From: Lycocorax pyrrhopterus obiensis
Taxonomy: Eukaryota > Chordata > Aves > Passeriformes > Paradisaeidae
DNA: 64,000 nt
Direction: 5' to 3'
Assembly (NCBI GenBank): GCA_014706295.1
Contig: JACSVZ010000038.1
Coordinates: forward strand, 3,410,001-3,474,000
The notes beneath the pieces were generated by a model that worked only from the letters and a program-made list of their open reading frames with translations, made no database searches and was not told where the DNA came from. This document shows, in pieces, positions 1 to 64,000 of the stretch. Within the stretch, counting starts at the first letter, position 1, and every line of letters starts with the position of its first letter. The position numbers were made by a program, and so were the translations under genes.

Positions 1-1252
1 TCAGGAACAAAACTGCTGCTGCCAGCAAAACAATTCACTCTGCCACAGCTGCCTCATAAAGAGTCCTCTATAAAGGGAAAAGCAGGTGGCAAAAGCAGGT
101 TACATACAGGCTCCAGGTACATACCTCAACCGGGCAGTCTTTGAAATGCTTCAGAAGAGGGACCAGATGCTCTCAGGCCTTTCTCATCAATTCCCTGTAT
201 GAAGCATGGCTTCTGCTCTGGTCCCTCCTGATCCTGCAGTGTTTATGCACCTCCTGAACTAACTTAATTTAGATTTACGGCTGGAGAACTGTAATACCAG
301 CTGTTGTGCACTTTTACAGACTAAAAACCAGACATTTAGAAACAGATTAATTTGTCTTTATTCACTCAAAACTCCTCAAATCTTGCATTTTCTGCAGTAT
401 AAAAGAAATAAAAATGTTTACTTACAAATCAAGTTATAACAAGCAGAACCACAAGTGGATAGCTACAATATAAAAATATGCAGTATTTCCAGACACTGCC
501 TACAAGTGAACAAACATTAGGATATTAAATATTCTTCCCCTAAAATTCCAAGTATCAAATAGATACCTCCATAAGGTTCAAGTCACTCAACCAAGAATCA
601 TCCCACAAGTTAGATCAGTGCTCCTGTAGAAATGTGTGAGCCTGCTGATACACAGATCACAGCCCACCAGATCTGGAACAAGTGCTGGAAAAGACCTTCT
701 TGGCTACATTCCTTGTAAAGGTGATGACACTACACAAGGAAGTAATTTTCCTGCACAAAAGAGACTGAACTCAACAGCAGAAGACTACAACATAATGCTT
801 CCCCAGCTGAGTACTGATATCTAAGAGGAAGAAAAACATGTTCTACTGTATTTAGGCTTTAGATTAATTCAGATTAAATACATTTCAATGTATTTAAAAA
901 TTGAAAGAATATAACCAATATTCAGGCATTCTTAACTAATTTTATGGGGTTGTTTCAAAACTCACAAGACCAAGAAGGTCTCAGACAATTCATGACAATA
1001 TGTTCTCTCCTGTCAGCTCTAAACAACATAGTTACACACTTATTTGGGAGTGGGAGGAAAACAAGAACGTACTTCTTACATTTCCCATCCTCTCATTATT
1101 TATGAAAGCCACAAAAATAAAAGTTGACTTTTTTTCACACTAACAAATACACATTCAAACTCCCGCCCCAAAACAGGAAGCTTCTCACACACTGATAGTT
1201 TTCTCCAATGACTTGCCCCCCTGAAGATTTCAGAGACAATCCAAAGAAAGCA
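1..1252 (-). other. LSM7: LSM7 3' UTR and downstream flank
   Basis: AT-rich sequence downstream of the LSM7 stop on the minus strand. I see no coding exon or recognisable repeat here. The 3' UTR probably occupies part of it, but its end cannot be fixed without transcripts. Confidence 0.5.
357..362 (-). terminator. Candidate LSM7 poly(A) signal AATAAA
   Basis: TTTATT on the plus strand reads AATAAA on the minus strand, about 890 nt after the LSM7 stop. It is a canonical hexamer in a plausible place, but such hexamers are common in AT-rich DNA. Confidence 0.3.
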
Positions 1253-1395
1253 TTAGCCATCTTGCTGCTGAATGAAAGGGTTTGGAATAGCTTCCATTCC
1301 ATCCTGTGGACAAATCAGAACCACAGAAGTCCCTCTGCAAACCACAAGTCCCAGCTGACGTGTGTCTTCTGTTAATTTGAATTGATCATCCGGAT
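1253..1395 (-). CDS. LSM7: LSM7 coding exon 4 with stop codon
   Basis: 143 nt after acceptor TTTTTAG. It codes [19 protein letters not shown] through the Sm2 strand to QQQDG and TAA at 1253-1255. Compared with the human ending I remember, the last residue is Gly instead of Ala. Confidence 0.96.
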
Positions 1396-4300
1396 CTAAA
1401 AAGCAGAGATCCACGGTTAGAACAGGAAAATAAGAAAAAGAAACCAAATTCCATCAACTGCAAAAGGCACAGACATGCATGTTCTTTCCTGGCATAACTG
1501 CTTTGTTTTATTGAACACATGGACTATACAGGTGATGCAGCAGTGACATCTGATGTTTTCAAGACCTTACTGACAGCGAGCAATAAAGAACTTTGTATGC
1601 AACAAAAAGCAGAACACATTTATTAAAGAATTCAAAGGCCCTTTCATTCATCTAACCAATAGTATACATGCAAGTGATTAAAAACAGCTCTTGATCCCAT
1701 TTCAAATGTCGTTACAGACAAACACTTGGGGATCAATGCCAATCAGAAAAAGACCCTGACTTCTAAATGCCCCAGGGAAGAGAGCACCGGTCCATTCCCA
1801 GACCAGGCCAAACAGGGCTAGATCGGGACAGACAAACACTTACAAATCCGCCAGTTCTATCTTCCATGAGATATCTCTATATTCAATAAAAATGAACAAC
1901 ACATTTTAAAACTCCCTTTTAAAGAGAATTCAAAGCTTCAGGTGTTTCCTTTTAAGCAGGTAAGAGAATACTCTTCAAAAACACTGTCCTATCAAATGAT
2001 ACATTTTGTTTCAGAGAGGAGAAAGAGACACACTGCTTTATTCAAGCTTTAGAGGACAAGAGTGGCCAATAAGATAACTGTAGAAGAGCTCAAGCAAGGA
2101 CTACCAAGGATGTTCTATTACAGGGAATGTGCTTAATCTAAGTTCTGCTGTAAAATCATAGAATGGTTTGTATTGGAAGGGACCTTTAAAGGTCATCTAG
2201 TACAGCCCCCCTGCAATGAGCAGGGACATCTTTAATTAGACCCGGTTGCTCGGAGTCCCATCTTTGAATGCTCCCAAGGATGGGGCACATACTACCTCTC
2301 CAAGCAACTCGTCCCAGTGTTTTTATCACTATCATTATAAAAAAAACCCTCTTCCTTATATCTAAATCAACCGTACTTCAGTTTAAACCCATTACCACTT
2401 GCCCTGTCACAACAGAGCCTGCTGAAGCATTCATTCCCTGTCATTGTCTTTTATGTCCCTTTAAAGTACTGAAAGACTACAGTAACATCTCCTAAGAGCC
2501 TTCTCTTCTCCAGGTGAACATCCCTAGCTCTCCCAGCCTGGCTCCAGAGCAGAGGGGCTCCAGCCCTTGGAGCATCTCTTGTGGCCTCCTCTGGACTCAC
2601 TCCAGCAGCTCCATGTCCTCCTGATGTTGTTCCCCAGGGCTGGAGGCAGCTCTGCAGGTGGGGTCTCACCTGAGGGAGGCAAAGGAGCAGAATCCCCTCC
2701 CTGGGATGAATCCCCCATCCCTGCTAGGCATGCAGCCCAGGATACAGCTGGCTTGTGAGCTGCAAGCACATATTGTCCAGCCTCTCATCCACCAGCATGT
2801 CCAAGTCTCAGCAGGGCTGCTCTCCATCTGTTCATCCCCCAGCCTGCACTGGTACCAGAGATTGTCCCAAACTAAGAGCAGGACCTTGTACTTGGGTCTT
2901 GTTGAACCTCATGAGGTTCCTGTGGGCCCACTTCAAAAACTTGTCCAGGTTCCCCTGGATGGCCCTGTTCTTCAGGTGTGTCACCTGCAGACTGAAGGTG
3001 AACTTGATCCCATTGTCTGTGTCACTGATGAACACTAAACAGTGCTGGTCCCCACAGAGATCCCTGAGGGACAACCCTTGTCATTGATGTTCATGACGAC
3101 AGTAAGCCATTGACTACTACCCTCTGGACCATCCAACCAATTCCACATCCACCAAACAGTCCACCCATCAAATCCATCTCTCTTCAATTTAGAGAGAAGG
3201 ATGTTGTGGGAGACTATGTCAAAGGTGTGAAAAATGAGTGGATGATAAATGTTGGCTTTTGTATATAATAGGATAACATTTACAAGTAATAATGTACTAG
3301 GTAGAAATAATGTTAAGGTAAAATATAGTAGAAACAAGGATAGAGTGAATTGTAACTTCAAAATAGCTGTAATAAACTGAGAAACGTAGTAGTGAATGCA
3401 TAGTGATAAATGTCCTTTAAGTTGAGAAACCACAGAGCCGGGGATCAAGACATCTTAAAGAAACAAAGAAGATAAACTGCATACATCCCAGGAAGTCTGT
3501 TATCTCACTAAGAGCTCACACCTCCCAAAGAAACTGTCGAATAAACTGAGTTACAACTGAGAAGGGGATTCCTGCCTTCAATCCTTCAAGATCCAGAGGG
3601 CCGGAGAGGCGTCTTGCTGGCGGGAGGGGTGGACAGAGGTTGGGAAGTAGAAGTGAAGTGTAAATTATCTTCTAAGCTTAATGAATATGTAACAGTTCGA
3701 GAAGATACTTAAGCTCACAGAAAAGTGAATAGGATTGCGCCTCTGGCTGATTGCTAAGCGCCCAGCGCTGTATTTGCCTTTGTTCTACTAATAAATGTTG
3801 AATACTTTGTTGCTAAAATGTTTAGCTCATTAATTCATTTACTTCAAAGGCTTTACAGAAGTACAGATAAAAGACATCTGTAAGCCCTTTCCTTGTCCAC
3901 TGATGGAGTCACTCCATCATAGAAGGCCACTGGGTTGGTCAGACTGGATTTTCCCTTGGTGAAGTTATGGTGGATGTCCTAAATCACCTCCCTGTCCTCC
4001 ATATGCCTTAGCAGAGCTCCAAGGAAGATCTGTTCCATGATCTTCCCAGGCACAAGAGGTGAGGCTGACAGGACAGTAGTTCCCAGGCTCCTTTCTACCC
4101 TTTTGAAAAATGGGTTCAATGTTTCTCTCTTTCCCATCACCTGACTGCCATCAATTTTTAAATGTTTTAGAGTAGCTTGGGAACTACATCAGCCAATTCC
4201 CTCAGGACCCTCGGATGCATGTTGTGAGGTCCCATAGACCTGTCACCCCATCTCTTTCTTTACAACATAGTTATCCCAGGCACGCTGCAGTCTGGGTGAT

Positions 4301-5923
4301 GTTAATCTGCAGTTTCTGCTTATTCACTCACAGAGCTGTAAGATTTCTGTTAAGAAAACCACTCAGAGAGGGGAAGCTTTCCAAAGGCTGTATATTACTT
4401 ACCTCTCATATACTCAATAGTACCGTCCAGCACAAGATTCAGAAGAGGGTCAAATCCTTTCAAGACACCACTTGCTGTTGAAGACCACACAGAAAACAAT
4501 GATTAGGACCAAAATAAGGTATACAGCAACATAAGACTGCATGAAAGGTACATTCAGTTCTCCTGTTCCCTGCTTCAGGCAAGACCAAGCAAATGAGACC
4601 AGAGATACTAAACAGTGTCCTCTTTATCAACGGCAAGTACACAAAAGCTGGTCTACATTGTGCCAATTAAAAGACTTTTCAATCAATTCTTCAAAATGTT
4701 CTTCAAGACACTGACATTTCTGCTTTCAGCCAATTTCAAGGGCATTTTAATAATCTTTCTGCATAACAAATCTGTACAAGTCACACAAAGGAAAAAAAAA
4801 GCAACCCCAAAACGAAATACATATCCTAAATGAAAGGTTATGGTTAAAAATGAAGCAAGACCATATTTTAAGTTCTTTCCTCAGAAACACCATCTTCCAG
4901 CTGCCCTCCTGGCACATCATCTCTTTAGCTTAAGCACTGCCTCACGGGAAGGCACTGCAGATAAACCAGCACTTTGTCCTAATGCAGGACATGATTCCAC
5001 AAGACTAGTCACTAAATATATCACGAAATTCACAGAGCGACTTCCCAGTTTTTAAAATACACTTATCAGTAAGGAGTGCAGGAGTCCAAGTAACTTCCAA
5101 ACCCTCAAAAACATTAGGTCCCAGTGGAGTTTTAAAATGCAGCACATGGTTAACTCAGACAAACAAGTGCCGGCGGGTGGCACCAACCGCATTGGGATGT
5201 ACCTTCCCAGCTGGGAAGGGACCGAGATGGAAAGGCATGGTGGCATATATTGAATCATGAACTCCGGGCATGCTTACCATGTCAAGAGATGAAAGGCACG
5301 ACAGTTGCATTAATTGTTACAATCATAAATGTTTCTTTGTTGCTTTAAGTGCACTCTTGCAGTGCAAAAAAAAAAAAAAAAAAACAACAAACCAGCCAAA
5401 ATAAGGCTGTTCAGGACAACTAACAAAAGAAGAGATACATAGATGAGCCATAAAGATAAAAGTACACCGAGGAGATTAATGGAAAAGTTAAACGAGCAAA
5501 GCTTCACACCGGTAACTGCAACCACTAATAAGTAACAGCACCCGCTACTCCTCGCCTTCCCTTGAAGGGAAACAGCGTGAGCAGGAGGGCAAAGCCGACA
5601 GGCACCGGCTGAGGGAAAACGCCGAAAGGCAAAAGAGCTTCGTGCTGCAGCCACGCGCTGGGCTCACCTTCCCGCCCGCCCTGGAACTTCACCCGGATAG
5701 TCTTGTCGATGTACTTAGAGAGGTCCAAGATGCTCTCCTTCTTCTTCTTCTCCTTATCCTACGGCAGAGCACAGACGGCCCAGTTAAAGCGCGCTCTCCG
5801 CAGAGACACAGCCCCGGAGCACTGCTGCGGGATCCCGCGGCGGCGGGACGGGGGCGCGGGTACAGCACCGGCACCATCCCCGCCCGGCCGCAGAGCCCAA
5901 GCCACCCCGCTCCTCACCGCCAT
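1253..5923 (-). CDS. LSM7: LSM7, U6 snRNA-associated Sm-like protein LSm7 (complete, 4 coding exons)
   Basis: Joining 5923-5918, 5758-5668, 4474-4403 and 1395-1253 on the minus strand gives 312 nt, that is 103 codons plus TAA, the length I know for human LSm7. The protein starts [19 protein letters not shown] and ends in NPFIQQQDG; nearly every residue matches the mammalian protein from memory. The Sm fold is visible as Sm1 (roughly residues 8-55, with the [10 protein letters not shown] strand) and Sm2 (about 70-95, with [13 protein letters not shown]). By family knowledge LSm7 is a subunit of the LSm2-8 ring, which binds the U6 snRNA 3' end in the nucleus, and of the LSm1-7 ring, which promotes decapping in the cytoplasm. 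All introns are GT-AG and phases agree. The first exon codes only Met-Ala. It is divergent from SPPL2B and shares its CpG-rich promoter. Confidence 0.97.
2155..3225 (-). mobile_element. CR1 LINE, 3' portion, first segment
   Basis: The left edge begins with the CR1 tail octamer in reverse (ATCATAGAATGG) and the familiar GGGACCTTTAAAGGTCATC. The sequence then follows the CR1 3' UTR and, in reverse, the end of the reverse-transcriptase ORF (for example the region reading AGACTATGTCAAAGG). The copy stops at 3225 where an LTR begins and resumes after 3846. Its short open frames are broken relics. Confidence 0.9.
3226..3846 (+). mobile_element. Solo LTR of an endogenous retrovirus inserted in a CR1
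   Basis: About 620 bp that interrupts the CR1 reading at TCAAAGG, which occurs on both sides (3219-3225 and 3844-3850). With TG and CA ends the duplication is AAGG (3222-3225 and 3847-3850), pointing to a gammaretrovirus-like (ERV1) element; the repeated TCAAAGG leaves the exact right edge uncertain by a few bases. The termini TGTGAAAAATGA and TCATTTACTTCA are imperfect inverted repeats. An AATAAA near 3790 sets the plus orientation. No internal viral gene is present. Confidence 0.75.
3847..4245 (-). mobile_element. CR1 LINE, second segment of the split copy
   Basis: The CR1 reading continues from GGCTTTACAGAAG through stretches matching the reverse-transcriptase region (CTCCATCATAGAAGGCCACT, TTCCATGATCTTCCCAGGC) and fades near 4245. 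It is the same element as 2155-3225, which fixes the order of events: CR1 first, LTR later. Confidence 0.85.
4403..4474 (-). CDS. LSM7: LSM7 coding exon 3
   Basis: 72 nt coding the rest of Sm motif 1 ([20 protein letters not shown] then YMR), between acceptor CAACAG and donor GTAAGT. Phases 1 and 1 fit exons 2 and 4. Confidence 0.95.
4475..5667 (-). other. LSM7: LSM7 intron 2
   Basis: Unique AT-rich intron sequence. A run of 19 A at 5366-5384 is the only simple repeat I see. The part near 5540-5667 becomes GC-richer towards the promoter. Confidence 0.7.
5366..5384. repeat. Poly(A) run
   Basis: 19 consecutive A in LSM7 intron 2, not preceded by a recognisable retroelement. Confidence 0.9.
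5668..5758 (-). CDS. LSM7: LSM7 coding exon 2
   Basis: 91 nt coding [19 protein letters not shown] and on to FQGGRE, between acceptor CCGTAG and donor GTGAGC. It carries the lysine-rich N-terminal helix and the start of Sm motif 1. It ends in phase 1. Confidence 0.95.
5918..5923 (-). CDS. LSM7: LSM7 coding exon 1 (ATG GCG)
   Basis: Six coding bases, Met-Ala, followed on the minus strand by donor GTGAGG. The start is chosen because Met-Ala joins in frame to Asp-Lys-Glu-Lys of exon 2 and reproduces the known N-terminus. The nearby ATG at about 5957-5959 has no such continuation. Confidence 0.93.
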
Positions 5924-6120
5924 CTTCCCCGCGCCGCCGCCGCCGCCGCCACTCGCCATTTCATTCGGCGCCGCCAGAAGTGACGTCGCGCCCCGGCGGA
6001 GCCCGTTGGCGGCTCGGGGCGGCGGGGCGGGACGTCCGGGGCGGGCTCTGGGTAGCCGGTGCGGAAGGGTCCAGCCCGGCCCAGGTCGGAACAAAGCGGC
6101 GGCGGCGCGGCGGGCCCGGC

Positions 6121-6177
6121 ATGGCGGCGTGGCCGGCCCGGCTCCGCCTCTGGCTGCTCCTGCATCTGCTGCCGCAG
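6121..6177 (+). CDS. SPPL2B: SPPL2B coding exon 1
   Basis: 57 nt, 19 codons from ATG, coding a hydrophobic leucine-rich signal peptide (RLRLWLLLHLLPQ), then donor GTCAGT in phase 0. The start fits because the peptide joins in frame to VYCEYGMVHV of exon 2. Confidence 0.92.
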
Positions 6178-9100
6178 GTCAGTGGCTGTGCCGGGCTGCG
6201 CGGGCACCCTGGCTGAGGGCGGGGAGCGGCCCCGGGCGCAGCCGGGCCCGGGCGGGCTGTGCGGTGAGTCCGTGCCCGCAGCCGCCTCCCGCAGGCGGGA
6301 GCGGCCCGGGCGCCCGGAGGTGCTGCCGCCGCCGGGGGGCCCCGCAGCGGGCCGTGGCCGAGCCGTGGCCGAGCCGTGGCCGAGCCGTAGCCGCGCCGTG
6401 GCCGCAGGAAGGCAGCGGAACGCATCGGGCTGCCGGCCCCGCCCTCCGCGATTTGGCAGCATTGATATATCTGTGGGTTTAGGGCTGTTTGGGACTTTTT
6501 TCTTTTTTCCGTAGTAAACAGCGTTTTCCTCGTAGTTCTTAAAACCTCGGGTCCTCGTGGGCCCAGCCCAGCATCCTCGCCAGGCAGCCCCCAGGAGGGG
6601 AGCACAGCCGAGTCCCCGGGCCACATCCCCGCAGGGACGACTCTGGGCTGATCCCGACTGGCAAGACTCCCTATGAGGAAGGATTCAGCAGAAAAGAAGG
6701 GATTTCTGCTGACCCTGCCCATGTAGTCTGTTTTGAGTCTTGTGTTGTCGTTACTAAAATATTAATTAGTTTTGTGGGATTCATTTCTAAGGGTGTGATG
6801 AACTAGGCGTGTAATCCTGATACAGGAGAGAGTGGATTTCTAGCAATTGCGTTGCATGGTACATAGCTTTTGTATTTAAAGTTTGGTGTTTTGTGTTCTG
6901 AAAATTTTGAAATGTCATTTAAACTTCTTGGCTGTTTATTAGGTAATTTGCAGCATACTATGTCTTCTGGAATATTATTGATGTAACATCTTAACATGGC
7001 CCTCTAATTTTTCCTTCTTCTTCATCTGTCTCCTTACTGATTCCTTGCCAATAATCTTTAGTTACAAAGTGGTCTGGTTGCCAGCTAACTTCTTTATTTC
7101 TGCATCATCCCCTTTTTTCATCAATCATCTTTTTCTGCATTATCTCTTCATTATGCCCTTGCATGCCCCTTGCATTTTGTCATCTCCACTGATGCTTCAC
7201 AGGGACTGGTAGGCCCCACAAATTAATAAGATGCAAGAACAAGTCAAAAACTGGCATAGAGTCAGTTTGATCCATCAGTTTGGAGAAGGTGAGCACATGG
7301 CAGTGCAGAAGGACAGCAGGTGAGATAGTCCACTGGTGGGTACTTGGAGGTCTTGCCTTCAGCTCCATGCACTGCAGCACGTTCCTATCTGTAAGCGTTT
7401 GGTATATTTGTGCGGTGGAAGTGTTGATGTACTTGAGTAAGCTTGGGCAGACTGGTCAGGATGCTGGAACAGTCCTGCTGTTGCAGTGAAAAATGGATGT
7501 ACTGTGTGCTGCCAATATGTTTCTGTTAGCCAAGCTGGCTTTTTAAAAATCTGCTTGAATACCTCATATTGTGCATTACTTCTGCATCTCTTGTGCTTGC
7601 ACTTGTTGGGATGGTTTTGGGTAGTACATCCTCCTTAGTGTGAGGCAGAGAGGAGTGCTCTGCTGCCCTTGTCCTGCTGTGGTACCCCCGTGACTGATGA
7701 CTGGAGTTACTCCGGGGGGCAGAGCTGACAGCTGTTGTCAGGAGCTGCTGTGTGCATTTGCTGTGCACCAGCTGTACTCATTATCAATGCCTTACTCTTG
7801 CCTTAGTGGTCGTGAGTGTATACCTTTGTCTCCCTCGTTGAAGCAGGATAGTAATTTTTTGTTTGTTTTCCCTGGGGCAAGAGGAAGCAGTGTCCACATC
7901 TGCCTCTATGTTCTGATTTAGGGAGAAGGATCAGCTTGGCTACTGAAGCATGGCTCTTCCAAATCTGGGTCCTCATCTGGGAACACTTAAAGAGGGGTGA
8001 GATCTTATAGATCCAAGTACAATCTGCACTCAGGTCTTGCTTTGGTATTTGAGTTCTCACATTTCATTTAACTTCCCTGGCATTGTTACCTCTCAGTTGT
8101 CCTGTGACAACAGCAGATGCATGAGCCTTTGACTAGTGACGAAGGTAGTAACGTGATCTGCAGCGAGTGCATTGGATCTAGCTTGTCTTCACTATAGCAG
8201 CTTTCAGCAGAATATGTTGAATTGAGGTGATGGGTTTGTATTTTAAATCAGGGCACTCTATGATATGGGTCCAAAGAATTGAAAAGACTGTCTGAAATTC
8301 TGCATTAAGGTTGTGGCTGACAATTTAGTCTCCTGGAATTACTGCATTATGGGTATGTAGCTCTCTGCACTGTACAGTGTATGTTGAAGGAGTGTTTTAT
8401 TTGTGTGCAGCTTTGCTGCGTGCTGTTGCTGGTCTCCAGATGGATCAGTGCAGTTAATGGGAAAGAATGACTCCAGCTCCTGGGAACTCTCACGTGGTAC
8501 CTACTGTAAGAGTAGGATAGCTTATTCGTTCCTTCTTCGAAGAACACAGCTCCCAGTGTCTGTGAAATCTCTCTGAGATTTGGGTGACCAGGTCAGTTAA
8601 TAGAGCTACTGAAAGTGGAAAAGGTGTATGGGACATCCAGGTGAGTGTGCGGCCAGAGGCAGGGAGGAGCAAACAAGGCAGACATTAGGTTGGCTCAGTC
8701 ACACGCACTGAAGTTTCTTGATACACGGGTGAGCTGAATTCTTCATCTCCACCTTCTTCCATCATTTAACTTGCAGGTCCCAGTGCTTGCCTCTGGGAAG
8801 CAAATTCACCCAAATAAACTTGCACAGCAAAAAAACTGGGGAGTATTCTGCTCTTTTATGCATTAATCTGTGGAAGGCCCTGATGAGGTTCAGAGCCAAC
8901 AAGTATGCCCTTCTAATACTACAAACATTAGATTAGCTCGTTTGCCTGTTAAACTCTGCCCTCAGATTTTACATTTCTGTTGTGTGAAAACTTTTTCCAG
9001 TTTTGCAGCTTTATAGAAAACACTTCCTTTTGTGTTAATTATACATTATTGTGTGCTTTTTAAGCCATAGGATCAGTAAGAAGCAAGTATTATACCTTAT

Positions 9101-12100
9101 TGTCACAGCAGCTGTTGTTTTTCTGTGTTTGAAAAAGGCTGGACTTGATACCCAAACACTTGGAAAAGAGCCTTTGGGGTTGTAGGAACATTGTATAGGA
9201 TCTGCACAGGAGAGGACATTTTCTCTTGGGTTAATCTAGGATATGAAGTGGTCTCTAGGAGTTAAGAACCATCATAAATGTTGCCACCGTGCCAGTGCAT
9301 CAGCAGCACTGCTTTGAGCTTTTGTTGTCTCATACCTACTGACATGAATAAAAACAAAACTGGAAGCATCAAAGTGGATAAGAACAAACTTATTGTGGCT
9401 GTTAACAGACTTCAGAACTATGCTTTGATTCTAAGTGATAATAGCTTTGTAAAAATGTCTGTTAATCCACATTATCCACAGATTATATTCTCCACAGAGT
9501 TTCTAAAACTCTGTGTTCCCTCTTCTGCTTTTAGCCCTGCTCATATTGCCTTTAATTCATTCCTCTCATGCTTGATTTTTATTTGGCTTTTGGCACACAA
9601 ATCCGCATAGCTTCTAAAATGTTTTGAGCACTTCACATTAGGAACCTTTTACTCCCTTAATATTTCTTTGAAGAACATCCACTAAATAGCTCAGAAAGCA
9701 AAATTGTGTGTAACTGTCTCCTGGGTGCCTTTTAGGAATTATTCCTGAGTTCCAGTAATGGTTATCTCCACAGAAATGTAGCAACACACCCTGTACTTAC
9801 TCTCATTTTAAAGTTGTGTGCCATATATATCTTATAGATGTAAAACTTTTAACTGTACAGCTTGATTGTTTCCCAAATGCATAAAGCTGTTCAATTTCAG
9901 AAAATCTCCTGATTTTGGAGAGAGTTGTACATGTAATATTCAAAACTAAGATACTCCATGTTTTGTTTGCTTATCTAAGCCCAGTCAGACTATGTACGAT
10001 AAGCAGGGAACATTCTTTTGTTCTTGTCTTTTGTGTGTGACTGTATTTGCATCTCTGTTGCTTGTTACTCTTGGAAGTCAAATTCAAGGTAATAAGTACA
10101 GGTTACTTTTCTAAATTACTTGCTTCTGTTGAAAGTAGTTTAGGTGCTATGGTTGGATACCTGACATATGAGTTAACAAGTCCGCTATGGCGGGGAGTTG
10201 GAGTTCTTGTTTCCTCACAGCATATGCACAATAGTGTCTCCCTTTCTCCACAGATATCTTGGAAATTTGCACTGTGCTCAAGTGGCTTTAATCTGCACTG
10301 AGCTGATCAGTGTGACCTCCCGTATCAACATCCTTCAGGACCAATGTCACTGGTTCTAGAGGACTTAGTTAATACTAATATTATAAAAAAAGGAAAAAGT
10401 TGCTGCATGAGTTAACAAAGACCATTTATATGGAGAAGAGCTAAATATAAAAATCTACCTCCTGTATATTTTTACAATGATGTTTCTTTACTGCTTTGCT
10501 AGCATCTTGCAGCAGAATGCTATCATTGCCTCTGGGCACACTGTGTGTGTTAAAGAGCAATTTTACAATGCGGGTGGTAAAACACAGGCACAGGTTGTCC
10601 AGAGAGGTGATGGGTACCCCGTCCCTGAAAGTGTTCAAGGCCAGGTTGCACAGGGTTTGGTCTACTTGAAGATTTCCCGGCCCATTGCCAGGGGTTTGGA
10701 CAAGGTGACCTTTAAAGGTCCTTTCCAACCCAAACCATTCTGTGATTCTTAAAAGTGTTCCAAAAAACATATTTTACCACGAGTGTGTCCTAGGGGTGCA
10801 TGGTAACTTCTGTGTAGTAGGGTTTGAAATAAAGAGGGAGAAATAAGAGTGATGGATTCTTTTAATGGATTTTTGAACAAGCATGTTAAGATATGATGTT
10901 GTTGCTGACTCCAGTCATCTTTAGCATCTTGTTCCTCAGCTGCTGCATGAAGAAACAGATGTGTATTTGTAAGAGTGTAACAAGGTGTATTTGTAAGAGT
11001 GTAAGTGCATAATTATTAAATCATTGGTGTGTTCAGGTTATGAATGTTAAACTAGATGTTGACAAATTAGTCTGTCACAACTTTCTAATTAGTAGCAGCG
11101 ATGGTTAGGGATATGACGTATTTCTCTCCAGAACAAAGTTTCATCAGTTCTGGTAGGCACAGAGTGATTTCCTTGGGGAAAGCTAAATCAGAGCAATAGA
11201 GCAATTAAACATGTCTTCAGTCAATGACTTCAGTTTTGTTTGAGTGCTGGATAGGATACAGAGAGAAGGAAGAATGGAAGGGAAGGAGTTGAGTGTGTGG
11301 GTAGAGAAGAGTATGACACAAAGGGGGATGGTAGAAAGGTGGTGGGGGATGGGGCTTGTTTGTTTGGTTTGAGGGGATTTTGGTTGGTTGGTTTTGGTCT
11401 TTTTGAACCTGCTGCTGGTTGTGAAGTGATGGTCTGTCCTTATCCTGTGTCCTGGGGTCACTAATGAATGACAGTGTTCCACCAGAAACCAAATGTGTGC
11501 CTAGTTCAGATGAGAACCAGATCAATTACTGTACATGTTTTGGATATTGCATGTATGTTTTTAAACAAACTTCCAAGTGCTAAGTGCTGGTAAGGATTAG
11601 GGAGTGTCCTCAATAAAATGGAGAAACTTCCTGTTAAAATAGGAAACAAATGCTCTGGGAACACAAAAATGATAATAGGTAGAATTCAGTTACATTAACA
11701 GTGTTTGTATTCCTAAGGACTGGATTTCCAAATCACTGGGCTGAAATAGTATTTTGAGACAGCTACCTTTAATATGTGGTCAGTTTTTTCCTGCCTATCT
11801 AATAGCTTGTATGAAGCTAAAATACAGATATGCTTTGCATTTGCTCTCAGCATCGTCCTTTTATAATCTGTTACCACACACCACTAGTTGAACATTGAAG
11901 TTGCTCTGTAAGAGCACTGTGAGGCTCTAAAGCAGCAACTGAAGATCAGCAAGATTCTCCTTCAAAAAGAAGCGTTGATCTGGGTTCATATAATTGAATT
12001 ACATTTAAAAAGTTAGGTTTTGTCCTGCTTTCTGAGCATTTTTTTAGTCTTAATGTATTTTTATCTGAAGCATTAAAATATTTTTGCAGCAGCTGGTCAG

Positions 12101-15100
12101 ATCATAATCTGAAATTGAATTCTTAATGTGTTGGTGTTCAAACCTGGCCAGATGGTCACAGAATGCATATGAGCAGACTTAGCACTGAGGTGCCGATGTT
12201 CAGTGTTTTGTATAAAGGGAAGACTTCTTAACTTAACTTTTTCAATGAGTGGAGATGATGCCTGACAGTCCTGCCAAGACATAGCCTGCAATTCCAGTGT
12301 TGCTGCCCTGAGGAGCACAGAAGTGTCCTGTAGAACTTGATGGCTGGTTGTTAAAGCAATGCTTTGTGTGCCTTCTCGTTCCAGCGAGGACAAGAGCCTC
12401 TTGTCAGAGAGAGAAGCATTGCGAGGGACCTGTTTGCCACTTAGAAATGGCCAGGAGGATTTATTTCAGAGTCCTTAGAACAGTAAGAACAGACCTCATT
12501 ATATACTTTGTGTTTCTTCGACCATTTCCAAGATCAGGCAGGATTTACAATTATTTTGACTCAGTTAATATGAGAATGAAGTCACTAATTAAAGAAAACC
12601 ACCACTAGCGGTAGGGAAGTTGCACATACTTGCACTGTTGCTTTGTCTTCCTACTTTCTGGTTCCCTGGGTAAACATCTACTAGGACTTGGGGTACAAGC
12701 AGACAACTGCATCAACTCCACAAAAGTACTTTATTTTGCAGGTTATGTATATACATACATACATAAATACATATATATATGTATATATATAGTCTTGTAA
12801 GTGATTTTGGTTCAGCTTTTTGGGTGGAAGATGAGGAATATACCTAGTACTCACAAAATTGTGTCACTATATGCAGGGAAGGGAAGAAGAGGAGTAGACA
12901 TTTAAAAGAACAGAGCTCATCATGAAGAATAAGAAGATTTGTGAAAATGTCTGTGTTAAGGAAGTGTTTGCTAGTACCTACTTGTGATGACCAGTCACCC
13001 TATGCGAGCCCCCAGATCTTTCAGTTTTGCTAAGAAATGGCCTGGTATGATCTGACATAACCAAAATAACTAGGAAATTACTGTGTTTGCTGTGTTTGGG
13101 TGTTTTTTTTTTTTTTTGCAGGGATGGGAAGATGAAAATATTTGTGTTAAAATCAGCACATCTTGCAGTTAGATGTAGTGTGAGCAGTTCACTGAACAAG
13201 CAGGTTACATACTGTGTATCACAACTGACATGTCTAAAACTGGTAGATTTGCTGCATATTACTATGTTTAATTTTGCTGTAGTCCTTGTTCTCTTTCTGC
13301 ATGTTACTACAGGATCTGGGTTCTGTTATCTCAGTTTCCAGGAGTTCTTCAGGAGAATTCTAACATGTACATGATGCAAACGATAGCTAACCTCCTTATA
13401 AAAATGAACATGACATTCTGTGGGTATGGAATAGCTCTGTTTAATCGTCTGCCTGGTTGTGACCCCTTCCAGCCTCTTGGGCATCTATTCACTGGGTGAA
13501 CAGAGTGAGAAACAGAGAAGGCCTTGACACTCTGCATGCTGTTCAGCAATAGCTAAAACATTAGTTTGTTGTCAGCATTGTTTTGGGCACAAATCTAAAA
13601 CACTGCACCATACCAGCTGCTATGAAGAAAATTAACTCCATCCCAGCCAGACCCAGGACAGGCCTTTAATTATAAATCTTAGATTTGTAATCTTCACTAT
13701 GTATATTGTTGCACATATTGTTGGAATTTTGACAACAGTGATGACTGGTCATTGAAGCAGTGATAAGTAAATGCCGTAGGTAGACTTGGGAGTCTGTATG
13801 TGTTACCAAGGACAGAAGAAGAGCTGCTGCTGCTGTGAGGTCTTGTCACAACTTCAGCAAAGGTGTCCAGGGTTGAGTTTTGGAGTGATGTGAATCTAGA
13901 ATTGATCTTTATTTCAGGCTGTGCTTTCAGGAGTTGGTGTCTTATTCATAGAATCATGGAATGGTTTGACTGGGAAGGGACCTTAGAGATCATCTAGTTC
14001 CAGGCCCATGACATGGGGTGGGCTAGGCCAGGCTGTTCAAAGCCGCGCGTCCAACCTGGCCTTGGACACTGCCAGGCATCCAGGGGCAGTCCACTGCTCT
14101 GGTCAACCTGTGCCAGGGCCTCACCACCCTCACAACCAAGAATTCCTTCCCAGTATCCCATCCAGCCCTGCCCTCTGGCAGTGGAAGCCATTCCCTGTGT
14201 CCTGTCCCTCCATCCCTTGTCCCCAGTCCCTCTCCAGCTCTCCTGGAGCCCCTTTAGGCCCAGGGAGAGAGCTGGGGGTGCTCACCTCTCCCAGCGTGGC
14301 TCCAGAGCAGAGGGGCTCCAGCCCTGGGAGCATCTCTGTGGCCTCCTCTGGAGTCGCTCCAGCAGCTCCATGTGCTCCTGATGTTGGGAGCCCCAGAGCT
14401 GAACACAGTACTCCAAGTCTCATATCTGTTCTGCATCAGTCCAGCTTCTTTCCCTTGCTCTGGTTATATACATATGTGCACCAGTCTAGCTGTGTTGTTT
14501 GAGGTTGGCTTTTTGGTTTGTTGGGGCTTTTTTCTTTTCTTTAAACACATCCAGTATGGTTTAATTTGATTCTTTGACCAGTTGCGGTGTAGGAGGGAAT
14601 CTGCCTAATGTATCTGAAGTCTTTCTTCGAAGCATGATGGAAATAATAACAAATTCCACTGTACTCCCTGCACAGATATAGAAACTTTGTAGACTCTTTT
14701 GTTTTTCTTTAAAAATACAAAGCAGGCCAGTCAACAGCAAGTTACTCCTATCACTTCTGATATTTTATGTAACCTAAAATTCTTGTGAAATTTTTGTTAC
14801 ATTTTCAGGTTTACTGTGAGTATGGGATGGTACATGTCCTTTCAGAGAAGGGGAGCAGCAAAGGAAAAGACTACTGTATTCTCTTCAACTCTCAGTGGGC
14901 CCATTTGCCACATGATCTGGGTAAAGCTGTAAGTACCTAGCTAACCAATGACAAAAGAATGTATAAAAATGCCTTTGTTACAAGGAAACTTCTAATTTCT
15001 TACTTAGATTAGTAGACTTTGAAGCAACTGCTTTGTTTGCTCTGCTTAGAAAATATTTTATCTGTTAAGATCACTCTAGGCAGTGCTAGGATGGCAGTAT

Positions 15101-18100
15101 TAATTTCCAGACATTGTGCAGAGGTAATGACTGTTGCTGGTTCAAAACAAAAATCTTCCTTTTCAATGATGTGATCAATGAAATTAAAATGGCACATACC
15201 TGGGCTTGCAAAGGAGTTTTTGTACATCAGCATGATACAAGAAGATACCACATGGCTTTTCTTATATACTGAACTGTGGCCTTTAGTGCTTTCTCAGTGT
15301 GAAGTGTAAGATTAAGTAGTCATAAACTGTGTCAAGCTTTTGCTGCATTATCCAAAGCTGTATGAGCTGAAAATTGAGTAAATTCTTCACTCTTTTCTGT
15401 GAGAAAAAGTTACTGTTACTGAATGATGAAATCAGCAAATGCACTTTGAATGAGCTACTAATAGGGGAAGATGCAGTTGACTGATACTTGGTTTATTTTA
15501 TAAAATAAATAATTATTTATTTATTTTATTCCCTGCACAGTTGAGTGCCCCACAGAATTCATAGAGTTCCTCACCAATGTATAGGCAAGTTTCAGTTACT
15601 TCTGGTGGGTTTATTGCAACTGTAGATTAGTCCCTAGATACATCAGTAGTTGCCTTTGCCTTGTATAGACTCAGCTGATAAACTCTTGCACTTTCCCTGA
15701 CTATGTAATGTGAATCAGCACATGCATGACTGACTGTAGTATTTATGAGAGTTGGGGACTGTACTGTAGACATCTTGTTTAAATCAGTCTCATAAAAATT
15801 CACTGGAGTCATATCTCATATCTCAGCTCTGCAGGAGCCGACATAGTCCAGAATAGCTTGCACAGACACTTGGGTAGTGTATGCTATATCCATTGCCTAT
15901 CCCTGTCTCCTTCCTTGGTTCTTTCCTGCTTTTCCCTTCTTTCACATTCTCGCTCCTCCTCCTTCAGCGCTCCAGCAGTACAGTTCATTAACTGAGGTGA
16001 TGCAGTGCACCACTCTGAGCTCACTCTGCATTTGTGTTGTGCTCTGATAGAGGGATAAGCTTACCTGAAACCTGGAAAACCAGGAAGTGTGGGTAGGAGC
16101 ATTTCACTGTCTCTAGAGGTCAGGTTGGAGACAGCAGTTTTTTGAATAAGCTTGAAACTGACAGCCTGACACTTCCCTTTCCCTCCTAAAACAGTAGAGT
16201 CCATTACACAGGTATGGTATATCATGTACCTGTGGATTTCTAATACAAACTGTTCCATGTGTCATTTTTTCAGGTTAAAACTTTACCTTGACTCTTCTCA
16301 AACCTAGCAGCTCACCTCAGCAGGGGCTGAGACTTGCTTCTCTTAGCACAGCTTGGTTGTTTGGTAGATAATTGCAGTTTTCAGGTAACTTGCAAATAGA
16401 ACTGGGCAAAGATGCTGGTGGTTGTTTAGATTTTGCAAGGAACAATTTGTGCCTGTGTTATTTCTAAAACCTTGAAATGTCTTTGGGATGTTCCTGTTGA
16501 AACACACCAGATTAGATGTCTTTGGGTCTGAGGAGAGCCAAAACTAAGGAATTTGGGCTTGCAACACCTCTGGATCGCAAGTGGTGAGAGAAGTAGCTTA
16601 GAATCCAGTATTCAAGTACTTGGGATGCAAAATCTCAGCTCACTGGACACAGTAGGTTTCAACATGGAAGTTTATTTTTATTGCCTATGCTTTTGTACTT
16701 TTCCCCAGCCTGCGTTTTAGTTTCTAAGCTGTTCATATCCTCCATCATCCCAGCCTGGCACTCTGCCACCCAAGAAAAGATAAAACTTTGCTGTACTCCT
16801 CCCACATCCTGGCTGTGTGCATCAGAACAGCAACGATGCTGAAGAAAATAAATGCAAGTGGAGGTCATATCCCAGATTTTATTACCAGCAGAATTCTGTA
16901 CAATAAGGTGAAGCAAGGCAGGACCGTACATAATAGAGAAGGCAGCACTGTTTCAGCTTTCCTGGTGCTCTGAGAATACTCTACCATTCCATTACTGGAA
17001 AGTTTTAAATCACTCTTTCGAGACTCTGGCTTCTGCTCTTGACTTCTTCTATCATTTTATGTTATATATATGTATTTAACTAATTTCTTTTTTTCAGTCA
17101 CTCTTGCAACTGCAGGATCAGACAGCATCTGTTTTGTGTTCTCCTTCTGATGTACCTGATGGGGGATTTAATAATCAAATCCCCATGGTGATGCGAGGAA
17201 ATTGCACCTTCTATGAGAAAGTGAGGCTTGCTCAGATAAATGGGGCTCGTGGGCTGCTGATTGTTAGTAGAGAGAGACTGGTAAGTTGCTTTTTATCTTT
17301 CTATGCTGCTGATACTCCTCTGATGCTAGATATTGTCTTGTCTTCGGTGCACATTGCTGGTATTTGATGTTCTTCTTTAAAAGAAATAATGCGTGTGTGT
17401 TCCTGCATGTACATACATTGCATGGTTATGTGTGGAAATCATACATCCGAAGGAAGAATGAATGAAACAAGGCACTCATATAAGTAGGAAGAGTCTGCAC
17501 AGAGCTCATGTGACATTCAAGTTAAGGGCTCAGAATTACCCTTATTCCAAATGAAATATTGAAGTCAAAGGATGAGGTTGGTTTGTGACTCCATCATACT
17601 ACCACACTGAATCTAGTGCTCTAGATTCAGCTGGAGCATCAACGGCATGTATTTTGTAAAATCAGTAGTTTTGAAAATAAAATTAGTGGGTTTGAGTCCT
17701 GGTCAATACTAGAGGCACACATCAGTCATAAACCCGTGACTCTGATGTGCAAAAGATACTGCTTGAAATTTGGTTGCTGCATTTTGCTGTTACAGTCTTA
17801 CATTACTTTTGTTTTACTGGGAACAGGCATATATTTTGACTTTTGAGTGTTTGCTGTCATTAAGTTCCCTTCTAGGATATTTTTCAAATTAGCAGGAACA
17901 GAACTTGCACCTTTAACCCTTTTGAAGGAGTAGAAGTACTTGCAGAAATAAATATATTCTTACCTGGTCTGAACTGTCTTTCAGGTTCCTCCTGGAGGTA
18001 ATAGGAGTCAGTATGAAGAGATTGATATTCCTGTGGCTCTGCTTAGCTATACTGATATGTTAGATATTGGCAAGGTAAACTCGATACTAAAAGCTCTCAT

Positions 18101-21100
18101 TTATATTATCTCATGTAAATGAGTCACTCAACAGTATTAAGTCCACCTTAAGAGCTTTGAATATGTAGAGTATACTCATGAAGACTGCATTATTGTGTTT
18201 TGGAAAAAAAAATCAAATCTCTTGGGAGGTTATTTCTCATCTTTGGAATAAAATCAAAGTACAGCCTGGTGCTGGGAATAAATACTGCTAATAGAAGAGC
18301 CAATAGATGGCTCTTAAGTGTTTATGATAAAGCCTGATTCTGAGGTTGCTTAGTGAAAATTAAATAAGTGAACCTTTGCTAAGGTGGCTTTTTGGATGTC
18401 CTTCATAACTCGTATTTACCTCTACAGAGTTTTGGCAGCTCAGTGAAGGGAGCAATGTACGCACCAAATGAGCCTGTGCTGGACTACAACATGGTGATTA
18501 TCTTTGTCATGGCTGTGGGGACTGTTGCAATCGGAGGCTACTGGGCAGGAAGCAGAGATGTGAAAAAGTGAGTAACTGAATGGGTTATAGCAGTTTTCCT
18601 GTATTTTTCACAGAAAAAAAAGTAGATGGTGTTTGTGTAAGGATCACCTGGCAGCTCTGCTAGTGAGGTTAGGAGACTGTAGCCAGAATGGAAAAATGCT
18701 GGTGTGATGTTTGAAAGGCCCTGAGCCTTGCATTGGTTTGGTCACTGTAGGAAATCATTAGAGTATAAATAGCATGTAGAGCATTTTAGTATTTTGCCAT
18801 GTCAAAAGAAAAAACATTTGAAAAGCTCAGAAGGAAAATTATTAAGGAATAGGCTTCCTGTTTTGGCTTTTGCAAAAATTCACCACAAAAATACTTTGTA
18901 AAAAAATAATAAAATTTGCTTTTACTGCTATAGGGCCAACCAAATTGATTGGATGGCTAACATATGCTATGTTTGTTATCAATTTTTCAATGAAATTTTA
19001 TGGTTACTTCTTGCCAGCAACTGGGGTTGGGAGAAGGAAGTCATTGTGCCACACGTATTTCTAACATTTATTTTGTATACACAACCTGATTTAAGGATTT
19101 CTTCTGAAGTCAGCAAATTATTCTGTTTTAGTTTTCAGGATTCAGTTGAGTTTTTAGTGAATGAAATAGTGCTCTAGATAAGTTAATGCAGCAGTTACTG
19201 GTTTATGCATTGGATTATAGCTGATGTTCATACATCCATGGAAAATGTGGTGTTCCACGGACTTGAGTGGGAATCAAAGCAGGCATTGGTGTTGTGACGT
19301 GTTTTCAACCCCTTGTGTTTTTCACTGAAGATTCAGCCTCCTTGTGTATCTTGTTGCAGAAGGAATGAACTGATGGTAGCCATGTTACTCTTTCAGGAGG
19401 TACATGAAGCACAAGCGTGATGATGGGGCAGAGAAACACGATGATGAAACAGTGGATGTGACTCCCATAATGATCTGTGTGTTTGTAGTGATGTGCTGCT
19501 CAATGCTCGTCCTCCTTTATTTCTTCTATGACCACTTAGGTACTCTTAAGGTTGTATTTATATTAATACATCTTCAATATCACAAGGCTGCCATTGTTTA
19601 AAGAACATTTTATTGTGAAAATAATAATGAAACATCTCTCTTCTGTCATGTGTCTTCATCACAATATGATTTAAAATACTGTAAGAAAGCTCACTGAGTA
19701 GATTTCTAATCCTTCTTTTTGTGAGGTTGGTCATAAAACTTCTTGCAAACATTAAAGCCTATTAAGTAGATACAGACTTAGTATCTTCCACTTTTTATTT
19801 TGTTAAAGATGTTCTCAGACCTATTCTTTTCTCTCTATTATTGTTTAATTTGAAGTCAAGATCAAGGATCAGTTTTTTAATCTTTATAAAGATGATAATT
19901 TTCTATTGATCACTCATCAGATTGACAAAAGACATGAGAGCCTAATGCACTGGAACTTCCATCTTCATATTTCTGAGGAAGTAGCAAAACATGCATCCCA
20001 TCTGTATTAATTCATTTTGTGACTTAGTGATTTTAATGTTCCCTTATAATGCTCCTGTGTACTCTATAAAGAAAAGATAAATGCTTCACCATAGGTTGCC
20101 TTTGAAGCTTATGACTTACTTTAAGAAGATTAGGGTAGACATTTTGATTTCTTGAAGTAGATATTGCATAAAGTACGCCTGAGTAAAAGGAGCTAGAATT
20201 AGATACTTAAAGAGCATGAATCTAATCAATCATTTGAAGTCTCTGAATTTATCTTTCACTGTTGAAATGTAAGCCTTATTTCTCATTTAGTCTTATTGAC
20301 TGCCTGTTCTTTATTCAGCCAGGATACCAAAAAAAGCATCTCTTGCCTTATCCTTCTTAGACTTAATACTTTTTTTCCCTCAGTCTATGTTATAATAGGA
20401 ATATTCTGCCTGGCTGCCTCGATTGGTCTTTACAGTTGTCTGTCTCCCTTTGTAAGAAGATTCCCCTTGGGAAAGTGTAGGTATGTGGCAACTTTCAAAA
20501 TTGTAATAGGGAAACTTAGGTTTTTATACTTGTTGGGTAGGTGTGGGGTTTAAAAAGTGGCTTCATGCTTCAAAATGTTATAAAGGAAGAAGGTATCTAC
20601 ATAGACAACTGTAGCTTTGGTGTGTTTCTTTTTCAGAATCCCAGACAACAACTTGCCTTATTTTCACAAGCGTCCCCAGGTCCGGATGTTGCTCTTGGCA
20701 GTATTTTGTATCTCTGTCAGCGTAGTCTGGGGAATCTTCAGAAATGAAGATCAGTAAGTGTATATTTTAGTTTCTGTGCTAAAAATTGTAATACACTTTA
20801 TAATATAAGTAACTGACATCCATAGAAGTCTACATTTATCCAGAATTTAGGAATGACAGGAAAAAAAGTAGAGACATGCAGAAGTTCATAGTTGTTCCTT
20901 ATGTACTTCATCTTTTTCATGTTCATTTAAATTACAGAAAACTGTCTCTTGTTAAGCTTGAATTTCTCTGAGTCCCAGTCAGTATTCTGATCTCTTTGAC
21001 TTAAGACAGCTTTTCAGAAGTGGTATGGAAAGTTGGACACAAGGTGTCTAACTTATTTCTTCATGAGAATAAGAACTGGTAAGATTGTCAGACCTTTAGT

Positions 21101-24100
21101 TTCTCTCAGCTTTCGTGTATGAGTCAGTAATTCTCCACGCCCAGTGTTGCTGTGGTACCTAATTGAAGCATGTTCTTACCACTTTTGTTAGAGGTGGATC
21201 TTTTATGGAGTGTTGTGTTTTGGGTTTTGTTTGGGGTTTTTTCCCTCTTACCTCACTCCCAGATATTCCAATTTCCCCATGTGTACAGGATGTGTTCATC
21301 TTCTTGGTTCCTCTATGAGGGGCTCAGTATTGGAACTGAAATGCTGGCTTGCGTTTCTGATGATGATGTCTGACTTGTGCTTTGAATGCATGTTACTGCT
21401 TTTGTGGGGTCTGTGTTCCGCATGGATCATTCAGTGACAGAACTCAAATCCAGGAATCAACTCTGAAACACCTTTTAGAGAGATAAGTGTCAGACTGAGT
21501 AGTACAGAATATAGTACAGTATAGAGATGTTCCAACCTGCAATATGTAGGACTAGGAAATCCGTTTTCTGCCTCAGAGCTGGAGTGGGCCTGAGTGTCTC
21601 CTGCACAAAGCTCCACCAGCAACTGCACAGGTATTGATCCAACAGCATCATCTCTGATTGCACCTAGACCCTAGCAATTTTTGGGAAACCTTAGTGTTGT
21701 TTATCTCAGATCCTACTTCTCTTTGACCCTAGCAGTTGAGAGTAAAGCAAAGAGCACTTCTATACTCAACTTGCAAAACACAACTGAAAAACAGGCCCAG
21801 CTGTAAATTTGCCTCAGCACATAAGGGTGCACACCTATACACAGGACAAAGGACCCCAGCACTTCCCATTTTGGTATCCACTGACCTCATTCAGCCAGTT
21901 TTCAGTCTACTTCACTGCTCATTCAGCTTGTACTTCATCAGTTTCTCTGTGAGGATTTTATGGAAGATTGTCAGTGGAAAGCCTTACTGAAGTCTAGATG
22001 GACATTATCGCACTGTTCTTCCCTCATCTCCCAGGCAGTTCTTTGTGGAAGGTTATCAGGTTGATGAAGAACAACTTCCAATTTGCAAATTCATGCTGAC
22101 AACAATGTCAATTTCAAGCAAGTACTTTGAATAAAGGGGGTTTTTTTTGTCCCAAGGAGGTCCTTAGTGAGGACAAGGCTTGGTCTCCTTTTCCTGCTGT
22201 TTCCTGAAAAAATGTTACTCTCCTCTTTTTAAGGTGGGCCTGGGTTCTGCAAGATGCTTTAGGAATTGCTTTCTGTCTTTACATGTTGAAAACAATTCGC
22301 CTGCCTACTTTTAAGGTATGAAAGTTAAACAGGTGTAAAGAGAAGATGTTTGTATATGTGTGTTTGAACAGAGGAGTCACTTATAATAGAGTATATTGCC
22401 TTGGAAATGCACTTCCATTCATATGTAGCGTGGAAAAAAGGGATGCAATGAATATAACATAGACCAATAAGTGTCATGTGATTGTTCTGTAGATTCTGTA
22501 GAGTGTTGACTAGTAAATCACACACCAGCCATTTATTTATGGGTTTGGTGTTTGGGTTTTTTTGTTGGGGTGTTTTTTTGTTTGTTTTTGTTTTGATTGG
22601 TTTGGGTTTGTTTGTTTAAAATTGACGTACAACTGATGCATCAGTCTAGTGTTTTTTTTCAAGTCTTTCTGAACTCAGTCAGTATCCTAAGACAAAAATC
22701 TGTATTAGTCATTTAGTTGCCCCTTAAGCAGGTCTTCAAACTCTTGTTTCAAATTATCTTCACTTATAAGTTTGTACAGACTGAGAGTATATGGGTGTAT
22801 AGTGTTTCAAGCTATGCCTGGAATCCTCCAGTGCAGAGCTTCTTCGTATTTCCCAGCAAACTGAAATCGCACTATTTCCAGATTTTACATGATAAAGAAT
22901 TTTGGGCACTAACATGTAATTTTGTGTTTAATAATTACTTTCTTTTATATGGTGAATGCAAGACCCTATTCCTCCATCTGAAATATTTAGGAATTAAGAA
23001 AAATAGATGGATGACTTGTTTTAGTCTTTATTAGCTTTTTGTTTCGCCTTCTAATTACTAATTCTTTGCTGTTTGCTAATGCATAGTGTGTAAATACCAA
23101 ATATCTTGTCTCTTCCTTCAGGGTTGTACCTTACTCCTTCTGGTTCTTTTTGTGTATGATGTATTCTTTGTGTTTATCACACCTTTTCTAACAAAGGTAA
23201 GTAAAGTGCTTCTTTATTGTCTGCTGCCCACAGAGCAAAGTGTAATGACTTGTTTCTCTGTGTGTTCCTAAATGATCCCAGAGCTGCTGAGTGAAGTGTT
23301 GATTTATAATTTTCCTGTTTTTTTCTTTAGACTGGGGAGAGTATAATGGTGGAGGTGGCTGCAGGCCCATCTGATTCTGCCACTCATGAAAAGGTACTGC
23401 ATGTAGTCTGAAAATCTGGCACTAACTTTCAACTATTACAATTTTAACTTCTCTAAAATTCAAGACCTCAAAGCTGAAATGGAGATGCCAGTCTGAAAAG
23501 AACTTAATGTGGGAATAAGTGCTCTTGAATGTTTATTCTGGAGGGGCAAAGCAGACCTGTAGTGGTTCATCACACCAGCTTTGGTTTTCCTTTATCTTTT
23601 TCTGACAGAGTCTCAATATAAGAAAGCTGGTTAGCTCAGCTTCACAAAAACATGACCACATCTGTAAATATTAACTTACTGCTAATTAAGCATAAGCCTC
23701 TTTTCCTAGAGAGATAAAACATATAATCAGTCTGTCTCTTCCTCCTCCTTCCCTTCTATGATATTTGCTTTATGAAAAGCTGAGGCTATGGATAAAGGAG
23801 AGAAACACAAATTGGAGACAGAAGAAAACAGAAGTCAGTGTTCAGTGGGTTTGCACCGTTGGACAGCAGCCAATTGCATGAACACCTTACAAGACGTGGC
23901 TGACTCAGGGAGGAAAGTATGTGAGATGTAGGAGACAGATACAGTGAGCAAAATAAAAAAATTGATCTCTAGGAAAACCTGGTCTTGTTAATTTAAGGAA
24001 TAATTGGATCTATTTCAGCAACGAATGTAATAGTGTCATGTGGGAAAATAGCAAAGAAAATAGTTGTTTGCAGGACATGGATCAATCCATACAGTCCATA

Positions 24101-27100
24101 CTAATTTCTTTGACTTCTTTTGTTCTTCTCTCCTGTACCCCTTCAGTACCCCTTTGGATTCAACTGTATGCACAGAATGAATTGTATAAAACAGTAATGA
24201 AAGTATAAGTAGATAAAATTATTTTGGCACTAATATAAGAAAAGAAAAAGGAAAATAAAGTTTCTTTAATGTACTATAATAAAGAGAATACAGGTTTGCA
24301 ATGGACCATGGCATACTGTGCCTCAACATTGCAAATTGTGTAATAAGTAGGAACACTAGGGGCAGGGAAGAGTCTTTAAAGTGATTTGAAAAATGACTTT
24401 TTAAAATTATTCATGTCTTGCTCTTTTGAGACTTTTATTACACCCAGGTGAATGAACTGTGTAAATTGTTATTTCTTATGCATGTAGCAGTTTACCTAAA
24501 TTTTTTACATACCTGCAGTTAAAGCAGAGTTGATACCTGATTTTATGTGAAGACTTTGAAATTAACATAGTATTTAGAAAGTATTTCATCGCTCCCATCT
24601 TAAGTACATTTTGTTAGTTATCAGTAATACTGTATGTAATGGATGTATAAAAAGATACATTTTCTGTATTTGAAGCCTGCCATTTGAGTGCAACAGGAAC
24701 AAGTTCTGGTAGGTAGTGTCACTATGCTTTTCATCAGACGTGTCTCTCTCATTCCAAGCTCCCAATGGTCCTGAAGGTTCCACGACTGAATTCCTCACCC
24801 TTGGCTCTATGTGACAGGCCTTTTTCTCTCCTAGGATTTGGAGACATTTTAGTTCCAGGTATTGTTTAGCATGTTAAGAATTTTACTTGTTGCATTGTCG
24901 TATTAGTTTATTCCTCTTTTACTTCTGCTTCAAGTGGTAGGTTTGATTTGACTACTACAAACGTGATAAATTTTTAAGTATAGGAGGGTTTTGTGTACTA
25001 TTCACCTTTTCAACAAGAAAAATGCATGTTAATCTTATGGTTCAGTTTCACATGCAGTGATGTCAAGAAATGTAGAGAAATTTCAGGAGTTGATTTAGCA
25101 ACTGATTCTATACTATAAAGCATCTTTAATAGTGTGGCGATAGAGGAAATTATTTGTCCATTTGCACATGGTTTAAGTACAGATGCCTGACCACTCAAAA
25201 CTTCCTAATTTTGTTAGTCACACTACATCCAGTATTTCTCCCACCCTTCTCTCAAATTTGATTTTAGATAATTCACTGCAGGTGAAAAAATTATGCACCT
25301 TCTGGCTTTCAGATTTCTTCTGAGAAATCATTTGTTTTACTTTCTTGTATTTTGGGAAATATGAACTCTGTCATCCCCATTAGTGTCCCCTCCTCCCCCC
25401 AGCCTGCAACAGGCAGAGTCATTAACCTTAAAATTATACTGTCTTCAATAGCAGCTTGAAGGACTGAACTCACTCTTGCTCTTGTTGTGAACACTGTATT
25501 TTTAAAAATGTTTAGTAGGGATGGGATGACATTTTTATCTGTGATCTGCATGTTTGTAGCTGTTTATTTTACTTTTGGAGTGCTTCCGATACACGGGGCT
25601 TGTGCCATCAGATAACTGGTTTGTAAATTGTGCAGCCTCCTGGATATGTTGTCATGGTGTTTAAACACAGGGTGCCAAGGGAGTTTGGCGGGGGGGGGGG
25701 CACGGGAAGAAAAGTTCTTGAAAGTCCCTAGCTAGTTTGATGGTTTTGTTTTTATGATGTAGTGCGTGACTAGGTTGAAAGCGTATTATAACTGTTCTTT
25801 CCTTTCCTAGGCTTACTGGTAGCCTATTGCCATAGGTTTGATATTCAGGTGCAGTCATCCAGAGTCTATTTTGTAGCCTGCACAATAGGTACGTACCACA
25901 GTGCCACCTGAACACAAGACCTACAGGAGTGGCTCCCTCTAAAAGCGTGTCATCAGTCTTGCATGGCATAGTTTGGGGTTTTTATCTTGTTCCTCCTTTT
26001 ATTATTAAACAGAAATATTTATCAAAGTGCTTTCAAGGCTACATCTTCCATCACCAAACTAGCTGATGTTGCTTTTCTGAGCTGTCTTGTCTGCCTTACC
26101 TAAGGGGAGCTTCTTGTTACCATGGCTGCCAAGGGTCTCACTCTTGTAGTTACACTATCTTTACATGTGCTCAGCTACTCCTTCTGGTTTCTTGTTTCGT
26201 GAAGCTTTGAAATTATTGTGCGTGAGAATTTAGGTTCAGGGATATCATCCTTTGACTTTGTTCTTAACTTCTTGTGTATTCTAAAAATCCATGACCTATG
26301 ATGTGGGGAATTTTATTATGATGACTATAACACCTCTAGATAAGTTTTCTTCTTTAGTTTGTAAAATCTACGGAGTTACATGCCATGAACTTAAATACTA
26401 CTGAGGAATAGGATCTGACAGATTCCTGTTGTCTTTCTTACAATATACTTCTGCTAGCAAAGACTTCCAATGCTTGCAGTAAATTTCATGAGAAATTTTC
26501 ATGAACAACTTACTTAGAAACTCTTTTGAAAAAATACCTAGGTTCATGGACACTTCTAGCAGGGGTAGAGAGATGCTTTTATTTCAATCTTCCAAATAAT
26601 TTTCTCTCATATTCACTTAAAAAAAATTGTTGTCTTATCTGGTACTTTCAAAATGTGTTTGCAGAAGTAGGAAAATGTTGTATTGATAAAGAATCAGCAG
26701 TGGGCTATTGCAGCACTGAGAATGAGCCACGTACAGGGCTGAGTTAGCAAGATGGAGTCAGCAGTTATGAGAGGAGTGATTATTCCTCTCAGTTTGTCAC
26801 TTAAGACTGAGTCTTAACCAGGATCTCTGGTGCCAGACAGACATTGACATACTGGAGTAAATCCAGTGGAGACCGTCAGGATGGCAGAGGGCTGGAGCAC
26901 AGGGCTGTAAAAGAAGAGAAGGCAAAGAGGAGATTCTGTTGCTGTCCGCTGCTACCTAATGGGAGACTGCAGGGAGGACAGAGAGACTTTTCTTACAGGT
27001 GTGCACATAAGATGTGAGGCAATGGACTTAAATCACAATAAGAAACAATAAGAAATATTTTAACTAGATATAAGGAACTCTCAATAATAACAGAATATGC

Positions 27101-29601
27101 CCCCCAAAAAAACGTTTTCAAGAACTGTAAAGAGTTATTGAGTATTCTAATCACAGCCCTTTGAGATCATCAAGTCCAGCTGTTAACCCAGCACTGCCAA
27201 GCCCACAACTAACCATGTCCCCAGATGCCACAACCACACATTTTTAAATCCCTGCAGGAAGAGGGACTCCACCACTGCTCTGGGGAGCTGTGCCAGGACT
27301 GGAAAACCCTTTTGGGGAGGAAGCTCTGCCTAATATCCAGTCTAAAACTCCCCTGACAGAACTTGAGGCCATTTCCTCTCATCCTGTCCCTTGTTCCCTG
27401 GGAGCCCACCTGGTTCCACCCTCCTGTCAGGGAGCTGGGGAGAGTGAGAAGGTCCCCCCCGAGCCTCCTTTTCTCCAGGCTGAGTCCCCTCATCTACTTC
27501 TCTCAGGCTTGTGCTCCAGCACTTTCCCCAGCTCTGTTCCCTTCTCTGGACACACTCCAGCCCCTCAATGTCTTTCTTCACCTTCTGAAGAAAAATCAGT
27601 TGGATTAACTTCATTGTCTTGAAAATGTCATTGAAAATAATTACATTATGAGATCCAAGCTGCCTCTGTTCTACTAAATAAATCTTTCCACATTTATGCA
27701 GAAACAGAAAGTAATAAAAACGTATAACCTAGAGCAGGCTGGCTTTATTTTTTTTAGCTGTGTGGCAGGATAGTAATAAACAGCCAAAGCCAACCCAAAC
27801 AAGAAGCACATTATAATGGTCAAAATATTTGTCTGTATCTGCTGAATTCATAAATATAATATGAGGCACAGTATTTCGTATATTTATTTTGCTTAAGTTA
27901 ATTACTTAATTGCACAGTATGGACTAGGCCAATCACACTACTTTCACATGTTATTATCAACAGAAAAACTGTAGTATTCCAGGTTTACATGGTGTAAATA
28001 ATGCTTCTCTCTAAACAGGACTGAAAAGCTTCTGGAGACGTTTTACATATTACTTAATAAACGTTCCAGTGAGAATGCTCCTTTAGCTAATTATTTAGTT
28101 GTGCTTGAGCAAAGCTGTATCTGAATAACTGGTTTTTGCTGGATTTGTTTTCTTCCAGCATATGGCATAGGCCTTCTTGTGACCTTTGTTGCCTTGGCAC
28201 TGATGCAGATGGGCCAGCCTGCTCTCCTCTACCTGGTGCCCTGTACTCTCCTCACCAGCTTCGCGGTGGCCCTTTGGAGAAGGGAGCTTGCCATGTTCTG
28301 GACGGGCAGCGGCTTTGCGGTGAATACCAGTTTGATATGAGTGTCTTCAGGAAATACTAATATTATAAAAACCTAACTAGAATTAAAGTTGAGTAAAATA
28401 TTGCAGTATTATCACACAAACACAAAGATTTTGGTTTTGCTTGATTATTTGCTTTTTTACATACTTTTTTTTGCCTCAGTAAGGTTTTCTGGTTTTTGCA
28501 GTGTTTATGGCCACTTAAATCAGACTAGTGAAAAGTAAAGTAGACTTCATCTATCCTTGGTTCTGCCAAAATGTTACTTGTTTGATCTCTCTTGGAAGTA
28601 TCAGTAGTAGTAAAAGGTTACAATATTATATAAAATGTGGAGTTTAGTACTGTATAAAATATACCCTTAAAATATATTCTTCATATTTTTTCATAGCTTA
28701 CTGTTTATGGAGGTGGAAATGTAGTTCAGTATAGTAAATTATCACTTTGTTTCACTGTGCTGAAAGTGAAATTAACTTGTTTCAAAAAGGAATAATTTCT
28801 ATTGTGATGCATGATTTTAGTTTTTTAAATACTTACTAGAAGGCCAAATCTGTCAAGCTAGAGGTTCCCCCAATGAGTTCTGTTTTATTATTCAACTATT
28901 TGTGATAACCTTCACAAGCTTCCACTAGAGAAATGAATTTAATTGTTAGAGAAATATTTGAGGTCATCTGAAATGTTACGAAAAAGTTGCCAGTTCTTGT
29001 ACACTAATAGTAAAGGTGGGCAGAACTGGACAGTGGCCAAGGACCAAGTGCCTGTTGCTGCCTTATCAGCAGAGCACATCTGAAACTGGTGAGGAACAAT
29101 CACTCAGAAAGCAAATACTTTTCTGGAAGGAAAAATTCCCCTGGTGTCCTATAAAACACAAAGAAAGGATAACTGTATGCATCTGTCCACTGCTGGAGAA
29201 TGATAACAGAGATGATGGACCTTTAATCTTCATCTTGTATGACCATTACCTCGGATAACTGGACACAATAGTTCTTGTTTTCCATCATTCTGACTGTGAT
29301 CTTCCATTTACAGAAAGACCTACCTCAGCCTCCCGTGGTGATAGCTCCTGTCAACTGCCCTCAGCTTCCCCAAAACAGCAGTGTACCAGCCTCTCAACAA
29401 GACACAGAGCAAATGACCAATCCCACCCTCCACGTGAAGGAGCTGCACGGCTCCACCTCGGCTGAAGAGGAGCTGGCTGATGCCAGCGCAAAGACAGACC
29501 GGTCAGAAATCTCTGTTGCCCAGAGTGAGGAACCAACTGCTCAGAATAAGGATGACCTTGAAAGCAAATGCCTAAATGCAGAACAAAACCAGCTGGAATA
29601 A
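6121..29601 (+). CDS. SPPL2B: SPPL2B, signal peptide peptidase-like 2B (complete, 15 coding exons)
   Basis: Fifteen exons with consistent phases sum to 1794 nt, 597 aa plus TAA; human SPPL2B is about 592 aa. Order: signal peptide (1 to about 20), lumenal protease-associated domain (about 55-150, with an NCT glycosylation site in exon 3), first membrane span (about 171-190), a charged loop, then the remaining spans. The catalytic aspartates are in VYD (D356, exon 10) and GFGD (D418, exon 12); the PAL motif is at 469-471 (exon 14). The tail (503-597) is hydrophilic and low in complexity. By family knowledge it is a GxGD intramembrane protease of the endosomal and plasma membrane that cuts type II membrane-protein stubs such as those of TNF and BRI2. 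The paralogue SPPL2A is excluded mainly by synteny and close match to the 2B sequence I remember. Confidence 0.96.
6351..6405 (+). repeat. 12-bp GC-rich tandem repeat
   Basis: Four to five copies of GCCGTGGCCGAG with single changes, inside the CpG island just after SPPL2B exon 1. Confidence 0.85.
10577..10750 (+). mobile_element. CR1 LINE, 3' end
   Basis: Reads as the CR1 3' UTR in plus orientation (CACAGGTTGTCCAGAGAGGT, then GACCTTTAAAGGTCCTTTCC) and ends with the CR1 tail ATTCTGTGATTCT. Strongly 5'-truncated. Confidence 0.9.
12745..12792. repeat. ATAC/AT microsatellite
   Basis: About 48 bp of TACA and TA repeats in SPPL2B intron 1. Confidence 0.9.
13917..14424 (-). mobile_element. CR1 LINE 3' end plus about 28 bp of shared flank (copy A)
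   Basis: From about 13945 this is a CR1 3' end in minus orientation (CATAGAATCATGGAATGG, GGGACCTTAGAGATCATCTA). The preceding bases 13917-13944 are not CR1 but recur beside the copy at 40949-41478. The first 344 bp differ from that copy at only five positions; the rest diverges and lacks about 45 bp present there. Confidence 0.88.
14809..14928 (+). CDS. SPPL2B: SPPL2B coding exon 2
   Basis: 120 nt between acceptor TTTCAG and donor GTAAGT. It codes VYCEYGMVHVLSEKG and the conserved DYCILFNSQWAHLPHDL, the start of the lumenal protease-associated domain. Confidence 0.95.
14929..17097 (+). other. SPPL2B: SPPL2B intron 2
   Basis: About 2.2 kb of AT-rich sequence. I see no exon, recognisable repeat or RNA gene. 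Confidence 0.6.
17098..17280 (+). CDS. SPPL2B: SPPL2B coding exon 3
   Basis: 183 nt after TTTTTTTCAG, before GTAAGT. It codes the core of the protease-associated domain, including RGNCTFYEKVRLAQ and ARGLLIVSRERL. NCT is a glycosylation sequon. Confidence 0.96.
17281..17984 (+). other. SPPL2B: SPPL2B intron 3
   Basis: About 0.7 kb, GTAAGT to TTTCAG. Nothing recognisable. Confidence 0.6.
17985..18074 (+). CDS. SPPL2B: SPPL2B coding exon 4
   Basis: 90 nt, phase 0 at both ends, coding VPPGGNRSQYEEIDIPVALL and SYTDMLDIGK, the end of the protease-associated domain. Confidence 0.95.
18075..18427 (+). other. SPPL2B: SPPL2B intron 4
   Basis: About 0.35 kb, GTAAAC to CTACAG. Nothing recognisable. 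Confidence 0.6.
18428..18567 (+). CDS. SPPL2B: SPPL2B coding exon 5 (first membrane span)
   Basis: 140 nt coding the juxtamembrane segment (YAPNEPVLDYN) and the first span (MVIIFVMAVGTVAIGGYW), then SRDVKK at the membrane edge. Donor GTGAGT in phase 2. Confidence 0.96.
18568..19396 (+). other. SPPL2B: SPPL2B intron 5
   Basis: About 0.8 kb, GTGAGT to TTTCAG. Nothing recognisable. Confidence 0.6.
19397..19539 (+). CDS. SPPL2B: SPPL2B coding exon 6 (charged loop and second span)
   Basis: 143 nt coding the charged loop RYMKHKRDDGAEKHDDE and the next hydrophobic span (VFVVMCCSMLVLLYFFY). The exon ends in phase 1, one base before GTACTC. Confidence 0.95.
19540..20383 (+). other. SPPL2B: SPPL2B intron 6
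   Basis: About 0.8 kb, GTACTC to CCTCAG, strongly AT-rich. Nothing recognisable. Confidence 0.6.
20384..20480 (+). CDS. SPPL2B: SPPL2B coding exon 7
   Basis: 97 nt after CCCTCAG coding YVIIGIFCLAASIGLYSCLS and PFVRRFPLGKC, with donor GTATGT. Confidence 0.95.
20637..20753 (+). CDS. SPPL2B: SPPL2B coding exon 8
   Basis: 117 nt after TTTTTCAG. It codes RIPDNNLPYFHKRPQVRMLL, then LAVFCISVSVVWGIFRNED. The last Gln codon is completed by exon 9. Confidence 0.95.
20754..22233 (+). other. SPPL2B: SPPL2B intron 8 with an old CR1 relic
   Basis: About 1.5 kb. The right part (about 21880-22140) resembles CR1 in minus orientation; the rest shows nothing recognisable. Confidence 0.55.
21880..22140 (-). 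mobile_element. Ancient CR1 LINE fragment
   Basis: Degenerate match to the CR1 reverse-transcriptase region: GCCTTACTGAAGTCTAGATG, then GGTTATCAGGTTGATGAAG and AAATTCATGCTGACAAC, in the same order as in the younger copy at 3847-4245. Edges are unclear. Confidence 0.6.
22234..22315 (+). CDS. SPPL2B: SPPL2B coding exon 9
   Basis: 82 nt after acceptor TTTTTAAG, coding WAWVLQDALGIAFCLYMLK and TIRLPTFK, highly conserved in the family. Donor GTATGA in phase 0. Confidence 0.95.
22316..23121 (+). other. SPPL2B: SPPL2B intron 9
   Basis: About 0.8 kb. A T/G-rich low-complexity patch lies at 22550-22620; otherwise nothing recognisable. Confidence 0.6.
23122..23196 (+). CDS. SPPL2B: SPPL2B coding exon 10 (catalytic YD motif)
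   Basis: 75 nt coding GCTLLLLVLFVYDVFFVFI and TPFLTK. The Asp of VYD (residue 356) is the first catalytic aspartate of the GxGD protease family. Confidence 0.96.
23331..23393 (+). CDS. SPPL2B: SPPL2B coding exon 11
   Basis: 63 nt coding TGESIMVEVAAGPSDSATHE and K, the loop between the two catalytic spans. Phase 0 at both ends. Confidence 0.94.
23394..24758 (+). other. SPPL2B: SPPL2B intron 11
   Basis: About 1.4 kb of AT-rich sequence with nothing recognisable. Confidence 0.6.
24759..24858 (+). CDS. SPPL2B: SPPL2B coding exon 12 (catalytic GFGD motif)
   Basis: 100 nt after acceptor TTCCAAG coding LPMVLKVPRLNSSPLALCD, then RPFSLLGFGDILVP. GFGD is the GxGD motif with the second catalytic aspartate (residue 418). 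Confidence 0.95.
24859..25810 (+). other. SPPL2B: SPPL2B intron 12
   Basis: About 0.95 kb. Contains a run of 11 G at 25690-25700; otherwise nothing recognisable. Confidence 0.6.
25811..25888 (+). CDS. SPPL2B: SPPL2B coding exon 13
   Basis: 78 nt after CTTTCCTAG coding GLLVAYCHRFDIQVQ, then SSRVYFVACTI. Donor GTACGT in phase 1. Confidence 0.95.
26870..27075 (+). mobile_element. Degenerate CR1 LINE fragment, plus orientation
   Basis: Follows the CR1 3' UTR pattern: AGAGGGCTGGAGCACAGGGC, GAAGAGAAGGCAAAGAGGAG, then TTTTAACTAGATATAAGGAA. Heavily mutated, edges approximate. Confidence 0.6.
27145..27600 (-). mobile_element. CR1 LINE, 3' portion, minus orientation
   Basis: Reads in reverse as CR1 3' UTR: CCTTTGAGATCATCAAGTCC, CTCCACCACTGCTCTGGGGA, GAGCCTCCTTTTCTCCAGGC. 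It is a different subtype from the copies at 13945 and 40977. The overlapping open frames here are repeat sequence, not genes. Confidence 0.82.
28159..28319 (+). CDS. SPPL2B: SPPL2B coding exon 14 (PAL motif)
   Basis: 161 nt after TCTTCCAG coding AYGIGLLVTFVALALMQ, then GQPALLYLVPCTLL and WRRELAMFWTGSGFA. QPALL holds the PAL motif that helps shape the active site. Donor GTGAAT. Confidence 0.95.
28320..29313 (+). other. SPPL2B: SPPL2B intron 14
   Basis: About 1 kb of AT-rich sequence between GTGAAT and TTTACAG. Nothing recognisable. Confidence 0.6.
29314..29601 (+). CDS. SPPL2B: SPPL2B coding exon 15 (C-terminal tail, stop)
   Basis: 288 nt after CATTTACAG, ending TAA at 29599-29601. It codes a 95-residue cytosolic tail rich in Pro, Gln, Ser and Glu, with an acidic second half. 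It shares little detail with the mammalian tail I remember, as expected for this fast-evolving part; placement rests on phase and the lack of another acceptor nearby. Confidence 0.88.
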   Translation, partial: KDLPQPPVVIAPVNCPQLPQNSSVPASQQDTEQMTNPTLHVKELHGSTSAEEELADASAKTDRSEISVAQSEEPTAQNKDDLESKCLNAEQNQLE

Positions 29602-30016
29602 GTGATGTGATAAGAACTCCTTACTTTCCCTCACAAACATATCTATATAAAACCAGTATGTATTTAGGACTGGTTTAGTAGGGTTTGCTTTCATTGATGA
29701 ACCTCACTGGGAATCTGATCATCAAATCCAGCAAGGAATGTTCTGTCTCCAGCTTCGGTACAGCTATACACTTCAAACACATTTCTGAAATATGGTGCTC
29801 TCCAGGAGTTCTGATGTGTGGGTTTCTATGATCACTGTTAGTAAATGCCTTTGACCATTTGTTCCATTAGCATTATAGCGAGGTAGCATTAAGAGTCTTT
29901 ATTTACTCAGTACTCTGTGCTTGTGTGGCTGTTTCACTGCTTTACCATGGTGTAGGTTAACATGGAGGAAAAGCATTGAACGAGTCTGCTACAATGCTTA
30001 CTTGAGAGAAACATGG

Positions 30017-30057
30017 TCTTTTTCTTTTTTTTTCTTTTTTTTTTTTTCTTTTTTTTT
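30017..30057 (+). repeat. T-rich low-complexity tract
   Basis: About 40 bases of T runs broken by single C, in the presumed SPPL2B 3' UTR. Confidence 0.9.
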
Positions 30058-30349
30058 GGCACTTTCCCTATTGTCACCTTTTACTTTACTTCTCCTGACT
30101 TGTCAAAGCCATTGATGAAAGGGAATGCGTTATTATAAACTGACATTCAGGAAATGCAGAGAATGGTTAAATTACCATTACTCCAAAAGGCTTTATACTA
30201 CTATGGTGCATTAAATGCATCTCTTAACTTTTTTGTCTTTGTTTTTACTTCTAGGTACCTGGGCTACTAGTCTAGTTTAAAAGGCAGAGTGAGTAGAGCT
30301 CCAGGAAGCTTTCTAGGCATTCATGTGAACTCTAAGGGCTGTCTCCGAT

Positions 30350-30355
30350 AATAAA
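30350..30355 (+). terminator. Candidate proximal SPPL2B poly(A) signal
   Basis: AATAAA about 750 nt after the SPPL2B stop. The hexamer is exact; its use is not shown by the sequence. Confidence 0.35.
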
Positions 30356-33300
30356 CAGGGTTGGTCACAGAATGCTGCCTGGAAGCAAATGCATATTAAT
30401 AATGTTTAGAAATGAACTACAAGCCAAATAGGTAAAAAAAATTAGGTGGTAGCACTATACTAAGCTTAACAGGCAGTATTTTCATTGGGAAAATGTTAAA
30501 GTGCAAATGTTCTTATGTTTGGGGCTTTGAGCTTCTATTTGTTGTTCATTCAAGGAATATAATTGTGATTTCTAATTTTGAAGAAAATAGTCTGTTTTTT
30601 CATTCCCAACAGAGCACATATGGTGCTAGAGCCAGTTGTGATTTAAAGCTACTTGCTGCTCAGTAACTTACCAACTGCCTAAGTCATGTTTTGTCTTTGT
30701 CCCAAGAGTAGTAGCCAAAGCATGATCTGTCAGGTTCTGGAATGAGCCTGGGATCTCACCTATTATTTTGCATCTCTTGCTACATTGCGAAGGAATTAGT
30801 GAATTTAAAAATTTTGGGGTGCAGCTGGTCTTACTTCACATTCCTGAAATTGTGTGTTTTCCTGTATAACGTGATTGAGTCTTTTATGCATCAGCTTTTG
30901 TACGTAGAAAGATGATGGGATTTGCATATTACTTGTTCCATCTGAGTATATTTGGCTTTATCAGAGGAGTCTGTTCTGCACTTAAGTTGCAATTCCAGAA
31001 AGCCTCAAACACTTCACACAAAAACTGAAATAGAAAATTGAAGTATTATAGGATCCTTGGATATGATTCCAGATTGCATGGAAGAAATACTCCTGAGTAT
31101 TTGAGAGCCCAAAATGTCATTTACAAAAGTATTGTCACAGTGATGCAATCAGAGGCACTGCTGTTGAATTGAGAGTCTCCAGTTGGCATGTTGAATTGGA
31201 GTTGAAGGGCTCTCTTTTCCAGTCTATCTGTTAAATATCAGCCATTATCTTTTTGGCTAGGTCTTCCAAAATTTGCCCTGTGCTTTTTGGATGATAACTT
31301 CTGTGGGCAGTGGTAGCATTCTTTCTCTAGAATGTGAGCAGCTTTCTCTAAAACCACACTGGCTTCAGAGTTTTGCCAGCTCCTGCTTAAAGCCTTGAAC
31401 CCTGTCTGATAGGATGATTTATTGAGTTTTTTGGAAGGCTCCCTGAGTCCAATGGCCAGCACTACATTTAATTTACGAATTGCCCTAATGGAAGATAATA
31501 CTAAAGCAATCTGGTTTTCAATCTCCTCTTTAATGGACCGTTACTTTGGCCAGCAGTAACCTGAACCAGTTATTACTAATAAAAAGCAACAGAAACATTT
31601 CACTGAAAACTTCAATCAGCTGGATTATGCCTTAATTCATTGTGTAAGTATGTTTATTAAATTAAGAAAGCAATCTTGTGTTTAAATAATGAACTTGACA
31701 AATAGCAAGATAAGTTGGAGACTGACTCAAAGTTCTATTGGTTTTTGCCTTGATCATCTCTTAGTCATAATGTTGTTTGCAGTAGCTTTCTACATGTTTA
31801 AAAGGCAGTAGTTTTCTGATGATGAAGCATTAGGTATTATCATCTACTTGAAAGTGTATTTTAGCATTTGTTCTCCTGTGTGTTTAGGAAACAGTTTATT
31901 TCTCAGATTGTTCATAGCTCAATTAGAACAGAAGAACTGGTCACGCTGAACTTGTAGGTATTTCACAGTTGTATTCTGGGCAGGTCTGCTTCACCCCAGG
32001 TTTTGGGGAATTTCCATCTATTTTTACGTGTGATTTTTTTATCCTGCAAACAATGAAGAATGCAGAAAAAAAACCACCAATAGCTTTTCAGTGCAGTATC
32101 TCCAGTTAAAGCATGTAAAGTGGCAACAATTTACAGATTTTGACTATCTCAGTACTGTACAAATCAGGTGACCCTGGTACTCCAGTTTGGCTGTGACTGT
32201 TCAGACCCTGATCGTGGGCGGTTCAATCTCTTCCATCAAAAACCAAGGCTGTATTTTTTTACCTTTAAAAAACCTCCCTGATCAGCTTAATTTAAAACTT
32301 AATGTTGTATAGGAAAATAATGCATATCAGTTCAATGTCTCTGATTTTATTTGACGATTTCAGATACATGTTACACACCAAACTTGAATTTTAATATTTA
32401 AAGTAATGAAAGTAATATTAATGTTAAAAATAATGTTGATGGGCATCTTGTTTGTTTTTCACATACTAAGCCTTATCTGTCTAGAAATTCAGTAAAGGTT
32501 CTGTTCTTGAGAACTTGTGGGTATTCAGGGGAAGCATTTCTTTTAGTCAAAAAAACCCCAAACGAACGCAAAAACCCCAACAACAACCAACACCACAGAA
32601 AAAAATCCGTTTGAGAAAACCCGACTCTTTGGATCGCAATAGTGAGAAGTGTTCAAGTGTTTGTTTTGGTCTGTTCCCTCCTGAAGGATTGCCCAAATGC
32701 AGCTGAAGGTAGAATGGAACATGAAAGACTTTACTGAGGGCGACAAGAGAAAAGTATCCCAAACCTTCTTTAAATTTTGTGGATTTTATTTTTCCTGTCA
32801 CAAATGAAGAGCATTTAAAATGAAATATATAAAAAGGAAACCAAAAAGAATCAATTTAAAAATATATTATGTTTTTACCAGTGGCACCAATAAAAGCACA
32901 TCCACATATGTAAGAATTATACTTGCAAAAATATTTAATGTTTTCTCTAAACTTGGACAGATGCCAGACAACAGAAAATCTGCAGCACAGCCTATTTTCC
33001 AAAAGGTTTATTAACATGTTTCATAGAAAACTTTGTTTAGAAAACTGTGGGTTTCCAAGTTTCTTGAACATTTTCCATGGTCTTGGATAATCAGTCAAGC
33101 TTTTCCCTCGGAGGATGCTCTTTCCTTACAGTACCCCTTAGTATGGCTGTTGTTAAGAATGTCTTGACAGTATTTTTCAGCCATGCACATTTCTGTGTTT
33201 CGGCTTTGGTTTTGGCATTCCCGATGCATTGTTCCAACTGGGAACAGATCAGGACTACCATGGTAGTGCCTGGTGACTTCTGAGTATGCTGGAAACTGGC

Positions 33301-35425
33301 GCAGACTGTGGAGCCAGACAGAATCCAGCCAGCAGCCTGTGCTGAAATAACAGCGTTGTGAGCTTGCAGACTGTGGCTGCAGTCATTGTCGAATTAATCT
33401 GACTCTGGGAGATGCTGTGAATTTACCTGCAGCTCTTTAAAAATCCAGTATTGGATGTTTGAGAACAGTGTTGCCTTGAAGTTAAAGCTCACATGCGCTT
33501 TTCCAGTGCAAGATCCAGTAGTTTTGTTCTTGTCTTTAGCCCCATTGCTGGGTATGTGTTTCTGGTTTCTTGCACTACACAGGCTGTATAGGATGTAAAG
33601 CCCTTTTAAACAGCAGCTTCATTCACTGTCCGTGAACAAAACAGTATTTTGTTCATGTTTTCATCATTTGGTGTGTTACCTGTAGTACACTGAGGGCTGA
33701 ATATGCTGGCTAAGCAGCAATGTATACAACTAATGATTATCAACGCTTGGCACATAGCACATTGACACAAGTGTGAAATGCAGACATGCCAGTAGATCCA
33801 AATACTCATCCAAAGCCTGCAGAGATGGTGCTTTTTTCCATGACAAGTATAATCTCTGATGTTTTAAAAGGAAATATATGTAGGGCTGTGTCTCCAGGCA
33901 AATGAGGACAGGAACTGTGGTCAGAGGTCCAGAAAACATCAGCAACAAGGAACAGCGAATCTTTAGGTATTTTCATCTCATGTGTGGTTTCCCAGCTGGG
34001 GCAGGACATGAAGAACAGAGCTGCACTAACAGCTTTTCCGTTTAGGTTTTTGCCAGTGGTGCTGAGTAGGGTGGAAAGAGGGAGGATAAGAAAATACTGA
34101 AGATGACTCAGAAAGCATGAGGAGACACTGAACAAGAAAGGCAATGGAAGAGTTGACTCCAAAGAGAAGACTGAAGGGCATGATAAATATCCAAAAATCT
34201 GAAATGCTGCTGCAAATTGGGAAAACAATTTGTCATTTGCAAGTAGGGATGACATTAGAATTAATAGACAAATTACAATAAAGAAATTTTGGCGCTGGTG
34301 GTAGGAAAAATCTAGGAGTGGCTGACAGGTGAAGGGCTCAGCGGGACAGGGCAGTGCCCAGTGCATGAGCTCCTTTGGTTCTGCAAGGAGAAAATTGAAC
34401 CACACCAACCAGAGTCATTTCATGCCACTGGCATTTGGGGCCAGCCAACAAGCCCTGGCCTATCTGTCCAGGTATAGTCTGAGGGTCAGGATTCCTGGGG
34501 TTTAATGATGTTATAGCATGAACTTTATCCTGGAGTACTCAATTGATATATCATGAATGCTGTCAGGGTGTTCTGTAACCGCTGTGATGGATAGTTCAGC
34601 TCTTGTGATACAAAGACTGTGTTTTCTGCTGCTTAAAAGTGATAAATCTTCTGGAAAGAAACCACATCAATTTTACTCTTTTTTGTCTATGTTTAATTTG
34701 TTAAATTGCTTCTGGCACCCTGGAACATTTTCAGAACACGACAGCTTTGTGTGCTACTAGAAGCTTCCTTTGGGCACTGGCATAAAAGAACTTTCTTTTC
34801 ACTGATCCTCTTTATCATCTCTATTTATCAATTATATGCTCTTCTGTGAGAGTTCCACCTTTTCCAGTTTTGCAGTTAAATATTCAAATTACATGGAGTA
34901 AAGACAACATTTTGCCATCTGTAGATTAGTGATAGGTGATGAATAATGTGTTTTGATTGGATTTTCTTGAGTTGGGAACTAGTGTACTATACACAATCAT
35001 CTATAATTTTGGGAACTAGCAGAGGACTTAACTTCATGTGACGCAGGGACTCAGGCTTGGTTCTGTTTCCCAGAAGCTGTTGGTGAGTCCAGCAGCCAGG
35101 GGTTACAGGCCCCCATGTTCCTACGATTATTTGGAGCCACCTGCCTTAGGTGAAGGTGGCGTTACAGTTTGTCCAGTTTTCTCATAATATTTTTCTGCAT
35201 GTCAGCATGCAAGTTTAGCTCTAGATGGCAAACTTATCCAAGTGTTTGAGAAATTCTGAGATGATCTGCAATCTAGATTTTTTTGGTTGAGAACTGCTTC
35301 CTGCGGATAGACATGCGCTATATGTTGTGAACTGACTTTGAGTGGTTCATGTAAATATTGGTCAGCTGAAAATATGCAGAGACATGGTCTCAAACCAGCT
35401 GATCACCAGCTCATGCCCCATACCT

Positions 35426-35559
35426 GGAATTTCAAGGCCAGGCTGGATCTGAGCAACCTGAATCTAGTGGGCAGCATCCCTGCCCATGGCAGGGGCTGGA
35501 ATGAGATGATCTGTAAGGTCCCTTCCAACCCGAACTATTTTGTGATTCTAAGATTCTGT
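35426..35559 (+). mobile_element. CR1 LINE, 3' end
   Basis: Plus-orientation CR1 3' terminus: TTCAAGGCCAGGCTGGATCT, GTAAGGTCCCTTCCAACCC, ending TGTGATTCTAAGATTCTG. Confidence 0.9.
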
Positions 35560-38410
35560 CATAACTCCTAAAAAAAATTGGTGGCTTGGGCTGGTAGGAG
35601 CCCTGCAGTAGCAGACAGCCAACACCTCATAGTCAAGAGCTGCTGAAAGATCTCCAGCCCTGAGAATGTGACACTTTGCACGAGCAGCAACACCCTGTTC
35701 AGTCGGCGCAGTGAGGCCAGTGAGGTTTCCCAGAGCCCAACCCTTGGGGTAGGGTTGCACACAGGAGTCGTAGCTGATGTTATTTCCAATACAATAACTT
35801 CTTCCTTAAGCCAGAGGTTCAGAAAGGATAGAAATAGCTCTTTTCATGTGAAACATATATCTGTAGTCAGGAAATTGCAACAAACCTGCCACTTCTTCCA
35901 TTGTGGATCCAAGCTTTGAACACTGGGATGGTGGGCAGGTGGTGATGTTCAGGGAGGAGCACAGTCCTTTACATGCATTCCCCAGCAAGGAACCAGAAGA
36001 AAATTGTATTATTCTGCTCTGACTGAAGTTGTTCCAATTTATGTTGAACAAAAACTTCAAAACAGTGGTTCAGGTTTAGTTTGACAAAATAAAAAACAAC
36101 CCACAGTGGCATCATTTTTTTGGTTTGGGTCATAATCTCCTTTTTTCATATTCAGTAGTGGAGACTTCAAAAAATATATATCGGAGATGTTACAGCAGAC
36201 CCTAAGTTAGCAACAAGCCCGTGTGGAAACAGGCTGATTGCTCTGATGGCCAGTTAGTGCAGCAGCCTGCCTGTGCTGGGGTGAACGCATCGCCCGTTTG
36301 TCTCCATACTTTGCCACTTGTCTCCTCCACTGGCCTTTTGACTCTCAGACTCTCATAGAGCCAGCACTGGTTGTGGGAGAGCAAGAAGGAATCTCTGTGT
36401 CACAGTGCACTCCTGGTGCTGTATGAAAGGCATGAAACAGGGAATTGACCGCTGTGCTCAGCCTGGGGCCTGGGCCGCGTGCTGCGTTCCTCACAGGGCT
36501 GAACACATGAAACCTCTTTGATCCTAAAGCCAGTGACAGTAACTATGAGCTCTAGCTCTAGCAACATAGGAAAGCAAAACCTAAGAAAAATCTGAATTTA
36601 CAGCCCTGTCCATGGATGCTCCGCTCCTTGCTGACCATGTTCCTTCAAGGCTGGAGGAACTGGGGTCTGATAACCTGCCAGCAATCCACAAGCCCTCTGT
36701 GGCCCCTGGTAGTGTTACTTTACTAAAACTGAATCAGAAGTGCTTTAGGTGTGGATTGGTGGGAGACTGGAAGCAAAAATTTCAAGCAGTATGAAGAGGA
36801 TTTACAAGATAAGAGTTAAGACCCATTCGCTTAATGCTCGTTTCTTGGATGCTTGACAGTAGCTGCCTTTAGAGAGGAAGTTGATTCTTGGAGGTAACAT
36901 TATCAGTAGAACAGTCTTAAATGTCTGGTGTCTTTGTGGAAGGACTTTGTAATGGTGTTCAAATAGTAGTGCGTAGGATAGTGTTATGAAGAGTGCAAAC
37001 TAAAAGATTGTTAATTTTTGCGCTTGCAAATGCATCTGTTTAACTCTACGTATGTACGCATGAAGAATAAACTTTAAGCTTATTTCAGGTACTGAAGGAA
37101 AGACTTTCTCTTGAGCCAAACGTATTATATGTTTTTGCTGTTTTAAGATCTTCTATGCAGTTTGGCCCCTTAATAAAATTTTTAAAAATTAGAGAGAGAC
37201 AAAAAAACCAAAAAAACCCACAGTAAAATACAACCCCTCCCTGCAAAAAAAGAACAGCTAAGAAAGTTAGCCAGTGTAGGAAGACTGGTATGAAAACTTA
37301 GTTGGACTATTTTTCCTGCATGGGGCTACTATTTCCAAACAAACAAGCTATGGTAATGAAATGCAGATGGGACATAAAGAATGAGGAATTTATTTCTCTG
37401 TAAGGATGTAGTCAGTGATGCTGATAAAATGAATGTCCTTCCCCAATTCCCTGGTTCCTATCTTGTATTTCCTTTACCTTGTCAGTCAGTCTGTCAGTAC
37501 ACCACATGGATCAGTTCCACAGTTGTAGCTGACTGGGGGGTTGTCAGTCCCCTGTGTGAAGAGGGTCCCTCTCCCCTCACACAGGCTGGGGAAGGTGTAG
37601 CATTTACTACTTGATGACTTGCAAAATTGTGCATATTGCATGATGCCTGCAAGGACAGATAAATCAGTAATTCTGTGACTTTTGTCTATGATACAAGTAT
37701 CTTATATCTGTGGTACAAGATACTTTTTCTGCTGTTATTGTTTGCAAGTAATAACAAAGAACTGACTGTGTCACCTTACTGATCCCTTCCTGTGCTGACA
37801 GTAGGAGAGTGCCATTGCAAAGACCAAGGGAAAAAGCAAGTTTGTTTCTGAGTAGTAAAAGACATTTTCGGCAAACATTTCTGTTTTTCCAAAACTGTAC
37901 GTCTTACCATAGTACATGCATCAGATTTTCAATTCAGTCTGGGTGGCCTTTTCCCACCCTATGTCTGTATGGATCTTTATGGTTTTGATACCAGCCCTCC
38001 CTCTGACTGAATTACAGCCTTGTATCCAATTGCACAGCACATCATAATATATATTTTTTTATATATGTAAATACATTGTAATACATAGGATTTCCAGTGA
38101 CTAGATGTAGATTAGCTTTCCTTCTGTGATGTAACATGGAAAAAACCCTATTTCAAAATTAACGGGGATGGCAGAATCTTAGGACAGAGAGATGAGAAAT
38201 ATCCCAAGGGTTTCTGCAGAGTGAATTTTCCATGGAGTAATGAAGCCTGTTTCAGGCATATATAGATACGATGAAAGAAAACAAACTTGAAAATGACTGG
38301 TCAGCTGTCGCGTTTGTTTGTTTTTTTCCTTCAGTTTTGCTATTAAAAAACACTGGAATTTCCTTTAGTCTGTTTTAGTTTAAAACTGTAAAAATTTTCT
38401 AAAAGTGTCA

Positions 38411-38416
38411 AATAAA
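38411..38416 (+). terminator. Candidate distal SPPL2B poly(A) signal
   Basis: AATAAA in AT-rich sequence about 8.8 kb after the SPPL2B stop; only one of several possible sites. Confidence 0.2.
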
Positions 38417-38649
38417 GATACTTAATTTTTGGACTGAGTTTTGCTATTTTATATCACCCTTAAGTTTGAAACACTTTTTTTTATTGTTTGCTCTGGGATT
38501 TGATAAAATGTCTTGTGGAATTTAAAGATCACTGTATACAGCTCCCACCATGAAAATTCTTAAAACTTGCTCAGTACCAGAAACAGTGGTTGACATCCCC
38601 ACACAGTCCACACAAGTAATCTCTTTCCCCAGCTTTTTTAACCCCGACA

Positions 38650-38832
38650 GAATCCCAAAATGGTTTGTGTTGGAAGGGACCTTAAAGCTCATCCAGTCCC
38701 ACCCCTGCCATGGCAGGGACACCTTCCACTGTCCCAGGCTGCTCCAAGCCCCGTCCAGCCTGGCCTTGGGCACTGCCAGGGATCCAGGGGCAGCCACAGC
38801 TGCTCTGGGCACCCTGTGCCAGGCCTCACCAG
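38650..38832 (-). mobile_element. CR1 LINE, 3' end
   Basis: Minus-orientation CR1 3' terminus: AATCCCAAAATGGTTTGTGT, GGAAGGGACCTTAAAGCTCA, then GGCACTGCCAGGGATCCAGG. Confidence 0.9.
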
Positions 38833-39128
38833 CCATTTAAAGCCGTGTGATCATCTGTATCGATAAACTGGGTTTGACTACTCTGTTGCATGTTAAAGTG
38901 CTGTTGCTTGGGAAGGGAGGTGTTTACTAACAGTCCCTCTTTCTGAAACAATGCTGAATATCTACTGAATTACAAGGCAAGTCATGGGTGTATCTAGGAA
39001 TGGTACAAACTGACAACAGGTACAATTCCACTCTGTGTTTCTGTTCAGTATGTCCTGCATTTCACTTTTAAATACACAATACAGCTGAGAAGAGAGAAAT
39101 TGAGAAATTTCTTGTGATATCTGGCTCT

Positions 39129-39238
39129 AAAAAACAACAAAAACAACAAAAAAAACCCCAAACCAACAACAATCCCCCCCAAAAAACCCAAACAAGCAAC
39201 AACAACAACAACAACAAACCCAACCCACCAAAAAAACC
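39129..39238. repeat. AAC-rich low-complexity tract
   Basis: About 110 bp of A and C only on one strand, with an (AAC)n core at about 39196-39217. The reading frames across it are artefacts. Confidence 0.9.
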
Positions 39239-39581
39239 AGCTGCAGCAAGACAGCCTTTCTGTCTGGGCTGTCACTGGGGAACCGAGACAGCTGCTTCCA
39301 TTCAGACAAGGAGGGTTGAAAACCAGAAAGACTGGGTTCGTTTTAAATAGAGGGTAGTAAATATTAAGATACAATCTGGCCACAAAGCTCATCCTAAAGT
39401 GTTGTAAACCTCAGCCTATATTAGTTGAAACAGTGCTTGGTATTTTAGATTTAGACATACATCTGCATGCTGGAACAAAATCAGCTTAATGAACAAATTG
39501 CATGACCATTATATTCTTGTACTTGGTTATTCCTGTATCTGTTGCATAGACAAGGACAGAGCATTTATTGTTTGTGGTTTT

Positions 39582-39619
39582 GGGGGGGGGGTGGGGTGTT
39601 GCTTTTTTGGGGGGGGGTG
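39582..39619 (+). repeat. G-rich tract with quadruplex-forming pattern
   Basis: Runs of 10, 4, 9 and 2 G separated by short T-rich spacers. Confidence 0.7.
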
Positions 39620-40948
39620 GTTATTTGGTTTTGTTTTTTTTTAAAAAGCCCATATTATGGGTCTTGGCAGAAAGTAATGCTCTAACGCGGAATGACACCA
39701 TTCAGACAGGAGGAGGTTGACTGAACTGCTGGTCCGCTGAACACTTGTGGAGCTCACAGTTCCCCCCACAGTGCCACAAGGTGCAGATCCATCTCTAGTG
39801 AAAATCTTGACATTCCAAGCCTCTACTGATTACCTTGTGCATTTGCTGAAGATCTGTCCTACGTGACCATTTCTGCGTCTGCAGGGACAGTTTGTGTGGA
39901 CTATTTACAAGCATCTTATCTCTGTACACCTTGCTCAGTTTTGCAGCAAAACACCCTCGGGCAGCTCTGGAAGGAAGGGCTGGATTCTCCACATTCTCCA
40001 CCCAGGATGATGGCTCAGTTAAGTGCAGGGATTGCTCTATGCTCAGGTAGTGCCTGAAGGCTGGTTTCAGGGCACACTGAAATTCCCACCTGGAGAACTC
40101 CTGTGCCAATTGTTGAAATATGTTTTTGCGAATGTGTTCAGTCAATTGCCAACTTTCAAATTAGCTCATTGCCTCACTTGTGCAGGTGGTTAACTGGGGT
40201 GTTCTTGGACCACCTGGGGACTCTAGGACTTGGCTATGCTGCAAATCTGTCTTTTTTTTCTTCTTGTGGGAACTTTAACGAGGCATATACAGTATTTTGA
40301 TCTGGTTTTTCTGTTTAAATACAATTCCCATATTCACAGTTTCTCAGTTTCACCTCCAAGATAGATTTGACTCTCTACATCACCTCTGCATACTGCTCTC
40401 AGTTAGAAGAGTTCCTTGGAAAGAGATACAGCTTTCAGAAGAGGTGTACTCTATGTCTCCAGTGGCTCCTAGGAATCACCCTGTTCCCAACAGATGCTCC
40501 TGAGCAGGTCATGTTATGGTCAGGTATGCCTGCATCCCCTGCAAGTGCATAGCCATCTAGCCCAGCCATTCAAATGTTCCATGTTTTCCTCTGTGTGGGG
40601 CAGGGAAAGTCCCTTTACTTGGGGGATTACAAGGAAACACCACCTGAGCAGCAAGACTTGGCCTGCTGCCTCTTCCTAGATCAACCTGCTTCACAGCATG
40701 GGGCTGGGCTACTATGAACAGCGAACATTAAGGACCTTTGTGGACTCTGTGGCGTGGGGGTTAATCCATCCCAGGGGAAGAATTTTTTAGTCTTGTTGAT
40801 CTTGAGGAGGTTTCTTTTGCCCTGTCAGCTGTACTCTGTTACGTTATTACAGTCATGTCAGCCGTAGTCTTTAAAGATGGCAAAAATATGCACAACACCT
40901 ACTACAGTGATTAGGGCAATAATCCTATTCACAGAAATCATTGTTTTA

Positions 40949-41478
40949 GGCTGTACTTTCAGGAGTTGGTGTCTTACTCATAGAATCATGGAATGGTTTG
41001 ACTGGGAAGGGACCTTAGAGATCATCTAGTTCCAGGCCCATGACATGGGGTGGGCTAGGCCAGGCTGTTCAAAGCCGCGCGTCCAACCTGGCCTTGGACA
41101 CTGCCAGGCATCCAGGGGCAGTCCACTGCTCTGGTCAACCTGTGCCAGGGCCTCACCACCCTCACAACCAAGAATTCCTTCCCAATATCCCATCCATCCC
41201 TGCCCTCTGGCAGTGGAAGCCATTCCCTGTGTCCTGTCCCTCCAGCCCTTGTCCCCAGTCCCTCTCCAGCTCTCCTGGAGCCCCTTTAGGCCCTGCAAGG
41301 GGCTCTGAGCTCTCCCTGGAGCCTTCTCCTCTCCAGGTGAGCACCCCCAGCTCTCCCAGCCTGGCTCCAGAGCAGAGGGGCTCCAGCCCTGGGAGCAGCT
41401 CCTCTGGACCCACTCCAATAGGTCCATGTCCTTCCTGATGCTGAGGACCCCACAGGTAAACGCGGTGCTCCAGGTGAG
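40949..41478 (-). mobile_element. CR1 LINE 3' end plus about 28 bp of shared flank (copy B)
   Basis: CR1 3' end in minus orientation starting at about 40978, preceded by the same non-CR1 bases as copy A at 13917. Five differences from copy A over the first 344 bp, then a block of CR1 sequence (TCTGAGCTCTCCCTGGAGCC) missing from copy A and clear divergence. Confidence 0.88.
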
Positions 41479-42977
41479 GTATTTCAAGGGAGAAATTCAT
41501 TCCAAATTACCTCCAGAAGTCCAAATGAAGAGTGTATTTATTTTGTGGCTTTGTACCCCCTGGATGGGGATAGAGAAAGGGCATTTCAACTCTGTGGCCA
41601 TTACAGAGCTGTTCAGTAGTTGCATACTCTGAAAACAATTCCAACAAAGTTCAAGCAACTTTCATTAATGAGAAGTTAGTGAGTCACTCAATATTTCTGT
41701 GATACTTCTGTAGGGAAAAAAAGAGAAAGGGGAAACTCTAAAGGAAGAAAACCATATAACCATCAGTTTTGTATATTTATAAAAAAGAATAGTGAAGAAT
41801 TTAATTTTATGAGAAAAGGCTTTTTCTTCTGAAATGTCTCTCATGAAGTTATGTAGGAGTATTATTTTTTTTCTATTCGTATGTTCTCTTGTATCATGAT
41901 TGGTTTATCACTCTGAAATCAAGATTTAAAATTGAATTAAATTAACCAGTACTTTTTTTCCCCTTCAAGCATGAGAAATGTCTCTTCCCAGTGCAGAAAA
42001 AGAAAATGAAACAAGGAAATCTGCACTTAAAATGTCTTTTGGGGGTAGTGCTGCAGAGTGTGTGACATACATCTTGATATGTCAGGATGGGGTTCTCATG
42101 ATAAAAAACTCTTCATTTCTGATCAGTTTTCATAAGCTGCTTTCTGTCCGCATTCCATTCCTTAGTTGTTGTACCACAGGGAAAGAACCAGGAGACACAA
42201 CCATTTAACCTCATGTTCATTTTTTCCATGCCCTCAGTAAAAGGATCTTCCTGGGAAGCAGAATGGAGTGAATGCTCTTTGAAATCCTTTCATGTAAAGT
42301 TCTCCTTACTCTGTTTTTTGCATCTAGAAATTTTCTAGACCATGGAAATAATTCCATATCCCATGAACAGCATTTTCCAGCACTCCAACATGAAATGTAG
42401 CAAACCTGCTAAGTAGTGTTAAAGATGTTTAAATCCTTCCGGTGCACCACAATGTTTTTCTGATTGTTCTATTAAATTTTGAGTATTATATTGCTTTAGT
42501 GCAGTGTTCTTTTTATCTGTACACTGTGACTGTGTATGCAGCAAATATAAGAGACACGAGGTGGTCCCAACTGCCCCTGTAGAGTTTGGTTGCCAGAGAT
42601 CACAACCCTAGTGACTTGTCTTCTCACTTAACTTTGATGTGTTTGCTCCCAGCCCCTTCAGCAGGAGTGCAGACTGCTGCTCCTAATTTCTTACTTACTT
42701 GACCACTGATAGATTTTGTTGGTTTCTTCTTCTATTGCAGTCCTATCTCCCCTCCTCCCTTTATTACTTTTGGGCTTTGATTATGCAGTTTTGCATCTCC
42801 ATTCACTCAAAGATACATGCAGATCCTCTTTATCTGATGAACTATTAGAAGGATGTCAATCCCTCACTCAGCTCTTTCACAGGGATGTACAGTCTGTCTG
42901 AAAGAACAGGAACTGCTTGTGGTGTTCACTGGCTCACAGCCAAATGTGTTCAGATACAGAGACTGCAGCATTTTTCT
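41479..42977. other. Intergenic segment without recognised features
   Basis: Unique AT-rich sequence. I see no exon, RNA gene or repeat here. Confidence 0.55.
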
Positions 42978-43105
42978 GGTTATTAGCTTGGTGCTAGTAA
43001 GACCGAGGTTCTGGGTTTGATCCTCATATGGGCCATTCCCTTAAGAGTTGGACTCGATGATCCTTCTGGGTCCCTTCCAACTCAGACCAGTCTGTGATTC
43101 TGTAA
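42978..43105 (+). mobile_element. tRNA-Ile-derived SINE with CR1-like tail (TguSINE1-like)
   Basis: The head resembles tRNA-Ile from the anticodon arm to the T arm (GGTGCTAGTAAGACCGAGGT, GGGTTTGATCCTCATATGGG). The body is the bird SINE/CR1 sequence TTAAGAGTTGGACTCGATGA, TCCTTCTGGGTCCCTTCCAA, ending in the CR1 octamer tail TCTGTGATTCTGT. The D arm is partly deleted, so this is not a functional tRNA gene. TguSINE1 is a zebra finch family mobilised by CR1, which supports a songbird origin. Confidence 0.85.
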
Positions 43106-43859
43106 TCATCCAAGTCTTCACTATCAATGCTCAGGAGGAAACCTAAAACAGATTTCAGTGGTTGTTGCTTAGTCTGGAGAGATCCATGGGACAGCAGATG
43201 TTAGGAAGGAAAGGACATAATCTAAACAAAATCAACTTCAGAGAAATCTCTATGATAATTTTATCATTTCAGAATCTTATGTTCTTTCATTGCTTTGCCA
43301 TCAAACACATGAACTGCTGAAGTTTGCTGTTCATGTTGAAGCTACTTAGGGACAGAAGTGGCAATTGGATGAGAGCTGACCATGTCAAGCAGCAGGGAAA
43401 AATTCAGACTAAAGCAAAACAAGTTCTCAGTTTTTCACTTATCTTTTGTCTTTTCAAGATGGCAGAACGGTCATTTGTGGGCTTAAACATGAACTTCAGC
43501 GCAAGGAACTCCGCCCAGTTTTGGCCTCTGCTGTGGGTGTGTGTGATGTTGGATAATCCCTGCCCATTCCTGTGCGGCAGTTAGGCTGTTCTAACACAGA
43601 GATTGTCAGGATGATAAATTCAGTATGAACTGGAAGGGCTATGGATGTCTAACTGAGGAAATTAGTAGGTTGGGGTTTTTTTGTAATACTGCTCCCTTTA
43701 CGGTTTCTGTGTGCATGGGCCAGTGCTGGTGAACAGGCCATCCCCGCGGCTTCAGTGTGGGGGGCTGCCAAGTTCTGGTGATGGGGGGAAATTCAGTGTT
43801 GCGGGTATGAACTACCCCACTTCAGGCAGCTATTTTCCTTTCTGTCCTGCTGCTGAAGG
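43106..43859. other. Intergenic segment
   Basis: No exon or repeat recognised; GC content rises towards the CpG island that follows. Confidence 0.55.
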
Positions 43860-44380
43860 GGATGGGAGTTGCACAGCGACCTGCAGGAATGTCCCGTGAC
43901 TGGGGAAGGGCAGGAGCTGCGGCATCACTGGTCCAGTTCCCAACGCAGGCAGCTGGGGAGCGGGGGGAGGAAAAGCGCTTAATTCCAAAGTTCAGTGAAG
44001 CAACAAACCAGCTCTTCAGGCTGAACCGTTCCTGTCTCTCAGCCTGTGCCTTTAAGCTCCGCCGCGAACTCCCCCAGTGCCTCCCACCGCCCCCGCCGGC
44101 GCCCCGCGGGCCCGGGGGGATGAGCTCGGGGCGGCTCCGCTTGGGGAGAAGCTGCCGGGGAGGGCACCTGGCGGCAACGGGAAAAGCAAAGTAGGTGAGT
44201 CCCTGCTCCTTCTTAGGAGCCCTTTTTACTTCCTTCAAGGTGCCGGGATTTCTTGGCTCGGATGGGAAGAGAAAAACCTGCACCTTTCCCCACAGCTGCA
44301 CCCACCCGTGGGTGCTCCTCGCCACGCGGCCCCACCGCCCAGCGCGATCCCTCCTGCCCGGCTGGGGCTCGGGCAGTCCC
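43860..44380 (+). promoter_or_regulatory. Isolated CpG island, possible promoter with a noncoding first exon
   Basis: A CpG-dense block (CTCCGCCGCGAACTCCCCCA, GGCGCCCCGCGGGCCCGGGG) far from either annotated gene start. It contains CAAAGTAG followed by the strong donor GTGAGT at 44195-44200, so a spliced transcript could start here. Because the first TMPRSS9 coding exon has an acceptor upstream of its ATG (AG at 55318-55319), a 5' UTR exon here is conceivable, as is a lncRNA. A 263-codon frame on the minus strand reflects GC bias. Confidence 0.5.
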
Positions 44381-47300
44381 CCTCCTCCTCCTCCTTCTTC
44401 ACCACCTCCTTCTGCTCTTCCTCCTTGCTTCTTCATCAGGGTCAGACAGGTTTGCTGCCTGCATCCGCAGATTTTCAGACAAGCGGGAGTATGAAACTGC
44501 TTCTCCACGCTGGATTTCCCCCCATGCTTGGGGAAATCCCTCGTGGTTTGCTGGCTCTGAGGAAACGGCCTGTTTCTGAATTTATTGCCTGTGGGGAAAA
44601 CAGCTGAACTCACCTTTTATTGAAAGTAATAGATGGAAACAAATTCTGTGCTTCCTTTTAGTCACTGATGGCTAAGCAGCTTTCCTTATGTAATGCTGGA
44701 GTGCTTTTTAGTGCTTTTCGATTCCATGCAACTCTAACATGATTCAGGGGAGGTTGGGAGCACTTTGCACAAACGGGTGGGCAGTGCTGGAGGGGATTCG
44801 TTCTGGACCAAAGGAACCCACTGGTTACAGAAATGGGCTCCCCATTGAATGTCTGTGGAAGTTTGACCCTTCTGCCAGTTGTGCCCCGCAGTTGTGTTTC
44901 AACATTTCATCCTTCGCCTGTTGACCAGTGTGTGTTCAACCACCGCATGTGGGACCTAATGGATGAGCCTTGGTCAAAAGTGACCTCTAGACCCTCTTCT
45001 CTGAAAGTACTGCTTAAGAGAAACATCTTAGTTTCTTAAACACTTTGGAAACCAAATGCAGAGAATGGTCTATATTATTTGAAAGCTATAACAAATAAGG
45101 AAATATTCTAGAAAGAAAGCTCAGGGTACGTCATGGAAAACAAAAAGTGCAACTTTAGCAGTAATGCAGACCTAAATGCCCAAACAAGCAACATTATCAT
45201 TGTAGGAAATACAAGAGTGAAACAGCCGGGGCAGTGAGCAGCTTTGACCTCGGTATGGGACAACTCTTATGAGCAATCTCTATGGGTTTGAAATAGCACC
45301 ATCATTTGAGCTGAAATAAATGTTTCTGTAGCTGAATGGTTCTTTGTTCCCATGGTTGAAGGGAAGGGCTTGAGAGTCACGCTGCTTCACACCCACTTGT
45401 CTTCCAGCCCTGAGGCTGCCCTGCAAAGAGCTCCGGCACAGCCGTATCCTGCTCGAGGGAGGGCCCTGTAAGCGAGGTGTCAAACAAGGCAACACCGCCC
45501 GGTGCGGGACTTGAGCAGTCCGTGTGTGCCAGCGTCCTGTGGCCTCTGCTCGGGGATGGCCTCCTCAGGCAGCAGGGCTGGCCAAAGCTGTGCACGGTCA
45601 CACAGCGTCAGCGCTGGAGTTTAGCGTGTGACACTGTCCCCTATCGATACAAGCAGTTTCACTCTGCGGCCTCTCATTGACTCAGGTGCTGTGAGTTCAC
45701 TGCTTGGCTGATATCTTTAATCACAGGCTGGTTTCTCTGTGTGAGTTCTTCCTTTGAGGGAGCATGCATTCCAGGTAACTGATTTCAGGGCAGCTTGGGG
45801 GTTTTGTGTCCATGAATACTAATGCCTACCTGACAATCTGTAATAACAGCTGAAGCTAGGTAAAAATGTAATTTACACATTGTTTCTAATGTATATAAGC
45901 TGGTAAGAAAGAATGAAATGTGCTTATTTGCAAAATGAAGACCTCTACTTTAGCCCCTGTTCCTCCAAGAACCTCTGATGCCAGTATGTCCATTAGCTTC
46001 ATTGGGACCAAGATTTCTCCCACAGCCTCTGCATAGGGCCAGACAGTGTTCAAGGGAGGCGAGTGAATGTCAGTGAAGGAAATGCTATGAGTTAAGTATG
46101 TGAGTTTTTCTTGGCCATTCATGGGCTGAAAAGTATCAAATTATATAGTGCTCCTATTGTGAAAAGTAACCGGACAAACATGGACTTCCTGGCTTACTGG
46201 ATACTCCCTATGTGTATTCAGTATTTACTATCTGTACTGAGTTTTCAAACCAACACAGCTGGGGGTGGGGGGGAGGAAGCTGACTTTATTTTATTGTGTA
46301 ATCCATGGCTACAAGTTTAAGAAGTAATTGCAGGTACGAATCTGCCCAGTACTTTGTTACCAGAGGGAGAGCTCAGGGCTGAGTGTCTCCAAGGTGGAAG
46401 TGATGTTAGAGCCTTTGTTACCAGTGATAATACGAGCACTGGGGAGCTCAGCTTGTCTGTCATGCCCCAGCTGAGACTGCTGAGCTGGCAGGCAGGGAGA
46501 GGATCTTCTTACTTGTAAATTGAGAGACATTTGTAGACCAAGAGGGACAATAAACAAGGCCGGCACAGTGTCATTTGGCTTGCTGAAAGCAGGACTACAG
46601 CTGAACCAGATGCACCTCCATGATGAGTGCTGCAGGTGAGCAGGGACTCGGGATCCTCACTGATCTGAGTGGCAGGGACTTTCAGATTCGCTCACTTGCA
46701 GGCTGTGCGTGGTCTGGGGCTTGCAGTGTCAGGGCTTTTCACTCAGCTTAATAACAAGAGGTGTCCTCAGCTCAATCTGCAGTCTCTTATGTGACAAGAG
46801 TTTCTTTGTGCTTGAAAGTAGGGTCTAGCCTTTCAAATGCAGCACAACCTCTTCTAAGTGTTAACCTACAGAGAGATGGGGACATGGACATGCTCTATAC
46901 ATCCATTACAGAAGCTGGAGATGGGTTAAATCAAAAGGATTAGAGAAATACAGTGTTGGGTGATCCAGGGAACCAGTGTCATGGTAGGTGAAGCTCATGT
47001 CATACAAAAAAAAGACCATGTAGCCAAACCTGTATCTGCTGGTCATGGGATGGTTTGCCTTTGATGCTGAGAGCTGTCCTGTATCTGTTCAACCAGCTGC
47101 TGCTGTCTCTGCATGGGCTTTTTTTTCATGACATAAGATCATCTCATCAAAAGGTTTAAGGGGAAATATATGGGCTCACTGGGAAACAACAGCTCCAGCA
47201 CTCCCTTCTCTGGAGCCCCACTCAGAGAGTGGCTGTGGGATACCCTTGAGCCATAAGGAGGAACTGGCACACAGTTCTTGGCCCCTCCAGACTGACATGT

Positions 47301-48837
47301 CCGCGTACTACCCCACCACCCAATAGGTACCTCTGGTTATAAATCCACGCCCCTATGAAAGTATTCTACCCTTCTCAGTAGCTGTTGTCACAAGTTCTGA
47401 GCCTCATTTCAATACAACTAAATTCCCAACTGTAAGGAAAAAATCATAAGGCTTGACCCCATTTTAACTGAGATGTTTGAGGTTGGCTGTTCCCACTGCC
47501 TTGCTCTTCCAGCAGATCTGTTTGCACACCCACATCTATCTCCTCTGGTCATGCTGCTGATTTCACTTACAGCAAATGACCATCTTCTCTCTCCTGCTCA
47601 GACTCATGGTTTGGTGACATTGATAAGGTTTGTTGTTTTGGTGGCTGTGATTTTGGATGGTGAACCTACCAAGTGAAGCATATTGGAGTCTGCTTTCTGC
47701 TTTTGGGCTACCTCCATCTGGAGAAATATTCTGCTTCTTCGGTATTCCCCCTCTGAAGTGCCACAAGTCTTATCTTGGTGATAAAACTTGCCTTTGGCCT
47801 CAGGCTCATTAATTGCTGAGACCGCAGGCAGATCTGCTGCTGAGCTTGTGGTCTGCCTTGAGCAAGTGGCATATTTTTCATACCTGTGCCATCATTTTGC
47901 AAAGGCTCTGTCTGGGTGAGGATTTACAGGTCACAATGAGTTTTACAACCCCTGTGTCTGAAGGTTCAGTAGACACAGTATTGCTGTGCTAAGAGCCACA
48001 CTACCCCACTATGGGATGAAGCAAATATTTTATTAATGCTTGGTTATTCAAATGGTTGCAGCATATTGGCTGCCCTTTATAATCACAGTGTGGGAGAAAC
48101 CCAGCATGCTAGAATATAGAAATGCAGCACAAAGACCCCAGAGTTGGGTGGGGGTGGGGGGTGGTTTCCTTGCATTGTCCCTTGGGGGACATCAGGGTTT
48201 CCTTGCATTTGTTATCTGTAAATGAAGCTAACATTTGAAAAAACGGGTACCACTGTTTCTTTCCTGTCTTTCTTTCCTCTGGCCAACAGTCCAGAGTGGG
48301 GCATTTCAGCTTGTGTCCCTGTGGTCAAAGGCTGCTGGTAGGGGCTGGCAGACTGGGAATGAGAGAAGTTGGAGAAGAGCAGGAGGGAGCCTAGGGCAGT
48401 GCAGTGCAAGACAGCAGTGCAAATACTCCTATTCTGAAGGGAGAGAGACTGGAGAGGGCTAGGAAGGCAGAAGAAAAGGCCTCAGGAGGTGAAAAAATGA
48501 AGAGGAAGACACAGTGAGGTGAAGGAAGAGAAGTACCAAGCACTGGAAGAAAGAAGTCCAGGGTATGTGGAGGTAAATGAAGAAAACCAGCCCTTTTGCT
48601 GGGCAGCCACCAGCACGGTACTGGGAGGTCACCACTGTGCTTCAGACTCAGGAGCTGTGGCATTTTGCAAGAAGACAGTTTCTACCTGAAAACAGGAACC
48701 AGCACATAGCTGGAGAGCTATCTGCCACGGTGAGGCTGGGTCTGTGCCCAGTGCAAGGACAAACAACCAGGGTGCCTCTCTCGCGGCCCTGCCTTGCCCC
48801 CTGTTGCTCCTGCAGATGATATTCCCCCAACACACTG
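44381..48837. other. Intergenic segment
   Basis: About 4.5 kb in which I recognise no exon or repeat. A TATA-like GGTTATAAATCC near 47335-47346 is preceded by GC-richer sequence, but nothing else supports a promoter or LTR there. Confidence 0.5.
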
Positions 48838-49188
48838 CACGTGTGTGAGCTCACACACGCACACGTGAGCTCACACACACACACAGTGAGCACACACACG
48901 TGAGCTCACACACACATGAGCTCACACACACACGTGAGCTCACACACACACAGTGAGCTCACACACACACACGTGAGCTCACACACACATGAGCTCACAC
49001 ACACACGTGAGCTCACACACACGTGAGCTCACACAAATGAGCTCACACACACACGTGTGAGCTCACACACGAGATCACACACACGTGAGCTCACACACAC
49101 GTGAGCTCACACACACAGTGAGCTCACACACACGAGATCACACACACGTGAGCTCACACACACAACACATGTGAGATCACACACACAC
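48838..49188. repeat. Tandem array of palindromic GTGAGCTCAC units in (CA)n
   Basis: About 350 bp made of CA repeats interrupted every 16-26 bp by GTGAGCTCAC. GAGCTCAC occurs about 16 times, with variants GAGATCAC. Each unit contains the palindrome TGAGCTCA, and CACGTGAGC recurs, giving many CACGTG E-box cores. Confidence 0.95.
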
Positions 49189-49511
49189 TACTTGTCCTCT
49201 TTGACTATAAGAGTGGGTGTTAGTGACAGTTTGGCTAATTGGGTAAAGGAATATTTTTACCATATCACTTTATATTTTACAATTTCCCTACTTGAACCAG
49301 CTGAAAAATAAAATCCATCTTCCAAGGAAATCCTATGGAATGACTCAAGGCTGCCCTAGAGCAAAATTCAGACTTCTGTGGAGAAAATAAACCCTGGGCT
49401 GCCAAGCAGCAGTGGAGCACTGGTGGTAGCCACCACCCAGCACCGCAGCAGATCCTCAGGGACAACCAGAGATGGTGACAGTCTGCAGGACAGTGCTTGC
49501 TGACTCTCTGC
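49189..49511. other. Short intergenic segment
   Basis: Unique sequence between the palindrome array and an LTR. Nothing recognisable. Confidence 0.5.
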
Positions 49512-49945
49512 TGCACATCAGAGGTGCCTTCTTGTCGCTAGTGAGCAGAGACGAAAGAAGAAAGCGACATGGACGGTTTAGGGTGAAAAGAAACTGACCC
49601 TTTATTAATTTACAAATTCGCTTCTATACCTTAGCACGCTGGACTGACATAAGGTTATTGGTTCACTGACCAAGCACCCCCCAGAGGGATTGGCTGAACC
49701 CAACAACACTTACTGCAGATATTTTCTCCCTGGTACCATAACAATACCATAATTTACAAAATCTCCCAACTGTTTTGCCATAGTGCCCCTGAGAAAGCAA
49801 GGCTTTCCCACAGACACTGTCAGAAAACTGAGAAACCTCTCTGCAGCCAGGCTTTCAGCATTCACACCTTCTCTGCTAAAATGTAACAGTGAAAAGACAC
49901 CCCACTGAGACAGGACTGAGAGGACTCAGGTCAGAGTTCCCCACA
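49512..49945 (-). mobile_element. Solo LTR (ERVK-like)
   Basis: 434 bp with TGCACATC at the left edge and TTCCCCACA at the right, so on the minus strand it starts TGTGGGGAA and ends in TGCA. On that strand AATAAAGG precedes a U5-like end. Flanking 6-mers CTCTGC (49506-49511) and CCCTGC (49946-49951) differ at one base and look like a worn target-site duplication of ERVK length. No internal viral gene. Confidence 0.7.
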
Positions 49946-50752
49946 CCCTGCTCTCAAGGACATCATATTTTATAACCACTCACCATTTATAAGCTGACAA
50001 AAAACCATAAGTGTGCTTTTACTTCTCAATATTACTACTGGAAACTCATTACTGTCAATACTCTCCTAATTTCTGCCCCACTAGCAAAATTTACTTCTCG
50101 CTCATCTGATTTTATGCCACAGTATTTTTCACTGTGTATAGCTTCTTGCTACAGATCTCCACTATGCATTTACAGATGATCCTTATTATCTTTCAGCAAA
50201 AAAAATTACAGTCTTACAGTCTCTATTTTGTTCTTGCTCTTCCATTTACATGTCCTTTTAATTCTTTTTTAACTCACACCACTGACACCAAAAGAAAATA
50301 AACTTTCCTTATGCTAAAAGGGAGAGCAAAGACAAGTTTTGATTGTTTTGGGAGGTAGAAAGTTTCTCTAAATACTCTATTTTTTCTAGTTAAAATGCCT
50401 CTGCAATCACTAATACAAACTTCTTTCTAGGGTTCCAAGTACCTTTGATTGTAGTATGACTTTTACATGCAACTAAGGCTGTATTGTCAAAAAAACAACC
50501 AGCCAGAGCCAGTTTTGTCTGCAATGTTTATTTTTTTCTCAGATGCATTTGTCCTACCTTTGAGGTCCATTGAAGTCCACTGTTGCACTGGTCAGCACAC
50601 CTGGACTAGATTTCTGAGTGCCCACATTCAGCACACTGCAAGAGAGACGGTGACTCCAAAACCTACCGAAAGAGGGAAGGAGGGACCCCTCATCTGTATG
50701 TATTCAGGTCACAAGGACCACTGGAAAAAAAGTTCCCTACTTGTCTCCCCTT
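49946..50752. other. Intergenic segment between two LTRs
   Basis: AT-rich sequence. I see no internal retroviral sequence linking the LTRs, which differ from each other, and no exon. Confidence 0.55.
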
Positions 50753-51201
50753 TGATGCCTGAAGTGGCCACCTAAAAAACAGAGACTAGACAGGAATAAG
50801 GGAATAAAGGTGGGTATTTATTTGAAGAGCCTTCAAAGGTACACCCTGGGGAGCCAGAGGCTACTGCCAAGATGGACCCCAAGATGGACTGCGGGTTAAG
50901 AGTTCTTCACACTTTTATAAGTTTGGTTCATTTGCATATCAGGGTTAATTCTCCAGTTAAAGCTTCAGTTAATGATGTCGTTTCCCCAAGCATCCCCCCC
51001 CCCCCCCATCCCCTTAGAGGCTTTTGGTTTACGCTTTTTGGGCCTAGGACAGTCTGAGTGTCCTTGGAGAGCAGGCCTGGAGAGGCTTTGTTATGTTTAG
51101 CTGGCATGAGAGAGCAGAAGTGAACAGCCTACAAGAAACTTCAGTTACACACTAGGCAGTACAGGATTTGAAAAATACAAAAGTTAAAACCCAAGGCATC
51201 A
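50753..51201 (-). mobile_element. Solo LTR with intact ends (ERV1-like)
   Basis: 449 bp bounded by the perfect 7-bp inverted repeat TGATGCC and GGCATCA, flanked by the direct repeat CCTT (50749-50752 and 51202-51205). A 4-bp duplication fits ERV1-type integration. On the minus strand CTTATAAAAG (TATA box) is followed about 100 nt later by AATAAA, giving the orientation. A run of 14 C lies at 50994-51007. No viral coding sequence. Confidence 0.82.
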
Positions 51202-53472
51202 CCTTAACCACAGCTGAATTGTCAAACAGAGATATTGTTAGCAGAACCCAGGGGCCACAGCACCAATCTGTGCCAGGCTCAGTTACAGCTGAAAAAGAAT
51301 ATTTGGATGTCTGCTAGAAAAAAAGAGGCATATTGGACAGACCCTCCCTTCCTCTCCCCTTTCTCTCTGTTGCCTCACAAAGAAGTGACCTTTTAAAATC
51401 TCTTATCTAGAAGCTTCAGTTTAAAGAGCTGCTGACGCCTCTTGGAAAACAATGAAAAGCTCTTCTGAAACAGGGAGCTGCTTCTCCCTGTGTCCCTTTC
51501 CTCCCCTCTTCCTTTCATTGCTGGATGCATTTACATTAGAAAAGGCTGTTCCTCTGCAGCTTCTCTGAAGTCACAGTCTGATTTACAGCAGTAGTGAATC
51601 GCTGCTGTGGCAGCCCGACCTCTCACAGCACCGTCTGAGTGGACAGGAAGTGACCAGGTGAGATGTTCCTCAGCAGGACAGACTTTGGAACTGAGGAAGG
51701 AAGACCTGTTGAGGGTTTAATACTCTTGATGCTGTTGATACCAAGCCAGAGTAAGTTTGAGAGGTAATTGTGCCTTGCCAAGGCTTTTCTGGTGTCTACT
51801 GTAAATCCGAGTTTCCCAACAGTTAGAGGTTGAGTCCTCAAAAAACTCACTCTGAAGCTGAGGAGCTCTGGACCCTTGGCCAAGAAGGTTGGACTTCTGT
51901 GGATTTCCACTCTGACCACACAGATTGTCTGAGACAACTATAGCCTGCCAGCTGGAACAGAAGGATTGTGTGTCTTCTTCCTGCCTGTGAGGGAGAAATA
52001 TTAATCCAGTAATTTATTACATTTTAGGACCACAGGAAATCAGTGTCCCTCCTTGTCTCATCAGGCTTGTTGCAGATACTAACCTGTCTGAATGATGGAA
52101 TAACAATGGATATTCCAGGCTGGTTTCATTCCTAGTGATACCCAATTGTTGATGATGTGCAAATAAAGGCCAAATATAGTCTGGCTTGTACTAGCAAGAC
52201 TGCAGACAAAAAACCCCCCAAGATAGATGTTTCTATTTTTGGCATTTTTGAATTCACACTTGGAGCACCATATCCCATCTGGGCATCTTCAGTGCATGGA
52301 AAAACATTGACATACTGAAACCAGTCTAGTAAAGGCCAGGAAAAGGTGGAGGCAGGAAAGGTGATGTGAAGGGGCTTTGCTTCTTGTGCAGGACCACTTG
52401 AGGTAAAATACTAGAAGCACCAGCGCCAGTGCTGGCCACAGGGAAGGAGAATCTGCTCATCAGGGTAGCAGCATAGCTATAATTAAAGAACATATCAATT
52501 GCTCTGCATTACTAGGCATTGGGAGCTCTCAGCTAAATGCTGTAGTGGGCTTTGCCACCCACTGTGATTTTATAATTCCTCCAGAATTCCTGCAAAAAAT
52601 GTGGAATAGCATTAGGCTATATGAAACCTCATCCTGGAATCTGCCTCATAAACAACTACAGGGTGAGGTTTATTACTTAGAGAGTTTTAATCTGTATAAC
52701 ATGCACCTTGGGGATATAAGTAGCCTAATGCCAAGACTTCCATAGCCAGGTCAGAGTGGTCCAGCAGGAGCAGACAACAATTTCTGAAGTATTCAATGCC
52801 AGTCAGCTCTGGTCCATTCACGAGCCAGATTCCCAGGCAGGTCTCTCTCCACAGCTGTCTATTCAGACTGCAGTTTCATGTTTAAGGATGTGACTGCAGT
52901 CTAGTAATGTTTGCAGACCTATAAGATTACTGTGAGATAAATGTTGAACTTTACAGCTCAACTGTTCTACCTGTTACTGCAGCTCCATGACTCCTGAGCA
53001 GCACCAAAGCATCCCCTAGTGACACTGGCTGGGTTTAGGATCTTCATGAGGGGTGATGTCTAAGGCAGAAGGAGCAAGCCAAGATGTCAAGCCCCTTGCT
53101 ACTCAGCCTTGCTAAGAGCTGAGGTACCTGTTCACCCTGGCATTGTGGGCAATAGGGCCTTGAAACCCTGCTGCTAAGCATGCCTGGGTTACTGCCTCCT
53201 GAAGAGCAGGTACAGGGTGCTGCTGGGCAGGTTCTGTGCTGCTAGGACACTGGCTCAGCATTCATCCAGAGCCTGTGCAGAACATGGAGATGGAGGCATC
53301 AGGCTGGTTCATGCTCACATCAGCCATGGCCATTGTGAGCACAAACACATTGGACACCACCACTCAGTGGTGGCCTCCTAGGAAGACAGAGAAGGGGAAC
53401 CAGGCAGGGAGGAGCCACTATGGCTGAAGTGTTCAGGTCTTACAACTTGAATCCCCTGACTGCAGCCTGAGG
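51202..53472. other. Intergenic segment upstream of the R2 remnant
   Basis: About 2.3 kb. I recognise no exon or repeat. The left part may contain more retroelement sequence that I cannot identify. Confidence 0.45.
53466..53472 (+). repeat. Candidate left target-site duplication of the R2/28S insert
   Basis: CCTGAGG, repeated at 55245-55251 immediately after the insert. It is only 7 bp and could be chance. Confidence 0.4.
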
Positions 53473-55045
53473 CATAGTCAGGGGACACAGTGTGTATCTA
53501 CCCTTTCCCTTCTTGTGGCAATGCACTGAGAAATATCTTGGCATAAGGGTCGACCCCTGGATTGGTTTTGCTGATTCAGATTTACCTGAGAAAATAGAGG
53601 ATTGGCTCCATCGGATTGGTGATTCACCACTCAAACCTCTTCAGAAAGTCAATATACTGAAGACGTATGCCATCCTGAGATTGATATATCTGGCTGACCG
53701 CACCGAGGTAGGAGCTGGGCTCCTCGAATCCCTTGACCTATTAGTTAGAACTTCAGTCAAGGAGCGGCTTCACCTTCCACCAAATACGTGCGATGCCATC
53801 TTGTATTCGAGTTGTAAGGATGGTGGACCAGGTATCATCAAACTGGCAGTGCTTATTCCAAGCATACAAGCACGAAGATTGCACAGATTGGCTCAGTCTT
53901 TGGATGTGGCTTTGGTAATGTTTTTGACAGAGGAACATCTGGAACTGTTATATGAGAAATTATGGATGTGAGCCGGGGGTGAGAAAGAGTCCATCCTGCT
54001 GATTTGGGAGCCTATTCCAATGTCAGAAAGTCTTGTCAGTGGTGGTGAGGATATATCTGAATGAGAGGTTGGCGTTCCCAAAGTCCGCTACCCAAGACCT
54101 TGTAACTGGTGGAAATGGGAGTTTAACAAGTGGAAACAACTGGTTGCCCAAGGCCACAGTATTGGGAACTTTGAGAATGACAACATCAGTAATGGATGGT
54201 TAACACGGTATAGAGACATACCTCACAGGAAGTTGATAACTGCGTTGCAATTGAGGGCTAATGTCTACCCCACAAGAGAGTTCCTGGCCAGGGGTAGGTA
54301 TGATGACTGTGTTAGATCTTGCAGACATTGCGGTGCTGATTATGAGACATCCGCCCATGTAATCGGGAACTGTCCAGTTACTCAGGAGGTCAGGATCAAG
54401 AGACACAATTCCATCTGTGAGACCCTTAGCCATGAAACTAAGAGAGAGAATTGGACCGTGTTCCAGGAACTGCATATAAGGAACGATGACAAACTGTATA
54501 AACCTGATTTGATCTTCGTTAAAGAGGGAAAGGCATTCGTGGTTGACGTGACAGTTAGATATGAGCACTCTAACTCGTCGCTGAAGGATGCTGCTGTTGA
54601 GAAGGCTAAGAAATATCAGCGCCTTCTCAAACAGATTCAAGACCTTACAAACGCAGCAGACATTGAGTTTGTGGGTTTTCCCATAGGAGTACGGGGGAAG
54701 TGGCATGATAAAAATTCTGAGTTGCTATTGGCCCTAGGTTTCCCTAAGACGAGGTGAGAGAAGACTGCCCGGGCCCTAGCATGCACAGCACTCCTCTCCT
54801 GTGTTGATATTGTACATATGTTTGCAAGCAAAGCTCGTTCAATTGTACCCGCTCAATAAAATATATCTTGGCTGTTTGACATCACTTGGACAGTGGGTTG
54901 GACACACAGGAAGGGTCTGTTCTTTCGCTCATACTGTGTTGCCGACTGCCCATATTTGGGTCTAAATTTTCCAATTTGGACTAGGTGAACGGGCCACCTT
55001 TACTTAACCCAGAAAAGAAACGTATAATTTCATATGTTTATTAAG
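53473..55045 (+). mobile_element. 5'-truncated R2 non-LTR retrotransposon (3' part)
   Basis: The sequence holds the C-terminal third of an R2 ORF and its 3' UTR. Recognisable stretches are EKYLGIRVDPW, LRLIYLADRTEVG and AILYSSCKDGGPGIIKL. A CCHC finger (C-x2-C-x8-H-x4-C, 54320-54373) is followed by a restriction-like endonuclease with KPD (54500-54508) and a second Asp (54545-54547) before VTVRYE. The ORF stop is at 54755-54757 and a 288-bp 3' UTR ends at the 28S joint. R2 is specific for one site in 28S rDNA and is known from birds. The zinc-finger N-terminus and the reverse transcriptase are missing, and two in-frame stops lie in what remains. The left edge is uncertain to about 50 bp. Confidence 0.9.
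53474..54757 (+). pseudogene. R2 ORF remnant with two in-frame TGA codons
   Basis: One frame runs through the whole region, broken only by TGA at 53969-53971 and 54059-54061. There is no frameshift. The two longest intact pieces (53492-53968 and 54062-54754) lie in the same frame and together match the end of an R2 protein: the region after the reverse transcriptase, a CCHC finger, and a restriction-like endonuclease with PD and D residues in place. The breaks plus 5' truncation make it non-functional. Confidence 0.88.
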
Positions 55046-55161
55046 TAGCCAAATGCCTCATCATCTAATCAGTGATGCGCATGAATGGATGAATGAGATT
55101 CCCACTGTCCCAACCTACTATCCAGCAAAACCACAGCCAAGGGAATGGGCTTGGTGGAATC

Positions 55162-55199
<38 letters not shown>

Positions 55200-55240
55200 T
55201 GGTGCTGTGAAGAGACATGAGAGATGTAGAATAAGTGGGA
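55046..55240 (+). pseudogene. 28S rRNA gene fragment, sequence just downstream of the R2 target site
   Basis: Starts TAGCCAAATGCCTCATCATC, which is the 28S sequence immediately 3' of the R2 cleavage point, and follows 28S through GCTTGACTCTAGTCTGG to AATAAGTGGGA. I count roughly a dozen changes from the vertebrate 28S I remember, mostly C to T or G to A at CpG, as expected for unselected methylated DNA. It is a relic, not a working rRNA gene, and no other rDNA is seen in the window. Confidence 0.93.
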
Positions 55241-55244
55241 ATAC

Positions 55245-55251
55245 CCTGAGG
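55245..55251 (+). repeat. Candidate right target-site duplication of the R2/28S insert
   Basis: CCTGAGG, identical to 53466-53472 on the other side. Four bases (ATAC) separate it from the last clear 28S base. Confidence 0.4.
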
Positions 55252-55347
55252 TAACCTTAGCTGGCATGACAGATTTCATCCCAGTCTTGTAATTTTCCTC
55301 CTCTTCTTTTTAATCACAGAGTCCATCTGTAGAGCTGCTCTGAAAGC

Positions 55348-63365
<8,018 letters not shown>

Positions 63366-64000
63366 GTAAGAGCCCATCCCTGCCCCTGCTCCAGCTCACC
63401 TGCCCACCGGCACAGAGCTGCACAGCCAAATCCACAGTGCGGCACTGGAGTCAAGAAATGGAAATCAAGAATGCATGTTGGACACTAATTTTTGCTATAA
63501 CTAGACATTCACAGTAAAAAGGAATTTGTGAGGAGGTTGGAATGAGGCAGAGAAAGGTTAAAGCAGCCTGAGCAGGGAGCAAGGACAACACATCTAAGAG
63601 GAGTGGAAAAAGGTGCCACAAGAGAGTTTCTTTAATAAATTTAACCTTAAAAATTGTCTGGAATATATGAAATAGAGACATGTGGTCAGCTGGTAAAGGG
63701 AAGATGGTCAGTTCAATCCTGCATATTTCTGTTAAACTGCAAGAGCCCAAGCCCAGATTTATAAGTAGCCTAGATAAAGAAATGAGTACCAAGAAGATAA
63801 TGCTTGTCAAGAATAAATTCCTGAAGGCAGAAAAGGTGGGTGACTAACTCTGAAGGATTTTAAGACAACCTCATGCATTAAACAGATGGGCAACAAAGCA
63901 GCAAGTGAAATGCAAGGTAGACAAGGGTGAAATGAGGCACACACCAAAACCAGCAGTGCTGTCTGTCTGTGAATGAGGATGAGTCTCCATCAGCTGTTGC
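63366..64000 (+). other. TMPRSS9: TMPRSS9 intron 10, cut by window edge
   Basis: Begins with donor GTAAGA. I see no further exon before the window ends. Confidence 0.7.

Follow-up and report, generated by a model that had tools for sequence, protein, structure and literature searches.

A truncated R2 element with a 195-base 28S tail at a single-copy avian locus: a probable off-target insertion of a read-through RNA

R2 normally inserts only inside ribosomal RNA genes. In the 64,000 nucleotides of avian DNA analysed here, the whole of which we call the window, an R2 copy still joined to a piece of 28S rDNA lies at a place which is not a ribosomal RNA gene, and the question is how it came there. 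A preliminary description of the locus offered two routes, namely reverse transcription of a read-through RNA and capture of a DNA fragment. Our analysis favours the RNA route on account of flanking repeats, microhomology at both ends, 5' truncation and an off-target motif at the implied nick. We conclude that the stretch 53526-55240 is probably a dead, 5'-truncated R2 copy together with the first 195 bases of 28S, inserted in a single step by off-target, target-primed reverse transcription of a read-through RNA. The insert is composed as follows.

53526..55045, + strand: 5'-truncated R2 (3' part of the ORF and 3' UTR), from protein and nucleotide matches
53526..53968, + strand: R2 ORF piece, from the truncation to an in-frame stop TGA at 53969, from the ORF list and a structure match
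54065..54754, + strand: R2 ORF piece after a second in-frame stop (TGA at 54062), the C-terminal part of the R2 protein
54758..55045, + strand: R2 3' UTR, from alignment to relatives
55046..55240, + strand: 28S rDNA after the canonical R2 cut, 195 bases, from genome matches, Rfam and alignment

The two ORF pieces share one frame and are divided by the stops at 53969 and 54062. Among solved structures the best matches of both are R2 proteins including R2Tg, with E-values of 5e-55 to 6e-55 for 53526-53968 and 2e-96 to 3e-96 for 54065-54754 (the zebra finch R2 structure 9dou gives 5.9e-55 and 2.8e-96, respectively); in Pfam, neither piece had a match above the cut-off. Both pieces belong to the R2 RT/endonuclease ORF, the 5' part of which is missing. 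The closest relatives are two copies on contig C1097, which are 93.1 and 92.8% identical to the window R2 and 99.6% identical to each other. Within the alignment to these two, which is about 7% divergent as a whole, there is a stretch of about 150 bases (54123-54275) where all are identical, for which gene conversion or local constraint are possible explanations.

The 5' edge of R2 is sharp. Against the two closest relatives the homology starts exactly at 53526, and six R2 copies agree with the window at only 18-22 of the preceding 80 positions; over the same stretch, four of those six share 55-78 of 80 positions among themselves. The start at 53473 given in the preliminary description is thus 53 bases too early, since 53473-53525 is not R2. 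That start seems to have rested on a 7-base repeat, CCTGAGG, at 53466-53472 and 55245-55251, which we reject as target duplication for the same reason. A permissive alignment to one cluster copy extended the similarity by 35 bases further upstream, and was likewise discarded, as its score was reached by 52 of 500 shuffles (52-397 of 500 when the test was run over the six R2 copies). About 40 bases before the R2 edge, the host flank carries a perfect 9-base inverted repeat, CCCCTGACT / AGTCAGGGG, within 53453-53484.

On the 3' side, the R2 3' UTR ends with ATTAAG and at 55045/55046 abuts TAGCCAAATGCC, which is 28S on the + strand. The joint falls on the same 28S base as the joints of R2 copies elsewhere in the same genome, and the earlier claim that it lies at the canonical R2 cut therefore holds. 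So does the assignment of 55046-55240 to 28S: with the tail as query against the same genome, all 195 bases were matched at 90-91% by five places on C1097 and bases 7-195 at 91% by a sixth place on that contig, and a sensitive Rfam scan of 54700-55400 gave LSU_rRNA_eukarya at 155.9 bits (E 5.5e-40). The tail terminates at GTGGGA, where eight of nine other 28S copies, those reaching the same point, continue with GGCC; the ninth, L008, departs from 28S after about 150 bases. For the statement that no other rDNA is present, the support is slight: the default Rfam scan of the whole window gave no match and missed the 28S tail itself as well, and the tail query found a single matching place on the window's contig.

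As queries against the genome of 1,104,084,848 bases, the left flank (301 bases) and the right flank (230 bases) each matched only their own place, in searches which pass over very common words, and this bears out the description of a single-copy locus. The insertion does not lie within a 28S gene, for the downstream 28S stops at 195 bases and both flanks were found once. Of the protein genes reported for both sides, one on the right is confirmed by three ORFs with trypsin domains in Pfam; on the left, ORF 29272-29598, the sole one tested there, had no Pfam match and gives no such confirmation. The insert ends about 70 bases upstream of the predicted splice acceptor of the following exon.

55320..55471, + strand: predicted exon of a trypsin-domain gene (AG acceptor at 55318-55319, ATG at 55348 and GT donor at 55472, by eye)

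Further to the right, 55683-56623 is 67-68% similar to a stretch of the cluster locus L042, and an ORF in it resembles what we take to be a CR1 reverse transcriptase fragment.

What happened at the moment of insertion may be read from the sequence around both ends, where we assign these features.

53490..53496, + strand: GTGTGTA, against GGGAGTA in 28S, 5/7 including T at -20; positions -25 to -19 of the inferred nick
53497..53514, + strand: pyrimidine-rich tract, 17/18, immediately 5' of the inferred bottom-strand nick 53514|53515
53515..53530, + strand: left copy of the inferred target-site duplication, GTGGCAATGCACTGAG, whose CTGAG is common to R2
55235..55250, + strand: right copy of the inferred target-site duplication, GTGGGAATACCCTGAG, whose GTGGGA overlaps the 28S end

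The insert is bracketed by GTGGCAATGCACTGAG and GTGGGAATACCCTGAG, an imperfect direct repeat with identity at 13 of 16 positions, and there is microhomology at each joint, with CTGAG common to target and R2 on the 5' side and GTGG common to target and 28S on the 3' side. By chance, 13/16 was reached in 144 of 200,000 random pairs drawn from 40-64 kb of the window with 13 offsets allowed, while an unanchored scan of 45-base joints gave an equal score in 17, 39 and 190 of about 1,500 pairs at mismatch penalties of 1, 1.5 and 2. Taken together, these rates make the repeat suggestive rather than decisive. Its mismatches (3/16) also exceed the expectation from the rate of private changes in the R2 part (27/983). 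At one of them, 55239, the G is also what 28S has, so that the nick could instead be at 53520|53521 with a 10-base repeat (8/10); at this alternative nick the upstream box matches at 0/7.

Regarding the target itself, off-target insertions by R2Tg in human cells are described with 4-5 template-matching bases downstream of the nick, with positions -25 to -19 resembling 28S and a T at -20, and with an upstream stretch that is T/C-rich and then T/A-rich (PMC12222951). The PRINT paper likewise describes primer-complementary sequence directly 3' of off-target nicks and, in the part of it considered here, finds that beyond those bases the off-target sites have little identity to the rDNA site (PMC11371274), which makes the upstream box count for less. 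At 53514|53515, the GTGG downstream of the nick matches the end of the 28S tail and would provide four template-matching bases, a count which depends on the placement of the nick. We estimated how often such features occur over a background of 199,608 positions, for which the window was read on both strands and eight dispersed R2 loci on one, with the site itself included. A box of at least 5/7 with T at -20 was found at 1,355 positions; at least 17/18 pyrimidines, a cut-off chosen after the site had been seen, at 473; and both together at 4 positions. With GTGG added there is only one position left, namely 53514|53515. None of the other 23 nick positions in 53508-53531 has the box at this level.

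The changes accumulated by the copy bear on its source. Compared with gene-like 28S (L008, C52 and the Rfam model), the tail shows 10 differences in 195 bases (at 55060, 55070, 55076, 55094, 55112, 55127, 55146, 55155, 55203 and 55224), seven of which are CpG decay. The count omits two singletons of L008, two differences beyond the L008 joint, and columns in which the sole disagreement is with C52, a copy rich in indels; it also leaves out 55196, where the window has A as do the Rfam consensus and one other copy and seven of nine others have G, and which would raise it to 11. The C52 copy (C52:18300, L041) is uninterrupted 28S across the R2 site on a 24-kb contig, with many small indels like those of an unpolished read. 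Of the nine other 28S copies, none has any of the three non-CpG changes (at 55070, 55112 and 55224, the last of which falls outside the 28S part of L008), and being private to the window these changes indicate that the tail was not copied from any of the nine. We also reject the decayed 28S copies among those examined as its source, because the non-CpG changes are unshared both ways.

In the R2 part, 27 of 983 columns carry changes private to the window branch. The window copy differs from its best R2 relative almost equally at the three codon positions (25/409, 24/410 and 33/410, summed), as dead copies would, so that both the window copy and the relative must mostly have evolved without selection. 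The stop TGA at 53969 is common to the window and its two best relatives, so the source R2 may already have been dead, with the protein possibly acting in trans. A further copy, copy C, has CGA at this site, and since a single CpG change yields TGA, an independent origin of the stop is possible as well. With a bird substitution rate, per site and year, of about 2e-9, we would guess at roughly ten million years.

The preliminary description also saw in the locus R2 sequence outside its usual site. This is correct, but the locus is not unique, because there is a large cluster on C1097 and a protein search found at least eight dispersed R2 places outside C1097 and the window, which are more diverged than the window copy. 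A search of the eight dispersed loci with the window 28S tail gave no match at E 1e-4. Their 3' ends were readable in five cases, in L033, L034 and L039 by script too and in L036 and L038 by eye, and unreadable in L035, L037 and L040. Four of the five carry 3-6 bases of 28S followed by unrelated sequence, namely TAGCCA in L033, TAG in L034, TAGCC in L036 and TAGC in L039, and L038 has no 28S bases after its R2 3' end. It is known that R2Tg needs 3' 28S homology to start (PMC12222951), and the four short-tailed copies agree with a supposed requirement of avian R2 for a few 28S bases at the 3' end of its RNA. Around L033 and L034, candidate target duplications amounted to 7-base matches only, one of which is of low complexity, and they are uninformative; the two copies are truncated at nearly the same point of R2, to within about 7 bases.

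The cluster (C1097:2216000-2751000; L002-L008, L010-L032, L042 and L043) extends over more than 500 kb and contains dozens of R2 pieces, some of which have long open frames reaching 608 aa, with decayed 28S intermixed and numerous near-identical pairs lying on opposite strands; no second R2/28S cluster was found among the matches listed for the same genome. We tabulated the R2 3' ends of the cluster in 25 rows, which include overlapping loci, and identified R2 5' ends visually. Some of the 3' ends run into long 28S, others into 28S of about 150 or of 10 bases, and others abut an R2 5' end with nothing between. The form with about 150 bases is seen in L008, L017, L018 and L032 (at two places, around C1097:2314000 and 2664500), where this length of 28S leads into CTATGACTCTCTTAAGG and an R2-like 5' end. 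CTATGACTCTCTTAAGG is 28S from just upstream of the R2 site, and the CpGs of the preceding 28S of about 150 bases are largely intact. In L027 and L028 ten bases of 28S stand between the R2 3' end and an apparent R2 5' end, and in L010-L016, L029, L030 and L031 the two are joined directly. These head-to-tail joints could result from template jumping between R2 RNAs or from rDNA deletion.

For the window insert, the one-step scheme which we consider probable would run as follows. An R2 in a transcribed 28S gene would give rise to an RNA extending at least 195 nt into 28S. The R2 protein would nick the bottom strand at 53514|53515, in a target which partly resembles the R2 upstream box, and the primer end CCAC would anneal to GUGG within the RNA's 28S portion. 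Synthesis of cDNA would then proceed back through 28S and R2 and break off inside the ORF, after which the cDNA end would be joined to the far side of the break via CTGAG, with duplication of the target. The inserted copy would afterwards have decayed as neutral DNA.

The main competitor is the second route of the preliminary description, in which end joining, helped by short homologies at both sides, placed a broken-off fragment of R2-occupied rDNA in a double-strand break. End joining can yield arbitrary ends in R2 and 28S and microhomology at both joints, and the large R2/28S cluster is present as a source of DNA; but neither the flanking repeat nor an R2 off-target motif at the implied nick is expected from it, and no copy among the nine others compared has any of the three non-CpG changes seen in the 28S piece. 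On balance we hold this capture to be unlikely. Still less likely, in our judgement, is mobilisation of the R2-28S RNA by another LINE such as CR1 acting in trans, in the way that processed RNAs are mobilised by mammalian L1. Such an event would likewise leave a target-site duplication and a truncated 5' end, and a stretch resembling CR1 lies about 430 bases right of the insert. Against it, the joint has no poly(A), the upstream box, with its T at -20, is in keeping with the R2 protein, and birds have few processed pseudogenes.

Two other explanations have to be weighed, both of which we regard as very improbable. It might be supposed that a 28S fragment arrived first and that R2 then entered it at the canonical target, the more so as some R2Tg reads in human cells are described as mapping to likely pseudo-28S (PMC12222951). 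The sequence upstream of 53526, compared with the C52 copy, is neither R2 nor the upstream part of 28S, and to remove that part a deletion would have had to stop precisely at the edge of the flanking repeat, which leaves this order of events very little room. The joint might also be an assembly chimera, considering that assemblies are described as unreliable for R2 and rDNA repeats (PMC13188248). A misjoin would copy an existing repeat, whereas here the 28S changes are absent from nine copies, the R2 has its 27 private changes and the flanks are each found only once; we give the chimera the smallest chance of all.

Returning to off-target insertion by R2 itself, the locus may be set beside systems already described. 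It resembles avian R2 (the R2-A clade, with zebra finch R2Tg) in that its protein pieces match R2Tg structures and its joint is at the canonical 28S base; it differs in being truncated, with two in-frame stops, outside 28S and with a 195-base tail instead of a full 28S gene. A second likeness is with LINE 3' transduction, in which a read-through RNA takes the downstream flank to a new site. Here too a downstream flank would have been moved, although this flank is 28S and no poly(A) is found. With the off-target products of engineered avian R2 in human cells, as described in PMC12222951 and PMC11371274, it shares primer-matching bases downstream of the nick, an upstream box having T at -20, and a pyrimidine tract. 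Those products prime on the first 4-5 nt after the R2 end, whereas the window insert would have used a position about 190 nt inside 28S, and it would be a natural germline event.

Kojima et al. (2016) described avian R2 copies flanked by fragmented 28S or by non-rRNA sequence (PMC5035012), which are like the window copy as R2 remnants outside an intact 28S gene with a 28S piece attached. In the part of that work considered here they are explained as remnants of once-active elements, while the joint and motif in the window point to off-target reverse transcription. The same source describes fish R2 families with 28S downstream sequence at the R2 3' side; there the 28S is part of the 3' UTR across a lineage, and in the window it is 195 contiguous bases in a single insertion. 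In titles and the openings of abstracts, mostly of freely accessible papers, we found none that describes an R2 insertion of natural origin, off target and with a long tail of 28S. Dispersed avian R2 with 28S fragments is already published, and what seems to be new is a probable natural off-target event with a 195-base tail.

The insert is a natural record of one R2 RNA which likely extended into 28S by 195 nt or more, and it bears on the 3' end of R2 RNA, whose natural position is stated in a 2025 structural paper to be not known and expected in 28S (PMC12222951). Whether, more generally, natural avian R2 RNAs run at least 195 nt into 28S and R2 primes deep in this tail, giving germline off-target 28S 3' transductions into single-copy genes, is a proposition to which we assign about even chances. 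The locus and the eight dispersed copies form a genomic set for testing the published off-target motif. Avian R2 proteins are under development for transgene insertion in human cells, and the locus together with those eight copies shows what the long-term remains of off-target events possibly look like. If the more general proposition is true, the host genome would hold a fossil record both of where R2 RNAs ended on their 3' side and of where R2 inserted off target.
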